A DNA stretch of 64,000 nt from Pelosinus sp. UFO1. GTDB lineage: Bacteria > Bacillota > Negativicutes > DSM-13327. Below the pieces are notes generated by a model. That model did no database searches. It was not told the origin of the DNA and was given only the letters and a program-made list of their open reading frames with translations. Numbering within the stretch: position 1 is the first letter of the stretch; each line of letters begins with the position of its first letter. Shown here piece by piece: positions 1 through 64,000 of this stretch. The position numbers and the translations under genes were made by a program. The stretch covers positions 1,044,001 to 1,108,000 of the forward strand of contig NZ_CP008852.1 in the NCBI RefSeq assembly GCF_000725345.1, written 5' to 3'.

Positions 1-11
1 TACATTGCCAG

Positions 12-257
12 TTATTCTTTACTTAAACAAGTATAAATACTTTCTAAGGATTTTGTATATGACTTGCCTGACAATCCAATGGTAAATTGACAATCAGGAC
101 ACTTGCAGGTGTGTTCAGCGCTGCAATATTTTGTAAGTATTTCACTAGTGATTTGATTTTGTTGCATCGTAAGTGTATAGGCTGAAATTTGTTGCGCTAC
201 CTCTTTACCGATGAAGGAACATTGAATAATTCGATTAATAGTAACTGTTTCTCGCAC
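12..257 (-). CDS. small Cys-containing hypothetical protein
   Basis: This 81-residue protein has no family I recognise. Its second half holds a cysteine cluster (C, then C-K-C-P-D-C) that could bind a metal ion or form a small zinc-ribbon-like knuckle. A strong AGGAGG ribosome site sits upstream of the ATG on the minus strand, so I take the frame as real. There is no signal peptide or membrane segment. It is divergent from the HD-GYP gene on its right, and the window edge cuts off whatever lies downstream. Function unknown. Confidence 0.6.
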   Translation of the reverse strand: MRETVTINRIIQCSFIGKEVAQQISAYTLTMQQNQITSEILTKYCSAEHTCKCPDCQFTIGLSGKSYTKSLESIYTCLSKE

Positions 258-476
258 CTCTAATCCCTCCTAAAATTCTCCTATACTTTAAGAATATAAC
301 AAAGATTTAGTAGCAGAGATAGGTCAATTATGTTAAGAATGTGTTAATAATTGTTAATTATATGCAGAAGCCATTGCTTTAATTTCTTATGAACATATAA
401 TGGGATAGTTTTATCCTCAATTAAGCGGAAGGAGAATATTTCTAAATTCTATTTTATCGCAAGGATAGCAGCAGGA

Positions 477-1199
477 ATGATTTCACATAATGTAGAATTA
501 CGTAAAAGATTGTTATGCCAAAAACATGATATTAATGATAATGTTACCAATACTATAAATAATATAGGTGGACGCATGCATAATTTAAAACAGAACAAAC
601 TATCTGTAATAAACATAGTGAATATGGAGGCTATAGAGGAATTTTGTCATCAGGTATATTACTGTGACCCTTATACCTCGATGCATGCAGAGCACGTGGC
701 TGAGCTTATGGCTGGATTGGCCAATCAAATGAACATGTCATCGGATGAAATTAATCTTGCTTTTATTGTCGGATTAGTTCATGACGTAGGTAAAATAAAA
801 ACTCCTGGTGATATTCTAAATAAGTCAGGTAGGCTTACTGAGGACGAGTTTAAAGTTATGAAACAACATGCTGAAAATGGTGCGGATATGTTATCAAACA
901 TCGAAGGGGCAGAAAAGCTGGCTTCAATTATGCTTCACCACCATGAAAGATATGATGGTAAAGGATATCCAAAAGGGATTGCTGGAGAGAATATACCACT
1001 GCTAAGTAGAATGCTTGCTGTTTGTGACACTTTTGATGCTATGACTACCAATCGATGTTATAGGAAACCTGTGTCCCTTGAGGACTGTATAACGGAAATT
1101 AAAAGATGTGCGGGAACACAATTTGATCCAGTGATTTGTGGGTTGTTTATTGAATTTTTAAATGAGAGGTTCATCTTTATGGAAGAGGCCAGCTATTGA
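477..1199 (+). CDS. HD-GYP domain phosphohydrolase, c-di-GMP phosphodiesterase family
   Basis: HD-GYP proteins hydrolyse cyclic di-GMP. After about 50 poorly conserved N-terminal residues the domain runs to the end, with the H-D-V-G-K metal motif, a following H-H-H-E and the D-G-K-G-Y-P signature, so the metal-binding residues look complete. There is no receiver, PAS or membrane segment; the input may come from a partner protein. The ribosome site before the ATG at 477 is weak. A later in-frame ATG at 576, preceded by AGGTGG, is an alternative and would remove the unconserved leader. queF follows after 16 bases, so the two are probably cotranscribed, although no functional link is known. Confidence 0.85.
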   Translation: MISHNVELRKRLLCQKHDINDNVTNTINNIGGRMHNLKQNKLSVINIVNMEAIEEFCHQVYYCDPYTSMHAEHVAELMAGLANQMNMSSDEINLAFIVGLVHDVGKIKTPGDILNKSGRLTEDEFKVMKQHAENGADMLSNIEGAEKLASIMLHHHERYDGKGYPKGIAGENIPLLSRMLAVCDTFDAMTTNRCYRKPVSLEDCITEIKRCAGTQFDPVICGLFIEFLNERFIFMEEASY

Positions 1200-1215
1200 G
1201 AAAAGGAGAATGTAA

Positions 1216-1713
1216 ATGTCAAGAAATAATAAAGAATTAGAAGGTATAACCCTTTTGGGAAATCAAAATGTTAAGTATGAATATTCATATACTCCGGAGG
1301 TCTTGGAGGTATTTGAAAATAAGCATATTGAAAATGACTACTGGGTAAAGTTTAATTGTCCTGAATTTACTACCCTTTGTCCCATGACAGGACAACCTGA
1401 CTTTGCCACTATTTATATAAAATATATTCCCGATGTCAAAATGGTTGAGAGTAAGTCATTAAAATTATATTTACTTAGTTTCCGTAACCAAGGTGACTTT
1501 CATGAAGACGTTGTTAATATTATTATGAAGGATCTTATAAGACTAATGCAGCCCCGCTATATTGAAGTCTGGGGGAAGTTCCTGCCACGTGGTGGTATAT
1601 CCATTGACCCTTATTGCAACTATGGCAAACCTGATACTAAATACCAAAGCCTGGCTTGGCATAGAATGCAGGAAAACGATTTGCACTCTTTAGAGAAGAT
1701 TGATAATCGATAA
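1216..1713 (+). CDS. queF: NADPH-dependent 7-cyano-7-deazaguanine reductase QueF
   Basis: QueF reduces preQ0 to preQ1 in queuosine biosynthesis, in the cytoplasm. At 165 residues it is the short, unimodular type. The family signature is clear: the catalytic-cysteine region F-N-C-P-E-F, then C-P-M-T-G-Q-P-D-F, and the E-S-K-S-L-K-L-Y substrate/NADPH motif followed by F-R-N-Q-G-D-F-H-E. The ATG is preceded by AAAGGAG. It lies 16 bases after the HD-GYP gene, with no preQ1 riboswitch between them, and is followed by a terminator and a repeat element. No other queuosine gene is in the window. Confidence 0.95.
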
Positions 1714-1714
1714 T

Positions 1715-1763
1715 AAAAAAGCGGATTTAAGACAAGTTGTAGTTGTTTTAAATTCGCTTTTTT
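1715..1763 (+). terminator. Rho-independent terminator after queF
   Basis: An imperfect inverted repeat (AAAAAGCGGATTTAA against TTTAAATTCGCTTTT) is followed by a T-tract ending at 1763. The structured repeat begins at the next base. Confidence 0.75.
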
Positions 1764-1861
1764 ACGGAAGCAGAAAGTATGACACTTCCTTGATTCCAAG
1801 TAAGAACGACTAAGGCTTCTGCCTGCGTCTGAGGACTTGGCCTAAGCCAAGTCTTTTCTTA
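1764..1861 (+). repeat. terminator-associated structured repeat, copy 1
   Basis: This is one of four copies of a roughly 98-base intergenic element. It starts with an imperfect hairpin (GGAAGCAGAAAGT paired with ACTTCCTTGATTCC). A domain closed by TAAGAA/TTCTTA follows, containing a small hairpin AGGC-TTCT-GCCT and a strong hairpin GACTTGGC-CTAA-GCCAAGTC. It begins directly at the end of the queF terminator T-tract and has queF's orientation. I know no name for the family. Confidence 0.85.
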
Positions 1862-1973
1862 TTTGGTATTCACTAATCATTACTACTCAGAGGGGATATA
1901 AGATTTACAGGCTGAGAGTATTTAACCAATATTGAATCAATTTACATCAAAATACTAAAATAAACAAATCATA

Positions 1974-2025
1974 TTGACTAGATACTAAAATCAATTTATA
2001 ATTAAAACATACCCTAGGGGGGTAT
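1974..2025 (+). promoter_or_regulatory. csoR-copA promoter with CsoR-type operator
   Basis: A near-consensus sigma-A promoter is visible: TTGACT at 1974-1979, a 17-base spacer and TATAAT at 1997-2002. At 2009-2025, over the expected start point, lies ATACCCTAGGGGGGTAT, the G-tract pseudo-palindrome typical of CsoR-family operators. The layout predicts autorepression of the operon, relieved by Cu(I). Confidence 0.85.
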
Positions 2026-2044
2026 AGTATGAAGAGGTGAAAAC

Positions 2045-2314
2045 ATGTTAACAGAAAAAGAGAAAAGTGAATTAAAATTGCGACTGAAAAAAGTGGCAGG
2101 TCAAATAAATGGCATTGATAAAATGTTGGATGATGGGCGTTACTGCGTAGATGTAGTGCAGCAAATTTTGGCAGCACGGGCTGCCCTCAATCGCGTGTCA
2201 ATGATTGTATTAGAAAGTCATGCAAAAAGTTGTGTGGTGACAGCAATTAAAGAAAATCGAGCAGAAGAAAGCATTGATGAACTGATGAATGTATTAAAAC
2301 AATTTACGAAATAA
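2045..2314 (+). CDS. csoR: CsoR-family copper-sensing repressor
   Basis: This 89-residue protein belongs to the CsoR/RcnR (DUF156) family of all-helical metal-sensing repressors. The Cu(I) ligand set C-H-C is present as Cys34, His59 and Cys63, with the second-shell-type residues around R32-Y33. That pattern favours copper over the nickel/cobalt or formaldehyde sensors. The ATG has a GAGGTGA ribosome site. An ideal operator lies upstream, and copA starts 25 bases after the stop, so it should repress its own operon until Cu(I) binds. Confidence 0.92.
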
Positions 2315-2339
2315 CCATAGAGAAAAGGAGTTGAACCTC

Positions 2340-4772
2340 ATGACCGATCAAAAGGATAGTACTAAAAATCTCGCCTTGCAGTCAGGTAGTTTTAAAGTTG
2401 GCGGTATGACTTGCGCCGTTTGTGCCACTCGTATTGAAAAAGGACTAGGGAAATTAGTAGGAGTAGATAAAGCAGTAGTGAATTTTGCCGCTGAAAAAGC
2501 AACTGTTTCTTATGATGCAGATAAAATTGGTTTACAAGAGATTGGGGCAAAAATTGAAGGCCTTGGTTACCAAGTCATTAAGGATAAGGCGGACTTTAAC
2601 ATAACAGGTATGCATTGTGCTTCTTGCTCCAATCGGATTGAGAAGGGTTTAAATAAGTTGCCTGGCGTATATAACGCAATCGTTAATTTGGCTGCTGAAA
2701 AAGCCAGCGTGGAATACAACGCTAGCGAAATAACCGTGGAGCAGATGAAAGCCAGGGTAGCAAAATTAGGATTTACAGCTCATAGTATCACTGATGCTAG
2801 CGATGCGAACCAGGAAAAGGTGGTAAAGCAGGCTGAAGTAGCGCGGCAGCGATTTCGCCTAATTTTATCTGCAGTTCTCTCCTTTCCTTTATTGTGGGCA
2901 ATGGTGTTACACTTTTTTGGCATAATAGGGAAAACTAGTGAATTTTTAATGAATCCCTATTTTCAATTGCTGCTAGCGACTCCTGTACAGTTTGTGGCTG
3001 GGTGGGAGTTTTATCGTGGCGCCTATACGGCCCTAAGAAATGGAAGTTCCAATATGGATGTATTGGTTGCCCTTGGAACATCTGCGGCCTATTTCTATAG
3101 CGTTTCTAATATGGTAAGAGGCATTCCCGAGTTGTATTTTGAGACATCTGCAATTCTTATTACACTCATTATTTTAGGTAAATTATTAGAGGCAACAGCA
3201 AAAGGACATACGTCAGAAGCGATAAAAGCTCTTATGGGGCTACAAGCTAAAACTGCCCGTGTCATCCGTGGAGAAGAAGAAATCGATATTAGAATAGAAG
3301 AAGTAGTAGTAGATGACATTATTATTGTACGACCTGGCGAAAAAGTTCCTGTAGATGGACAAATTATTGAGGGAACTTCAACAGTAGACGAATCTATGCT
3401 AACAGGTGAAAGTCTTCCTGTGGACAAAAAGGTGGGGGATAAAGTAGTCGGTGCTACCATTAATAAATTTGGAACGTTTAAATTCAAAGCCATGAAGGTA
3501 GGGAGTAATACGGTTCTCGCTCAAATTGTGCGGATCGTGGAAGAAGCCCAAGGCTCTAAAGCCCCGATTCAGCGATTTGCCGATGTTGTTTCTGGTTATT
3601 TCGTACCAACAATCATTGGTATTTCACTATTAACCTTTTTAGGGTGGTACTTTGTATTTGATCCTGGCAATTTTTCCAGAGCTTTAATTAATTTTACATC
3701 TGTATTAGTAATTGCGTGTCCTTGCGCATTAGGCTTGGCAACTCCCACCTCTATTATGGTGGGAACAGGCAAAGGAGCGGAAAATGGTATTCTCATTAAA
3801 GGGGCGGAACACTTAGAAAATGCCCACCGACTGACTGCTATTGTGCTAGATAAAACGGGTACCATCACCAAAGGAGAACCAGATGTTACCGATATCATTC
3901 CCTTAGCACATTTGACACGAGAGGAAATACTACAAATTGCTGTAAGGGCAGAAAAAAAGTCCGAACATCCTTTAGCAGAAGCCATTGTCAAATTTGGGCA
4001 GGACCGAGGTATATCGGCACAAGATCCCGATTCATTTACTGCCATTCCTGGTTACGGCGTAGAAGTGAATCTTGATGGTAAAAGAATATTAGTTGGAACT
4101 CGCAAATTGATGAATGATAATAATATTGCGATTGAAGATTTGCTTCCTCAAATTGAAGCATTAGAAGAACAAGGGAAGACGGTTATGTTGATGGCCCTAG
4201 AAAATCAAATGGTAGGCCTATTTGCCGTAGCGGATACGATCAAAGAAAATTCTTTACAAGCAGTAGCAGAGTTAAAGAAATTAGGAATTGATGTATGGAT
4301 GATTACAGGTGATAATGAACGTACCGCTCGCACGATTGCAGGGCAAGTCGGAATTGAAAATGTAATGTTTGAAGTTCTGCCTGAACACAAAGCGGAGAAA
4401 GTAGAAGCTTTAAAACGAGAAGGAAAAGTGGTAGCCATGGTAGGTGATGGTATCAATGATGCTCCAGCCCTTGCGACAGCCGATGTAGGTTTTGCGATTG
4501 GTACAGGTACGGATGTTGCCATAGAGGCTGCCGATATTACCTTGATGCAAGGAGATCTTCGTGGTATTGTAGCCGCGATTAAATTAAGTAAAGCTACCAT
4601 GAGGAATATTAAGCAAAATCTATTCTGGGCATTGATTTATAACTCCTTAGGTATTCCTATAGCAATCGCTGGATATTTATCTCCTGTATTAGCAGGTGGC
4701 GCCATGGCCTTTAGCTCTGTTTCTGTAGTGCTCAATGCTCTGCGGTTAAAGAGATTTAGACCGTATCATTGA
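2340..4772 (+). CDS. copA: Cu(I)-exporting P-type ATPase CopA
   Basis: CopA exports Cu(I) across the inner membrane using ATP. It has two N-terminal heavy-metal domains (Met23-Thr-Cys25-x-x-Cys28 and Met91-His-Cys93-x-x-Cys96), about eight membrane helices, the intramembrane Cys460-Pro-Cys462 site, the phosphorylated Asp504 in D-K-T-G-T, and the T-G-D-N and [11 protein letters not shown]-domain motifs. I start it at the ATG at 2340, nine bases after AAGGAG, giving 810 residues; an in-frame TTG at 2331 is too close to that ribosome site. It is the second gene of the csoR operon. No CopZ chaperone gene follows. Confidence 0.95.
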
Positions 4773-4881
4773 AACGGGGATAAACAAATCGATTAAAATC
4801 TAGTATTAATAGGTTGGATTTTATTTGTAACATAGTTAACGTAGCGTCATAACGTAAGATAATGATATAATTAATAAAAAT

Positions 4882-4911
4882 ATGTAATCTGTATTTTCAT
4901 TCAGATTACAT
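4882..4911. promoter_or_regulatory. inverted repeat upstream of the amidohydrolase
   Basis: ATGTAATCTG and CAGATTACAT form perfect 10-base arms separated by 10 bases. They lie downstream of a TATAAT at 4866-4871 and upstream of the gene start. This could be an operator or a 5'-leader hairpin. The rest of 4773-4948 is AT-rich with nothing else recognisable; there is no clear terminator for copA. Confidence 0.4.
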
Positions 4912-4948
4912 GAAATTATCTTTGGTGATAGATAGGTGGTGGCGATAC

Positions 4949-6316
4949 GTGTTTGATATAGTAATTAAAAATGGGATTCTGATTGACCCAGAATCCCTTA
5001 CCAGAACCAATGGAAATATAGGCATGAAAAATGGGAAAATAGCCTCCATCACTAAAGAAGAAATTCATGGTGTCCAAGAATTTGATGCTTATGGTAAGAT
5101 GGTTTGTCCAGGCTTTATTGATATTCATGGGCATATTGATTGGGATGATTATTGTGGGGAACTTTCCCTGCGCCAAGGAATTACTACTACTGTAGGTGGT
5201 AACTGCGGATTGAGTCCTTTGGATATAAATGCTTTCTTTGCAGCGCAAGAAAAGCAAGGTTTTATCGTCAATCAAGCAGAGCTTATTGGACATTCTATTA
5301 GTTTAAGGGCTGAGGTGGGGGCAACAGATCCTCTAGTGCCTGCGACATCTGAGCAGTTAACTCGTATGGAATATCTAGTTGAAAAAGCATTCGAGGAGGG
5401 AGCTTGCGGTTTATCCTTAGGTTTAGCCTATGCGCCAGGGAGCTCTAACGCCGAAATTATTAATCTAAGCAAAATTGCTGCTAGGTATGGAAGAATTGTA
5501 GCTGTGGACACACGGATGATTACAGGAATCGATATGTATTCTCTAGTGGAAGTGATCTCGATTGCACGCCAAACGGGAGCCCGCATTCAGGTATCTCATT
5601 TGGTTTACCAATATGGAACAGGTGTCATGAATGAAGCTCTCGCAGTCATTAATCGGGCAAGGGCCGATGGGCTGGATATACGTTTTGACAGTGGTATGTA
5701 TACCCAGTGGGCAACTCATATCGGTGCGGTACTATTTAGTGAAGAATATATGGAGTTGAACGGGTGGAAACTAGAGGATATTTTGGTGATTACGGGTAAG
5801 TACAATGGTGAACGCTTGACGATGGATATTTATCAGGAACTTCGTACCCATTATCCCCATACAGCAGTAGTGGTGTTTACAGGCATTGAAGAGGAAATTT
5901 ATATGGCCCTTCATCATCCTTATGCCATGCCCTCCACAGATACAGGGACATATCTGCCTGGTGAGGGACATCCTCAAATTGCAGGCAGTTTCCCCCGTTA
6001 TTTTAAAAAAATGGTGGCAGAACGTTATGAATTAACCATCATGGAGGCCGTTCGTAAGGCGACATTACTGCCAGCAGAGACGTTAGGCTTTAATACAAAA
6101 GGCCGCCTGCGAGAAGGAATGGATGGGGATATTGTAGTATTTGATATGCAAACTATTACGGATAAGGCAGACTTTGGACTGCCTAATGCTTATCCTGAGG
6201 GAATTGATTATGTTTTTCTCAATGGTAAGCTAGCCCTTGCCAAGGGAGAAATTATGGATAGACAGGCTGGAAAAGCAGTGCGTTGTACCAAACCTGTTTA
6301 TGACTATCAGATATAG
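4949..6316 (+). CDS. D-aminoacylase-like amidohydrolase
   Basis: This is an amidohydrolase-superfamily enzyme closest to N-acyl-D-amino-acid deacylases and dihydroorotase-like proteins. Those enzymes cleave acyl-amide bonds with a metal in a TIM barrel. It opens with the family's F-D-I-V-I-K-N-G strand, has the metal-binding H-G-H-I-D after C-P-G-F-I-D, a T-T-x-x-G-G-N-C-G segment, and a C-terminal R-E-G-M-D-G-D-I-V-V-F-D motif. I choose the GTG at 4949 (455 residues), nine bases after AGGTGG, because the reading frame upstream of it is not family-like. The substrate cannot be told. It is a single-gene unit ending in a terminator plus repeat copy 2. Confidence 0.8.
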   Translation: MFDIVIKNGILIDPESLTRTNGNIGMKNGKIASITKEEIHGVQEFDAYGKMVCPGFIDIHGHIDWDDYCGELSLRQGITTTVGGNCGLSPLDINAFFAAQEKQGFIVNQAELIGHSISLRAEVGATDPLVPATSEQLTRMEYLVEKAFEEGACGLSLGLAYAPGSSNAEIINLSKIAARYGRIVAVDTRMITGIDMYSLVEVISIARQTGARIQVSHLVYQYGTGVMNEALAVINRARADGLDIRFDSGMYTQWATHIGAVLFSEEYMELNGWKLEDILVITGKYNGERLTMDIYQELRTHYPHTAVVVFTGIEEEIYMALHHPYAMPSTDTGTYLPGEGHPQIAGSFPRYFKKMVAERYELTIMEAVRKATLLPAETLGFNTKGRLREGMDGDIVVFDMQTITDKADFGLPNAYPEGIDYVFLNGKLALAKGEIMDRQAGKAVRCTKPVYDYQI

Positions 6317-6360
6317 AAAACAAGAAGTTGTCATGTAAGACAAAAAATAAGGCTATGTAA

Positions 6361-6403
6361 AAGACGCAAAAGAGTAAACAGCTTACTCTTTTGCGTCTTT
6401 TTT
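6361..6403 (+). terminator. Rho-independent terminator after the amidohydrolase
   Basis: A perfect stem of AAGACGCAAAAGAGTAA against TTACTCTTTTGCGTCTT with a 5-base loop is followed by T6. Confidence 0.9.
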
Positions 6404-6500
6404 ACGGAATCAGAAAGTATAAAATTTCTTGATTCCAAGTAAGAACGACTAAGGCTTCTGCCTGCGTCTGAGGACTTGGCACAAGCCAAGTCTTTTCTTA
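6404..6500 (+). repeat. terminator-associated structured repeat, copy 2
   Basis: It has the same architecture as the copy at 1764: the GGAATCA-type hairpin, then a domain closed by TAAGAA/TTCTTA with the AGGC/GCCT and GACTTGGC/GCCAAGTC hairpins. It begins at the last T of the preceding terminator and runs in the direction of the upstream gene. The loop of the last hairpin is ACAA here instead of CTAA. Confidence 0.85.
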
Positions 6501-6636
6501 TTTAGATATTATTAAATAGACTGAAAATAAAAATAATTGAGTGAAATGTAAAATGATTTAAATGCTAAATGACTTTTGGATCGCTTATACTTAATGAGGA
6601 ACCATATTTTGGTTAAATAACAAGGGGGAGACAATA

Positions 6637-7941
6637 GTGAAAAAGAGTTTGGCAATTTTATTTTCTACTGTATTATTGTTGGCCATGATACTCTCAGGTT
6701 GTGGTGCAAAGACGTCCACAGCAAAAACAGGTGATATAAAGCCTACCACTCTTAATTTTTGGACCTTTCAGGAATTGCATAAAGGCTTTATGGATGATGC
6801 AGTTGTAACCTGGAATAAGAATCACCCAGATAAGCCGATTGTTTTAAAAACGGATGTATATCCTTATGATGAACAACACAATAAACTTTTAATTGCGCTT
6901 CAATCAGGAACAGGAGCTCCTGACATAGTAGATATTGAGATTAGCAAGTTTGCTAACTTTTTGAAGGGGAGCAAACCAGGCTTAGTAGAGCTTAATGATG
7001 TGGTAGAGCCTGTAAAAGATAAGTTAATTATGGGGAGAATGGAGAACTATGCAAAGGATGGTAAGTACTACGGTATTGACTATCATGTAGGTGCTGAGGT
7101 TATGTACTATAACAAAGCACTCTTTGAGCAAGCGGGCGTAAACATCAATGATATTGTTACTTGGGATGATTACATTGCTGCTGGTAAAAAGATTGTTGAA
7201 AAGACAGGAAAGCCGATGACTACCCTTGAAACCACAGAACACTGGTCCTATTATCCCTTAATCAATATGCAAGGCTCCGACTTATTAGGGAAAAATGGCG
7301 AAGTTATTTTAGATAATGAAATCAATAAGAAAACCTTAGAAATGCTCAAAGATATGTTATACAAAGACAAGATTGCAGTCCCAGCACCTGGAGGTTTCCA
7401 CCATTCAGAAGAATACTGGGCTTGGATGAATAAAGGAAATGCTGCTTCTGTTTGGATGCCCATGTGGTATATGGGAAGATTTGTCCAGTATATGCCTGAT
7501 TTAAAAGGTCAAATGGTTATCCGCCCTATGCCAATCTTCCCTGGTGGCAAGAAATCAGCAGGGATGGGCGGTACAGGAACTGCGATTACAACCCAAGGAA
7601 AAAACATAGAACTTGCCAAGCAGTTTTTAGCGGAAGCGAAACTATCGAAAGAAGGCAGTATCAAAACATGGTCACTTTTAGGCTTTGATCCGATAAGAAG
7701 TGATGCATGGACAGATCCTGCTATGTCAGCAGACAATAAGTATACGGATTACTTTGGTACGGATATTTTCAATACGTTAAAAGCCGTTATTGGTGATATT
7801 GGCTCTATCAATGTTGGCGCAAAGTTCCCCAATGCAATTACCTTATTACAAAAAAATATCTGTTTTAAAGTCTTAAAAGAACAAAGTCAGACTCCTGAAC
7901 AAGCTCTTAAGGAGGCCGCTGAAGAGCTTAGGACAAAATAA
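6637..7941 (+). CDS. sugar ABC transporter substrate-binding lipoprotein (CUT1)
   Basis: This 434-residue family 1 solute-binding protein captures oligosaccharides outside the membrane. The N-terminus is a lipoprotein signal with lipobox L-S-G-C (Cys22), and the mature region begins with the usual N-F-W-T-F-Q-E strand. GGGGGAG precedes the GTG start. It heads a locus with two MalFG-type permeases, a GH51 arabinofuranosidase and an MsmX-type ATPase, so arabino-oligosaccharides (AraN-like) are the likely ligand. A strong hairpin after its stop probably lets it be made in excess over the permeases. Confidence 0.88.
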   Translation: MKKSLAILFSTVLLLAMILSGCGAKTSTAKTGDIKPTTLNFWTFQELHKGFMDDAVVTWNKNHPDKPIVLKTDVYPYDEQHNKLLIALQSGTGAPDIVDIEISKFANFLKGSKPGLVELNDVVEPVKDKLIMGRMENYAKDGKYYGIDYHVGAEVMYYNKALFEQAGVNINDIVTWDDYIAAGKKIVEKTGKPMTTLETTEHWSYYPLINMQGSDLLGKNGEVILDNEINKKTLEMLKDMLYKDKIAVPAPGGFHHSEEYWAWMNKGNAASVWMPMWYMGRFVQYMPDLKGQMVIRPMPIFPGGKKSAGMGGTGTAITTQGKNIELAKQFLAEAKLSKEGSIKTWSLLGFDPIRSDAWTDPAMSADNKYTDYFGTDIFNTLKAVIGDIGSINVGAKFPNAITLLQKNICFKVLKEQSQTPEQALKEAAEELRTK

Positions 7942-7948
7942 AGAGAAC

Positions 7949-7987
7949 GTAAAAGATTCAACCCCCTCCGTTGGTTGAATCTTTTAC
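7949..7987 (+). terminator. intra-operon hairpin after the binding-protein gene
   Basis: A perfect 14-base stem (7949-7962 with 7974-7987) lacks a long T-tract. Between a binding protein and its permeases, such hairpins usually stabilise the upstream mRNA or partly terminate transcription. Confidence 0.75.
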
Positions 7988-8039
7988 TAAATATAGTACT
8001 TTGGTAGACTATAGACTGCTAGGTGAAGGAGGCGTAAAG

Positions 8040-8984
8040 GTGGCAGATCCATCAGTAATTGGTCTGGGTAAACCTTATAATAGACGAAGTCGACTGAGAC
8101 AAATATTCTCCTCGCAAAAAACAGCGCCCTATGTATTTGTTTTACCCTTTATCCTATCTTTTTTAGTGTTTTTTTTGTATCCCATTATCTCCACTGTGAT
8201 TATGAGTTTTCAGAGGATTGACGGCCCTGAGGATGTAACCTTTATTGGTTTCCAAAATTACAAGAACTTATTAAATCCCCATTTTTTAAATGCAGTATGG
8301 TTAACGACTCGTTATACTTTCTGGACGATCCTTGTGCTTGTACCTCTACCTCTTGTACTGGCAATTTTTTTAAATAAGAAAACTACAATCGGGAAAAATT
8401 TCTTCCGGTCCGCCTTTTTTATGCCAGCCCTTACCTCTGTCATCGTAGCAGGACTTTTTTTCCGTCTTGCCTTTGGAGAACAACAGACTACACTAGTCAA
8501 TTCTATGTTAGGGGTATTTGGTATAAAGCCCACCATATGGCTTCAGGATGCGGATGCCAGCATGTTTGTCATGGTGTTGTTATGCACTTGGCGGTGGATG
8601 GGAGTTAACATCATATATTTTTTATCAGGCTTGCAAGGTATACCAGAAGAATTGTATGAAGCAGCTGCCATTGATGGTGCCAGTGAGTTTGAACAGTTTT
8701 TACATATCACTCTTCCCTCTTTAAAGCCGGTGATTATGTATGTAGTAACAATCAGTGTTTATGGCGGTTATTCTATGTTTGCAGAATCCTTTGCTTTATG
8801 GAATGGGCCACGTTCGCCGGGTGAAATTGGTATGACAATTGTAAATTATATTTATCAGGAAGGTTTTAATAATAATAATCTAGGATTTGGTTCGGCTATC
8901 GGTATTGCATTGTTTGCTATCGTCATGGCGGTAAATCTACTGCAACTTTTCTCCAGCGGATTCTTTAAAAAGGAGGGTACATGA
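8040..8984 (+). CDS. sugar ABC transporter permease (MalF/AraP type)
   Basis: This is a membrane subunit of a CUT1 sugar importer with about six helices. The cytoplasmic EAA loop, which docks on the ATPase, is seen as E-E-L-Y-E-A-A-A-I-D-G-A in the C-terminal half. I start it at the GTG at 8040 (314 residues), seven bases after GAAGGAGG; longer frames would run back into the hairpin at 7949-7987. The next permease starts one base after its stop, so the two are translationally coupled. Confidence 0.88.
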   Translation: MADPSVIGLGKPYNRRSRLRQIFSSQKTAPYVFVLPFILSFLVFFLYPIISTVIMSFQRIDGPEDVTFIGFQNYKNLLNPHFLNAVWLTTRYTFWTILVLVPLPLVLAIFLNKKTTIGKNFFRSAFFMPALTSVIVAGLFFRLAFGEQQTTLVNSMLGVFGIKPTIWLQDADASMFVMVLLCTWRWMGVNIIYFLSGLQGIPEELYEAAAIDGASEFEQFLHITLPSLKPVIMYVVTISVYGGYSMFAESFALWNGPRSPGEIGMTIVNYIYQEGFNNNNLGFGSAIGIALFAIVMAVNLLQLFSSGFFKKEGT

Positions 8985-8985
8985 T

Positions 8986-9831
8986 TTGAAATCGAAAGCT
9001 GGGAGTAAGGCCGCATCACTTTTGATCTTCTTAGTTTTAACGGTATTTGCCATATTCTGTCTTGCACCTTTTTTCTTTTTACTGATATCTTCCCTACGGC
9101 CAGGAGCGGAGATGATTCGGAATGGGATCTCATTTCACGTTGATTTTACAGCATTAAATCTGAATAATTATTGGCTGTTACTTGAGGGCAAAGATGGAAT
9201 ATATCCGCTTTGGTATATCAACAGTGCTATTATCACAGTACTTCATACTTTACTTTCTTTGTTGGTAACTTCTATGGTGGGATATGGGTTAGCAATGTAT
9301 GAATTTAAAGGCAAGAATCTGATATTTACGATTGTACTTGTTGTGATGATGATACCAGTAGAGATCTTAATATTACCTCTTTATAAATTGGCGATCGGCA
9401 TTGAAATGATTAACACCTTTATGGGGGTAATTATGCCTTTTGTAGTGGCTCCTATGTCCATCTTCTTTTTTCGCCAGTATGCCGAGTCATTACCCAAAGA
9501 ACTGTTGGATGCAGGCAGGATAGATGGTTGCGGGGAATTTAGAATTTTTTTTCAAATCATGATGCCCCTCATGTTGCCAGCCTTCGGTGCCATGGGAATT
9601 TTACAGGCTATGTTTAGCTGGAATGGTTTTGTATGGCCCTTGATTGTGCTTCGATCAAACGACATGTTAACTCTACCCATAGGACTGCAATCCTTAATTA
9701 CACCTTATGGAAATAATTACGATATGTTATTTCCTGGTGCTGTTATGTCAGTTATCCCTATTATTCTTTTATTTATTATTAATCAGAAAGCTTTTATTTC
9801 AGGACTTACTGTAGGTGGCGTAAAGGGTTAG
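8986..9831 (+). CDS. sugar ABC transporter permease (MalG/AraQ type)
   Basis: This is the second membrane subunit, 281 residues, with the EAA loop P-K-E-L-L-D-A-G-R-I-D-G-C-G near residue 185. It has a TTG start eight bases after AGGAGGG, and that ribosome site lies inside the end of the preceding permease gene. It pairs with that permease to form the pore. Confidence 0.88.
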   Translation: MKSKAGSKAASLLIFLVLTVFAIFCLAPFFFLLISSLRPGAEMIRNGISFHVDFTALNLNNYWLLLEGKDGIYPLWYINSAIITVLHTLLSLLVTSMVGYGLAMYEFKGKNLIFTIVLVVMMIPVEILILPLYKLAIGIEMINTFMGVIMPFVVAPMSIFFFRQYAESLPKELLDAGRIDGCGEFRIFFQIMMPLMLPAFGAMGILQAMFSWNGFVWPLIVLRSNDMLTLPIGLQSLITPYGNNYDMLFPGAVMSVIPIILLFIINQKAFISGLTVGGVKG

Positions 9832-9856
9832 ATCGACAAGATTATGGAGGTAGAAA

Positions 9857-11368
9857 ATGAAAACAGCAAAGTGTATTATCGATAAGGATTATAGCATCGC
9901 CGAAATTGATCCGAAATTATATGGTTCTTTTATTGAGCATTTGGGGAGAGCTGTATATTCTGGCATCTATGAACCATCCCATAAGACGGCCGATGAGCAA
10001 GGCTTTCGGCAAGATGTTATGGAATTGGTAGATGACCTTGCTGTACCAGTTGTGCGCTATCCTGGTGGGAACTTTGTTTCAGGATACAATTGGACAGATG
10101 GTATAGGCCCGGTAAAGGATCGTCCTAAGAGATTAGATTATGCTTGGTTATCCATTGAATCCAATAAGATTGGCATTGATGAATTTGTGGATTGGTGTAA
10201 AAAAGTTGGTACAGAGCCAATGGCAGCTGTCAATCTAGGTACTGGCGCACCCCAAGATGCTGGATATATGATGGAATATTGTAATCACCCAGCAGGTACC
10301 TACTGGAGTGATCTAAGGATAAAAAATGGTCATAAGGAGCCACACAATATAAAAGTTTGGTGCCTTGGCAACGAGATGGACGGACCTTGGCAGACTTGTG
10401 GGCTTACTGCGGAAGATTACGGTAAAAAGGCTCGTGAAGCAGCCAAAATTATGAAGTGGATTGACCCTTCTATCGAACTTGTAGCTTGTGGTAGTGCCTC
10501 CCCATGGATGCCGACCTACCCGGAGTGGGACAGAATTGTATTAGAACATACTTATGAACAGGTAGATTATATATCTCTTCACCGATATTATGAAAATGAA
10601 GGCTGCATAGAAGACTTCTTAGCTTCCTTTGCCGATATGAATGACTTTATAAAAACAGTAGCAGCTACTGCTGATTATGTGAAAGCCAAGGTAAGAAGTA
10701 AAAAAGTCATGAAACTGTCTTTTGATGAGTGGAATGTGTGGTATATCAAAAGACAGACACGTTTTCCTTGGACGGAGGCACCTGCCATTCTTGAGGATCA
10801 ATATTCTTTGTTAGATGCTTTAGTATTTGGTGGTATGCTGTGTACCCTATTAAATAATTGTGACAGGGTGAGAATGGCATGTTTGGCCCAATTGGTCAAT
10901 GTTATTGCCCCTATCTTTACCGAAAAAGACGGGCGGGTTTTAAAACAGTCTATCTATTATCCTTTCCAACAAGTATCTCTTTATGGCAGAGGAACAGCCC
11001 TCAAAACCTTAACCCAATCGGAAAAATTTTCAACGCCCCTGTATGGAGAAGTCCCCACAGTGCAAACTGCTGCCATCTATCATAAAGAAGAAGGAAGGAT
11101 CACCTTATTTGCTTTAAATTGTGATATGCAAGAGGATGCACAATTTTTTATCGACTTACGTTCCTTTGGCAGTGTTAAAATGACAGAGCATATTATTATG
11201 GATGGTCCTGATTTGTTTGCTAAAAATACATTTGATAAGCCTGATACTGTCATTCCAAGATCCGCAACGATTGTAACTGGTAATCAAAGCTTTACAACAA
11301 TATTGCCAAAGCTTTCTTGGAATGTATTCCATTTTGCGAGTATTCCCGAAGTAGTAAAGACAGAGTAA
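9857..11368 (+). CDS. abfA: GH51 alpha-L-arabinofuranosidase
   Basis: GH51 enzymes release terminal L-arabinofuranose from arabino-oligosaccharides with a retaining mechanism. The 503-residue length fits the intracellular AbfA group. The acid/base Glu173 lies in C-L-G-N-E-M-D-G-P-W and the nucleophile Glu291 in S-F-D-E-W-N-V-W-Y, matching the usual spacing. There is no signal peptide, so it should act in the cytoplasm on sugars imported by the preceding transporter. GGAGG precedes the ATG. No araA/B/D genes are in the window. Confidence 0.93.
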   Translation: MKTAKCIIDKDYSIAEIDPKLYGSFIEHLGRAVYSGIYEPSHKTADEQGFRQDVMELVDDLAVPVVRYPGGNFVSGYNWTDGIGPVKDRPKRLDYAWLSIESNKIGIDEFVDWCKKVGTEPMAAVNLGTGAPQDAGYMMEYCNHPAGTYWSDLRIKNGHKEPHNIKVWCLGNEMDGPWQTCGLTAEDYGKKAREAAKIMKWIDPSIELVACGSASPWMPTYPEWDRIVLEHTYEQVDYISLHRYYENEGCIEDFLASFADMNDFIKTVAATADYVKAKVRSKKVMKLSFDEWNVWYIKRQTRFPWTEAPAILEDQYSLLDALVFGGMLCTLLNNCDRVRMACLAQLVNVIAPIFTEKDGRVLKQSIYYPFQQVSLYGRGTALKTLTQSEKFSTPLYGEVPTVQTAAIYHKEEGRITLFALNCDMQEDAQFFIDLRSFGSVKMTEHIIMDGPDLFAKNTFDKPDTVIPRSATIVTGNQSFTTILPKLSWNVFHFASIPEVVKTE

Positions 11369-11529
11369 ACATTTTGTTTGCCACTGTGATACAATTACAG
11401 ATATTGGGTGTGGTAAAATATCCCAAAATTAATAAATTGTATTGCCCTGAAGTGGCAGAAAAATGGGAGAACAGAGATGAATCATAGAAAAACTTTCTTA
11501 AGTAATATTGCCGTCAAAGGATGGCTATA

Positions 11530-13347
11530 ATGGCAAAGATTTTTCGGAATTTTAAAATAAGAACTAGATTAGTACTATTGTTTACCGTACTTTCAGTTAT
11601 TCCTTTATTAATCACTGTTATTTTGGTTTATAAGGATTCCAGTGATGCTTTAAAAGAAAAAATTAGTACCTATTCCTTACAAGTTATGGGTCAAGTAAGC
11701 GAAAATATAAAAAGGGAGTTAGATAGACTAGAAAACGATAGCGTGGAGATTGGATTTTCTGATGTAGTGCAAAACACTCTTGTCCATTATGAGCAAATGG
11801 GAGAATGGGAAATTGAGCGTGCAATCTATATTATGAGAGAAAACAATGTAAAAAAATTTTCCTTTCTCCATGATGTTTCCGATGTATTACTCTATACAAG
11901 AGATGGGAAAAAAATAAATGCCTATGGTGATGCTGGATTTTCTTTTAATCTGAAACAGGATTATCTTAAGAATTATCTTAGCCAGCTTCATGAAAAAGAT
12001 GGCGGTGTGGTATGGGTGCCCATTAATACGGAAAATGAATACCATTTAGTCAAACATGCTACAAGTGCGGAGCAACTAAGTAAAAGTAATGGTGTCTTAC
12101 TTGGACGTGCCGTTCGATCTTTGTCCGAGGGAGATCGTATTGGCTATCTTATGATTCGTACCAATGAAAGATACTTGTCAAATATTTATAAAGACATTGA
12201 TATTGGTCAAGGGGCCGAAATTTTTGTTTTGGATAAGACGGGAAGGGTAATATCCAGCCGTAGCCCTCACATACCAATAACAAAACCTTATTTTGATGCA
12301 AAGATGATAGGGAAAATAAAAGAGAATTTTGAAGTCGGTCAGCATGTTTTTTCATTAGAAATTGAAGGCGGAAAATATCTTGTGTCTTTCGCTCCAGTAG
12401 AAGGAGTTGACTGGTTTGTAGTAAGTACAATCCCCTTTTCCTATATCAATTCTGATTCTCAAAAGATCTATGCCGGTGCTATTGTTATAGCCGTCATTTG
12501 CTTTATCATAGCGGTACTACTGGCTTATCTTTTTTCTTCCAGTATCCTTGCGCCCCTTAATAAGCTGCGCAAAGGAATGAAGCAGGTACAAGAAGGAAAT
12601 CTATCGGTAATTGTTCAGGATCAATATAATGATGAAATCGGTGAGGTTACTCAAAATTTTAATAACATGCTCATTGAGATTAAAAGCCTAATGGACAATA
12701 TAAAAAATCAAGAAAATCAAAAAAGGTTAGCAGAGTTAAAGGCTTTGCAAGCCCAAATTAATCCTCACTTTCTTTCCAATACGCTAAATACAGTGAAATT
12801 TTTGGCAAAAGCACAAAAGGCTAACAATATTGAGAGTCTTACCACTTCTCTAATTCAATTGTTTCACATGACCATGGGGAAGGGGGATGACCTTATCACA
12901 ATTGAGAAAGAATTGGAATACATTACGAATTACATAAATATTCAAGAATATCGGTATCTGAATAAATTTAAAGTGAGTTATGATATTGAACCAGAAATTT
13001 TAGCATGCAAAATCCCGAGGCTTCTTTTGCAGCCTGTGGTAGAAAATGCACTGATTCATGGTATCGGGCCAATGGATGGACAGGGAATGGTGGTAATTAA
13101 AGGCTTTTTCTATGACAAAGATATCAAAATTACGATAACGGATAATGGAGTTGGTATGTCCGAAGATGAGTTAGAAGTTATCTTGCAAAGGGAGCAGGAG
13201 GGTGACGCTATGCGGGTAAATGGAATCGGTATTGTCAACGCTAGTGAAAGGATAAAAATGTACTTCGGTACTCAGTATGGCCTCTCCATTGAAAGTGTCC
13301 AAGGTCTTTACACAACGGTTGAGATTACAATACCAGCGCTTAAATAA
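11530..13347 (+). CDS. YesM-type sensor histidine kinase
   Basis: This membrane kinase is of the LytS/YesM class. A helix near residues 15-35 and another near 315-335 flank a large extracellular sensor region of the Cache type; a HAMP linker, the H-box Q-I-N-P-H-F-L and a C-terminal HATPase follow. The ATG at 11530 has AAAGGA eight bases upstream; an earlier ATG at 11521 overlaps that site. It pairs with the response regulator 14 bases downstream and sits inside the arabino-oligosaccharide locus, so it probably senses that sugar and switches the transporter genes. Confidence 0.88.
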   Translation: MAKIFRNFKIRTRLVLLFTVLSVIPLLITVILVYKDSSDALKEKISTYSLQVMGQVSENIKRELDRLENDSVEIGFSDVVQNTLVHYEQMGEWEIERAIYIMRENNVKKFSFLHDVSDVLLYTRDGKKINAYGDAGFSFNLKQDYLKNYLSQLHEKDGGVVWVPINTENEYHLVKHATSAEQLSKSNGVLLGRAVRSLSEGDRIGYLMIRTNERYLSNIYKDIDIGQGAEIFVLDKTGRVISSRSPHIPITKPYFDAKMIGKIKENFEVGQHVFSLEIEGGKYLVSFAPVEGVDWFVVSTIPFSYINSDSQKIYAGAIVIAVICFIIAVLLAYLFSSSILAPLNKLRKGMKQVQEGNLSVIVQDQYNDEIGEVTQNFNNMLIEIKSLMDNIKNQENQKRLAELKALQAQINPHFLSNTLNTVKFLAKAQKANNIESLTTSLIQLFHMTMGKGDDLITIEKELEYITNYINIQEYRYLNKFKVSYDIEPEILACKIPRLLLQPVVENALIHGIGPMDGQGMVVIKGFFYDKDIKITITDNGVGMSEDELEVILQREQEGDAMRVNGIGIVNASERIKMYFGTQYGLSIESVQGLYTTVEITIPALK

Positions 13348-13361
13348 GGAAGTGAACAGGT

Positions 13362-14987
13362 ATGCTTAAGATAGTAATTGTTGATGATGATTTTACAGCC
13401 AGAAGTAATTTCAAAACAATGATAGATTGGGAGAAATATGGTTTTGTCCTATGTGGTGAAGCTAACAATGGCCAAAACGCAATAGCAGTCATTGAGGCTA
13501 GCACACCTGACATAGTGATTACCGATATGTTTATGCCCTTGATGGATGGAGTTGCTCTTATTTCCTACCTTAGCGTACATTATCCTGACATAAAGAGCAT
13601 TGCTCTTAGCGGTTATGAAGATTTTGATTATGTAAAAGAAAGCCTCAAAAATGGAGCAGTCGATTACCTTTTAAAACACAAATTAGATAGTGTAACCTTA
13701 CTAAAAGTTTTGAGAATAGCAAGTGAAAAAATTAATCGCGAGCATAAAGTTATGAAGCAATTAGTACAAAGTAGGGAAATTTTACGACAGGATTTTATAA
13801 AGCGGTTAGTAGTAGGTAGTATGTATGATAGACAGCTCATCAGCAAAACAGTAAAAGAATTGGAGTTACCGATTGACGTGAGCCACTTACTATTAGTGGT
13901 GGTAGCAATTGATGACCTTCAATTTTTAAAAAAACGTTTCACTCAGGAGGAGATGAGTCGATTTATATCATCCGTTAAAGATGTAATGGAAGATATATTG
14001 CAGGATATGGGAAATGGAATCATGTCTTTTATTGATGAGGGTAAATTTGTTATTATTTTTCATTTTGGAACAATCCGCAGTGAGTTATATATCGATAACC
14101 ATGTAGCGACAACGGTTAAGCGGATACGAGATAGTTTTAAACGTTACCTAAACATTACAGCATGCTTTAGTCTCAGTCGTTTATTTCACAATATAAGAGA
14201 TATCAGCAAACTTTATAAAGAAATTAATGAAACATTAAGTGAGAAGATAATCGCGGGGCAAGATCAAATTTTCCGAGAATCATCTCACCTTGGCAGTGGG
14301 ATTGATTTTTTTAATCTTGATGTAAAGGATGAAAAATTGATTATGATGGCCATTAAGGCAGGGAATACCAAAAGTGTTACCCACTATCTTACTGTTGTTT
14401 TTGATAAGATAATAACACTCAAAGTCAGTTATAAAGCAATTCAAATGATTTGCATTGAACTTATCGGTATTGCCAATCGCATTGCAAGGGAATCTTCCAT
14501 TGATGTGAAAGAAATATATAGTAATAAAGATATACCTTATGATGAGATGAAAAAACAGGAAACGATTATGGATGTGAAAAAATGGATTGGTGGTGTATAC
14601 GAAAGACTCATCAATCTACTTTTAAGTGCAGATGATAGTGAAAGTTATACAGAGTCTACGAGAAAAGCCATACAATACATACGACGAAATTATACACAGG
14701 ATGTATCTTTATATCAGGCAGCCCAAGAGATTGGTGTTAACAGTTCTTACTTAAGCCGGACCTTTAAGGAGGATTGCGGCACTGGATTTACCGAGTATTT
14801 GAACAACATAAGAGTAACTCAGGCAAAGTATTTAATGGAGCGCACAGATATAAAACTAAAAGAGATCGTAAAGATGGCAGGATTTAATAATTATACTTAT
14901 TTTTTTAAGGTCTTTAAAGTCATGACGGGTAGGACTCCAGTCGAATATAAGGCGATATGCAAAAGCACTACTTTGGAAGAGGTGTAG
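13362..14987 (+). CDS. YesN-type response regulator with AraC DNA-binding domain
   Basis: This 541-residue regulator has an N-terminal receiver (acidic V-D-D-D-F, phospho-acceptor Asp in V-I-T-D-M-F-M-P, conserved Lys in L-L-K-H), a long middle region and a C-terminal AraC helix-turn-helix pair with the Y-F-F-K-V-F-K signature. The partner kinase is immediately upstream. By analogy with YesMN and AraC-type regulators of sugar ABC operons, it should activate the transporter genes around it. I could not identify its binding site. Confidence 0.88.
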   Translation: MLKIVIVDDDFTARSNFKTMIDWEKYGFVLCGEANNGQNAIAVIEASTPDIVITDMFMPLMDGVALISYLSVHYPDIKSIALSGYEDFDYVKESLKNGAVDYLLKHKLDSVTLLKVLRIASEKINREHKVMKQLVQSREILRQDFIKRLVVGSMYDRQLISKTVKELELPIDVSHLLLVVVAIDDLQFLKKRFTQEEMSRFISSVKDVMEDILQDMGNGIMSFIDEGKFVIIFHFGTIRSELYIDNHVATTVKRIRDSFKRYLNITACFSLSRLFHNIRDISKLYKEINETLSEKIIAGQDQIFRESSHLGSGIDFFNLDVKDEKLIMMAIKAGNTKSVTHYLTVVFDKIITLKVSYKAIQMICIELIGIANRIARESSIDVKEIYSNKDIPYDEMKKQETIMDVKKWIGGVYERLINLLLSADDSESYTESTRKAIQYIRRNYTQDVSLYQAAQEIGVNSSYLSRTFKEDCGTGFTEYLNNIRVTQAKYLMERTDIKLKEIVKMAGFNNYTYFFKVFKVMTGRTPVEYKAICKSTTLEEV

Positions 14988-15036
14988 GTCTACCTGCTTG
15001 GTAGCAAGGGAAAATTTATAAAAGGGAGTAATGCAC

Positions 15037-16149
15037 ATGGCGAGTTTACAATTGAAAAATATTTATAAACGATATCCTGGTAACGTTACTGCTGTAGAGG
15101 ATTTTAATTTAGAAATCCCTGATCGTGAGTTTTTGGTCTTAGTAGGCCCGTCTGGGTGTGGTAAATCTACCACTCTACGAATGATTGCGGGACTTGAAGA
15201 TATATCAGAGGGTGAACTCTATATAGATGGAAAGCTGGTAAATGAGGTACCTCCTAAAGATAGGGATATTGCAATGGTATTCCAGAATTATGCTTTATAT
15301 CCTCATATGACAGTCTACGAGAACATGGTATTTGGTTTAAAAATTCGCAAAATGCCGCAAGAAGAAATGAAACAACGGGTTATGGAGGCTGCAAAGATTC
15401 TTGACATTACCCATCTTCTTGATCGAAAGCCCAAGGCATTATCTGGTGGACAGCGACAACGTGTAGCCTTAGGGCGGGCGATTGTCAGAGATCCTAAGGT
15501 ATTTTTAATGGATGAGCCATTATCCAATTTAGATGCCAATCTTCGTGACCAAATGCGTACTGAGATTAGTAAATTACATAAGAGGCTACAAACTACCTTT
15601 GTATACGTGACCCATGATCAACGAGAAGCCATGACTATGGGGACTTGTATCGTAGTGATGAAAGATGGACTGGTACAGCAGGTAGATTCTCCCCAGACCC
15701 TTTATACTAATCCCGTCAACTTATTTGTTGCGGGATTTATTGGTAGTCCTCAGATGAATTTTGTCAAGGTTGAGATCGAGAACAAATCGACAGGTGTATA
15801 TCTTACTTTTGGCAAAAACAGCATAAAATTGCCAGAGCGTAAGGGGGACAGCTTAAAACTTACAAAGTACATAGGCAAAGAAGTTATTATGGGGATACGC
15901 CCCGAAGACTTATATGACAATATAGAATGTCTTGAAGAGTTTAGCAATAGCATAATTGATGCTTCTATTGAAGTTGCAGAGCTTATGGGAGCTGAAACCT
16001 ATCTCTTTATGAAGGTGGAGGATAGTGATTTTGTAGCACGTGTTACTCCTAAAACCACTGCCAAGGCTGGGGAACATATTAAGATAGCAATCGATACAGA
16101 TAAAATATACCTATTTAATAAGGAGACAGAGCAGGCAATTTTAAGTTAA
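15037..16149 (+). CDS. MsmX/UgpC-type sugar ABC transporter ATPase
   Basis: This is the ATP-driving subunit for CUT1 importers. It shows the Walker [10 protein letters not shown], the signature L-S-G-G-Q-R-Q-R-V, the Walker B F-L-M-D-E-P, and a C-terminal regulatory (TOBE) region typical of the MalK group. I choose the ATG at 15037 (370 residues), eight bases after AAAGGGAG, rather than the ATG at 15031, which is only two bases away. As the only such ATPase in the locus it presumably serves the permeases at 8040 and 8986; MsmX-type ATPases often serve several importers. Confidence 0.92.
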
Positions 16150-16173
16150 GGAGAGGTATGGCAGCTATAATAG

Positions 16174-16224
16174 AAAAATCGCTAACTACAGGCTATTGAT
16201 AGCTAAGTGGTCAGCGATTTTTTT
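16174..16224 (+). terminator. Rho-independent terminator after the ABC ATPase
   Basis: AAAAATCGCT pairs with AGCGATTTTTTT across a second inner stem (GCTAT/ATAGC). The T-tract runs straight into the repeat that starts at 16225. Confidence 0.8.
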
Positions 16225-16322
16225 ACGGAATCAGAAAGTATAACACTTTCTTGATTCCAAGTAAGAACGACTACGGCTTCTACCTGCGTCTGAGGACTTG
16301 GCACAAGCCAAGTCTTTTCTTA
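16225..16322 (+). repeat. terminator-associated structured repeat, copy 3
   Basis: Third copy. Its first hairpin is the best paired (GGAATCA-GAAAGT with ACTTTC-T-TGATTCC). It carries two small differences in the middle (CTACGGCTTCTACCT instead of CTAAGGCTTCTGCCT) that weaken the small hairpin. It again abuts the upstream terminator, in the same orientation. The 215 bases after it, up to the next gene, hold no clear feature. Confidence 0.85.
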
Positions 16323-16537
16323 TCGTACATAATAAAGGACTAGGTGTAATTTATGCTTTATTAGATGGAGTTATGGTGTATGGGATACATAATCAGGATC
16401 AACTTTATGAAGGTAAGCTTCATCTAAGTCTTATCTTTACTTAATAGAAGGAAAAAACAGGATTTTTTTGGCGAAAAAAGGTACAATAATAAAATAGGTT
16501 ATTTTTTCTATAACATTAGACAAAGGTAGGTATTTTT

Positions 16538-17572
16538 GTGTCCAAGGAAATATTAATTATTCGATTAAGCTCTATTGGCGATGTCATACATTGTACGCCA
16601 GTGGCAAGATCTTTGAAAGCAGCTTGGCCAGATTGTAGAATCACCTGGCTTGTTGGGGAGGTTTCAGCGGATCTTTTGAGAGAGAATCCTTACATAGATG
16701 AAATTATAGTTTGGTCTAGGGAAAAGTTTGAAAAGAAGTTAAAAGCATTCCAGTTTAAGGAAGCTTCTGAGATGTGGCGTGAATTAAGAAGTAAATTACA
16801 AAAAAAAGAATTTTATGCGGCTCTTGATATACATGGCTTATTTTTAACCGGGATGATAATGAGAGAGGTAAAAACAACAAGACGTATTGGTATGAGGGAT
16901 GCAAGAGAATTAAACCCTCATTTTATGACTAAGACGGGCAAATCGCTAGGCAAACATATTACAGATAAGTATCTTGGTGTTCTATCTTGTTTGGGAATCC
17001 AATCAGTGGATCATAGGATGAGCCTTAGTATACCAGAAGACGCTAAGGCATTTGCCAAAAGGTTTTTGTCGGATCATGCTGTGCTTGCACATGAAAAAAT
17101 TGTAATATTAATTATCGGAACGACTTGGCCCACAAAAAATTGGCCGCCAGCTTTTTTTATAGAAGCTGTGAAACTTCTAGCAAAGGATTTTAGAATTATT
17201 ATGTGCGGTGGCAAGGGAGAATTGAATATCGGCAAAGATATTGAGGGCCAAGCAGGTGTAAAAGTTGTGAATGCGATTGGCCAAACAGGTTTACTGGAGA
17301 TGGCAGCTTTAATCGAGCAAGCTTCCGTCCTAGTAGCAGGAGATACAGGACCTCTTCATATGGCAGGGGCACTTGGAGTACCAACCGTAGGGATATTTGG
17401 ACCAACAGATCCATCTACATATGCACCCCTAGGTGAGCAAAATGCAATCGTTTCTAGTCAACTGTCCTGCAATTATTGTCATAAGCAAAGGTGCCCTAAG
17501 GGGGAGGCAAGTTGTATGAACAGCATTACCCCTCAGAGTGTAGTTCAAAAAGTGTATGATGTCGCTAGATAA
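16538..17572 (+). CDS. glycosyltransferase family 9 (ADP-heptose:LPS heptosyltransferase type)
   Basis: GT9 enzymes add heptose to lipid A-core in Gram-negative envelopes. The N-terminal I-R-L-S-S-I-G-D-V-I-H motif and the C-terminal G-D-T-G-P-L-H-M-A nucleotide-sugar motif are typical of WaaC/WaaF-like proteins, and 344 residues is the normal size. The start is GTG with AGGTAGG upstream. No other LPS gene is nearby and the gene appears to stand alone. The exact acceptor cannot be told. It is the main hint of an outer membrane in this organism. Confidence 0.88.
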   Translation: MSKEILIIRLSSIGDVIHCTPVARSLKAAWPDCRITWLVGEVSADLLRENPYIDEIIVWSREKFEKKLKAFQFKEASEMWRELRSKLQKKEFYAALDIHGLFLTGMIMREVKTTRRIGMRDARELNPHFMTKTGKSLGKHITDKYLGVLSCLGIQSVDHRMSLSIPEDAKAFAKRFLSDHAVLAHEKIVILIIGTTWPTKNWPPAFFIEAVKLLAKDFRIIMCGGKGELNIGKDIEGQAGVKVVNAIGQTGLLEMAALIEQASVLVAGDTGPLHMAGALGVPTVGIFGPTDPSTYAPLGEQNAIVSSQLSCNYCHKQRCPKGEASCMNSITPQSVVQKVYDVAR

Positions 17573-17800
17573 ATAGATTAAAAAGTTTATAGGATAGAAT
17601 GAGAGATTCAAGTAGGGATAAAATATGTCGTATACTTGGATCTTTAATTTTGTCACTAATCACTATGGACTTATGCATATATCTTTGAATTGAAGGTTTG
17701 TATAAAAGGACTTATAATGACATTACCGGAATAGAGAGAATATTTCTGCAGAAAAAACTTGGCGATTTGCGGTGAAAAAAATGAGGGAGGTTAATATTTG

Positions 17801-19195
17801 ATGTCAACTATTCAACTGAATACTCAAACAGGCACCACGAGTACAAGCCAAAAAAACATTCAGAAATTTGGCAGATTTTTAAGTGGCATGGTAATGCCCA
17901 ATATCGGAGCCTTTATCGCATGGGGCTTAATAACAGCACTTTTTATTCCTACTGGCTGGGTGCCAAATGAATATTTAAGCAAGCTGGTTGGGCCAATGAT
18001 TATCTACTTGCTTCCTCTTTTGATCGGCTACACCGGCGGTAAAATGGTAGCAGATAGTCGGGGCGGTGTTCTTGGTGCAATTGCAACGATTGGTGTGATA
18101 GTTGGGGTAGATATCCCTATGTTCATTGGTGCCATGATTATGGGGCCTCTTGGTGGCTATGTAATCAAGAAGTTCGATGAAACGATAGAAGGAAAAGTAC
18201 CAGCTGGCTTTGAAATGTTAATTAATAACTTTTCAGCAGGTATCCTTGGCGCATTACTGGCATTATTAGCTTATACAGGAATTGGACCCGTGGTTGTATC
18301 CTTAAATGTATTTCTTAAAAACGGGGTAGAAAGCATTGTAAATGCAGGCTTATTGCCTTTCGTCTCCTTGTTTATTGAACCAGGTAAAATATTATTTTTA
18401 AATAATGCTATGAATCATGGTATCTTAAGTCCAATTGGTATACAACAAGCCAAAGAAGTGGGAAAATCCATATTCTTCTTGTTAGAAGCCAATCCTGGTC
18501 CTGGTCTCGGAATCTTACTCGCTTATTGGGTATTTTCCAAAGGAATGATCAAACAATCGGCACCAGGAGCTGTGATTATTCACTTCTTGGGTGGTATCCA
18601 TGAAATTTATTTTCCTTATGTATTAATGAATCCACTTCTGTTGCTCGCAGTTATTGGCGGGGGCGCAAGCGGCGTATTTACTTTTAATTTATTAGGTGCT
18701 GGTTTAGTAGCAAGTCCTTCTCCCGGTAGTATCTTCGCAGTGCTAGCTATGATACCAAAAGGCGGTTATTTTTCAGTACTTACTGGGGTACTGGTATCAA
18801 CAGTTGTATCCTTTTTAATTGCTTCTGTATTTGTCAAACAAGCCAGTGCAAAACAGGATGATTCTCAATTAGAGGAAGCAAGAGAAAGTGTAAAAGAGCT
18901 CAAGGGCAGCCCAGTGAAAAAAACAGTTAAGAAAGTAATTTTTGCTTGTGATGCGGGGATGGGGTCAAGCGCTATGGGGGCAACAACCTTGCGTAATAAA
19001 TTTCAAAAAGCGGGTCTCAAAATCGAAGTAGTGAATTGTGCAATTGAGGCCATTCCTGCAGATGCTGAAATTGTTATTACCCATGAAAGTTTAACAGAAA
19101 GAGCAAAAACGATTGCTGCACATGCAGAGCATATTTCCATTAGTAATTTTCTAACGAGTCCTAAATATGATGAACTGGTTAGCCGATTACGTTAG
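17801..19195 (+). CDS. mtlA: mannitol-type PTS enzyme IICB
   Basis: MtlA imports and phosphorylates mannitol to mannitol-1-phosphate. This 464-residue copy has a full membrane IIC domain and a IIB domain with the phospho-cysteine in [13 protein letters not shown], but no IIA. The ATG follows GAGGGAGG; a TTG just before it is less likely. A second copy at 21447 is almost identical through IIC and carries a IIA domain, which could phosphorylate this protein too. A terminator-like hairpin follows the gene. Confidence 0.9.
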
Positions 19196-19212
19196 TATGG
19201 GTAAATGATTAC

Positions 19213-19258
19213 ATCAGGTAAACTGAGGCTACTTGCTCTTAGTTTACCTGATAGTTTT
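19213..19258 (+). terminator. hairpin between mtlA and mtlR
   Basis: Perfect 14-base arms (19213-19226 with 19239-19252) are followed by a short AGTTTT. It probably reduces readthrough from the IICB gene into the regulator. Confidence 0.7.
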
Positions 19259-19308
19259 AAAAATAGAGACAGTATAATAGCAATAAGGTAAGGGTATGGA
19301 GGGATTTT

Positions 19309-21444
19309 ATGCAAGATAATAAAATGAATTCACGGATGAAAAAAATCTTGCTTAGAATTTGTGCAGAAGATAAGTATGTAACGATTTCTGCCATTGCCAA
19401 AGAATTAGGTGTGAGTGCAAAAACAATTTTAAGAGAATTACAAGAAGTGGAAGATTGGCTTATTTCTAAAGGATGTAGTCTGAGTAAAAAGACAGGGGCA
19501 GGTATTAAGGTAAATGGTAGTCACGATAGAAAGACAATGATTCTTGAGATTCTAAAAGGGGAAAAAGAAGAGAGTTTATATTCTCCAAAAGAAAGACAAA
19601 TCGTGATTGTTAGTGAATTATTGCAGAATCAAGAATCAGTTAAGTTATATAATTTTACTAAAATATTAAAAGTAACCGAAGGAACAATTAGTAACGATTT
19701 AGATAAGGTAGAACAGTGGTTTAAAAAACAAGGAATTACGTTGGTCAGAAAACCTGGTTTAGGGGTTTATATTGAAGGCCCCGAAACTAATATTCGAAAA
19801 GCTATGGTGCATTTTATTTATGAGAATATCGAAGAAGATCAATTACTAGGAGTTATACGAAATAGCTTAGTGAAATCGACGAATCAAGCAACGGATATTG
19901 AAACAAAAACTCGTAGAAGATTACTAAACCTAATTGATAAAGAAGTGATTCATAAATTAGAATCGTCGATACATGAAGCAGAAGAAAAAATGGAGCATAA
20001 GCTAGCGGACAGTGCTTATGTAGGGTTAATTGTTCATTTAGCGCTTGCTGTGCAAAGAATCAGAAAAAATGAAGAAATTACAATTGATCAAGAGTTTTTG
20101 CAAGAATTAAAAAGATATCCTGAGTACTTGGTGGCAACAGATATGGTAGCTAGTATCGCAAAAAATTTTGGCATTAATATCCCAGAATCTGAAATTGGCT
20201 ATATTACAATGCATATTAGAGGTTCAAAAAACCGGAATGATTATATAAAAGATAGTAGCAAGGTTGTCGGTAATTTTGAATTGGTTAAGATCTCAAAAGA
20301 AATCATTAAAATTGCGGAAAGAGAAACAGGGCGTTTATTAGTCCAAAATGAAAATTTACTTGTCGGTTTAGTAAATCACTTGGGGCCAGCAATTAGTCGA
20401 TTAAAAATGAACTTAGATATTCGAAATCCTTTTTTGGAAGAAATTAAAAAGTTCTATCCTGAATTAGTTGCCATTAGTAGAAAATGTGCTGTCGTTGTTG
20501 AAAAACAATTAAATATTATTATGCCTGACTCTGAGATTGCTTATATCGCAATGCACCTAGGAGCAGCTATCGAAACGGGTAAAAGGTTGCCAAAACCTGT
20601 ATACCGTTGTGCCATTGCTTGCTCAACTGGTATGGGGACGTCTAGATTACTGGCAACAAAGATAGAAAAGGAGTACGACAACATTCAAATAGTAGAGATT
20701 ATTTCTACTATTCACATTGAAGAAACAAGGCTAAGAGAGAAAAAAATTGACTTCATTATTTCAACGGTTTCGATTGATTATTGTTCTATTCCAGTAGTAA
20801 CTGTCAATCCGTTACTCTTTGAAGAAGATAAAAATAGAATTAACAGCCAAATGAAATTGCTAATCAATAAGGTGGAGTATTATCCTAGTAAAAATGTTGA
20901 TGGAATTAGATTTGAAGATAAGCTGCATGTACTGCAACAATATGCCGCAGCAATTCTTGAAATTCTAGAACATTTTTTCCTAATTAAAGACTATGAATCG
21001 AAAACGATAGAAGAAATGATTCAGGGGGTAAGTTCCTTATTAGGCACAAATGATGAAATGGTAAGCCAGTTAGCTGCTGCTTTACAAGACAGAGAAGAAA
21101 AGGGTGGCACTTTTATTACAGGACATGGCTTTGTCCTACTTCATTGCCGGACAGAAGCAGTGAAAAAACTACACTTTGGTGTAGTGCAGAATGCAAAACA
21201 AATTTATGCAATGAATGGAAAAGGACAAAAAGAAGAAGTTACACTAGGGATTATTATGATAGCACCAGAAAAAAGTAGTGAGCATGCGATAGAAACAATA
21301 AGTCATCTTAGTAAGATGCTTGTAGAGAGACCTGATTTTATCAGGCTGCTACAAGAAGGAGCAGAGAAAGACGCAGTTAGAGAAGTAAGCAATGTATTAG
21401 AAGAATTTTATTGGATGAAAAATAAGAATCTTATGGGGGTATAA
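19309..21444 (+). CDS. mtlR: MtlR-type PRD-containing transcriptional activator
   Basis: This 711-residue regulator of PTS operons has an N-terminal HTH of the DeoR/HTH_11 kind ([16 protein letters not shown]), a second winged HTH region, two PRD domains, a IIB-like domain with its cysteine in [10 protein letters not shown], and a C-terminal IIA-like domain with H in L-L-H-C-R-T-E. The DNA-binding N-terminus makes it an activator of the MtlR kind, not an RNA-binding antiterminator. Phosphorylation by the PTS should set its activity. It lies between the two mtlA copies, two bases before the second. Confidence 0.9.
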
Positions 21445-21446
21445 AT

Positions 21447-23294
21447 ATGGGTGAGGGTAGAATACAAGAAAAAGTCCAAAAGTTTGGCCGATTTTTAAGT
21501 GGCATGGTAATGCCTAACATTGGAGCGTTTATTGCGTGGGGCTTGATAACAGCCCTTTTTATACCGACAGGCTGGTTGCCTAATGAATATTTAAGCAAAC
21601 TGGTTGGACCGATGATAATCTATTTACTTCCCCTTCTAATTGGCTACACCGGTGGTAAAATGGTATCTGATAGTCGGGGTGGTGTTCTTGGCGCAATTGC
21701 AACCATTGGTGTAATCGTTGGTGTAGATATTCCTATGTTTATTGGTGCCATGATTATGGGGCCTCTTGGTGGCTATGTTATCAAAAAGTTTGATGAGGCG
21801 ATTGAAGGAAAAGTACCAGCTGGCTTTGAGATGTTAATCAATAACTTCTCAGCAGGTATTATTGGTGCATTACTGGCATTATTAGCTTATACAGGAATTG
21901 GGCCCGTGGTTGTAGCTTTAAACGTAGTTCTTAAAAATGGGGTAGAAAGCATTGTAAATGCAGGCTTATTACCGTTAGTCTCCTTGTTTATTGAACCAGG
22001 TAAAATATTATTTTTAAATAATGCTATGAATCACGGTATCTTAAGTCCAATTGGCATACAACAAGCAAAAGAAGTGGGAAAATCTGTATTCTTCTTATTA
22101 GAAGCCAATCCTGGTCCTGGTCTTGGTATTTTACTCGCTTACTGGATTTTTTCCAAAGGCATGATCAAACAATCGGCACCAGGAGCTATAATTATTCACT
22201 TCTTGGGTGGTATCCATGAAATTTATTTCCCTTATGTATTAATGAACCCACTTCTCTTACTTGCTGTTATAGGTGGGGGCGCAAGCGGCGTATTTACGTT
22301 TAATCTATTAGGTGCTGGCTTAGTAGCAAGTCCTTCTCCTGGTAGTATCTTTGCAGTGTTGGCTATGATACCAAAAGGTGGTTACTTTGCAGTACTCACC
22401 GGGGTCTTGGTATCGACAGTCGTTTCATTTTTAATCGCTTCCATCTTTGTTAAACAAGCTAGTGCAAAACAAGATGATTCTCAATTGGAAGAAGCAAGAG
22501 AAAATATGAAAGAACTTAAGGGTACTATTGTTAAAAACGATATTAAAAGAATAATTTTTGCCTGTGATGCAGGGATGGGGTCAAGTGCGATGGGGGCAAC
22601 CACCTTACGCAACAAATTTAAGAAAGCTGGACTGGATATCGAGGTAGTGCATTGTGCGATTGAAGCTATTCCGAGTGATGCGCAAATCGTCGTCACTCAT
22701 GAAAAGTTAGCAGCTCGTGCAAAAAGTAAGGCGCCTAATTCTGAACATATATTAGTAAGAGATTTTATCGATAATCATGTTTTTGAAACAATAAGCAAGC
22801 GACTACAACCTATAAATGGTTCCGTTACTATAGAGGAAGCTATTGAAGACAAAGAAGACAGTGCAATTTTACGAAAAAGTAATATCCTCTTAGGTTTAAA
22901 AAGTATGGAAAGAGATGAAGTCATTCGTATGGCTGGTAGTTTGCTCTATAAGAGTGGTTATGTAAATGAAGAGTATATTGAAGCCATGATTGAAAGAGAA
23001 AAGGATCTTACGACCTATATTGGTAAAGGAATTGCCATTCCTCATGGTGTAGGTAAAGCAAAAGAAAATATTAAAAAATCTGGAATGGTTGTCTTGCAGT
23101 TCCCAGAAGGAGTTTCCTTTGGTGACGAAACAGCCTATATGGTAATTGGTATCGCAGGTGTAGGAAATGAACACTTGAGTATTCTTTCTAACATTGCTAC
23201 CGCGATTAATGAAGAAGATGATAGTATGGTAGAGGTACTGAGAACAACAACAGATAGTGAATATATCTATAATTTATTTCATAGTCAAAGTTAG
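21447..23294 (+). CDS. mtlA: mannitol-type PTS enzyme IICBA
   Basis: This is a three-domain mannitol permease of 615 residues: membrane IIC, IIB with the phospho-cysteine in F-A-C-D-A-G-M-G, a linker, and a IIA domain with the phospho-histidine in I-P-H-G-V-G. IIC and IIB are nearly the same as in the 17801 gene at both protein and DNA level, so the pair arose by duplication or is kept alike by gene conversion. It starts two bases after mtlR and is followed by the kinase and dehydrogenase genes. Confidence 0.93.
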
Positions 23295-23323
23295 CACGAA
23301 AAAAATCAAGTCTCTGGAGGAAA

Positions 23324-24259
23324 ATGATGATAATTACTGTTACTTTAAATCCAGCAGTTGATAAAACAGTAGAAATTAATGATCTGCATATAAATAGGGT
23401 GAATCGAGTAGCTTCGGCAAGAGTAGATGCAGGAGGCAAAGGGATTAATGTTTCCAAGGTTATCTTGAACTTAGAAGGGGAAAGTAAGGCCATTGGTTTC
23501 CTTGGTGGCAGAACAGGAACTTTTATCAAAGGTTATTTAGATGAAATGGGTATTGCCAATGAATTTGTTTTTGTCAAAGGGGAAACTAGGACGAATCTCA
23601 AGATTGTAGATCCGACGCAACGTACCAATACTGATATAAATGAAATAGGACCAGATATCACCCTTGAGGATAGCAAAAAAATTGATAATATCATTTCAGA
23701 ATCTGTCAATGAAAAAGCCGTTATTGTTTTCTCAGGCAGTGTCCCTCCTAATGTAGATCTTGCTACCTATCAAAAGTGGATTCAAAGGGCAAAGGGAAAA
23801 GGTGCCAAGGCTATTCTTGATGCAGATGGAGAACTGCTACAGCTGGGAATCGAAGCGGGTCCATATCTGATAAAACCTAATATTCATGAACTAGAAAGAC
23901 TGCTTGCCAGAAAGATTAATAGCATGGAAGACACAATAGATTGTGCTAAGGATCTTATGGAGAAATACGGTATAGAAATCGTAGTTGTTTCTATGGGAGA
24001 GAAGGGGGCCTTGTTTTTAAATAAACAGGTTACTATCTTTGCTGAGGGTATTGTTGTAGATGTGAAAAGCACTGTGGGTGCTGGAGATTCAATGGTAGCT
24101 GCCCTTGCTTACGCCATAGATAAAGGACTTTCCTTTGAGGAAGCAGTTACATTGGCTGTTGCTGCTGGCACGGCCAATGTAATGACCTGCGGCACAGAAC
24201 CTAGTTCTCTTAAGGTAATTAAAGAGCTAGAGAAAAAAGTACAGTGGAAGTATTTGTAA
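23324..24259 (+). CDS. fruK: 1-phosphofructokinase-like PfkB-family kinase
   Basis: This 311-residue kinase is of the FruK/LacC branch of the PfkB family, which phosphorylates fructose-1-phosphate or tagatose-6-phosphate to the bisphosphate. It opens with T-L-N-P-A-V-D-K-T, has the sugar-binding G-G-K-G-I-N-V-S and the catalytic signature T-V-G-A-G-D-S-M-V near the C-terminus. FruK is favoured by overall similarity, but LacC cannot be excluded from sequence alone. GGAGG lies before the ATG. Its place between a mannitol permease and a sugar-phosphate dehydrogenase is unusual. Confidence 0.85.
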   Translation: MMIITVTLNPAVDKTVEINDLHINRVNRVASARVDAGGKGINVSKVILNLEGESKAIGFLGGRTGTFIKGYLDEMGIANEFVFVKGETRTNLKIVDPTQRTNTDINEIGPDITLEDSKKIDNIISESVNEKAVIVFSGSVPPNVDLATYQKWIQRAKGKGAKAILDADGELLQLGIEAGPYLIKPNIHELERLLARKINSMEDTIDCAKDLMEKYGIEIVVVSMGEKGALFLNKQVTIFAEGIVVDVKSTVGAGDSMVAALAYAIDKGLSFEEAVTLAVAAGTANVMTCGTEPSSLKVIKELEKKVQWKYL

Positions 24260-24286
24260 CATTAAATTGATAAAGGTGGCTATAAA

Positions 24287-25546
24287 ATGAAAACAAGAGC
24301 AGTACGGTTATATGGTAAAAAAGATCTACGGTTAGATGAGTTTGAATTACCCCAAATAAAAGAAGATGAAATATTAGTACAGGTTATTTCCGATAGTATT
24401 TGTATGTCGAGCTACAAGGCAGCAGTATTGGCAAGTGATCACAAAAGAGTGCCTGCAGATATCGCCGAATATCCTATTATCATTGGACATGAAATGGCTG
24501 GTAATATTGTTGAAGTGGGTTCTAAATGGCAAGATCAATTTAAAGTTGGAGAAAAATTTTCTATGCAGCCAGCTTTGAATTATAAGGGAAGTATGGATTC
24601 TCCTGGCTATTCTTACCGATATTGTGGTGGGGCTGCTACCTATGTGATTATGCCTCAGGAAGTTATGGAGCTAGGCTGCTTACTCAAATATGAAGGTGAA
24701 TCTTATTATGAAGCGTCCTTGGCAGAACCTATGTCTTGTATTATTGGTTCTTTTCATGCCAATTATCACACGACAATGGGCAGCTATGAGCATAAAATGG
24801 GAATTGCTGAAGGTGGAAAGCTAGCTATTTTAGCTGGGGCAGGCCCAATGGGACTTGGTGCAATCGATTATGCACTACATTGTGACCGAAGACCAAGCAT
24901 GATTGTAGTAACGGATGTAGATGAGAACAGACTAGCAAGAGCAGAGAGCATTTTTTCCATAGAAGAAGCGAAGGAAAATGGTATTGAACTTGTTTTTGTA
25001 AATACAAAAAATATGGCGGATGCACCTGGATATTTGCGAAATATTACAGGGGGAACTGGGTTTGATGACGTTTATGTGTTTGCTCCAGTAAAACCATTAG
25101 TGGAACAAGGCGATAAAATCTTAGGACGAGATGGTTGCTTGAACTTTTTTGCAGGTCCTACAGATGTTAATTTCTCTGGAGAGTGTAATTTTTATAATGT
25201 ACACTATAATTCCACTCATATTGTTGGGACTACTGGAGGGAATACCAATGATATGATTGAATCATTAAGGATGACAGAGAAGAAGCTAATTAATCCAGCT
25301 GTTATGGTCACTCATATAGGCGGGCTTGATAGTGCCGCTGAAGCTACTTTAAAATTGCCAGATGCACCAGCAGGAAAAAAATTGATTTATACAAGTATCA
25401 ATATGGAATTAACGGCGATTGCTGATTTTGCAGAACTGGGTAAAGAAAATCCCCATTATGCAAAACTAGCTGAAATAACCCAAAGAAATAAGGGATTATG
25501 GTGCACGGAAGCAGAAAAATACCTATTAGAAAATTGGAGTAAATAA
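24287..25546 (+). CDS. zinc-type MDR dehydrogenase, SorE-like (sugar-phosphate reductase)
   Basis: This 419-residue medium-chain dehydrogenase resembles L-sorbose-1-phosphate reductase (SorE). Visible are probable catalytic-zinc residues (Cys in S-I-C-M-S-S, G-H-E near residue 68, and A-E-P), no structural-zinc four-Cys loop, and a Rossmann motif (G-A-G-P-M-G-L-G). It closes the mannitol operon, where one would expect mtlD, a different family. I infer that it oxidises the sugar-alcohol phosphate made by the permeases; whether at C2 or C5 is not known. A strong terminator follows. Confidence 0.78.
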   Translation: MKTRAVRLYGKKDLRLDEFELPQIKEDEILVQVISDSICMSSYKAAVLASDHKRVPADIAEYPIIIGHEMAGNIVEVGSKWQDQFKVGEKFSMQPALNYKGSMDSPGYSYRYCGGAATYVIMPQEVMELGCLLKYEGESYYEASLAEPMSCIIGSFHANYHTTMGSYEHKMGIAEGGKLAILAGAGPMGLGAIDYALHCDRRPSMIVVTDVDENRLARAESIFSIEEAKENGIELVFVNTKNMADAPGYLRNITGGTGFDDVYVFAPVKPLVEQGDKILGRDGCLNFFAGPTDVNFSGECNFYNVHYNSTHIVGTTGGNTNDMIESLRMTEKKLINPAVMVTHIGGLDSAAEATLKLPDAPAGKKLIYTSINMELTAIADFAELGKENPHYAKLAEITQRNKGLWCTEAEKYLLENWSK

Positions 25547-25553
25547 GAAGAAG

Positions 25554-25593
25554 GCCTATAAATCTCGGTTATGAGATTTATAGGCTTTCTTTT
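25554..25593 (+). terminator. Rho-independent terminator of the mannitol locus
   Basis: Perfect 13-base arms (GCCTATAAATCTC / GAGATTTATAGGC) with a 6-base loop are followed by a T-rich tract. Confidence 0.9.
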
Positions 25594-25632
25594 CTTATGG
25601 TATCAGAATTTATAAGTTTCTAGTTAAAAAGA

Positions 25633-25751
25633 TTGAACCACAAAGACACAATGCCGCTATCGCGGCACACAAAGAAGATAGGAATGAAATGGATAGAACC
25701 CCTTTGTGACCTTTGTGTCTTTGTGGTTCAAAAAGGACGCGTAGCGTTTTT
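25633..25751. repeat. long inverted-repeat element
   Basis: Perfect 17-base arms TTGAACCACAAAGACAC (25633-25649) and its complement (25715-25731) enclose a GC hairpin GCCGC-TATC-GCGGC and further CACAAAG/CTTTGTG motifs. ACGC-GTA-GCGT plus T5 follows. It looks like a REP/MITE-type palindromic repeat lodged between the mannitol terminator and the next operon. It has no coding capacity. Confidence 0.6.
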
Positions 25752-25880
25752 CTTAGTGTAGCTCCATCATTTCTCCACAAATGACTTGTATAATATTATA
25801 TGAGATGCACATTCTGTAATTGTAAGGTATGATTGTTCTAATGATATTTTAGTGCGTAAGTGAGAATAAGAGGTGATGGT

Positions 25881-26576
25881 GTGAAGGTATTAGTCGTAGA
25901 TGATGATGAAAAAATCTTAAAAGTATTAGTTACTTATTTGAATAAGGAAGGGTATTTAACAGAAACAGCACAGGATGGTTTATCAGCAATTGCTAAAGTT
26001 GATAAAGAAAAGCCAGATATAGTGTTACTGGACGTAATGTTACCTGGAATGGATGGCTGGGGTGTTTGCAAAGAAATTAGACGTAGCAGCAATGTGCCAA
26101 TTATTATGCTGACAGCTAGGGTGGAGGAGGCTGACCGGATCATTGGTTTGGAGATCGGTGCCGATGACTATGTTACAAAACCCTTTAGCCCACGAGAGGT
26201 GATCGCCAGGATTAGGGCCATTCTTCGGAGGGTACAACCTGTAGAGCAGAAAGGAGAAATGCAGGCCGTGCTGCAGTTCGGAGATCTAATCTTGCAGCCT
26301 CATAACCATAATGTAATTGTAAGGGGAACAACCATAGAATTAACACCTACGGAATATAAGATGCTGGAATTATTTATAGAACATCCAAAACAAGTTTTTT
26401 CAAGGCTGCAATTGATTGAAAAAGTGCAGGGATATACCTTCGAAGGCTATGAGCGAACAGTTGATTCACATATAAAAAATCTGCGAAAAAAACTAGGTGA
26501 ACCTCTTGGGGAATCTCCTTATATAAAAACCGTATATGGCGTCGGCTACAAATTGGCAGGTGAACAGCATGCGTAG
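25881..26576 (+). CDS. OmpR-family response regulator
   Basis: The protein has an N-terminal receiver (V-D-D-D-E, Asp in V-L-L-D-V-M-L-P-G-M-D-G-W, Lys in Y-V-T-K-P-F) and a C-terminal winged-helix domain ending V-Y-G-V-G-Y-K. The GTG at 25881 follows AAGAGGTGA and begins right at the first strand (231 residues); an upstream ATG would add an unlikely tail. The stop overlaps the kinase start. The partner's Met/His-rich sensor suggests a metal, perhaps copper, as the signal. Confidence 0.9.
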   Translation: MKVLVVDDDEKILKVLVTYLNKEGYLTETAQDGLSAIAKVDKEKPDIVLLDVMLPGMDGWGVCKEIRRSSNVPIIMLTARVEEADRIIGLEIGADDYVTKPFSPREVIARIRAILRRVQPVEQKGEMQAVLQFGDLILQPHNHNVIVRGTTIELTPTEYKMLELFIEHPKQVFSRLQLIEKVQGYTFEGYERTVDSHIKNLRKKLGEPLGESPYIKTVYGVGYKLAGEQHA

Positions 26577-27672
26577 TTTACTTGCTAAGGTAACGATTAT
26601 CTTTTTTACCACAACGACAGCTGTTGTTGTTGGGTTAATGCTCGTCGTAAATTTCCAGGTATCATCTCATTTTAGTCGCTATTTGAATATGCATGAAATG
26701 CATGGAATGCGGAATCATGGAGAAATGATGTCCATGATGGGAGGGCCAGAAATACAATTTATTAGCTCCTTACAACACTCCTTGTTATTCGTTGTTGGCG
26801 CTATGCTACTGATAGGTCTTATTGTGAGTTATTATCTAGCCCGTAGTATTACAATACCCATGATTGAACTTAATAAGGCGGTTAATGACGTGGCGGCAGG
26901 TAATCTTGATGCTAGCGTGATAGTGAATCGTCAGGATGAGGTTGGACAACTGGCAATGGCATTTAATGCTATGACGGCAAAGTTGAAATCCAATACCATT
27001 CTTCGGCAACGCTTTTTGGCTGGGGTAGCTCATGAACTTCGTACGCCACTCACTATTTTAAAGGCGAATCTTGAAGGTATTGGTGATGGAATTATCGAGG
27101 CTGATAAGGAACAAATAGATTCTTTAACAGAAGAAGTAGATCGATTAACAAAGATGGTCAATGACTTAAGGGATCTCTCTTTATTAGAGACGGGACAAAT
27201 CCATCCTGAATGCACAGCTTTTGATATTAATTCGATTTTGCGCCAAGTGGTGAGTAAAATGAAATCTGTAGCGGAGGAAAAAGGGCTCGCCCTTTACCTA
27301 GAAACAAATAAGATACCTCCCCTTTGGGGCGATGCTGCTATGGTTAATCAGATTTTGTATAATCTCGTAATCAATGCAATTCGGTACACAAGTGCAGGAG
27401 GTAAGGTTACTGTTACAGCAATTGAAGAGGCGGGTATGGCAAAAATAAGTGTAATTGATACGGGGATCGGAATTAGCGCAGAAGATCAGGAACATATTTT
27501 TGATTATTTTTATCGCGTCGATCCAGCGAGGACTAAAAAAAGTGGTGGTACGGGTCTTGGGCTTGCCATTGTCAAACAACTGGCCTTGGCCCAGGGAGGA
27601 CAGATTCATGTAACAAGCACCTTAGGACATGGCAGCTCCTTTTCTTTGGTATTGCCCTTGAAAAATTCATGA
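26569..27672 (+). CDS. sensor histidine kinase with Met/His-rich extracytoplasmic loop
   Basis: This 367-residue kinase has a first membrane helix (about residues 9-29), a short outside loop, a second helix (about 72-95), HAMP, the H-box V-A-H-E-L-R-T-P-L-T and an HATPase with N, G1 and G2 boxes. The loop holds seven Met and three His between Met41 and Met57, a pattern known from Cu(I)/Ag(I)-binding sites. The ATG, with AGGTGA before it, overlaps the end of the regulator gene by eight bases. The secreted Met/His-rich protein downstream supports a metal-stress role. Confidence 0.88.
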   Translation: MRSLLAKVTIIFFTTTTAVVVGLMLVVNFQVSSHFSRYLNMHEMHGMRNHGEMMSMMGGPEIQFISSLQHSLLFVVGAMLLIGLIVSYYLARSITIPMIELNKAVNDVAAGNLDASVIVNRQDEVGQLAMAFNAMTAKLKSNTILRQRFLAGVAHELRTPLTILKANLEGIGDGIIEADKEQIDSLTEEVDRLTKMVNDLRDLSLLETGQIHPECTAFDINSILRQVVSKMKSVAEEKGLALYLETNKIPPLWGDAAMVNQILYNLVINAIRYTSAGGKVTVTAIEEAGMAKISVIDTGIGISAEDQEHIFDYFYRVDPARTKKSGGTGLGLAIVKQLALAQGGQIHVTSTLGHGSSFSLVLPLKNS

Positions 27673-27794
27673 AAATCTCACGATTTCTCCATAAAAAATC
27701 CACATTCTTCGATTATACTATGAATATAGAAGGTATCTTATCAGTTAAAGACACTGATCAAGAGCTAACATATAAAATGTGGAGGGAAATAAAT

Positions 27795-28319
27795 ATGAAA
27801 AAGAAAATTTTATTAATGGTAGCGCTGGCGGCGCTTATTGCGATACCTGTTTTTGCAGCAACAGAAACTGTTAACCCAATGAATGAACATCATAGTCAAA
27901 TGATGACTCATCATCAACAAATGATCGAGCAAGCTGTTGCCGATGGAACCATTACAAGTGAAGAAGCTGCTACCTTGAAAGAAAGTATGGAGAAAATGGC
28001 ACCTATTATGCAAAAAATTATGCAAAAGGGTGGCATGATGGGGAATGGCATGATGAAGAATCATGAGAAGATGCAAGGTGGTCAGAATCAAATGATGACT
28101 CATCATCAACAAATGATAGAGCAAGCAGTTACCGATGGAACGATTACAAGTGAAGAAGCTGCTACTTTGAAAGAAAGTATGGAGAATACAGCACCTATCA
28201 TGCAGAAAATTATGCAAAAGGGTGGTATGATGGGGAAAGGCATGATGAAGAATCATGAGAAGATGCAAAACGGTATGATGGAAAATGGTAATAATAGTGG
28301 ACCATGTGTGAACCAATAA
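27795..28319 (+). CDS. secreted Met/His-rich protein with two 64-residue repeats
   Basis: This 174-residue protein has a cleavable signal peptide (M-K-K-K then a hydrophobic stretch ending V-F-A-A). The mature part is two nearly identical 64-residue repeats, each with M-M-T-H-H-Q-Q-M-I-E-Q-A-V, D-G-T-I-T-S-E-E-A and a Met/Gly/His-rich tail. The repeats resemble short DUF2680-type modules. The Met and His content and the upstream metal-sensor-like kinase suggest a periplasmic Cu/Ag-binding protein; that role is inference. I start at the ATG after GGAGGG, since the signal peptide begins there. A terminator follows. Confidence 0.8.
   Translation: MKKKILLMVALAALIAIPVFAATETVNPMNEHHSQMMTHHQQMIEQAVADGTITSEEAATLKESMEKMAPIMQKIMQKGGMMGNGMMKNHEKMQGGQNQMMTHHQQMIEQAVTDGTITSEEAATLKESMENTAPIMQKIMQKGGMMGKGMMKNHEKMQNGMMENGNNSGPCVNQ
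27900..28271 (+). repeat. tandem 192-bp coding repeat
   Basis: The unit starting with ATGATGACTCATCATCAACA at 27900 recurs at 28092, exactly 64 codons later, with few differences. That points to a recent in-frame duplication inside the secreted Met/His-rich gene. Confidence 0.9.
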
Positions 28320-28330
28320 TTAATGAGCAA

Positions 28331-28360
28331 AGAACCAGAATTAGTTCTGGTTCTTTTTTT
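28331..28360 (+). terminator. Rho-independent terminator
   Basis: The hairpin AGAACCAG...CTGGTTCT is followed by T7, just after the Met/His-rich gene. Confidence 0.9.
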
Positions 28361-28570
28361 GCACATATTATAATACCATTTTGCAGGGATTTCATAGTCT
28401 AGATGGAAGTAAATAAAAAAACGTAAGCGGAGGTATTGATGTATGTATTTTAAACCCTTATTTGAAAATGATGTTCCTAGCGTTTTCCATTTCTAAATGG
28501 ATTGGATTGCGTACTCGCACCCTTTCCCTTTGGAATAGCTAAAGCAGGAAAAACGAAGGGGAAGTGTATA

Positions 28571-29446
28571 ATGAAAAATTATCTTGGGCCTATGTATTTG
28601 ACGTTAGCAGCAAGTATTTGGGGTGGCATGTATGTTGTAAGTAAAATGGTGCTTGCAATTATTCCTCCTTTAGAGTTGGTTTGGCTCCGGTACTTAGTAG
28701 CTTTATTTACTCTTGTAATATGTGGTTTTGCCACAGGGCAGTCTTGGAAGTTGCAAAGGAAGGATACTCTTCTTATTTCCTTTATTGGGCTCATTGGCTA
28801 TTTTATTTCCATTTGGGCTCAGTTTGCAGGAACTCAACTATCATCAGCGCAAATGGGAGCGATGATTACTTCCGCAACACCTGCTTTTATGGTACTATTT
28901 GCGAGGGTTTTACTTAAAGAAAGGATCACCTTCAGGAAGGGATTATCTGTCCTTTTAGCAACCATAGGGGTATTTTGTATCATTGGGGTTGGGAATACAG
29001 GAAATTCATCTCAATTAGGTGGTATGATTCTAGGTATCGCGGCTTTAACCTGGGCTTTGATGTCCGTTCTAGTAAAAAGAGTTCCAAGTTCATACTCCCA
29101 GCTTGTAGTAACCACATATGCTATTTTAGTAGCAACGATAGCTATGACACCTCTTGTTATTACACAGGTTGATGTAGTAAGATTCCAGCAAGTAATGTTA
29201 CAACCTCTTGTATGGGGAGGGATATTGTATCTTGGTGTTGTATCAACAGCAGGAGCATTCTTTTTTTGGAATAAAGGTTTACAAATGGTAGATGCAACGC
29301 GGGCAGGAGTGTATTTCTTTTTCCAACCTTTGGTTGGTACACTACTTGGCTATCTTTTTCTTGGTGAACAGGTAGGAATTGGCTTTTGGATAGGAACCTT
29401 ATTAATTCTTATGGGAGTTTTACTGATCGTTAAAGAGCCATCTTAG
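28571..29446 (+). CDS. EamA/DMT-family transporter
   Basis: This 291-residue membrane protein has about ten helices in two EamA halves. The first half shows A-A-S-I-W-G-G-M-Y-V-V-S-K and the end L-G-E-Q-V-G-I-G-F-W-I-G, both typical of drug/metabolite exporters. The ATG at 28571 follows AAGGGGAAG. The substrate is unknown. It is a single gene ending at a shared hairpin. Confidence 0.85.
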   Translation: MKNYLGPMYLTLAASIWGGMYVVSKMVLAIIPPLELVWLRYLVALFTLVICGFATGQSWKLQRKDTLLISFIGLIGYFISIWAQFAGTQLSSAQMGAMITSATPAFMVLFARVLLKERITFRKGLSVLLATIGVFCIIGVGNTGNSSQLGGMILGIAALTWALMSVLVKRVPSSYSQLVVTTYAILVATIAMTPLVITQVDVVRFQQVMLQPLVWGGILYLGVVSTAGAFFFWNKGLQMVDATRAGVYFFFQPLVGTLLGYLFLGEQVGIGFWIGTLLILMGVLLIVKEPS

Positions 29447-29493
29447 AAGTGAATTTCATTATCTAAAGTCATTACCTAGAAAAGGGTTAATGA

Positions 29494-29538
29494 AAAACCT
29501 CCTATGGTAGAAAAAATAACTACCGTAGGAGGTTTTAC
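29494..29538. terminator. bidirectional terminator between convergent genes
   Basis: AAAACCTCCTATGGTA and TACCGTAGGAGGTTTT pair with one mismatch. It serves the EamA gene on the plus strand and the small gene on the minus strand. Confidence 0.8.
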
Positions 29539-29549
29539 CTTTAATAGAT

Positions 29550-29753
29550 TTAATCACTTTGTGTTCCCTTTAACGTGTTTATACACCATTCAAAAGTCTT
29601 GCCTTCCTTGACTCCTTTCCTTAATCTTTCTTCTAGTTGCTTAGATTGTTGTAATGTTTTAGTTAAGACATATATAGAATTATCTTGCTTATCACTAAAA
29701 AAGGAGTCTATCTCTACTTTGAAACCCATTCTGGAGATCGTAATCACATGCAA
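29550..29753 (-). CDS. small hypothetical protein, 67 residues
   Basis: I do not recognise the family. The protein is soluble, with a predicted beta-then-helix pattern (F-K-V-E-I-D-S-F-F-S, then a charged K/E/Q-rich helix). AAGGAGG six bases before the ATG on the minus strand makes it a credible gene. It faces the EamA gene across a shared terminator. Confidence 0.6.
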   Translation of the reverse strand: MHVITISRMGFKVEIDSFFSDKQDNSIYVLTKTLQQSKQLEERLRKGVKEGKTFEWCINTLKGTQSD

Positions 29754-30013
29754 TCCTCCTTACCTAGTTTTAGATAATTTTCCTTTCTTATTACATGGTG
29801 AATCAGTAATATAGTCTTAGTATTCCCTAAATTTTCTTATCATAATATTCAGAATCTCTTACAAATGTAAGGCAAATATAATATATGTACATGCCCCAAT
29901 TCTAAATTGGTTTATATTGCATTATTTAATCAGATGAGAGTATAATATAAATGGGCATATGCTCATTTATTCTAGTTAGTTATATATAATGAAATAAAGG
30001 GGGCAGATCCATC

Positions 30014-30214
30014 GTGAATCGAAAATTTGAGTGTAGTGATTGCGGCGAAGTTTGGGAAGTAGAACCTTGTAAAGAAGGGGGCAAACATGGATATGAAATT
30101 CCATGCCCAAAATGTAACAGTATGAAGAAAATAAAATTGGCACAGGATGGTACGCGCCATGTTTGTGGTGGTCATGGTCATAACCACGAGGGCGGATGCT
30201 GCGGCGGTCACTAA
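30014..30214 (+). CDS. small zinc-ribbon protein with His/Cys-rich tail
   Basis: This 66-residue protein has an N-terminal zinc-ribbon pattern (C-S-D-C-G-E then C-P-K-C-N) and a tail very rich in metal ligands (H-V-C-G-G-H-G-H-N-H ... C-C-G-G-H). The start is GTG, ten bases after AAAGGGGG. The tail suggests metal storage or delivery, but no function is known to me. Hairpins with T-tracts follow on both strands. Confidence 0.7.
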   Translation: MNRKFECSDCGEVWEVEPCKEGGKHGYEIPCPKCNSMKKIKLAQDGTRHVCGGHGHNHEGGCCGGH

Positions 30215-30226
30215 AACGTATTTTCT

Positions 30227-30264
30227 AAAAAAGGTGTAAGGATTATAATCCTCACACCTTTTTT
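30227..30264. terminator. bidirectional terminator
   Basis: AAAAAAGGTGTAAGGATT pairs with AATCCTCACACCTTTTTT with one mismatch. It lies between the plus-strand zinc-ribbon gene and the minus-strand repeat-protein gene. Confidence 0.9.
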
Positions 30265-30271
30265 CTATATT

Positions 30272-30679
30272 TTATTCGTAGTCGTTATTAACATCAGATT
30301 TAGCAGTCAATGTGCCATATTGTTTCTTACTTTGTTGTGTTTTGCTACTAGTTGCTTGGTTTTGATTAGAACTAGAAGAATAATCGTTATTGGCGTCGGA
30401 TAGGGCAGTCATTGTACCGTATTGACTCATACTTTGCTGTGTTTGATTGCTGCTGCTAGTTGCTTGGTTTTGGTTAGAAGTACTAGAAGAATAGTCATTA
30501 TTAGCGTCTGACAAAGCAGTCATTGTACCAAATTTATTTTTACTTTGTTGGGTTTGACTGCTAGTTGCCTGGTTTTGAGTAGTAGAGCTAGAATAGTCAT
30601 TATTGGCATCTGAAGTAGCAGTTAGCGTACCAAATTGATTTTTGCTTGCAGATAATTTGCTTTGTTTATTTTTTTCCAT
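30272..30679 (-). CDS. repeat protein resembling gamma-type small acid-soluble spore protein
   Basis: This 135-residue, highly polar protein carries four repeats of the form K/S-x-[FY]-G-T-[LM]-T-A-x-S-D-[AV]-N-N-D-Y, joined by Ser/Thr/Gln/Asn linkers such as N-Q-A-T-S-S and Q-Q-S-K. It has no cysteine, tryptophan or hydrophobic core. In layout it is like Bacillus gamma-SASP SspE, whose repeats hold G-Q-F-G-T-E-F-A-S-E-T with Gln/Asn-rich linkers. The match is in pattern, not close identity, so a spore amino-acid store is inference. AAGGGGG precedes the ATG, and a terminator follows. Confidence 0.6.
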   Translation of the reverse strand: MEKNKQSKLSASKNQFGTLTATSDANNDYSSSTTQNQATSSQTQQSKNKFGTMTALSDANNDYSSSTSNQNQATSSSNQTQQSMSQYGTMTALSDANNDYSSSSNQNQATSSKTQQSKKQYGTLTAKSDVNNDYE

Positions 30680-30789
30680 AGTTATGCCCCCTTTTATTTT
30701 TGTATTTATGGTGCAAACTTATTTTCCCCTATTTTCTTATTGAATATGTTACTGAAAATCAGCCTTTAATGGGTAACTAAGGAAGAAAA

Positions 30790-31905
30790 TTATCCGATCC
30801 AATACCAGTTGATAAATAGGGATGTAAATAAGACTAAAAAGAAGGCACTTAGGAAAATATAGCAATAAAAAATCTTAGAAGGGAGTTGGCCCCAAAATAA
30901 ATAAAGCGGGAAAATAGGAAGGATAAAGCGAGACATGCTGTATAATGGTAGCTCAGAAGTTGTAGAGGATAGAGGAATCAAAAACCAAATCCAGCCAATG
31001 AGTAAATAGGAAGTGGGAATTTTAAACTGTAATAAAAAGGTGAGGGCGAAAAAGCCTATCAACCCGATAATGACAGTAAAGGTATCCAATGCTATGCCAG
31101 GCTGACTGTAAGGATTGTTAGAAAAGGTTAAAGGGAGATTCGCCCAAAGATTGTACCAAGGCGGTGCGAAATGCCTGCCCCAATTTTGTTGGGAATTAAC
31201 AAAGGAAATGGGATCACCTAGCAAATAAAAGTTATATAGCATATAGTATGATAGTGCGATTGGCGGAAAGAATAGGGGAATTGCTGTAAGAAGAGATTTT
31301 CCTGATCTCGGATATTTTTTCCAAAATTCATAGAGTAAAAACAGAAAAAGAAAAATACCTAGGTTTCTGGTTACGGCAGCCAATGCACCAGCAATTCCTC
31401 CATACCACCATTTTTCTAACCTTGAAAAATAGACACAGAGAAGTGAAAAGGTGATAAATAATGGCTCAGTATAAATGCTATTAAGAAAAAGAGAGGTTGG
31501 CATCACTGCGTAAGCTAAGAGAGCATGGCTCACTTGCCTTTCGGAAAAATCTAAACGAAAGGTAAGATCCATAATCCAAAAGCTTAAAAAAGTAAATAGA
31601 TTGCAGATTAGTAATCCTGCAATTGCTATATGTAAACCTAGGTAGGATAATAAATTAATAAAAAGGGTAAGAAGGGGAAAAAAAACAATCGATTTTGCAT
31701 TATATCCATGCCCAGCCACATAGGTATACCAGTGAGCATCCCATTTAATCAGTTTTTCAGTTGTTGTTGACATTGGGTAAAGGGACTGGTCCACAAAGCC
31801 TGCTGGAGGATGGTGCGGTATTATATCAGACATAAAAAAAGCAATACTAATTAATAGTGTATGTACGAAGAATGCAAGCCATACACGTTTTGAAGGAAGC
31901 CTCAT
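30790..31905 (-). CDS. PIG-V-like membrane mannosyltransferase
   Basis: This 371-residue integral membrane protein has about ten helices. The first outside loop has the conserved K-W-D-A-H-W-Y motif of PIG-V-type (GT-C) mannosyltransferases, which take sugar from a polyprenyl-phosphate donor. The neighbouring GT2-GtrA gene, transcribed just before it, could make that donor. The acceptor is unknown. Confidence 0.72.
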   Translation of the reverse strand: MRLPSKRVWLAFFVHTLLISIAFFMSDIIPHHPPAGFVDQSLYPMSTTTEKLIKWDAHWYTYVAGHGYNAKSIVFFPLLTLFINLLSYLGLHIAIAGLLICNLFTFLSFWIMDLTFRLDFSERQVSHALLAYAVMPTSLFLNSIYTEPLFITFSLLCVYFSRLEKWWYGGIAGALAAVTRNLGIFLFLFLLYEFWKKYPRSGKSLLTAIPLFFPPIALSYYMLYNFYLLGDPISFVNSQQNWGRHFAPPWYNLWANLPLTFSNNPYSQPGIALDTFTVIIGLIGFFALTFLLQFKIPTSYLLIGWIWFLIPLSSTTSELPLYSMSRFILPIFPLYLFWGQLPSKIFYCYIFLSAFFLVLFTSLFINWYWIG

Positions 31906-31924
31906 ATGGTGTTACCCCTTGTGT

Positions 31925-33073
31925 CTAATTCCAGGAAATTTTACTCGGTATCTCTTGGGTTACTACTAGTTTTTCCTCTTCCGTATTTACAATTAAATGA
32001 GCGGCAGACCATGTCCACTTTCGATTCGCCGAAAAATTCCAAAAAGTTGATAGAGCAATACCAGTTAATTGACCAACATATATACTCCATCCGAGAAAAA
32101 GAAAAGTTTGGGTACATAAAGTTGTTATGGCAATGCCAAGGCTAGAGATTAAAGCAAACTGGCAAAATTGCAGGAGGCGTTTTCGAAAAATCTGTTGTTT
32201 GTTTCTTTTCCATGTCACTTTATCATTCCATAGGAAGTTGTGAAACATTGCGATACAGGAAGAATTAATGGAGGCTGAAATTTCTTCCATATTAAGCAAA
32301 GAGAGACAAATTGTTAAACTTAACAAATTGATGAAAGTCCCTAAAATACCAATGGCACAAAAGGTGTAGAATCTACGATCTTCTGCGCTATGTCCCATTA
32401 GTTTAGTAATGTGCTTTAGATAATTCCACTGCTCTATGAAATTCATTTTAGATTCCCCTGCGTCTCGGGCAACAAAGGTATAAGGTATTTCATGTACAGT
32501 CTGGTACTTACCTTTTACGAGAATTTCAATTAAAATTTTCCAGCCGATGGGATTTAATTGGGCTTGATCTATAACACTTCGCTGAAATCCAAAATACCCA
32601 CTGGTTGAATCTGAAATGGAGCGCAACTTCTTAATAGAGAGATAACCGATGCCTCTAGCAATTCCTGATACTAGCTTTCTAAATAGGTTTAACCCCCCGT
32701 CAGAGCCCCCTGGTATGAAACGGCTAGGAATTACAATATCAGCGCTGGCTAACCTTTTTAAGATTAAGGGAAGCAACTCGGGAGGATGCTGTAAATCGGC
32801 ATCCATCACAATGATCTGATTACCTTGAGAGTGAAGAAAACCGTTAACTACAGCAGAAGCTAAGCCTCGTTCATTTGTTCTATGAATATATTTAATCTCT
32901 TTGTATTCTTGGGATAGTTCTTCTAATATAGTGGGAGTATCATCTAGACTATCATCGACAAAAACAATTTCGTAGAAATAGTTTTCCTGCTTTAATAAGT
33001 TTATAATTTTCATTGCAAGTATTCTAACGTTATTCTTTTCATTAAATGTGGGAATTATGATGCTAAGATCCAT
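31925..33073 (-). CDS. polyprenyl-phosphate sugar transferase fused to GtrA domain
   Basis: This is a two-domain protein. An N-terminal GT2 domain of the DPM1 type (S-I-I-I-P-T-F-N-E, V-D-D-S-L-D-D, M-D-A-D-L-Q-H-P-P) should load a sugar, probably mannose or glucose, on a polyprenyl phosphate. A C-terminal four-helix GtrA domain could flip or pass it on. I start at the ATG at 33073 (382 residues), six bases after GAGGA; upstream in-frame ATGs lack a ribosome site. The PIG-V-like gene follows after 19 bases, so the two likely form one pathway. Confidence 0.82.
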   Translation of the reverse strand: MDLSIIIPTFNEKNNVRILAMKIINLLKQENYFYEIVFVDDSLDDTPTILEELSQEYKEIKYIHRTNERGLASAVVNGFLHSQGNQIIVMDADLQHPPELLPLILKRLASADIVIPSRFIPGGSDGGLNLFRKLVSGIARGIGYLSIKKLRSISDSTSGYFGFQRSVIDQAQLNPIGWKILIEILVKGKYQTVHEIPYTFVARDAGESKMNFIEQWNYLKHITKLMGHSAEDRRFYTFCAIGILGTFINLLSLTICLSLLNMEEISASINSSCIAMFHNFLWNDKVTWKRNKQQIFRKRLLQFCQFALISSLGIAITTLCTQTFLFLGWSIYVGQLTGIALSTFWNFSANRKWTWSAAHLIVNTEEEKLVVTQEIPSKISWN

Positions 33074-33170
33074 GTGAATCCTCATCCTTCCGTATCCGAT
33101 ATCTTCTTCTTTCATTAGTTTTTTGCGATTTAGAGTCCGTTTATCCGAGGTAAAAAATGGTCTTACATAG

Positions 33171-33218
33171 TATAAAAATAAAACAGCAGCACATTAGTGC
33201 TGCTGTTTTATTTTTATA
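33171..33218 (-). terminator. terminator of the AraC-type regulator
   Basis: Perfect 22-base arms (33171-33192 and 33197-33218) with a 4-base loop and U-rich ends on either strand. Confidence 0.9.
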
Positions 33219-33221
33219 CTA

Positions 33222-34082
33222 TTACTGTTTAATTCGGTATTGGGCAGGTGTAACTCCAGCATTCTTTTTAAACAGCTGACAAAAGTATGATACATTACCA
33301 ATGCCAATTTGATTGCAGATTTCCTGTAAAGGTAAGGACGTAGTCCTTAGTAACAAAGAGGCTTCCCGCAGGCGGCGATAGGTAAGATATTCAGTAATGG
33401 TACTTCCTGTAGCTTTGCGAAAAAGATGGGATATGTGAAAGCGAGACAAATGGAGTTCTTTTGCTAGAGATATCAATGAAAATTCTTCGTGGTAATTTCT
33501 ATCGATCCATCTCATAACCTGTTCGGCGTAATGAATGTGGCGAAGTTCAACTTCTCTTTCAGTCTGATTTTGGACAGTCCATTGATTTTTTACTGTATTT
33601 AAAAAAAGCATAAAAAATAGGGAAAATCCTTCTGTAAGTTCTAACTCTTTTTGGCGCGAATGATAGAGATTAAAAAGGGTGTTAAATTCAGAGGGGTTGT
33701 CTACTTGAATGACTTGGCAATCCAAGTTACTTTGCCATAAATATTGAAAGAATCGATATAAAACAGTAAAGCTTTGCAGGTAAGAATTTACAGTAGATGG
33801 CTCGAGTAACAGTTTAGAGCGAATATAAAAGGTTTCTTCTGGTATGTCGGCTTTTACTCTATGAAGCTGAAAGGGTTGAAAATACATCAGTGATCCTGGC
33901 TTAAAGGGATAAATATTTTGATCAATAATGGCCGAGCCCTCTCCTTGCTCTACATAAATAAATTCCATGCCTGGATGGGAATGAAATTTATCCCAGATAT
34001 TATGGGAAGATGTGGTATGTTGATGGATAAATTGATGAGGGTTTGCATTCAGTTCAAAGTTAAAATCGTCCAACGTAGACAA
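33222..34082 (-). CDS. AraC-family regulator with N-terminal cupin
   Basis: This sugar-responsive type of regulator has an N-terminal cupin (H-S-H-P-G-M-E-F-I-Y-V-E-Q-G-E-G) and a C-terminal pair of AraC helix-turn-helix motifs ending F-C-Q-L-F-K-K-N-A-G-V-T-P. I prefer the TTG at 34082 (286 residues), preceded by GGGAG at a good distance; the frame upstream encodes a hydrophobic stretch without a ribosome site. It is divergent from the cupin and TRAP remnants, which it may once have controlled. Confidence 0.82.
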   Translation of the reverse strand: MSTLDDFNFELNANPHQFIHQHTTSSHNIWDKFHSHPGMEFIYVEQGEGSAIIDQNIYPFKPGSLMYFQPFQLHRVKADIPEETFYIRSKLLLEPSTVNSYLQSFTVLYRFFQYLWQSNLDCQVIQVDNPSEFNTLFNLYHSRQKELELTEGFSLFFMLFLNTVKNQWTVQNQTEREVELRHIHYAEQVMRWIDRNYHEEFSLISLAKELHLSRFHISHLFRKATGSTITEYLTYRRLREASLLLRTTSLPLQEICNQIGIGNVSYFCQLFKKNAGVTPAQYRIKQ

Positions 34083-34174
34083 ATAAATCACTCCCAATAA
34101 GCAAATCACATATAACAATACAACAACATTTTAACACAATTTTCAGTCAATACAATAGACATTATTTCGATTAT

Positions 34175-34327
34175 ACCAAAAATAGAACCGTTGGCAGGGA
34201 AACTAAAATTGCCAAGCAAGGGGACTGTTATTACACTGCTAGAAATGTATTGCATGGCGTAGTTGCCTTGGAAGAGGATTCTATTTTGATTGATTCATTC
34301 ACACCAGTACGACAAGATTTCTTGTAA
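34175..34327 (+). pseudogene. 5'-truncated cupin-domain protein remnant
   Basis: An open frame with no start codon or ribosome site encodes the last third of a small cupin protein. It shows the G-D-C-Y-Y-T, N-V-L-H-G-V-V-A-L-E-E and D-S-F-T-P-V-R-Q-D-F-L end typical of KdgF-like sugar-acid cupins, then TAA. The 5' part is missing and the region before it is unrelated AT-rich sequence. Together with the TRAP scar that follows, it looks like a decayed uptake locus, perhaps for uronates. Confidence 0.7.
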
Positions 34328-34403
34328 AAAGGATTAATAATTAATATTCAAATGAAGCTACATTGCTATAGTAATGAACTGAAAATTATAGGGAGAGATA
34401 ATT

Positions 34404-35121
34404 ATGAATAAAAATCGGTGCAGTATTCTAGTTGGTTTATCATTGTTCCTAGTTGCGTCTTTGATAACAGGCTGTGGTTCTAGCTCATCAACTAAGTCTG
34501 ATGGCCGCAGTTATTATTGTGGGCGGTATCATTAGTGGTGTGTTTACGGCTACAGAATCAGGAGCGATTGCCTGTCTGTATGCTTTAATATTAACCGTGT
34601 TTCATTATAAAGAATTAAAGTTATCACAACTGCCTGATATTCTGAAAAAAGTGGCAATTACTTGTGGGATGGTATTTTTCTTAGTAGCCACATCATCAGC
34701 ATTTGGCTGGATTATGGCTTATGAACATATCCCTCAAAATATTGCAGCAGGAATATCGTCAGTTACAAAGAATCCTATATATGTACTGATGATTATTAAT
34801 GTATTTGTACTAATTGTTGGATTCTTTATGGATCTAGCGGCCTCTATTTTGATTCTCACTCCTATCTTTTTGCCCATCGCTATGAGTATTGGTATGGATC
34901 CCGTTCATTTTGGTATTATGCTATTACTAAACTTATCAATTGGCTTGGTTCATCCGCCAGTAGGAACGGCTTTGTTCGTTGGGGGTGCGATTGCAAAATG
35001 CAGTCTAGAAAGTACTGTAAAAGCGGTGCTCTTATTTATCCCGGTTCTGATCGTTGTTCTTTTGTTAGTAGCTTATGTCCCAGCAGTTACTATGACTTTG
35101 CCTAAGATGTTTATGCCCTAA
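34404..35121 (+). pseudogene. TRAP transporter deletion scar (dctP' fused out of frame to 'dctM)
   Basis: A good ribosome site and ATG at 34404 begin a DctP-like lipoprotein signal (A-S-L-I-T-G-C-G, then Ser-rich). After about 32 codons the frame ends in unrelated residues at the TAG at 34533-34535. From about 34497, in another frame, runs the last half of a DctM large permease (I-S-G-V-F-T-A-T-E-S-G-A-I, ... H-P-P-V-G-T-A-L-F-V). The simplest reading is one internal deletion that removed most of dctP, all of dctQ and the front of dctM. A GTG at 34474 opens the dctM frame, but the product would lack essential helices. Confidence 0.8.
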
Positions 35122-35153
35122 GTGGGACAAATTTTATGGAGGTGGAATAAAAG

Positions 35154-36998
35154 TTGATCCGAATTGCCCGCCGCCTTCTTATTGGAAAGCCGCTTCATAA
35201 TAAAGAAATCATGCATGAACGGTTACCCAAATGGAAAGCCTTGTCTATTTTTTCATCTGACGCTTTATCATCTGTTGCATATGGGCCAGAACAGGCCCTA
35301 CTGGTTTTAGTGGCGGCGCAAGGGATTGTAGCATATGGCTATTTATCCCCCGTTATTATCGCAGTATCCGTTCTTTTACTTATTGTAGTATTATCGTATG
35401 TTCAGGTTTCCAGGGCAAACCCTGAAGGCGGAGGCGCCTATGCTATTGCAAAGAAAAATATTGGTGAATTTCCCGCCTTAGTTGCTGCAGGAGCAGTTTT
35501 CGCTGATTATGTATTAACGGCGGCAGTGAGTGTTGCTGCTGGTACAGCTGCGATTGTATCGGCTTTTCCTATTTTAGCGGGGAAGGAAATAGGAATTGAT
35601 TTAGCAGTCTTATTCTTTATTCTTATGCTGGTTAATTTACGAGGTTTGCGTGAATCTTCTACTGCATTTGTATACCCTACCTATGCCTTTTTGCTGGGTA
35701 TGGTAGTGCTAATCTGTACTGGAGTTTACCAAGCTTTTACTAGTGATGCTGCCCTCATCCCAATAGCATCATTGGAAAAACAGCCTATGAATATGGCCAT
35801 GTTATATATTGTTCTGAGGGCTTTTGCCAATGGTTGTAGCTCTATGACGGGGGTAGAAGCAATTGCTGATAGTGTGCCCTTATTTAGCAAGCCAGAAGCG
35901 AAAAATGCCATTACGACAACTTATTGGATGGCAGGGATCTTAGTTACTATGCTTGGCGGCGTTACTTTCATGATGATGCATTTTCACATAAGCCCAATTC
36001 TAGAGGTTACCGCCCTATCTCAGCTTGCTGAACGTATTTTCGACCGGTCATTTTTATATTATTATATACAACTTACAACCATGGTGGTTTTGTATTTGGC
36101 AGCGAATACAGCATACAATGGTTTGCCAGTACTACTATCGATTGTTGCGAAAGATGGGTACTTACCAAGGTACCTTAGCTCCCGAGGTGAACGCCTTACT
36201 TTCTCTAATGGGATTATCGTGATCACTGTTTCGGCAGCAGCTCTTATCGTTGCTTATGGCGGACAATTAGATCATTTGATCGCATTATACGCAATTGGTG
36301 TTTTTATTTCCTTTACCATAGCCCAATGCAGCATGGTAGTGCATTGGAAACGGGAAAGGGGAAGAGGCTGGTTAGTGCGAGCAATTGTAAATGGTATCGG
36401 GGCTTTAGCGACTGGTTTGGTAGTTTTCATCATAACGTTAACTAAATTTAGTCATGGTGCCTGGGCAGTATTAGTCTTCATTCCATTAATGGTCTTCATT
36501 TTCAAAAAAATTCGGGCCCACTATGACGATATGGCAGAACAATTACATCTGCCTTTAGATGTTAAACTAGAAAATGATGATGGGGCAGTCGGAAGAAACT
36601 TTGTCATTGTGCCTATTTCTTCCCCAACGCGTGTAGTTTATGAATCCCTTAAATTTGCAAAAACGCTTAGTAAAGATATCATTGTCTTACATATTGCAAA
36701 AGATGATGAAAGTGCAGCGAGAGTGCAGGCAAAGTGGGAGGAGTGGAATCCTGGAATGGATTTGGAAATCATTCAATCCCCTTATCGTCTTACGATCCAG
36801 CCATTGCTAGATTATGTGGAAGAGTTAAAGAAAAAGAAAAATCCTGAAGATTATATTACTGTTGTCATTCCCGAATTCGAAACGAGAAAATGGTGGCATA
36901 GACTACTGCATAATCAGACAGGTTGGATTCTACATGCTATGTTAGTTATAAAGGAAAATGTAAGTGTGACGACCATTCCCTATCATTTAAACAAGTAA
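35154..36998 (+). CDS. kimA: KimA-type potassium importer (APC family)
   Basis: This 614-residue transporter has about twelve helices followed by a cytoplasmic domain of about 150 residues. The start R-R-L-L-I-G-K-P-L, then S-S-D-A-L-S-S-V-A-Y-G-P-E-Q and N-P-E-G-G-G-A-Y, follow Bacillus KimA (YdaO), a proton-coupled K+ importer that is inhibited by c-di-AMP. The TTG start is eight bases after GGAGGTGG. It lies only 32 bases after the TRAP scar, so it may be read from that old promoter; there is no c-di-AMP riboswitch in the gap. An amino-acid permease is the alternative reading. Confidence 0.78.
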   Translation: MIRIARRLLIGKPLHNKEIMHERLPKWKALSIFSSDALSSVAYGPEQALLVLVAAQGIVAYGYLSPVIIAVSVLLLIVVLSYVQVSRANPEGGGAYAIAKKNIGEFPALVAAGAVFADYVLTAAVSVAAGTAAIVSAFPILAGKEIGIDLAVLFFILMLVNLRGLRESSTAFVYPTYAFLLGMVVLICTGVYQAFTSDAALIPIASLEKQPMNMAMLYIVLRAFANGCSSMTGVEAIADSVPLFSKPEAKNAITTTYWMAGILVTMLGGVTFMMMHFHISPILEVTALSQLAERIFDRSFLYYYIQLTTMVVLYLAANTAYNGLPVLLSIVAKDGYLPRYLSSRGERLTFSNGIIVITVSAAALIVAYGGQLDHLIALYAIGVFISFTIAQCSMVVHWKRERGRGWLVRAIVNGIGALATGLVVFIITLTKFSHGAWAVLVFIPLMVFIFKKIRAHYDDMAEQLHLPLDVKLENDDGAVGRNFVIVPISSPTRVVYESLKFAKTLSKDIIVLHIAKDDESAARVQAKWEEWNPGMDLEIIQSPYRLTIQPLLDYVEELKKKKNPEDYITVVIPEFETRKWWHRLLHNQTGWILHAMLVIKENVSVTTIPYHLNK

Positions 36999-37014
36999 TT
37001 CTATAGCTAAATGA

Positions 37015-37112
37015 TAAGAAAAGACTTGGCTTAGGCCAAGTCTTAAGACGCAGGCTGAAGCCTTAGTCGTTCTTACTTGGAATCAAGGAAGTGTTATACT
37101 TTCTGATTCCGC
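37015..37112 (-). repeat. terminator-associated structured repeat, copy 4 (inverted)
   Basis: Fourth copy, on the minus strand, with all three hairpins preserved. GGCTTCAGCC replaces GGCTTCTGCC, and the linker between the last two stems is TAA instead of GAG. It again starts at the T-tract of a terminator, this time that of the kinase gene on the minus strand, so orientation relative to the upstream gene is kept. Confidence 0.85.
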
Positions 37113-37142
37113 AAAAAGCCCATATCCTTTTAGGATATGGGC
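37113..37142 (-). terminator. terminator of the sensor kinase gene
   Basis: GCCCATATCC and GGATATGGGC arms with T5 on the minus strand. The hairpin overlaps the last codons of the kinase gene. Confidence 0.85.
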
Positions 37143-38419
37143 AAAGTTATGAGAAATTCTGTTTTTATCATAGGTTCACTGGTGACCTGGATAGTACCGT
37201 TATGTGCTTCGATAATCAATTTGGCAATAGATAATCCTAATCCTGTACCACCTTTAAAACGAGATGTATCTACTTGATAAAAACGATCAAAAATTTTCCC
37301 TAGGTGTTTTTGGGGGATTCCTTCGCCAGTATCGGAAAAAGTGAGAATGATATTTTTGGGATTTTGCTGTAAATGCAGAGAAATTTGCCCACTTGTTGGG
37401 GTATGGCGAATCGCATTATCAAATAAAATAGTTATTACTTGCCTGATAGTTCCCTCATCGCCGTAACAATAAATGTCTGGATTGACTAAAACATGGAGTT
37501 TCAGATCTTTGGTAGCTGCTAAGGGACTGAATGATGCTAATGAACGCGTTATCGCTTCACTTAGAGAAAAGTGCTTTTTTTCGATTAGCGGCTGCTTAGA
37601 ATCGGCACGTGCCAGAAAGAGTAAGGAATTTACCAGTTTGGTCATAGCATCCGATTCTTCTTTAATATTATGTAACCATTTATGCTGACTCGCTACTGTT
37701 TCCTCTTGGTTGCCAAAGACAATTTCTAGATTCGTTTGCATGATGGTTAGGGGGGTACGCAGTTCATGAGAAACATCTGCCAAAAAGCATTTTTGCTGCT
37801 CCCATGCATTACGAATAGGGATTATAGCGCGATCAGCCATATAAAGACTTCCACCTAGAGATAAGAGGAGGCATATGAAACCAATGAAAAGTAAGGCAGT
37901 CACAAGGCTGCGAAGTAAATCTTTTTCCCGCTGGAAGTTTTGAAAAAGCAGCAGCATTCCAGGCTGGTTCTGAAGAGGAACTTTACAATAGTAGTAATAA
38001 ACGTCTTGAGAAGTAATCGTGCCCGTTGTCTCTACTTCATCTAAGGTTTTTTTCACAAGGGCAAATAATTGGTTACTTTCTAATGGCTGTGAAGAGGATT
38101 CAAAAAAAATCTTGTTGTTAGGATCCGTTTTAACAAAGAAAACGAGTGGATGATCTGGTCGAGGGCCTGGCGGCGGGGGAAAAGAGGGGCGTTGTTCACC
38201 ACTTGGTGGGTGATCTTCCCGATTAATTGGACCATTAAGGGGGATATCTTTAATAATCCCAGCTTGGATATCAAAGATTATTTTTCTAGTAAAATCTTCT
38301 GTATGGGTCTTCATTTGACTTTCAGCAAAAAAATAAGTCCCTATGGTTAAGATTAAGAAAAGTGCGGCAATGATCACCAAATTAATAAGTGTGAGCTGTA
38401 AACGTAGTTTATGAAACAT
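37130..38419 (-). CDS. sensor histidine kinase
   Basis: This 429-residue EnvZ-type kinase has one N-terminal helix, an outside domain with a Pro-rich stretch (R-P-S-F-P-P-P-P-G-P-R-P), a second helix, the H-box V-S-H-E-L-R-T-P-L-T-I and an HATPase with G-T-G-L-G-L-S-I. The ATG at 38419, preceded by GAGGA, overlaps the end of the regulator gene by 11 bases. The signal is unknown. Confidence 0.88.
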   Translation of the reverse strand: MFHKLRLQLTLINLVIIAALFLILTIGTYFFAESQMKTHTEDFTRKIIFDIQAGIIKDIPLNGPINREDHPPSGEQRPSFPPPPGPRPDHPLVFFVKTDPNNKIFFESSSQPLESNQLFALVKKTLDEVETTGTITSQDVYYYYCKVPLQNQPGMLLLFQNFQREKDLLRSLVTALLFIGFICLLLSLGGSLYMADRAIIPIRNAWEQQKCFLADVSHELRTPLTIMQTNLEIVFGNQEETVASQHKWLHNIKEESDAMTKLVNSLLFLARADSKQPLIEKKHFSLSEAITRSLASFSPLAATKDLKLHVLVNPDIYCYGDEGTIRQVITILFDNAIRHTPTSGQISLHLQQNPKNIILTFSDTGEGIPQKHLGKIFDRFYQVDTSRFKGGTGLGLSIAKLIIEAHNGTIQVTSEPMIKTEFLITLPIS

Positions 38420-39083
38420 ATTGTTTATCCTCAAAGAAATAGCCAACACCACGTACGGTTCTAATCGAAGTAGTATTGAGCTTCTTTCTTAAATAATGAA
38501 TATAAAGATCCACGTTCGCAATTTCAGTACCGGAATAGTAGCCCCAAATTTTTTCAAAGATACGTTCTTTGGTAATGACTTGTCCTAAATTTGACATTAA
38601 AAGCTCCAATAAAAGTGATTCCTTGACGCTAAGTTGAATAATTTCATTTTCTTTTGTTACTTCACCACGTAAAGGGTCAAACATCATTTCTGGAATTGTA
38701 ATCGTGGCACTAACGAGTTCTTTGTTTTTTCTTCTGCTGAGTGCCCGCAATCTAGCAAGTAATTCTTCAGAAGAAAAAGGTTTGACTAGATAATCATCTG
38801 CGCCAGCATCTAAACCTTCGACTCGATCCTTAAGAGTATCCTTCGCTGTGAGAAATAAGACGGGAGTAGCAAAACCTTCATGACGAAATTCTTGTAGGAT
38901 AGAGATACCATCTAGCTTAGGAAGCATCCGATCAAGAATGATTATATCATAAATACCAGTTAAGGCCATTTCAATACCTGTTTCTCCATCAAAAGCAGTA
39001 TCCGTATCATAGCCGTTTTTTTTCAACAAGTATGCTAGCGCATCGGCCAGGCGATGTTCATCTTCAATGAGTAATAGCTTCAT
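38409..39083 (-). CDS. OmpR-family response regulator
   Basis: The protein has a receiver (I-E-D-E-H, Asp in I-I-L-D-R-M-L-P, Lys in L-V-K-P-F) and a winged-helix output ending T-V-R-G-V-G-Y-F-F. The ATG at 39083 gives 224 residues and lies seven bases after AAAGGAG; two earlier in-frame ATGs sit on or before that site. It is the first gene of the pair with the kinase. Its targets are unknown. Confidence 0.9.
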   Translation of the reverse strand: MKLLLIEDEHRLADALAYLLKKNGYDTDTAFDGETGIEMALTGIYDIIILDRMLPKLDGISILQEFRHEGFATPVLFLTAKDTLKDRVEGLDAGADDYLVKPFSSEELLARLRALSRRKNKELVSATITIPEMMFDPLRGEVTKENEIIQLSVKESLLLELLMSNLGQVITKERIFEKIWGYYSGTEIANVDLYIHYLRKKLNTTSIRTVRGVGYFFEDKQYVS

Positions 39084-39331
39084 AGACATACTCCTTTCCA
39101 TTATATACATTATTTTATACCATCACTCTTTGAATTGCATTTAATTTTTATAGAAAGGAAAAAAAATGTAGAAAAATAATCGACTTTACAGATACGTTGT
39201 CATTATATAGTTAATTTGGGATAATATATAAAAAGACAGGAGTTTTAGATAGAAATAAAGAATGTCTAGTGATATAGATACATGATGTTAGTCAATTTCA
39301 TAATTATAAAAAGAAATTGAGGGGTGAGTAG

Positions 39332-40849
39332 ATGTTACGCGATGTAAAGATCGGTCCTACTGTTATTGTTATTTTTGGTGCATCTGGTGACTTAACCCGA
39401 AGAAAAATCATACCAGCTATTTATAATTTATTTATTGATGGCTGGTTGCCAGAAACGTTCTCTATCGTGGGGGTGGCACGTACAGCTTCCACAGATGAGG
39501 CCTTTTGTCATCAATTACGTGAAGGTGTGGATACCTTTTCTCGGAGGGGAAAAGCAAAAGACGAGGAGTGGAGTAAATTTGCCTCTGCTATAAAATATAT
39601 GGCAGCTGATTATAATGACAAGCAAACCTATCTTTCTCTTTTAGAAGATCTGGATACAGGGTGGCGGCAGTCAGCCAATAAAATATTTTATCTTGCTACA
39701 CCGCCCACCTTATTTACCGTCATTGTAGAGCAGTTAGGACAGCTCAAAGCCTTTCGTGGAGAAAAAAACTATCGTATTGTCATTGAAAAACCATTTGGCA
39801 AAGATTTAGAGTCAGCTCGTGCCTTGAATCAATCATTAACAGACGTTTTTGATGAAGCCCAAATTTACCGGATTGATCACTATTTAGGTAAAGAGACAGT
39901 ACAAAACATTTTAGCCTTTCGTTTTGCAAATGCCATGTGGGAACCTATTTGGAACCGTAGTTATATTGATCATGTTCAGATAACCGTAGCTGAAAAAGTA
40001 GGAGTTGGCAGGCGGGGGGGGTATTATGAGGGAGCAGGAGCCTTGCGTGATATGGTTCAAAATCACTTATTGCAAGTAATGTGTCTGGTGGCAATGGAAC
40101 CGCCTACCTCCTTTCAAGCAGATGAAATTCGTAATAAGAGGGTTGATGTACTAAGTGCCATTCGTCCAATTGAAAAGGATGAGGTAGAAAAGTTTGCTGT
40201 TCGGGGTCAGTATGATAGGGGTGCTGTGGATGGTCAGCCCGTTCCCGCATATCGGGAAGAAGAAAATGTGGCAGAGGATTCTGGGAAGGAAACTTTTGTG
40301 GCCATGAAATTATACATTGACAATTGGCGCTGGCAGGGAGTACCTTTTTATTTGCGAACTGGTAAGCATTTGCCAGGCCGTGTTTCCGAAATCTCACTAC
40401 AGTTTCGTCCCGTTCCTCATCATCCTTTTTCGGATAGTATCATTCCCTCTAATCGTCTTGCAATCCAAATTGAACCGAAAGAAGGTATTATGCTGCGTAC
40501 CCAGGCAAAGGAACCTGGACTTGGCATGAAAATAAAACCGGTAGAAATGCATTATACATATCAAGAGGTTTTTAAATCTGCCTCTCCGGAAGCGTATGAA
40601 ACCTTGCTGTTAGATGTGGTTCGTGGAGATCCTAGCTTATTTATGAGAAATGATCAAGTAGAAATGGCTTGGTCTGTCTTAGGTTCCGTGCTAGAAATTT
40701 GGGAGAATTCGATACCCGTTGATTTCCCCAATTATGCCCCTGGCGAATGGGGACCTAAAGGAGCAGAAGATTTAATTACACGGGATGGAAGAAGCTGGTT
40801 AGTGCCTGCATGTTTGGAATCCAATAGAAAGGATGGAATATGCCCATGA
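39332..40849 (+). CDS. zwf: glucose-6-phosphate 1-dehydrogenase
   Basis: It makes 6-phosphogluconolactone and NADPH in the oxidative pentose-phosphate path. The 505-residue protein has the nucleotide motif [10 protein letters not shown] and the active-site R-I-D-H-Y-L-G-K-E, with the Asp-His pair intact. GAGGGGTGAG precedes the ATG. Its end overlaps pgl by 10 bases. Confidence 0.96.
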
Positions 40850-41577
40850 TTAGGATCTATGATGATGTAGATGCACTCGGGTTAGGAGTCGCTGAATTAT
40901 TCGTAGAAAAGGCATGTAAAGCAGTAAAAGAGCGGGGGCGATTTACCCTTTCACTAGCGGGTGGGGAAACACCACGGCGAATTTACGAGATGCTTAGCAA
41001 AGCGCCCTATAATCATCTTATTCCCTGGGAAAAGGTTCATGTGTATTGGGGAGATGAAAGGTATGTATCAGCCAATGACAGCCGAAGTAATCAACGTATG
41101 GCCCGTAAAGCTTTATTAGATCGTGTATCCATTCCCCCAGAACAGATTTACCCTATTGTTTGCGAATCAACTCCTCAGCAGACAGCAGAGGATTATGAAA
41201 AGGTCATTACTGCCAATTTCTATGGACAGACACCAGCTTTTGATTTTATCTTCCTCGGTTTAGGATCTGATGGCCATACAGCCTCTTTATTCCCGTTTAC
41301 TTCTGTACTAAATGAGAAAGACCGCTGGGTTGGCCATGTGCATTTACTTGACTTAGATAGCCATCGTGTGACTTTGACAGCTCCTCTGATTAATCATGGG
41401 GTAACTATCGTATTCATGGTAACTGGTGCCGCTAAAGCTGAAATTGTTCGAGAAGTACTTGAAGGACCTAAGGATATTCAACGATTACCCTCTCAACTGA
41501 TTGCACCGCAAAATGGTGAGTTATATTGGATGCTAGATCAAGCTGCAGGTAAGTTGCTGCAAAAAAATAAGAGGTAA
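40840..41577 (+). CDS. pgl: 6-phosphogluconolactonase
   Basis: This 245-residue enzyme of the DevB/Pgl type hydrolyses the lactone made by Zwf. It shows the S-L-A-G-G-E-T-P-R phosphate loop, W-G-D-E-R-Y-V and [13 protein letters not shown]. It overlaps zwf, so the two are translated together. No gnd gene follows. Confidence 0.95.
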
Positions 41578-41580
41578 TAG

Positions 41581-41624
41581 ACTAAGACTCCCTATATGCC
41601 ACGTAGCATATAGGGAGTCTTAGT
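41581..41624. terminator. hairpin between convergent pgl and korB
   Basis: Perfect 19-base arms with a 6-base loop, in the 53-base gap between convergent genes. It can serve both directions, although neither side has a long T-tract. Confidence 0.8.
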
Positions 41625-41630
41625 CTATTC

Positions 41631-42494
41631 TTAGTACAGTTTTTGCATGAGACCTGTGATATCAATATTATCAATTTTTTGTTGGGCCAAAGGCTGGTGA
41701 GAGAGTTGGGGCAGTGAATCTTGAAAGGTGGGGCGCAAAGTTTGATAATATAAGCCTATGGGAATTTGTTCACCCCATAATCCAGCAAAGATTAGTGCTT
41801 TTTCTAAATCTGCAGGATCATACCCTTCCATTTCTTCAATGGGTTTTGCACGCTGTTGATACCACTGATAGGTATTGGTGTGATTAAAAGAAACACAAGG
41901 TTGCAGAATATCAATCACTGCAAAACCTGGATGGGAAATGGCCTGTTCCATAAGGGAAACCAGCTGAGTACTATTGCCAACAAAAGCCCGAGCAACAAAA
42001 GTAGCCCCTACATTTAAGGCCATCTTTACGATATTAATAGGATGCTCGACGTTGCCAAGGGGTGCGGGAGTGAATTTTGTCACTGCTCCTAAGTCACTTG
42101 TGGGGGATGACTGTCCTTTTGTCAAACCATAGATTTGGTTGTTATGAATAAAATAGGTTATATCTATGTTACGCCTTGCCGTATGGACAAAATGTCCCAT
42201 GCCAAGGCCCATGCCATCACCGTCACCGCCTTCTGCGATTACAGTAAGATTATGATTGGCTAATTTAACCCCAGTTGCTACAGGTAAAGACCGTCCATGT
42301 AATGTTTCAATTCGGTAAGTATTCATGTATTGGCCAATTTTACTAGAGCAGCCAATTCCCGTTGCTAACACAGTTTGCTCTAAGTCAAGGTTTAGGGAAG
42401 TCATAGCTTTCTTGAGTGCCATAAAAATTCCATAGTCACCACAGCCAGCACACCAAGTAGGGACATAAGGCAGATTAATATCATGAGCAGCCAT
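41631..42494 (-). CDS. korB: 2-oxoacid:ferredoxin oxidoreductase, beta subunit
   Basis: This is the thiamine-diphosphate-binding subunit of a 2-oxoglutarate-type ferredoxin oxidoreductase, 287 residues. It has P-T-W-C-A-G-C-G-D-Y-G near the start (Cys pair of the cluster/ThDP region), G-E-G-D-G-D-G-M-G and the N-N-x-x-Y-G-L-T-K-G-Q motif. The ATG shares one base with the korA stop and follows AAGGAGGTG. 2-Oxoglutarate versus another oxoacid cannot be told with certainty. Confidence 0.9.
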   Translation of the reverse strand: MAAHDINLPYVPTWCAGCGDYGIFMALKKAMTSLNLDLEQTVLATGIGCSSKIGQYMNTYRIETLHGRSLPVATGVKLANHNLTVIAEGGDGDGMGLGMGHFVHTARRNIDITYFIHNNQIYGLTKGQSSPTSDLGAVTKFTPAPLGNVEHPINIVKMALNVGATFVARAFVGNSTQLVSLMEQAISHPGFAVIDILQPCVSFNHTNTYQWYQQRAKPIEEMEGYDPADLEKALIFAGLWGEQIPIGLYYQTLRPTFQDSLPQLSHQPLAQQKIDNIDITGLMQKLY

Positions 42495-44239
42495 TAGAAA
42501 AGCACCTCCTTGATTTTTGCCAGAATTTCAGAAGGAAGAAAGGCACGAGAATTGTATTTTAGAAAAGTATAATCTGTTTTATGCCCAGTATTCGCCCGAA
42601 GAATGCTACCAAGCTGGGCTGTCTTATTGCCTTCAATTAGAAGGGTTTTCTTTGCTTGTTGTAAGACTAGTTCAGTAGCAGTGATAGGGAAAGGAGATAT
42701 GTATAAAATTTGTAAGAAGTTAACGGAAATATTTTGACTCGCAGCCAGTTCCATAGCTTCTAAAATAGCGCCTTTAGTTGAGCCCCAAGCAATAATTGTT
42801 AGGTCAGCATTTGGAGGACCATAGAATTTAATAGCCGGTATTTCTTTTTCCATCGCAGGTAGCTTGTTATATAACTTATCCATACTATTGATTGTTACCA
42901 TTGGCTCATTAAGGGCATATTCTTTATTCCCTGAGCTGTAAAACCCATCTTCTCCGTGGGTATAGCTAGTGGCAATATGGCGTCCACCTACCTGACCAGG
43001 GATAGCCCGGGCTGAAACTCCATCGGGAGTGTTTTCGTAGCGAAGATAAGGCTGCTCTTTGGCTTCAAAAAGCTTACCACGCTCTATCGTCAAACTGTCG
43101 GTAGCAAATGGAAGTTGAGAAACAGAGGAATCAGCTAAAAATTTATCTGTCAAGATGATGCAAGGCACTTGATATGTATCTGCTAAGTTAAAGATGCGAA
43201 AGGTTTCATAAAAACATTCTTCAATATCGCCAGGAGCTAAGACGATTCGAGGGAACTCGCCTTGAGAGGCATGGACAACAAAATTTAAGTCAGCTTGCGC
43301 TGTTCTGGTGGGTAATCCTGTGCTAGGACCACCACGTTGGGCATTTACCATTACTAGAGGTATTTCCGCTTGTGCAGCAAAGCCTAACGCTTCTACCATT
43401 AAGGCGAAACCGCCACCACTGGTGGAACCTATGGCTCGTGTACCAGCAAAAGAGGCACCAATTAACATATTAATCGCGGCTATTTCATCTTCTGCCTGCT
43501 TAAATACTAAACCATACTCGGCACCATGATCCGCTAAATAGCTTAGGACGCTAGATCCTGGTGTCATAGGATAACCAGCGGAAAATTTGCATCCTGCTTT
43601 AATAGCTGCTATAGAAATGGCTTCATTGCCGTTAATCAACATTTTTGGTTCGGCTTTTGGTTCAAAAGGGAAAGGAAAGACTTTTGAACTAGACAAGGTT
43701 TCCATTACAAGATGATAGACTTCATCCAAAATTTGAATGTTTTCTTGTTGTACTTTTTCATTGTGAAACTCAGTTTTCATTACGTCAATAAGTACCTGTT
43801 TTGGATATCCTGTGAAAGCAGCAAAAGCACCTAACATGGCACTATTTATCATGATTTTTGCTCCGCCCTTGGGAATGGAGCTTGCTAAAGCTACAGGACA
43901 TAATAAGGTTCCCTCGGGGACTTTTGTTGCGTCTATTTTTGTTGTGGCGGCATCATATAGTACAATAGCACTTGGGCTTAGTTTATCGGCATAACAGTCA
44001 AAAGCTTGCTGAGAAAATAACCCTAAAAAATCAATGGTTTCTTCATAAGCTGTTATTGGCTTATTTGATAAACGTACTAAACAAGAATTCAATCCGCCTT
44101 GGATCAAGGATGGATATTCATTTACTACAAAAGACCACAATCCACTACGATTTGCTCCCTTAGCAATGATGGAGCCAGCACTCATAACTCCATAACCTGC
44201 TTCACCGCCAAAGAGGCAAGTATAATAGCTTTTGTTCAT
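42494..44239 (-). CDS. korA: 2-oxoacid:ferredoxin oxidoreductase, fused gamma-alpha subunit
   Basis: This 581-residue subunit has an N-terminal gamma domain (F-G-G-E-A-G-Y-G-V) fused to the alpha pyrimidine-binding domain (G-N-E-A-I-S-I-A-A-I-K-A-G, T-G-L-P-T-R). It works with KorB to link oxoacid oxidation and CO2 fixation to ferredoxin in anaerobes. AGGAGGA precedes the ATG. No separate delta ferredoxin subunit is present, as usual for the two-subunit KorAB type. Confidence 0.9.
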   Translation of the reverse strand: MNKSYYTCLFGGEAGYGVMSAGSIIAKGANRSGLWSFVVNEYPSLIQGGLNSCLVRLSNKPITAYEETIDFLGLFSQQAFDCYADKLSPSAIVLYDAATTKIDATKVPEGTLLCPVALASSIPKGGAKIMINSAMLGAFAAFTGYPKQVLIDVMKTEFHNEKVQQENIQILDEVYHLVMETLSSSKVFPFPFEPKAEPKMLINGNEAISIAAIKAGCKFSAGYPMTPGSSVLSYLADHGAEYGLVFKQAEDEIAAINMLIGASFAGTRAIGSTSGGGFALMVEALGFAAQAEIPLVMVNAQRGGPSTGLPTRTAQADLNFVVHASQGEFPRIVLAPGDIEECFYETFRIFNLADTYQVPCIILTDKFLADSSVSQLPFATDSLTIERGKLFEAKEQPYLRYENTPDGVSARAIPGQVGGRHIATSYTHGEDGFYSSGNKEYALNEPMVTINSMDKLYNKLPAMEKEIPAIKFYGPPNADLTIIAWGSTKGAILEAMELAASQNISVNFLQILYISPFPITATELVLQQAKKTLLIEGNKTAQLGSILRANTGHKTDYTFLKYNSRAFLPSEILAKIKEVLF

Positions 44240-44379
44240 AGCTGTATCCTCCTAGATATTATTTGTATATAAAAACAATTTCGCTGAAAATTAAGAATAA
44301 TCCTTTTTAAATTTTCTAATAATAGTCAAAAAAATATCAAAATTTGTAAAATGTTCTTACTGCAACACAGTAATCGATA

Positions 44380-44437
44380 GAAATAGGGTCAGTGTTTCCT
44401 TTTTTCATGAGTATGAAGGAAACACTGACCCTATTTC
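44380..44437. repeat. perfect 22-base palindromic repeat
   Basis: The arms 44380-44401 and 44416-44437 are exact complements (GAAATAGGGTCAGTGTTTCC type) with a 14-base loop. The loop lacks a T-tract on the side of either gene. It looks like a REP-type unit of the kind mobilised by Y1/RAYT transposases; none is in the window. Confidence 0.65.
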
Positions 44438-44462
44438 TCCTATAAGAGGGAGCCTGTGCATG

Positions 44463-44705
44463 TTAATACAATTCACCTTTGAGTCTAGCTGCTTCTGCTT
44501 GCTGTTCTAAGTAATACCACCTTATAGATTTACCAATAATACATCTCATAGCATCAATTTTTCCTTCTTTGGCCAACTTTCTCATTTTATCTAAATCAAA
44601 GCCATTATAAGAAAAATAGCTTGCTGAGATAAAACCACGATTTTTCAACTTTTTGCGATATTGACTCACATCTCTACTGTCTAGTTCAACTTGCCAAATC
44701 GCCAT
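44463..44705 (-). CDS. small hypothetical protein, 80 residues
   Basis: I know no family for it. It is basic and soluble, with a likely beta-rich start and a C-terminal helix rich in Gln, Ala and Arg. AAAGG upstream of the ATG is at a workable but long distance. It lies between korA and upp, all on the minus strand but without obvious coupling. Confidence 0.5.
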   Translation of the reverse strand: MAIWQVELDSRDVSQYRKKLKNRGFISASYFSYNGFDLDKMRKLAKEGKIDAMRCIIGKSIRWYYLEQQAEAARLKGELY

Positions 44706-44909
44706 ACCTATCCCAGCCTTTCTTGTATTTTATTTTTTAAGTCCATTATACACCTTTTTCAGAAAAATGATATTGTTTTTGTGTAAATTTATTGTTAAAA
44801 AAGCTAGAAAAATGTAGCCATAGTATAGAATGTTCTTTAACAAGAGAGATTTGTAGTAATAAAAAATACATGCACTTCATCGAAAATGACGAAGCGCATG
44901 TATCGCTTT

Positions 44910-45536
44910 CTACTTTGTGCCAAAAATACGGTCACCCGCATCTCCTAGGCCAGGAACAATATAACCGTGATCATTTAATTTTTCATCCACAGCAGCTACA
45001 TAGATGTCAACATCAGGGTGGGAGTCGTTAATCAATTTAATCCCTTCTGGAGAAGCAACTAAGCACATGCATTTAATGTTTTTTGCACCTTTATTTTTAA
45101 GAATATCAATCGATGCTGCTAAAGAATTACCTGTGGCAAGCATTGGATCAATTAAGATAAAATCTCTTTCTGCTACATCACTTGGTAATTTGCAGTAATA
45201 TTCTACTGGCATTAATGTTTTTGGATCCCGATAGAGGCCAATATGCCCAACTTTAACAGCAGGAATAAGTTTTACTACTCCATTTGTCATACCCAGACCG
45301 GCTCGCAAGATGGGAACAATACCTAATTTTTTACCTGATAACATTTTACAAGTACATTTGGCAACTGGGGTTTCGATTTCCACATCTTCTAGTGGTAAAT
45401 CCCGAGTAATTTCAAACGCCATTAACATTGAAATTTCTTCTAATAATTCGCGAAATTCTTTGGTTCCTGTATGTATATTGCGTATTAGGGATAATTTGTG
45501 TTGAATTAACGGATGATCAATCACTTTAACATTCAT
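44910..45536 (-). CDS. upp: uracil phosphoribosyltransferase
   Basis: Upp salvages uracil to UMP using PRPP. The ATG at 45536 gives the usual 208 residues. Conserved are [17 protein letters not shown], the PRPP loop D-P-M-L-A-T-G-N-S and the C-terminal uracil-binding G-D-A-G-D-R-I-F-G. The longer upstream frame is not family sequence. Confidence 0.96.
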
Positions 45537-45708
45537 TTTCCTATCAACTACCTTTCTCAGTCTATTGAATAATTTACAACAAATCGGATAAAAAAGCAAC
45601 CTAACAGTCACTTTTATTTTATTTTACTGCATTTTGCATAAGAATCTTCTAATTATGCTTAGACTATTAAAGAGAATAAACTGGAGTATGTCGGTAAGGA
45701 GGAGAACG

Positions 45709-46737
45709 ATGAGCCATATATTTGTTCCGAAAAGGGTATTTTTTGAACCGAATGCTTTGGATTATCCCAAGGGAAAAGAAATGTATGAACGGTTACAAGA
45801 TATGAAGGTGCCAATTTCATTTACAGGTTCTCATAATCGAGTTACTGGCATACCTGGAAAAACGACCCAGGAGGCATACCAAGAGGCTAAAAGTACCTTA
45901 GTGGTAGGGGTTAGGAAGAAGTTAGATTTTGCTGGATGCAAGCCCTCGGCCCACTACCAACTGCCGTTAACGACGAGTTGTTCTAGCATGTGTGAATACT
46001 GTTATTTAGCGACTACTCTAGGTAAAAAACCTTACCTTAGAGTCTATGTAAATATTGATGAGATATTGGATCAGGCATCTCACTATATGAAGGAGCGGGC
46101 ACCAGAGGTAACTTGGTTTGAAGGGGCTGCTACTTCTGATCCCATTCCTACAGAGTATTTGACAGGACTACTATATAAAACAATTGAGTTTTTTGGTGCA
46201 GAGCCTTTAGGACGATTCCGTTTTGTTACTAAGCATGATCAAGTGGATTCTCTATTAACAGCTAAGCATCAAGGACACACACGATTTCGCTTCAGTATAA
46301 ACGCTGCAGAGATTATCGAAAAATATGAGCATAAAACACCATCACTTAGCCAAAGAGTTACTGCTGCTGCCAAAGTAGCAATTCATGGCTATCCCATTGG
46401 TTTTATTATTGCACCTATTTTTTTTTATCCAGGTTGGGAAGTCGATTATCATGAGTTAGTAAAAGAGCTAGATATACAGCTTCCCCATGAAGTACGTAAA
46501 GATGTTACCTTCGAATTAATATCTCATCGATTTACAACCAAGGCTAAAAGAAACATTCTAGAAATATTTCCGCAAACGACCTTGCCTTTAGAGGAAGAAG
46601 AACGTAAGTATAAGTACGGACAATTTGGCTATGGTAAGTATATTTATCAAAGTGAGACCATGAAGGATATGAAAACCTATATGCAAAAGGAAATACAGAA
46701 TTATTTTCCCAAAGCTCAAATCGATTATTTTGTATAA
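45709..46737 (+). CDS. splB: spore photoproduct lyase homologue lacking the key Cys141
   Basis: SPL is a radical-SAM enzyme that splits the thymine dimer of UV-treated spores. The ATG at 45709, preceded by AAGGAGG, gives 342 residues, and the protein is alignable to SplB throughout. The Fe-S cluster cysteines are Cys91, Cys95 and Cys98. The hydrogen-donor cysteine (Cys141 in Bacillus), normally in F-E-A-S-C-T-S-D, is Ala141 here (F-E-G-A-A-T-S-D). Mutants of that Cys lose normal repair, so this protein may use another donor or another substrate. Confidence 0.88.
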   Translation: MSHIFVPKRVFFEPNALDYPKGKEMYERLQDMKVPISFTGSHNRVTGIPGKTTQEAYQEAKSTLVVGVRKKLDFAGCKPSAHYQLPLTTSCSSMCEYCYLATTLGKKPYLRVYVNIDEILDQASHYMKERAPEVTWFEGAATSDPIPTEYLTGLLYKTIEFFGAEPLGRFRFVTKHDQVDSLLTAKHQGHTRFRFSINAAEIIEKYEHKTPSLSQRVTAAAKVAIHGYPIGFIIAPIFFYPGWEVDYHELVKELDIQLPHEVRKDVTFELISHRFTTKAKRNILEIFPQTTLPLEEEERKYKYGQFGYGKYIYQSETMKDMKTYMQKEIQNYFPKAQIDYFV

Positions 46738-46765
46738 AGATCTTTCTTCGGTAGGATGAAGTGAA

Positions 46766-48541
46766 TTATGCCAGCGGTAATGTAATGGTAAAGGTTGTTC
46801 CGATATTAACCGTACTTTTCACATCGATTCTGCCGCCATGCATTTCGACGATGAATTTGACAATGGCAAGCCCGAGTCCAGTTCCGCCAGCACTGCGAGA
46901 GCGGGCCCGATCAACCCGATAAAAGCGATCAAAAATGAGGGGTAGATCCTTTGCTGGAATACCAATTCCAGTATCTTCGATGGTAAGTATTGCTTCGTCA
47001 TTTTCCTGGAAACAGGTTAGGATTACGCGACCAAAAGGTTGAGTGTATTTAATGCTATTATCAAGTAGATTAATCAAAATTTGTTTTAACCAGTCTGGAT
47101 TCGCCATAATGATAGGGTCAGCAGTAGTATGAATATCTACGGTAATATTTTTCTCTTGGGCATTGGTGCTAAGGTCTTCTTTGGTAGTATAGAGTAATGG
47201 GTTTAATGGGGTCGCCTCTAGCGTTACTTGTTGCCTGTATTCTTGGGAATTGAGTTTAGCCAATTGTAATAATTCATGGATCAAACGCTGCATTCTTTCT
47301 GATTCTGTATGGATAATGTTGAGGAATTTGGTACTCAGTTCTGGATCCTCTATGGCCCCATCTAAGAGGGTTTCAGTAAAGCCTTTAATCGTGGTAAGAG
47401 GAGTGGCAAGTTCGTGGGAGGCATTTGCGACAAAGTCAGCTTGCCGATCATGAATGTCTTGTAGAGCTGTTACATCATGGAACACGCTTAAAACAGCTGT
47501 GATTTCATTTTCTGTAGTGGTAATAGGAGCAAAAAATACTTGAAAAACCCGAGGCGTATTTTTGATATTTGTTTTAAGATAGATGTGTATATTTTTCCCT
47601 TGGTCAAGTGTTTGGTGTACGGCCCTATCTAATTGACTGTGGCCGAAAACTTGCATGTTATGTTGATGTAACATGGAATCACTAATACCAAAGGATTCAC
47701 GGGCCATTTTATTAGCCGTCGTTACCCGACCATAACGATCAAGGAGGATAACAGCGTTATCCATATGCTGGAGTATAAGGTCCAGCTTTTTTGTTTCTGC
47801 AGTGGATTCGCTGATTTTATCATCTAAGTTAGAGGTCAAGTTATTGAGAGTATGAGCGAGAAGTTCCAATTCATCGCCTGTGCGTATATGAAGCCTGCGA
47901 TCTAAATTTCCATTCGCCATTTCTTGGGCAGCCGTAGTTATTTCCTCTAAAGGGGCTGTATATTTTTGGGCCAAGCGAATGCTTAAGAGAATGGCCAAAA
48001 AAGAAGTTAGTAACATAGTCACTAATAGGGTAGATTTAATTTGATTAAAACCAGCTTCAACAGCGGCGAGTGTACTAGAAATTCGCACTGCACCGACGAT
48101 TTCACTGCCACTTAGAATGGGGTTTGCCACATATAACATATTCTGGTCTAAAGTAGTACTATAACGGATGGATGTGCCGACTGTTCCGGCGAGAGCAGCA
48201 GAAATTTCTGGCCTATGCAGGTGATTTTCCATCGTTGCTGGATTTTCCCAAGAATCAGCAAGTACATCCCCATTTATGTTAGTAACAGTGATCCTTAGGT
48301 CGTCCTTTGTGGCTAATTCTTTGATTTGGTTATCGATATTGGCTTTTTCAGTTGGACCTATCATATAGCTCTCTAAAAAATGTTCTGTAACTCTTGCATG
48401 GGTTAGTAGGCTAGAGGTGAGAATTTCTATATTATGTCGGTGAAAATACCAAAGAAGATACCCGCTTAAGCATGACATCGTTACAATAATTAATATGAGA
48501 TAGTTAACGATCAATCTTAATTTAATCCCCCATCTGAGCAT
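46766..48541 (-). CDS. PhoR/WalK-type sensor histidine kinase
   Basis: This 591-residue kinase has the PhoR layout: helix, outside sensor of about 130 residues, helix, HAMP, PAS, an H-box with His376 (S-H-E-L-A-T-P-L-T-T) and HATPase (G-T-G-L-G-L-A-I). No response regulator is adjacent. It is divergent from the EAL-GGDEF gene, and pstS lies next along, so phosphate sensing is plausible; WalK-like envelope sensing is the alternative. Confidence 0.82.
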   Translation of the reverse strand: MLRWGIKLRLIVNYLILIIVTMSCLSGYLLWYFHRHNIEILTSSLLTHARVTEHFLESYMIGPTEKANIDNQIKELATKDDLRITVTNINGDVLADSWENPATMENHLHRPEISAALAGTVGTSIRYSTTLDQNMLYVANPILSGSEIVGAVRISSTLAAVEAGFNQIKSTLLVTMLLTSFLAILLSIRLAQKYTAPLEEITTAAQEMANGNLDRRLHIRTGDELELLAHTLNNLTSNLDDKISESTAETKKLDLILQHMDNAVILLDRYGRVTTANKMARESFGISDSMLHQHNMQVFGHSQLDRAVHQTLDQGKNIHIYLKTNIKNTPRVFQVFFAPITTTENEITAVLSVFHDVTALQDIHDRQADFVANASHELATPLTTIKGFTETLLDGAIEDPELSTKFLNIIHTESERMQRLIHELLQLAKLNSQEYRQQVTLEATPLNPLLYTTKEDLSTNAQEKNITVDIHTTADPIIMANPDWLKQILINLLDNSIKYTQPFGRVILTCFQENDEAILTIEDTGIGIPAKDLPLIFDRFYRVDRARSRSAGGTGLGLAIVKFIVEMHGGRIDVKSTVNIGTTFTITLPLA

Positions 48542-48634
48542 AGTGACCCTCCTTGGACGTCTATTCTAGAAAAAGCATACAATAAAATCAGAAAACTCGC
48601 TAGAAAAATATTCTAAAGGATGAATTAGTAATAT

Positions 48635-48662
48635 TTAACATAAAATTAATGATTGCATAACA
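48635..48662 (+). promoter_or_regulatory. Pho-box-like repeats upstream of the EAL-GGDEF gene
   Basis: TTAACA (48635), TTAATG (48646) and ATAACA (48657) lie at exact 11-base spacing, the pattern of PhoP binding sites. A possible -10 TAATAT follows at 48689, about as far away as the -10 is at pstS. Two of the three units are imperfect. Confidence 0.5.
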
Positions 48663-48726
48663 TGAGATTTCAAATATTTCTTTACTATTAATATAGGATA
48701 CGTATTAATAGTTTGGAGGAAAAGAT

Positions 48727-50532
48727 ATGCCGGCGGTGCTGTATAATCAGTTAATAAAAAATCAGAATTACAGCCAAAATGAGCAAAACATTCTTAATGC
48801 ACTAGAAGAAATTCTAATTACAAGAGATGTGAAGACGGTTTTTCAGCCTATTGTTTCCCTACTAGATGGAAATATCTTTGGCTATGAGGCTTTGAGTCGT
48901 GGTCCACAAGGATCAATGCTAGAGCGACCAGATAACTTATTTGCAGCGGCAGAAAAATTTAATAAACTATGGGAATTAGAGTTTCTCTGCCGGAGTAAAG
49001 CATTTACTAGATTAAAAGGTTTAGCAAAAGATAAAATGCTATTTATTAATGTAGACCCGAACATTATAAATGATGAACGGTTTAAAAAAGGCGCTACTTT
49101 AGAAATGTTGCCAACTTATGATATTGACGTTAGCAATATTATTTTTGAAATTACAGAAAAAAATTCCATTGATGATTATAAAAGTTTTCGCAAGGTTCTT
49201 GACCACTATACAAGTCAAGGTTACAAAATAGCAATTGATGATACAGGATCAGGGTACTCTGGTTTGAAACTATTAGCAGAAACTAGGCCTCAGTTCATTA
49301 AAATAGATATGGATTTGGTGCGAAATATTGATAAGGATGTTTTAAAACAAGCCTTGATGAAGGCCTTTCAAGAATTTTCTATTGTGACGAATATGAAAAT
49401 CATAGCTGAGGGTATTGAAACCATTGATGAACTGAATACTTTAATTCAAATCGGTATAACTTATGGACAAGGGTATCTGCTACAAAGGCCAGCCCCTGAA
49501 TTTCTAGAGATAAATCCTTTGATTAAAGATAATATTCTGCAAAAAAATAAGGAAAAAAAACAAGAAGCTTTTCATACACCCTTAACCATGCCGATTGGTG
49601 AAATAAGTAGGCGGGACCCTGGTTTTCCAGAACAGGTCACTGGCTGCACAGTGCTGGACTACTTTAGTAAGAATCCGAACTTAATGGGGATACCTCTTTT
49701 GCAAGGGGATGTTCCCGTTGGACTGTTGATGAAGAATAAGTTTCTCGCTCATTTAGCCACTCAATATGGAGTTGCTGTTTATATGAATCGCAGCGTTGGC
49801 TCCCTAATGGATAATAATGCATTGATCGTAGATTATGATATGCCATTAGAACAGGTATCAAAATTAGCAATTGCAAGATATGAGGACAGCCTATATGACT
49901 ATATCATTGTAACCCAGAAGGGAAAATATTATGGTGTGATTACCGTAAGACAACTCTTAGAGAAAACGACCCAGTTAGAAATTAATCGAGCAAAGCATAG
50001 CAATCCACTAAGTGGCCTACCAGGCAATATATTAATTGAAGAAAAATTGCATCAGGTCATTGAATCAGAAGAACCGTATTCCGTACTATATTTTGATCTT
50101 GATAATTTTAAAGCCTATAACGATATTTATGGCTTTGATAATGGTGACAAAATTTTGTGCATGACAGCTCAGATTATCCAGTCCCAATTAAAGGATGCGA
50201 AAATGACAGATGTATTTGTAGGCCATATTGGTGGCGATGACTTTATTGCGGTACTGCGTAATGTTGATATTGTGTCTCTTTGTCAAACAATTATAGATTA
50301 TTTTGATGTGAGGATACGGGGATTTTACACAGAGATAGATCAAAAGCTGGGGTATATTGTTGCGAAAAATAGACATGGTGTAGAAGAAAACTTTCCAATT
50401 GTATCCTTGTCTATTGCTGTAGTAACCAGTAGTGGGAAAAAAATTAGAAATCCCGCTGACATCGGAGAAGCCGCTAGTGCCGTGAAAAAGAAATGTAAGC
50501 TAGTATGGCGGAGTTGCTATTGTATTGATTAA
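48727..50532 (+). CDS. EAL-CBS-GGDEF c-di-GMP turnover protein
   Basis: This 601-residue cytoplasmic protein has an N-terminal EAL phosphodiesterase domain. Its catalytic residues look complete: E-A-L-S-R-G, the I-N-V-D-P-N asparagine, E-I-T-E, I-D-D-T-G-S-G-Y and A-E-G-I-E-T. A CBS-pair-like region follows (about residues 310-430), then a GGDEF domain whose signature is G-G-D-D-F. Phosphodiesterase activity is likely; cyclase activity is doubtful but possible. CBS pairs often bind adenine nucleotides. GGAGG precedes the ATG. Pho-box-like repeats upstream and pstS downstream suggest phosphate control. Confidence 0.85.
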   Translation: MPAVLYNQLIKNQNYSQNEQNILNALEEILITRDVKTVFQPIVSLLDGNIFGYEALSRGPQGSMLERPDNLFAAAEKFNKLWELEFLCRSKAFTRLKGLAKDKMLFINVDPNIINDERFKKGATLEMLPTYDIDVSNIIFEITEKNSIDDYKSFRKVLDHYTSQGYKIAIDDTGSGYSGLKLLAETRPQFIKIDMDLVRNIDKDVLKQALMKAFQEFSIVTNMKIIAEGIETIDELNTLIQIGITYGQGYLLQRPAPEFLEINPLIKDNILQKNKEKKQEAFHTPLTMPIGEISRRDPGFPEQVTGCTVLDYFSKNPNLMGIPLLQGDVPVGLLMKNKFLAHLATQYGVAVYMNRSVGSLMDNNALIVDYDMPLEQVSKLAIARYEDSLYDYIIVTQKGKYYGVITVRQLLEKTTQLEINRAKHSNPLSGLPGNILIEEKLHQVIESEEPYSVLYFDLDNFKAYNDIYGFDNGDKILCMTAQIIQSQLKDAKMTDVFVGHIGGDDFIAVLRNVDIVSLCQTIIDYFDVRIRGFYTEIDQKLGYIVAKNRHGVEENFPIVSLSIAVVTSSGKKIRNPADIGEAASAVKKKCKLVWRSCYCID

Positions 50533-50543
50533 ATAGATGGGTT

Positions 50544-50571
50544 TTAACAGAATGTTAACATTGTCTTAACA
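50544..50571 (+). promoter_or_regulatory. Pho box upstream of pstS
   Basis: Three perfect TTAACA hexamers at 50544, 50555 and 50566, spaced exactly 11 bases apart, fit the direct-repeat site of the PhoP regulator. A -10-like TATAGT lies at 50603 and the pstS ribosome site at 50618-50625. Confidence 0.85.
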
Positions 50572-50630
50572 CATAATGTTTGAGATTATTTTACAATCTA
50601 AGTATAGTAAATTTTTTAGGAGGTCTTGAT

Positions 50631-51488
50631 ATGAAGTTCTTGAAAAAATCGAAAATGCTCGTGGCAGCTGTAGCATTAATGCTAGGTGTTAGTCTGATTG
50701 CTGGCTGTGGCGGTAAAAAAGAAGAAGCAAAAGCTACAGATATTCAAGGAACAGTGACTGCTTCTGGTTCTACAGCTCTTCTCCCTTTATTAAAGCCGGC
50801 TCAGGAAGCCTTTCAAAAAAAATATGAGAAAGTTACTGTTAACGTTGCAGGTGGTGGTTCCTTCACTGGTTTGAATCAAGTAGCAGCCGGTTCAGTGAAC
50901 ATAGGTAACTCAGATGTCGCAGCTACTGGTGAATATAAAGATAAAGGTCTTGTAGACCATCAAGTAGCAGTTGCTCCTTTTGTGTTCATTGCTAATAATG
51001 ATGTGAGTGTTGATAACCTGACTGGGCAACAATATGTTGATATTATGACTGGTAAAATCACCAATTGGAAAGATGTTGGTGGTAAAGATCAAAAAATCAC
51101 TTTGGTTCACCGGGCAAAATCATCTGGCTCTCGTGCGACCATTGCTGAAGTAGTACTTAAAGGTGTTGAATTCACGGATAACGCTGTTATTCAAGACTCC
51201 AATGGAGCTGTAAGATCTGCGATTGCCAGCACACCTGGTGCCATTGGTTATGTTGATGCCGCATATGTTGATGCTTCCGTAAAAGCACTTGCTTTTAATG
51301 GCGAAAAATATACTCCTGATGCTGTGATAAACGGCAAATATCCTGTATATGCTTATGAACATATGTATACGAAAGGCGAGGCTACTGGTGCAGTTAAAGC
51401 TTTTATTGACTACGTAATGAGCAGCGAGTTCCAAGATGCCTTTGTTGCAAAAAATGGTTTTGTACCTATCACTAAAATGAAAAAATAG
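50631..51488 (+). CDS. pstS: phosphate-binding lipoprotein PstS
   Basis: This 285-residue periplasmic phosphate receptor has a lipoprotein signal (L-I-A-G-C-G). The phosphate-binding motifs are A-S-G-S-T-A-L-L-P, G-G-G-S-F-T-G, and S-S-G-S-R in the second half. The ATG follows AGGAGG; frames upstream lack a ribosome site. A hairpin ends the unit, so pstC, pstA and pstB are not cotranscribed and must lie elsewhere. Confidence 0.92.
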   Translation: MKFLKKSKMLVAAVALMLGVSLIAGCGGKKEEAKATDIQGTVTASGSTALLPLLKPAQEAFQKKYEKVTVNVAGGGSFTGLNQVAAGSVNIGNSDVAATGEYKDKGLVDHQVAVAPFVFIANNDVSVDNLTGQQYVDIMTGKITNWKDVGGKDQKITLVHRAKSSGSRATIAEVVLKGVEFTDNAVIQDSNGAVRSAIASTPGAIGYVDAAYVDASVKALAFNGEKYTPDAVINGKYPVYAYEHMYTKGEATGAVKAFIDYVMSSEFQDAFVAKNGFVPITKMKK

Positions 51489-51513
51489 TTTAAATAGGTA
51501 AATAGTAAGCAGA

Positions 51514-51546
51514 TAAGGTCATGTGAATATCATGGCCTTTTCTTTT
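51514..51546 (+). terminator. terminator after pstS
   Basis: AAGGTCATG...CATGGCCTT pairs with one G-U and is followed by a T-rich tract. Confidence 0.75.
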
Positions 51547-51609
51547 TATATAACTGGAACCTAGGATTGGTAGCATGGAGTCATTTTTGCTTGGGAGGAA
51601 AAGGGAAGT

Positions 51610-53727
51610 ATGTATAAGAAACTTGTACAGTTTTTAAAAAGCACATCTGTACTTAAATATATGGAGACAAAACACGCTAGATTTAAAAAAAGTAGGAAGA
51701 ATATTCTTACATTCCTGCGTAATCGTAATATGAATTTTTTGCGGCAAATTCCGTGGAAAATATCTTGGTCATCATTGGCGACCCAGGCGACGATCGGTAT
51801 TATTCTTATATGTGTTGTACCTTTGAGTTTGATCGGTTGGTATTTTACTAAGCAAACAATGGAAAGTTTAACCCAAGCTGCGATTGATAAAAATAATAAA
51901 GTTGCTGACCGAATTGCCAGTGATATTGGGGCTAATATTCAGGCGAAAAAGAATTTCTTAATGATTACCAGCTCAACTGCTGCTATTCGTGGATTGGATA
52001 AAGAGGCAGTAAAAAACTACCTTGCTCAGGTTAAGCCTTATTATGGTAGTAACGAGGCTCTTTTTGTTGCTCAGAAAGATGGTATGCAAATTTGGCGTAC
52101 TGACAGTGGAGCGTTAGTCAATGTTGCTGATCGAAGCTACTTTCAAAAAAACCTTCAAGGAGTAGTTGAATTTTCTGATCCGATACATAGTAAGGTGAAT
52201 AATCAGTTAACCATCATAGCATCGGTACCTATTTTTGGTACGGATAATAAAGTCCAGGGAGCGCTGGGGGCAAATCTCTCCATGCAGAATGTAAATAATG
52301 TAGTAGAGCAGATCTTGTCCCAGAATCCAGGTTATTCGATTACGATCATTAACAAGAATCGAGTCCCGTTATTTTATCAAAGTGATTCATCGGCAGTTGA
52401 AGAATCAAAACAATTAAATGAAGAATATTATAAAGAAGCTGTGGAAAAACAAACAGGTAATACGATTGGAATGTTTCGTAACCAAGAATATTTTATCTCC
52501 TATCGACCCATTGCCAATACGGATTGGATTGCGGTGTCGGCTTATTCCAAAGATACCGCACTCCAAGCCGCATTTGATGTGATTGAAAATAGCACAAAGA
52601 TTATCTTCTTTATGATTATCATGCTTCTTATTATTGGTTTATTTGTGATGAGAAAAGCCCTTGCTCCTTTACAGAAATTAGCTGAGGGTGCAGATATTGT
52701 AGCTCAGGGAAATCTAACCCATACTATGGATAACTATAAGCATGATGAGTTAGGCCATGTCGCTACGGCTTTTAATAGCATGACGGTTAGTTTAAGGGAC
52801 ATTGTTCAGTCAGTAAAACAATCCTCTACCCATGTGTTAGAAGCAACAAATACGGTAGCGGCTACTTCTGAACAATCACGGGTAGGCAGTATTCAAGTTT
52901 CCCAGTCAGTTGCTGCAATTGCTGAACAAATCGCCAAACAAGGGAAAGATACGAAAACAACGGAAGAACTGTTACAAAAGTTAGTAGGTATTACGGCTGG
53001 AGTTTCGGATAGTATTCACCAGACTGCAGAATTTACAGATGCCTGTTCCCTAGCGGCCACCCAAGGGCAGCAGGTCATCAATGATACGGTAACTAAGATG
53101 CAAAATATTAAGGGACTTGTTGCTAGTACTGCAAAAACTGTTGGAGTACTAGGGGAAAGTACTAGAGAAATTAGTACCATCACAGGGATGATTACTGAAA
53201 TCGCGAAACAAACCAATTTGTTGGCCTTAAATGCAGCCATTGAAGCGGCTAGGGCGGGAGATGCGGGCCGAGGATTTGCCGTAGTAGCAGATGAAGTTCG
53301 TAAATTGGCTGAACAATCAGCAACGGCTACTAAAAGTATCTCTTCCATTATAAATAAAATCCAATCTGAAAGTAGTGGCGCTGTACTTGCGATGCAACAA
53401 AGTTTTGAGAATGTAGAGCAAGGGGTAGAAGTTGCACAAAGTAGTGGTATGGCATTTAAGAAAATCGTTGAAGCTATCGGTCATGTACAACAAAAGGCCA
53501 ATGCCATTATCTCTGAAACAGAGAGTCAGGTTAGATTATGTAGAGATGCCATGGAGACCGTTACCAATATTAATGCCTTAGCAGCCAATAATACCAGTGG
53601 TGCTCAAGAAATCGCCACAGTATGTGAAGAACAAGCAGCTTGTGCGCAAGATATTACTTCTTCGACAGAGAAGTTACAAGAGATGGCTTACAAGTTAGAA
53701 ACCTTAGTAATGCAGTTTAAAGCTTAA
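51610..53727 (+). CDS. methyl-accepting chemotaxis protein with dCache sensor
   Basis: This 705-residue receptor has an unusual basic stretch of about 60 residues before the first helix (near residues 60-80), an outside region of the double-Cache type, a second helix near 330-350, HAMP and a long signalling coiled coil. The hairpin tip [20 protein letters not shown] is intact. The ligand is unknown. GGAGGAAAAGGGA precedes the ATG. Confidence 0.93.
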
Positions 53728-54141
53728 TGAGGAATAAAGAGAAGATTGAATTTTGGTAGAGTAATTTGTTATTGACTAATTTTCGCTAAAATATGATAAT
53801 AGAAAATAGATGATTTCATTAATATTGGTGAATTTTTTCAACATGGCAAAGAACATAAGACAGGTCTAGTAAGTGCAAACTAAGAAGATTGACTGAATGC
53901 CATCTTTACGAGGAGCAAAAGCCAGGCATACGCCTGGTTTTTTTATTTTGAAATCGCCAAGTATATGGATAAAAATTTCTTTTGTAACTTTGCTCTTTAT
54001 GTATTCATACTTTATTAAAATTTTATGATTAACTTATTTCACTTAAAGACACCTTTAACGGTATATGTTGGAGGTGTACTTGATTTTATTGATGAGTACA
54101 TCCCTTCTATGACATGGTAAAAATATGAGGAGGAATCTAGA
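53728..54141. other. intergenic region of 414 bases
   Basis: It holds one strong terminator-like hairpin (CCAGGC-ATAC-GCCTGG then T7, 53920-53945) after the chemoreceptor gene. The rest is AT-rich. A weak resemblance of 53870-53925 to a c-di-GMP riboswitch was examined and not accepted. Confidence 0.6.
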
Positions 54142-55212
54142 GTGGTTGCAAGAGGAGTATTTGATAAATATAGAGGCTGGCGAAGAAGTACGTCCTTATC
54201 TGATAAAAAAAAGGGTAACAAGATACTTCAAGTACTAAAAGAAAATATTGATTTTCTGCAAAAGTTAATTGATACAATTCCCAATCCTATATTTTATAAA
54301 GATTGTAAAGGTATTTATCAAGGTTGTAATCGTGCTTTTGAAAGCTATATTGGCAAAGAGAAATCGCAAATAATTGGTAAGAATGTTCATGAACTGTCTT
54401 CTAATAACTTATCATTTACATATTATAAAATGGATGAAGAATTATTCCTACATCCTGGTGTTCAAAATTATGAAAGTTGTGTACAATATGCGGATGGTAC
54501 TCAACACGATGTTATCTTTGACAAAGCTACCTACACCAATACCAATAATGAAATTGCTGGCCTGGTTGGGGTGATAACTGATATTACAGAACGTAAAAAA
54601 ATGGAGTTGGAACTAAAAAGGAGCACGGAAAAATTAAATAATATATTAGAACAAATTGTTCGTGCTATGGCAACTGTTACTGAAACTCGGGATATGTATA
54701 CAGCTGGACATCAGCGGCGCGTATCTGAACTTGCAGTAGCAATCGCGCATGAAATGCAGATGTCTGATGAGGTCATTAAATCTGTTCAGGTTGCGGGAAT
54801 GTTGCATGATATTGGAAAAATTTCCGTTCCTGCAGAAATACTAACAAAACCGAATGCGTTAAGTACTCATGAATTTGGAATCATTCGTGAGCACGCAGAG
54901 GCAGGTTACTTAATTCTAAGTTCCATTGAATTTCCTTGGCCGATAGCGGAAATTGTTTACCAACATCATGAAAGGGTAAATGGCACAGGGTATCCAAAGG
55001 GTTTGAAAGGGGAAGAGATGTTACTACCAGCGAAAATTATTGCCGTCGCAGATGTGGTAGAAGCTATGGCGTCTCATCGGCCTTACAGGGCTAGCCAAGG
55101 AATTGTTCAAGCATTACTTGAAATAAATTCAAATCGTGGAAGTCTCTATGATGAAGAAGTAGTATTAGCTTGTATTAAAGTTTTTGAAAGAAAGGCTCCC
55201 TTTACGGTTTAA
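54142..55212 (+). CDS. PAS and HD-GYP domain phosphodiesterase
   Basis: This 356-residue protein has a PAS domain (I-P-N-P-I-F-Y-K-D-C-K-G, ending D-I-T-E-R-K), a helical linker, and an HD-GYP domain with H-D-I-G-K, H-H-E-R-V-N-G-T-G-Y-P and the A-D-V-V-E-A-M metal region. It should hydrolyse c-di-GMP in response to a signal read by the PAS domain. GTG start after GAGGAGG. No membrane helix. Confidence 0.88.
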   Translation: MVARGVFDKYRGWRRSTSLSDKKKGNKILQVLKENIDFLQKLIDTIPNPIFYKDCKGIYQGCNRAFESYIGKEKSQIIGKNVHELSSNNLSFTYYKMDEELFLHPGVQNYESCVQYADGTQHDVIFDKATYTNTNNEIAGLVGVITDITERKKMELELKRSTEKLNNILEQIVRAMATVTETRDMYTAGHQRRVSELAVAIAHEMQMSDEVIKSVQVAGMLHDIGKISVPAEILTKPNALSTHEFGIIREHAEAGYLILSSIEFPWPIAEIVYQHHERVNGTGYPKGLKGEEMLLPAKIIAVADVVEAMASHRPYRASQGIVQALLEINSNRGSLYDEEVVLACIKVFERKAPFTV

Positions 55213-55241
55213 AATATAGAAATTCGTACTTGATACATAAT

Positions 55242-55293
55242 AAAAACTAAGGCTCACACCTTCCCTCTAGGATTGGTGTGAGCCTTAGTTTTT
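55242..55293. terminator. bidirectional terminator between HD-GYP gene and lysC
   Basis: AAAAACTAAGGCTCACACC pairs perfectly with its complement (19 bases) over a 14-base loop, with T-tracts on both strands between convergent genes. Confidence 0.9.
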
Positions 55294-55303
55294 GTTATTT
55301 TAT

Positions 55304-56533
55304 TTACTCTTCAGGGAAGAAGCGATTATGAATGGCATTGACGGCCTCTTTTACTCTTTCGGCTTGGATGAGACAGGAAATACTTATTTCCGAGGTACTA
55401 ATAACTTCGATGTTTACCTCAGCATCGGATAAAGCCCCAAACATATTGGCGGCGATACCGGGGCTTCCTAACATGCCTGCACCAACTATAGATACTTTGG
55501 CTACATTATCGTCTAGAAGAATTCCAGCGACTTGCATTTCTTTTCCTAACTCTTCTACGATTTTCTTAGTTTGAGCAAGATCAGGCAAGGCTATGGTAAA
55601 TAACATATCAATTATATTTTTATCAGTATTACGAATGCTCTGTACAATCATGTCTACATCAATATTGGCTGTTGCTAAAGCTGAGAAAATTTTGAAAGCA
55701 ATACCAGGTCGATTGGGAACGCCTAATAATCCTATTTTAGCTACATTAGTGTCGTGGGTGACCCCTTTAATTACAAATTCCTTTTCTTCCATTGTACATA
55801 CCTCCTTAATAAATGTGCCTGAATCTTGGGTGAAAGTTGAACGTACATGAATAGGTACACCATAATGTTTACCCATTTCCACTGAGCGAGGCTGCATAAC
55901 AACTGCCCCTAACCTAGCCATTTCCAACATTTCATCACAAGTAATCTCTTTCATGCGACGAGCATTTTTTACAACCCTAGGATCCGCAGAATAGATACCA
56001 TCTACATCCGTGAATATTTCACATACATCTGCCTTGAGCGCCCCAGCTAAGGCCACGGCTGAAGTGTCAGATCCACCACGACCTAAGGTCAGAATGTCTC
56101 CCTCTGCATTAGAGCCTTGAAAACCAGCGACAACAACGATATTACCTTTATCAAGCTGGTCTAAAACTCTCTTAGGATTGACATTTAGAATTTTACCTTT
56201 TGTATAAGCGCAATTGGTTTTTATACCAGCTTGCGGCCCAGTAAGGGAAATTGCAGGATGCCCTAATTTATTGAAGGTCATCGCTAGTAAGGCAATGGTA
56301 ACCTGCTCGCCCGTTGATAATAGCATGTCCATTTCACGAGCATATGTATAAGGTTGCCCAACTAAGGTATTGGCTAAGGATATTAAATCATCAGTAGTAT
56401 CTCCCATTGCTGATACCACTACAACCATTTTATCTTCAGGACCTTTTTCGCGTAATACCCGCTGGGCTACTGCCATAATTTTTTCAGGTGTAGCAACGGA
56501 ACTCCCGCCAAATTTTTTTACAATTAAAGCCAT
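55304..56533 (-). CDS. lysC: aspartate kinase
   Basis: It phosphorylates aspartate at the head of lysine, methionine and threonine synthesis. It has 409 residues from the ATG at 56533, which is preceded by AAGGAGG. The N-terminus K-F-G-G-S-S-V and the kinase motifs G-R-G-G-S-D-T-S are followed by two ACT domains that give feedback control. No lysine riboswitch is seen upstream. It stands alone. Confidence 0.95.
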   Translation of the reverse strand: MALIVKKFGGSSVATPEKIMAVAQRVLREKGPEDKMVVVVSAMGDTTDDLISLANTLVGQPYTYAREMDMLLSTGEQVTIALLAMTFNKLGHPAISLTGPQAGIKTNCAYTKGKILNVNPKRVLDQLDKGNIVVVAGFQGSNAEGDILTLGRGGSDTSAVALAGALKADVCEIFTDVDGIYSADPRVVKNARRMKEITCDEMLEMARLGAVVMQPRSVEMGKHYGVPIHVRSTFTQDSGTFIKEVCTMEEKEFVIKGVTHDTNVAKIGLLGVPNRPGIAFKIFSALATANIDVDMIVQSIRNTDKNIIDMLFTIALPDLAQTKKIVEELGKEMQVAGILLDDNVAKVSIVGAGMLGSPGIAANMFGALSDAEVNIEVISTSEISISCLIQAERVKEAVNAIHNRFFPEE

Positions 56534-56760
56534 CCCAATCCTCCTTCGGTTCACTTAGTACTGTTAATATAATACACTATTCCTCCGGAAAATACAAACA
56601 ACTTTTCAAGAAGGACATATATACCTTAACTATTATATTGTTCTATTAGAGAAACAATATATAATCATTAATAAATGATAATTTTTATTAAAAAAGAAGG
56701 AATCTGTAAAAATAAAGGGAATATATATAAGTAGATGCTGAAGAGTGGGAGGTTATAATT

Positions 56761-57141
56761 ATGGAACTGAAAGAATATTTTGCATCGGTTAAAGGTACAG
56801 GAATTTTATCTACTGCTGATGATAAAGGGGTAGTGAATGCTGCTGTATATGCAAGCCCCCATTGCCTAGAGGACGGCTTAGTAGCGTTTATTATGAGACC
56901 ACGCAAGACTCATGAGAATATTATCCTTAACCCTAGTGCTTGCTTCTTATTTATAGAAGCGGGTAAGATGGAAGGGAAACGTATCTATCTCACAAAGGTA
57001 AAGGAAGAAAAGAATAGTGAATTGCTTTTTTCTCTCCGCCGCCATTGTAAACAAGATGAATCAGAAAGGAAAGAAGATTTATATCTTGTTTTCTTTAAGG
57101 TAGATAAAGTACGGAATTTAGTGGGAGATCAAGAAGTTTAA
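56761..57141 (+). CDS. pyridoxamine 5'-phosphate oxidase-like FMN-binding protein
   Basis: This 126-residue protein has a split-barrel fold of the PNPOx-like group (G-T-G-I-L-S-T-A-D-D-K-G-V-V-N-A-A-V-Y). Such proteins bind FMN or heme, and many are of unknown role. GGAGG lies before the ATG and a hairpin follows the gene. No specific substrate can be inferred. Confidence 0.75.
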   Translation: MELKEYFASVKGTGILSTADDKGVVNAAVYASPHCLEDGLVAFIMRPRKTHENIILNPSACFLFIEAGKMEGKRIYLTKVKEEKNSELLFSLRRHCKQDESERKEDLYLVFFKVDKVRNLVGDQEV

Positions 57142-57156
57142 TAGCGTAGAAAGAGG

Positions 57157-57195
57157 AAAGAAGGTAATGGTAATATCATTACCTTCTTTCTTTGT
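57157..57195 (+). terminator. terminator after the PNPOx-like gene
   Basis: AAAGAAGGTAATG pairs with CATTACCTTCTTT and is followed by CTTTG. Confidence 0.8.
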
Positions 57196-57275
57196 CGTAA
57201 TTTATAATATTTTAACATATTGACACGAATTTTAGTTTTGTGGTAACTTAGCTATAGAAAATAAAGGAGGCTTTT

Positions 57276-57887
57276 ATGAACAATAATGACACGCAACATG
57301 TAAAACTCGTAGTAGCAGACCCATCTAGCTTAGGATTATTTGGTTTGGCAATGGTTACTTTCGTAGCATCAACTCAAAAACTCGGCATTACAACAGGTTT
57401 ATCTTTTGTGATTCCATGGGCCATTTTCTTGGGAGCTTTTGCTCAATTAATGGCGGCATCACTCGATTTTAAACACAATAATATTTTTGGTGCTACTGCA
57501 TTTGCTGGGTATGCTTTCTTCTGGTTTTCAGTTGCAGCTTGCTGGTTAATTAAATTAGGAGTTTTTGGACAGGCTCTCATGACAGGTATCGATATGGGGC
57601 AATTAGGTTTTGGTTTTATTGGTTATTTGATTTTTTCGTTATTTATGACGATTGGTTCTATGGAAACAAACAAGGTATTATTTACTATATTCGTACTCAT
57701 TGATGTATTGTTGGCAATGCTAGCGTTAGATGCCTTTGGCGTAAATCACTGGGCTCATACAGTAGCTGGATATACTGAATTCGCTATTTCTTTAGCATCT
57801 TTTTACGGTTCAGCTGCTGTTGTCTTAAATCATCACTTTGGCAAATCATTTTTGCCAACAGGTAAGCCCTTCGGAATTTTTAAATAA
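57276..57887 (+). CDS. acetate uptake transporter (SatP/YaaH, GPR1/FUN34 family)
   Basis: This 203-residue protein has six membrane helices. The family signature near the start is D-P-S-S-L-G-L-F-G-L-A-M (N-P-x-P-L-G-L in others). The family moves acetate and succinate with protons. AAAGGAGG lies before the ATG and the gene ends at a very strong hairpin. Confidence 0.88.
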   Translation: MNNNDTQHVKLVVADPSSLGLFGLAMVTFVASTQKLGITTGLSFVIPWAIFLGAFAQLMAASLDFKHNNIFGATAFAGYAFFWFSVAACWLIKLGVFGQALMTGIDMGQLGFGFIGYLIFSLFMTIGSMETNKVLFTIFVLIDVLLAMLALDAFGVNHWAHTVAGYTEFAISLASFYGSAAVVLNHHFGKSFLPTGKPFGIFK

Positions 57888-57912
57888 TATAAATAAATTT
57901 AAACGTTCTTTT

Positions 57913-57960
57913 AAAAGGTGTATTCAAATGACATTTTTTTGTCATTTGAATACACCTTTT
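57913..57960 (+). terminator. terminator after the acetate transporter gene
   Basis: Perfect 21-base arms (57913-57933 and 57940-57960) with a 6-base T loop. Confidence 0.9.
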
Positions 57961-57979
57961 GTTTTGCAATCGAAATGAT

Positions 57980-58129
57980 CTAGGGCTTATAGATCATTTC
58001 GATTGTCATTCCACCATTGATCACGAGATTTTCTCCATTGATAAAGTTATTGTTTTCATCTGTCAGGAATAAACAAGCTCTAGCAATGTCTTCTGGTTTT
58101 CCAGCTCTTTCGAAGGGGGTTGCTTGTGA
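57980..58129 (-). pseudogene. 5'-truncated short-chain dehydrogenase remnant
   Basis: Read on the minus strand, the 49-codon open frame encodes the C-terminal end of an SDR: P-F-E-R-A-G-K-P-E-D-I-A-R-A, then L-F-L-T-D-E-N, then F-I-N-G-E-N-L-V-I-N-G-G-M-T, and a stop. An in-frame TGA lies directly upstream at 58130-58132, and the Rossmann half and catalytic Y-x-x-x-K are missing. It is a gene fragment. An inverted repeat around its stop codon (AATCGAAATGATCT and its complement) may be its old terminator. Confidence 0.8.
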
Positions 58130-58252
58130 TCATATTATATAGTTTCTATTTTGAAATAGTAGTAGCATATATTTTTAAAAAATTGGCAGGGATTTGTTAG
58201 AATATTAAGGAACAATATATCATCAATAAAAGTTATCGAATGGAGATAATAC

Positions 58253-59197
58253 ATGTACATTTATCTTGATATTATAAAAGAATTTTCTTGTGAAATGTGT
58301 GGACAATGCTGCCGTAATACTTGGCAGGTTACAATGGATGAGGAGAGTTATAGACGCAATGCGCGGTTGTTTAGAGAAAAGGGCAGGGAGGAAGAGTTTT
58401 CGAAGGCGTTTATTCCCATTACGGGGAAAAGTGAGCTGGGTGAATATGCCTACATTACAAAGAAATCTAGTGGCGGTTGCTGGTTTTTAGCGGAAGATCA
58501 TCTTTGCCTTCTTCAAGGTGAGGCTGGTCATAGTCATCTTGATGCGGTCTGTCAGACGTACCCGCGCTATCCGATGAATACAGCTAGAGGAATGGAATTA
58601 ACATTAAGTTTCAGCTGCCCTGCGGTTATTAAACTTGTCAGTCGAATTGAGCCCATAAAGATCTTGCGTTCAGAGGAACCACCTATGGTAATACTCCCTA
58701 ATAATTATGTAGTTCATGTATTTCCTGAACAACAATCTATTTATAATCCATTACATTATTATTTTGAAATAGAACATCATTTGCTTGATATTATGCAGTG
58801 CAGACAAATTACCATAGGAGAGCGCATACAACTCTTGAAGGAAACCCTTTGGAAAATCGACGATTTTAAAAAAGATGATACCTTAGGGCAAAAATTAAAT
58901 TCCATTATCTATACTAATTATGAATTGATGGATGGGAAAGAAGTCATTACACAACCGGCAGAGCATTGCACTCCTGAAATACTAATGGAAAACTTTTTTG
59001 TAAATTTTATCTTTAAAAAACCTTTCTATTTATATGGTCTTCAAAAGGGCATAGAGCTTATAGAAAAGATATGGCAGACTATTGAAAGTGTAAAAATAGA
59101 AACGGATAACTTACCAAAGGATATGGAGAAGATCAGTCAGTCAATTATGGAGCTAGAATTACAATATAGTCATAACCGGAAAAGTTTGCTAACATGA
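58253..59197 (+). CDS. FliB-like flagellin lysine-N-methylase family protein
   Basis: This 314-residue cysteine-rich protein has an N-terminal C-x-x-C-G-Q-C-C cluster and C-W-F-L, C-L-L-Q, C-Q-T-Y-P-R-Y-P and L-S-F-S-C-P motifs, as in FliB. FliB methylates flagellin lysines in Salmonella. It is shorter than FliB (about 400 residues), and no flagellar gene is near. A generic YkgJ-type cluster protein is the alternative. GGAG precedes the ATG. Confidence 0.7.
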   Translation: MYIYLDIIKEFSCEMCGQCCRNTWQVTMDEESYRRNARLFREKGREEEFSKAFIPITGKSELGEYAYITKKSSGGCWFLAEDHLCLLQGEAGHSHLDAVCQTYPRYPMNTARGMELTLSFSCPAVIKLVSRIEPIKILRSEEPPMVILPNNYVVHVFPEQQSIYNPLHYYFEIEHHLLDIMQCRQITIGERIQLLKETLWKIDDFKKDDTLGQKLNSIIYTNYELMDGKEVITQPAEHCTPEILMENFFVNFIFKKPFYLYGLQKGIELIEKIWQTIESVKIETDNLPKDMEKISQSIMELELQYSHNRKSLLT

Positions 59198-59214
59198 CCA
59201 TAAGAAACTTTATC

Positions 59215-59257
59215 AATAAACCTCCAATTATCTACAATTGATAACTGGAGGTTTATT
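59215..59257. terminator. bidirectional terminator
   Basis: AATAAACCTCCAATTATC and its full complement (18 bases) with a 7-base loop, between convergent genes. Confidence 0.88.
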
Positions 59258-59275
59258 GTTTAGGCTAGTATATTT

Positions 59276-60490
59276 TTATTTTAATATTTTTGCAACCTTG
59301 GGAGCTCTTAGTCTAGTTGCTGAAGGAAGATTCGAGCCAAGCAGAGGTCTAAGATATTCTTTAAAAGCACTTGTTACATGATTGCCAGCAGCATTGATAA
59401 AATCATCAGGCATGTGCTTTGTCTTACCTGCTAAATCGGCTAGCGGTGTCATTTTATATTCTACTGCATAGTCTCCTACACGATGAATTGTAACAGAGCC
59501 ATCGCAGTTAGTGGTAAGAGCGAACTGTACCGCTTTTTCACCAACTTCGCGGGCTTCCCGTTGATCCACGTCTGAAGCGCAGCCGAGGAAACAGCGCTGG
59601 ATATAACCGAAAGTATCGCTGCGGACTCTAGAAATCCCTAGTTTTTCTTTCACAGCTTGGGTAAGTAAATCGCCTAAGGCTCCTGTACCGGACATGGTCA
59701 CATTGCCATGGGCATCTTTTTCTACGTCTTTTAGTAAACTTAAAATAATAGGGCGGTCAGAAGAGTCTTTGATACCTTCTGATACTGCTACAACACAATA
59801 ACCATACTGTAAATATACTTTCTGTACATCAGCAGCGAAGTTATCAATGTTAAATGGACGTTCTGGTAAGTAGATAAGATGAGGACCATCATCAGGAAAT
59901 TTTTGTGCCGCTGCTGCTGCTGCAGTTAAAAAGCCCGAATTTCTACCCATGACGACACCGATATAGACTCCTGACAATGCTCTCATATCAAGATTAATCC
60001 CCGAAAATGCCTGCATTACAAAACGTGCGGCAGAGCTATAGCCAGGTGTATGGTCATTAATCAATAAGTCATTATCAATGGTTTTTGGTATATGAATGGC
60101 ACGGAATTCATAATTATCCAGTTTAGCTTGCTCACTCACAATATGTACCGTGTCAGCAGAGTCATTGCCGCCAATGTAGAAAAAGTAACGGATATCGTGG
60201 GCTTTTAATACCTTGAAAATTTCTTTACAATAGCTTTCATCAGGTTTAACGCGAGTAGAGAAAAGGGCTGATGATGGGCTTTGTGCCACTTGCTCAAGAT
60301 TACAGGATGTTTCTTGGGTTAAATCAATAAAGTCCTCATTCAAAATGCCTTCGACCCCTCGTAAGGCACCATAGATGTTCGTGATTTGACTATATTTTCG
60401 TGCTTCTGCAACGACTCCTGCCATACTTTGATTAATAACGGCAGTCGGGCCTCCCCCTTGGGCAATCAGTGCTTTTCCAATCAATTTCAT
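59276..60490 (-). CDS. pfp: 6-phosphofructokinase, PPi-dependent type
   Basis: This 404-residue PFK-family enzyme makes fructose-1,6-bisphosphate. The phosphate-donor loops G-G-G-P-T-A-V, G-G-N-D-S-A-D-T and P-K-T-I-D-N-D are seen. ATP-PFKs have G-G-D-G and P-G-T-I-D-N-D; the Lys in P-K-T-I-D-N-D is the known marker of PPi use. The donor is thus probably pyrophosphate, and the reaction reversible. CAGGAGG precedes the ATG. Confidence 0.85.
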   Translation of the reverse strand: MKLIGKALIAQGGGPTAVINQSMAGVVAEARKYSQITNIYGALRGVEGILNEDFIDLTQETSCNLEQVAQSPSSALFSTRVKPDESYCKEIFKVLKAHDIRYFFYIGGNDSADTVHIVSEQAKLDNYEFRAIHIPKTIDNDLLINDHTPGYSSAARFVMQAFSGINLDMRALSGVYIGVVMGRNSGFLTAAAAAAQKFPDDGPHLIYLPERPFNIDNFAADVQKVYLQYGYCVVAVSEGIKDSSDRPIILSLLKDVEKDAHGNVTMSGTGALGDLLTQAVKEKLGISRVRSDTFGYIQRCFLGCASDVDQREAREVGEKAVQFALTTNCDGSVTIHRVGDYAVEYKMTPLADLAGKTKHMPDDFINAAGNHVTSAFKEYLRPLLGSNLPSATRLRAPKVAKILK

Positions 60491-61059
60491 ATTAGCCTCC
60501 TGTGTTCAAATTATATATGTCATATTATCAGTGAAGCAAATGCTATGTATCTGATCCTATAAACAAAAAAGTGTAATAATATGAAATACCAAAGGTGGTC
60601 AGATAAAGAAGACTTGATTCAGATGGACTTTTAACTCCATCTGAATCTTAGCCCTTCTTATCCAGGGACTTAGCCGCTCTTAACTCCCACTTATATAAGT
60701 GATCCTTGGGTCCGGAGACCCTTAGAGCGAACTTATTTCGAGTTTACAGACTGTTTACCTGGCCGTCAAGGGCAGGGAATTACAGACTGTTAACGAGATG
60801 AAGATGGGAGTCTTAGAGCGGTTTAGTCATCGGATAAAAACCTGGCCATAATGTGGTAAATCATTCTTCAAAAGATATAAATGTCCTGCCGATAAAATCC
60901 ATTTAAGTTGAAATAATGGAAATATTCGCAAAAAAGTATAAGAATGATAATTCATATAAACTTCTGAAGGCAGGCCATTTCATTCTAGGTATTGTGTATA
61001 CATAATACCATAATATGTGTTATAATGTCGCTTACTATTTATTATTAGAGGTGTGATAT
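60491..61059. other. intergenic region of 569 bases with a large structured element
   Basis: From 60612 to about 60840 lies a folded, partly repeated stretch (described among the findings): a 12-base perfect hairpin (60616-60627/60636-60647), then long arms CCGCTCTTAACTCCCA (60674-60689) and TGGGAGTCTTAGAGCGG (60805-60821) that pair with a small bulge. ATP- or purine-riboswitch signatures are not seen. The rest is AT-rich promoter sequence of the two divergent genes. Confidence 0.65.
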
Positions 61060-62358
61060 ATGGAATCATTATTTAAGCTAGGTGAAAGAGGAACGACTGT
61101 ATCAACGGAGATCTTAGCAGGTGTAACAACATTTTTAACATTAGCCTATTCTGTAATTGTTATCCCCTCCGTGCTGAGTTTGACGGGTATGGATTTTAAC
61201 GGAGTCTTTATGGCGGTCATTTTGAGCAGCGTAATTGGTACTCTAATTATGGGTTTATTTGCAAATTATCCTATTGTTATCGGACCGGGATTGGGGTTGA
61301 ATGCGTATTTTGCTTTTAGTGTAGTAAAAGGTGGAGGATTTTCCTGGGAAGTGGCGTTAGGGGCTGTTTTTATATCGGGTATCATGTTTTTATTAGTGTC
61401 TCTTACTGAATTTCGCTCCATACTAATTGATGCTATTCCTGCGAGTCTGAAGCATGCTATCACAGCGGGAATTGGTTTTTTTGTGTGTTTTATTGGGCTT
61501 CAGAGTGCCAAAATTGTAGTGGATTCTCCTGCCACTTTAGTAACGCTAGGTAAGCTTTCAGAACCAATACCACTATTAACGATTATTGGACTTGTTGTGT
61601 CTCTTGTCTTGCTAACTTACCGGGTAAAGGCTGCTCTATTTATTGGTATGCTGGTAACTGCAGTGGCCGCTTACGCTATGGGATTTATGTCTTTACCGTC
61701 TCAGTTTATTGTTATGCCTAATGGACTAGAACATACTTTACTAAAACTAGATATACAAGGTGTCCTAGATTCAGGTTTATATTCTGTTATTTTTACCTTC
61801 TTTTTGATTACTTTATTTGATACGACAGGTACCTTGCTGGGGATGGCAGAGCAAGCAGGATTATTGGTAAATGGTAAATTCCCAAATGCAAAAGGTGCTT
61901 TTTTAGCCGATGCAACAGGTACGGTTGCTGGAGCACTCTTGGGGACCAGTCCAACAGCTACTTGTATAGAGTCTAGTGCAGGTGTAGCAGCAGGGGGACG
62001 TAGTGGGTTAACGGCTGTTACGGTAGCTATTTTGTTTTTAGTTACTTTGTTTTTTTCCCCGATTGCGAAGATGTTATCAAGTATTCCTTCGGTAACAGCA
62101 CCTGCCTTGATTATCGTTGGTTTTTTTATGATGAATGGCTTACGTGATATTGATTGGCAAAACATTGAAGAAGCCTTCCCGGCATTCTTAGTCGTAGCTG
62201 CGATGCCACTTACCTATAGTATTGCGACAGGTATTGGCATTGGATTTATCGTCTACCCATTACTAAAATTAATGAGGGGTAAAGGGCGAGAGGTTCATCC
62301 GATTTTATATTTATTTATGGTCTTATTTTTTATTCAAATTGGAATCTTAAATCACTAA
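61060..62358 (+). CDS. NCS2-family purine permease (AzgA/PbuG type)
   Basis: This 432-residue transporter with about 13-14 helices takes up adenine, guanine or hypoxanthine. The start E-R-G-T-T-V-S-T-E-I-L-A-G-V-T-T-F, the G-L-G-L-N-A-Y-F and G-T-S-P-T-A-T-C-I-E-S motifs fit the AzgA branch. AGAGGTG precedes the ATG, and a hairpin with T6 follows. No purine riboswitch is visible upstream. Confidence 0.9.
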   Translation: MESLFKLGERGTTVSTEILAGVTTFLTLAYSVIVIPSVLSLTGMDFNGVFMAVILSSVIGTLIMGLFANYPIVIGPGLGLNAYFAFSVVKGGGFSWEVALGAVFISGIMFLLVSLTEFRSILIDAIPASLKHAITAGIGFFVCFIGLQSAKIVVDSPATLVTLGKLSEPIPLLTIIGLVVSLVLLTYRVKAALFIGMLVTAVAAYAMGFMSLPSQFIVMPNGLEHTLLKLDIQGVLDSGLYSVIFTFFLITLFDTTGTLLGMAEQAGLLVNGKFPNAKGAFLADATGTVAGALLGTSPTATCIESSAGVAAGGRSGLTAVTVAILFLVTLFFSPIAKMLSSIPSVTAPALIIVGFFMMNGLRDIDWQNIEEAFPAFLVVAAMPLTYSIATGIGIGFIVYPLLKLMRGKGREVHPILYLFMVLFFIQIGILNH

Positions 62359-62368
62359 TAGGAAAAAA

Positions 62369-62419
62369 GAACAGCTAGTTGAACTCTACTTCTCGTGGAG
62401 ATCAGCTAGCTGTTTTTTG
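62369..62419. terminator. bidirectional terminator
   Basis: ACAGCTAG...CTAGCTGT arms with an inner stem (CTCTA/TGGAG), and T6 on the plus strand, between convergent genes. Confidence 0.8.
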
Positions 62420-63118
62420 TTAAAGTGAGTAACTCCTAAGTTTATCGAGAAGTAGGATTTGTTTCGGACTATTGATTTTTATAAATCCTTCTGCCTGTAG
62501 TTTAGAAATTTTACGGCTTAAGGTCTCGCGAGTAGTACCGAATAGGCTAGCTAGCTCATGTCTTGGCAAATTAATGGTGAGTCGGATGCCTTGAGGTGTA
62601 ATGACTCCCTCTTTTTCTCCCATAATGCGCAGCCACGTAATTAATCGTTGCTCAATGGTTTGTAATGAAAGATTACTAATAAATTTTTCAGCGTTGGCAA
62701 GTCTTTCCGTTAGAGCATGCATCACACCTGCCGAAATTTCCGCGTTTTCCCTCATAATGTTTTTCAGGTCATCTCGGAAAAGTAGACAAATCCCTGTATC
62801 TTCCAATGTCTCAGCATTAAGAAGATAGTGCTGTTCATCCATTAATAATGCTAACTCTCCAAAGAAATCTCCAGGTTCTAATAGACGTACAATTTGTTGG
62901 CGACCATCCTCTGACATTTCATATACCTTTACCCGTCCGTAACGCACAATGTAAAGATGCTTGGCGATGTCTCCTTTGTTGAAGAGTATTGTACCCTTAT
63001 GATAATTTTTCTTTTTAATTAGCGTATTAATTTTTTGTAATTCATTGATGTTGAGCATCTTAAAGATAGGTACGATACTAGCGCAAATGTGTTCTGTTTG
63101 GTCTATACAATTATGCAT
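62420..63118 (-). CDS. Crp/FNR-family regulator with FNR-like recognition helix
   Basis: This 232-residue regulator has a cyclic-nucleotide-like sensor domain (G-D-F-F-G-E-L-A-L-L), a dimer helix and a C-terminal winged helix. Its recognition helix T-T-R-E-T-L-S-R keeps the E-x-x-S-R contacts of FNR, so it should bind TTGAT-type sites. Two N-terminal cysteines (C-x7-C) could be part of a redox or Fe-S site, but the four-Cys set of FNR is not complete. The ATG at 63118 is preceded by GAGG. It is divergent from ric, so it may control it, as DNR/NNR-type NO sensors do. Confidence 0.85.
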   Translation of the reverse strand: MHNCIDQTEHICASIVPIFKMLNINELQKINTLIKKKNYHKGTILFNKGDIAKHLYIVRYGRVKVYEMSEDGRQQIVRLLEPGDFFGELALLMDEQHYLLNAETLEDTGICLLFRDDLKNIMRENAEISAGVMHALTERLANAEKFISNLSLQTIEQRLITWLRIMGEKEGVITPQGIRLTINLPRHELASLFGTTRETLSRKISKLQAEGFIKINSPKQILLLDKLRSYSL

Positions 63119-63196
63119 ATGATACCTCAATTGATTTATATATTCTTTTCTCTATTATAACTTGCATTGTTTAGGGCATAAAGTTAATTTTGAAAA

Positions 63197-63238
63197 TTGA
63201 TTTATATCACTTTTTTTAATCGGAATAGATAGTATGAT
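63197..63238 (+). promoter_or_regulatory. FNR-type site and -10 box of the ric promoter
   Basis: TTGAT-TTAT-ATCAC at 63197-63210 differs from the ideal TTGAT-N4-ATCAA by one base. A -10-like TATGAT lies at 63233-63238. That puts the site centre near -41.5 of the expected start, the usual place for class II activation. Confidence 0.65.
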
Positions 63239-63296
63239 TAAATCAAAGTTGTGGGAGATACTGTAGTTAAATAGATTATTTTGGAGGTAAGGAATT

Positions 63297-64000
63297 ATGG
63301 AAAAGAAATTTACATCTAGTCAGGCTGTGGGTGCTATTGTTGCAGAGTTCCCTCAAGCGGCTGAAATTTTTAAAGGATATAGAATCGACTTTTGTTGCGG
63401 TGGCGACAAAACGCTAAAACTAGCAGTACAAGAATTAGGTCTTGATGAGAATACTGTATTAGAACAATTAAACCAAACCTATAGTAAAACAGTAAATCAA
63501 AGTAAAAAAAGTGATGAAGTCGATTGGCGTAAGGAGTCCTTTACCACTCTTGTAGATCATATTGTTAATACACATCATCTGTACTTACAAAAAGAACTGC
63601 CACAAATCAGTGAATTTGTAACAAAAATCTTACGTGTTCATGGTCAAAATCATAGTGAATTAACGAGGGTACATAAATTGTTCCATACGTTAAAAATGGA
63701 ATTGGAGCAACATCTGATCAAAGAAGAGGAGATACTGTTTCCTCTTATAAAAGAATATGAAAAGAATCCATCCGATCAGTTACTTGATAAAATTAAACAG
63801 GTGACCAATGATATTGAAGAAGAGCATGAGCAAGCAGGGGATATTATAAAAGAACTGCGTAACATTACCAAACAATATGAGTTGCCCGCGAATACTTGTA
63901 CAACCTATCAACTTGCATATCAAAAATTAGAGGAAATGGAGTCGGATATTTTTCAACACATTCATTTGGAAAATAATATTCTTCATCCCCGTTTGCAAGG
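63297..64000 (+). CDS. scdA: RIC/ScdA-type iron-sulfur cluster repair di-iron protein (cut by window edge)
   Basis: RIC proteins repair Fe-S clusters damaged by nitric oxide or peroxide. The N-terminal ScdA domain holds F-K-G-Y-R-I-D-F-C-C-G-G, and the hemerythrin-like domain that follows gives His and Glu ligands for two irons (H-I-V-N-T-H-H, H-G-Q-N-H, E-Q-H-L-I-K-E-E-E). The ATG follows GGAGG. About 234 codons are seen and the last of them run off the right edge, so at most a few residues are lacking. An FNR-type site and a Crp/FNR gene lie upstream. Confidence 0.9.
   Translation, partial: MEKKFTSSQAVGAIVAEFPQAAEIFKGYRIDFCCGGDKTLKLAVQELGLDENTVLEQLNQTYSKTVNQSKKSDEVDWRKESFTTLVDHIVNTHHLYLQKELPQISEFVTKILRVHGQNHSELTRVHKLFHTLKMELEQHLIKEEEILFPLIKEYEKNPSDQLLDKIKQVTNDIEEEHEQAGDIIKELRNITKQYELPANTCTTYQLAYQKLEEMESDIFQHIHLENNILHPRLQ

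Follow-up and report, generated by a model that had tools for sequence, protein, structure and literature searches.

Palindrome-associated transposable elements (PATEs) are defined in PMC3119063 as short relatives of the IS200/IS605 insertion sequences, and in the accessible text of PMC3119063 and PMC7290912 they are described from Haloquadratum, with one PATE-like sequence in Halanaerobium. Recent PATE insertions are reported in Haloquadratum although nearly all of its IS200-type genes are broken (PMC3119063). In the case of IS608 and ISDra2, a strong preference for the base at position +1 of the insertion site is described (PMC5934647). The repeat analysed here, element A, is a mobile element, and its homing to intrinsic terminators at a fixed spacing, with a right end that looks like its own target, is well supported.

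The window, i.e., the whole stretch of 64,000 nucleotides that was analysed, corresponds to G000:C1:1044001-1108000, where G000 is the genome of the window and C1 its single contig of 5,115,410 bases. All four copies of the repeat that the earlier note had placed in the window are present. Positions of these copies, their target terminators and the upstream genes in the window are as follows; G006 is a related genome used for comparison.

1216-1713, plus strand: open reading frame of a queF-like gene, named from reading its translation
1719-1763, plus strand: terminator hairpin and T-tract after the queF-like gene, target of copy 1 (read directly)
1765-1861 (G000:C1:1045765-1045861), plus strand: element A copy 1, 97 nt; the orthologous place in G006 has no copy
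4910-6316, plus strand: open reading frame of an amidohydrolase-like gene, named from reading
6361-6403, plus strand: terminator after the amidohydrolase-like gene, target of copy 2 (read directly)
6405-6500, plus strand: element A copy 2, 96 nt; G006 also has a copy
16174-16224, plus strand: terminator hairpin and T-tract, target of copy 3 (read directly)
16226-16322, plus strand: element A copy 3, 97 nt; G006 has a bare terminator ending in TTTTTTTA, then diverged sequence
37015-37111, minus strand: element A copy 4, 97 nt, with G as the left target base; G006 also has a copy
37113-37142, minus strand: terminator after a kinase gene (name given in the earlier note), target of copy 4 (read directly)

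On direct reading, a hairpin and a T-tract precede every one of the four copies, and the genes upstream of them are unrelated to one another. The unit of element A is 97 nt long, extends from CGGAATC to TTTTCTTA and codes for no protein. The base that precedes it, which had originally been taken as the first base of each copy (A, or G in copy 4), belongs to the target DNA, as indicated by the clean empty sites described below. Ungapped full-length pairs of the window copies are 91-94% identical; copy 2, which has a one-base indel, is 81% identical to copy 1 when compared without gaps and 92% identical to copy 4 over 77 nt. No Rfam family matched the window at the gathering score, and at a lax threshold there were sub-threshold matches only, none of them credible.

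A covariance model built from 41 copies gave 130 matches to element A in the 5.1 Mb of G000, a few of them weak or shortened. The underlying alignment (A2) consists of 41 rows hand-picked for diversity from 83 distinct copies, some of which came from a search with an exact core sequence. When up to three mismatches are allowed, a 32-base core pattern occurs in G000 60 times on the plus strand and 56 times on the minus strand, and its reversed control was not found at all. Of 126 copies, 98 measure 97 nt, 25 measure 91-102 nt and three measure 60 nt. By DNA similarity, matches are present in 19 of 40 genomes (G000 itself counted), some of them to the right-end hairpin only. Element A is numerous in G006, G003, G008 and G009, occurs in few copies in G001, G002, G004, G005 and G007, and is present as traces in the class; named records that contain the core include those of Sporomusa acidovorans and of a Pelosinus MAG. 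Plasmid and phage collections gave no match to element A at E 1e-5. Near the presumed replication terminus of G000, a region of about 0.8 Mb (C1, 1.75-2.56 Mb) contains two weak matches only (52-57 bits), as compared with the 130 matches over 5.1 Mb.

Comparison of G000 with G006, which is roughly 95% identical to it, reveals the precision of insertion. In the 1.2 Mb of G006 that was compared, 39 of the 130 copies could be placed: 24 of these sites are filled in G006, 11 were labelled empty, and of the four others three have a copy in G006 too and the fourth has a copy of family C there. The sites labelled empty are not uniform. At site 232024, G006 has a decayed copy; at site 236379, G000 has a remnant and G006 a full copy; sites 58538 and 4960350 are off by 3-4 nt, and several others are messy. 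Four pairs of empty and filled sites are clean, namely, TTTGTTA/TTTTCC and TTTTTTTG/ATGTAC (the slash marks the insertion point) between G000 and G006, as well as GTTTTA/TTTTTA (CTGTTTTA/TTTTTATAC) and TTCTAG/TATCACT, both of which are filled in G006. In each of them the filled site equals the empty site plus CGGAATC...TTTTCTTA, save for point differences in the flanks. Two pairs are decisive: the base at the left is G while the right end is still A, which excludes a target duplication, and in the clean cases there is neither duplication nor loss of the target. A TTA target duplication, which would fit some of the empty sites, and a shared core dinucleotide, which is an IS110-like trait, are both ruled out by the two sites with G at the left.

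The same precision is seen where elements lie within or beside one another. One terminator (site 257515) carries element A in G000 and family C in G006. Tandem copies of element A with an exact shared border are present in G000 (1511232/1511329), in G006 (C3 61123/61220) and in G008 (L329). Copies of A and C adjoin the right ends of other copies exactly, with both A-then-C and C-then-A nesting, and one copy of family B lies behind a right end resembling that of the short form A'. The new hairpin laid down by element A can receive the next copy. A separate difference between the two genomes concerns tandem repeats at 30266-30647 of the window, with a period of about 102-111 bases, which are probably coding and whose unit number seems to be different in G006.

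Flanks were counted for the 126 copies with a readable left end, four of the 130 being left out. The left flank is a T-tract, with A (93/126) or G (28/126) at position -1, and the base at +1 is T in 103 of 124 copies, A in 20 and C in one. By our own simple stem-plus-tail score, a terminator-like hairpin is present upstream of 99 of the 126 copies (79%) at a threshold of 18, as compared with 21% of 673 intergenic TTTTTR sites, which come from 626 kb chosen around the copies, 43% of the 188 of these sites that lie close to a gene end, and 3% when flanks were shuffled. The T-tract alone is therefore insufficient to explain the choice of target. Additionally, insertion occurred 7-9 nt downstream of the final G/C of the stem at 75 of the 96 sites with a score of at least 20 (78%), as compared with 27% of 797 TTTR sites behind such hairpins (p = 4e-22), a background drawn from G000 segments with coding DNA included. 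The right end of element A is itself a terminator-like hairpin, the last C of which lies 8 nt before the end. In the relatives, score 18 is reached by 25 of 35 copies in G006, 27 of 33 in G008, five of seven in G009 and neither of two in G003.

The reading of the repeat as an element that targets terminators, offered in the earlier note, is backed by the empty sites, the hairpin enrichment, the fixed spacing and the nesting, and the searches made gave no match to the ends of a known transposon. The accompanying statement that the repeat always begins at a terminator does not extend to the whole genome. A terminator precedes all four window copies but not each copy of the genome, where 27 of 126 are below score 18. 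The nearest upstream gene lies on the same strand in the case of 97 of the 121 copies with a gene call and on the other strand in the case of 24, an orientation that is based on simple ORF calls and not on annotation. Copies away from terminators or in random orientation, which had been named as possible counter-evidence, thus amount to about one-fifth without a recognisable terminator and about one-fifth that do not follow the direction of the upstream gene. Co-orientation with replication, of interest because of the lagging-strand template bias of IS200/IS605 elements, is seen for 105 of 130 copies and for 364 of 453 genes (without the 4.5 Mb bin, and with replication arms set by us), and no replication-strand excess beyond gene orientation is seen. 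An insertion site past a gene-end terminator should do little harm.

Element A has several relatives in these genomes. A short form of about 76 nt, A', is common in G008. Its middle mostly has CAAG where A has TAAG, and CTATG or CTTTG takes the place of CTTA at the end, with certain exceptions. The two motifs go together: TAAG occurs with CTTA or CTTTA ends and CAAG with CTATG or CTTTG, the exceptions being L086 and L322. The difference in left-base preference between TAAG and CAAG copies is weak (p = 0.022; A in 13 of 27 CAAG copies), and the TAAG motif sits away from the hairpin foot. Families C and B are represented in the window by the following copies.

25598-25755, plus strand: element C, 158 nt, with a middle unlike that of A, directly after a hairpin and TTTTCTTA
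60603-60833, minus strand: element B, 231 nt, after TTTTTAT, ending in TTCTTTAT

The right end of family C consists of a hairpin and TTTTTCTTA, its first bases are like those of A (CGGAATCAGAA) in one other copy, and its copies lie behind terminators or behind the right ends of A. The window copy of C has an inner CCACAAAGACAC...GTGTCTTTGTGG hairpin, which is found alone elsewhere in the genome too. Members of family B (L334-L349) are 127 or about 230 nt long, have hairpin ends and terminate in TTTAT. They have TAAG..CGACTAAG in common with A, and the window copy contains GATAAG and GCTAAG in place of the GTAAG and GACTAAG of A. The target of B is TTAT in 16 of 16 G000 copies, a set fetched by one exact pattern, and clean empty sites of this family show no duplication. 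Seven of the 16 copies lie behind terminator-like hairpins and seven of the 16 are co-oriented with replication; the right end of B is located 13 nt past its own hairpin.

A search for a mobilising enzyme gave one Y1 match in G000, of the REP-associated type, at 74.7 of 80 bits, i.e., just below the curated cut-off, and no TnpB, RVT_1 or Y2 match in this genome. The G000 Y1 gene is preceded by a different motif, and no copy of element A was found within the 3.3 kb around it. Y2 matches, three in number, were found in G009 only. RVT_1 gave no match in G000, G006, G003 and G008, two in G009, and 7 and 14 in G002 and G004, respectively, where element A is present in few copies. Y1 matches are also present in G006, and no Y1 match was found in G008 (89% complete), which is rich in A'. 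Y1 genes of similar length occur in genomes with few copies, and only one of the 30 Y1 loci scanned has a copy of element A, about 0.9 kb beyond the gene. Of the four strong Y1 matches in the relatives, two are intact tnpA genes of IS200 type, in G004 (L303) and G009 (L100). A terminator-like hairpin immediately precedes each of the two elements that contain them (scores 38 and 18, with borders determined by eye), and the ends of these elements differ, by eye, from those of A. Y1 enzymes with a taste for terminator targets seem to exist in this bacterial family (n = 2).

Neither an enzyme of element A nor an autonomous copy with A ends was found, and there was no longer copy among the places listed. 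In the case of solo left ends in G000, the best 100 of 115 places all fall within the 130 model matches. In the case of solo right ends, five of the best 100 of 119 places fall outside these matches, namely, a place after rpsO, a plain terminator-like hairpin, a deletion derivative followed by C and two decayed remnants. Large insertion differences between G000 and G006 comprise 32 events, and no ORF in those of at least 400 bases is transposase-like by eye.

The earlier note had also considered a small RNA or an mRNA 3' tail. The fold of element A and the drift of its copies bear on such a functional RNA, in which selection would maintain a small RNA or a stabilising mRNA tail behind each terminator. 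For each of the four window copies, a fold as good was reached by none of 200 shuffles. The predicted folds of three of the four copies contain hairpin 1 and the TAAGAA/TTCTTA domain with its AGGC/GCCT and GACTTGGC/GCCAAGTC stems, as had been described for all of them; in copy 1, which has a base change in hairpin 1, the best predicted fold opens this hairpin, and the AGGC stem of copy 3 is weaker. Compensatory changes, the lack of which had been named as an argument against the repeat, do exist: between lineages both sides changed in 10 of 35 pairs, seven of them in hairpin 1, with a left stem of ATTATC/GATAAT in Sporomusa vs. GGAATC/GATTCC in G000. None of 500 shuffles reached 10 such pairs, though relatedness can inflate this figure, and 93.1% of cells are paired, as compared with 35-52% when slid by 1-3 columns. 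This covariation comes mostly from hairpin 1 and from few lineages, and it suggests that the fold matters to element A itself. Together with the stable fold and the terminator-like hairpin at the end, it speaks for a functional RNA. However, the differences that seemed to spare the stems do not indicate selected folds. Among the 98 copies with a length of exactly 97 nt, changes are about three times as frequent at unpaired as at paired sites (0.060 vs. 0.018 per site), mostly owing to three unpaired sites of very high variability; once the four most variable sites are set aside, changes are seen in 98 of 69x98 paired cells and 42 of 24x98 unpaired cells (p = 0.24). There is no preference for G-U among single changes in pairs, as G-U and A-C were found 32 and 30 times, respectively, without the four variable sites, and A-C prevails (57 vs. 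33) with all sites. The 24 copies common to G006 are 96.6% identical, which is close to the 96.3% of their right flanks (left flanks, 92.3%). These change rates and identities indicate that the drift of single copies is much like that of neutral DNA, which is evidence against a small RNA or mRNA tail under selection. The differences in presence between close relatives, the unrelated upstream genes in the window and the lack of a promoter-like site within copy 1, the one copy scanned, point the same way. We consider a functional RNA very improbable. Selection seems to favour the movement of source copies rather than to maintain each copy in place.

Among the explanations that involve movement is a coupling of insertion to transcription termination. 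At intrinsic terminators, RNA 3' ends form at roughly the distance at which element A inserts. The RNA 3' end or a stalled polymerase would then mark the target, and the element would move via an RNA whose 3' end is set by the element's own terminator. The insertion point (7-9 nt past the stem) and the 3' end of the element (8 nt) indeed coincide with RNA release, and the orientation is mostly that of the gene; this explanation is nevertheless unlikely, given that RVT_1 matches are lacking in four of the genomes rich in copies, that no promoter-like site was found within copy 1, the sole copy scanned, that G-U is not preferred, and that family B differs in the position of its right end, in its TTAT target and in the proportion of copies behind terminator-like hairpins. 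We likewise give little credence to an enzyme class new to transposition for which the terminator hairpin (or else the polymerase or the RNA 3' end at termination) would serve as a ruler for joining the element at the RNA-release point; if this were true, every copy would both use and renew a terminator. The RAYT-like gene of G000, the Y1 matches of G006 and the high number of intergenic hairpin repeats would be consistent with REP/BIME-type repeats moved by a RAYT encoded in G000. This is quite unlikely, however, since the consensus on inspection lacks GT[AG]G at the hairpin foot, a different motif precedes the G000 gene, a copy accompanies just one of the 30 Y1 loci scanned, Y1 genes of similar length occur in low-copy genomes, and G008 has no Y1 match. 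As to group IIC introns, described in PMC4424553 as users of the same target class, it is hardly credible that element A is a degenerate or trans-mobilised relic of them: 97 nt is far too short for a ribozyme, and RVT_1 matches are more numerous in the low-copy G002 and G004 than in any genome rich in copies.

We favour, with a probability of about 0.6, element A being a non-autonomous element of PATE type, bounded by hairpins on both sides and lacking inverted terminal repeats. Its membership in IS200/IS605 is likely, and the mobilising enzyme may have been lost from G000. In the mechanism that we propose for such a PATE-type element, an enzyme supplied elsewhere would act on element A as a single strand: the transposase would bind the right-end hairpin in single-stranded DNA and cut at a fixed distance 3' of it, after which a circle would be made. 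Any terminator hairpin with a T-tract would be accepted as a look-alike right end, and the outcome would be a low-harm landing site behind genes, renewed by each insertion. The guide layout of IS608, with the guide at the hairpin foot, has no simple match in element A. A candidate guide is the TAAG of the mid-element, which can pair with its own end (CTTA) and with the target (TTTA/TTTG).

In the accessible part of the literature searched, with most subscription papers outside its scope, no DNA transposon that homes to terminators was found to be reported. Element A shows that homing to intrinsic terminators, here at a spacing that was measured, is not confined to introns. It is a DNA element and bears a look-alike of the target that it uses, which offers a simple route to high copy number without breaking genes or operons. 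The approximately 100 natural hairpin and T-tract targets per rich genome, each with a known outcome, make the choice of folded targets by single-strand transposases directly testable. In addition, a common intergenic repeat of Pelosinus, Sporomusa and their relatives, without an Rfam match here, gains an explanation for annotation.

Several known systems resemble element A in part. It has neither the inverted terminal repeats nor the usual target duplication of MITEs, and the purifying selection on structure within copies that would mark a small RNA gene is not seen in it. The SPRITE repeat of Streptococcus pneumoniae is likewise a small repeat enriched near gene 3' ends, but it is itself described as terminator-like and not as inserted behind terminators, and no comparable empty sites are reported in the accessible text of PMC3049150. 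Like the REP/BIME repeats with RAYT, as described in PMC8266576 and PMC6006769, element A is a high-copy, intergenic, non-autonomous hairpin sequence; it differs from them by the absence of a GT[AG]G guide and a flanking RAYT and by its insertion behind terminators. Group IIC introns, according to PMC4424553, also use intrinsic terminators as insertion sites, but element A has 97 nt, is devoid of ribozyme and RT, and its genome G000 has no RVT_1 match. With IS200/IS605 elements, such as IS608 and ISDra2 in the description of PMC5934647, it shares insertion 3' of a short left-flank sequence, hairpin ends and the +1 preference. It differs from them by the lack of tnpA and tnpB, no Y1 TnpA being encoded in its 97 nt, and by a target that comprises a longer T-tract and a hairpin. 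Element A differs from PATEs in that it targets an intrinsic-terminator-like hairpin at a fixed spacing, resides in a bacterial host, probably Pelosinus or a near relative, and has ends unmatched to an IS605-type transposon. Otherwise the agreement with PATEs, as they are described in the sources above, is extensive. Both are short, non-coding and present in high copy number, do not duplicate their target, and are found within or beside other elements. In element A there are no terminal inverted repeats (on inspection, the complement of its end, TAAGAAAA, is unlike its start, CGGAATC), palindromes lie near both ends (hairpin 1 on the left side and GACTTGGC/GCCAAGTC on the right), four clean pairs of sites, two of them decisive, show no target duplication, and a length of 97 nt in most copies is too short for a transposase. 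The state of the genome is also similar to that of Haloquadratum, where mobile palindromic elements persist with nearly no intact IS200-type gene.
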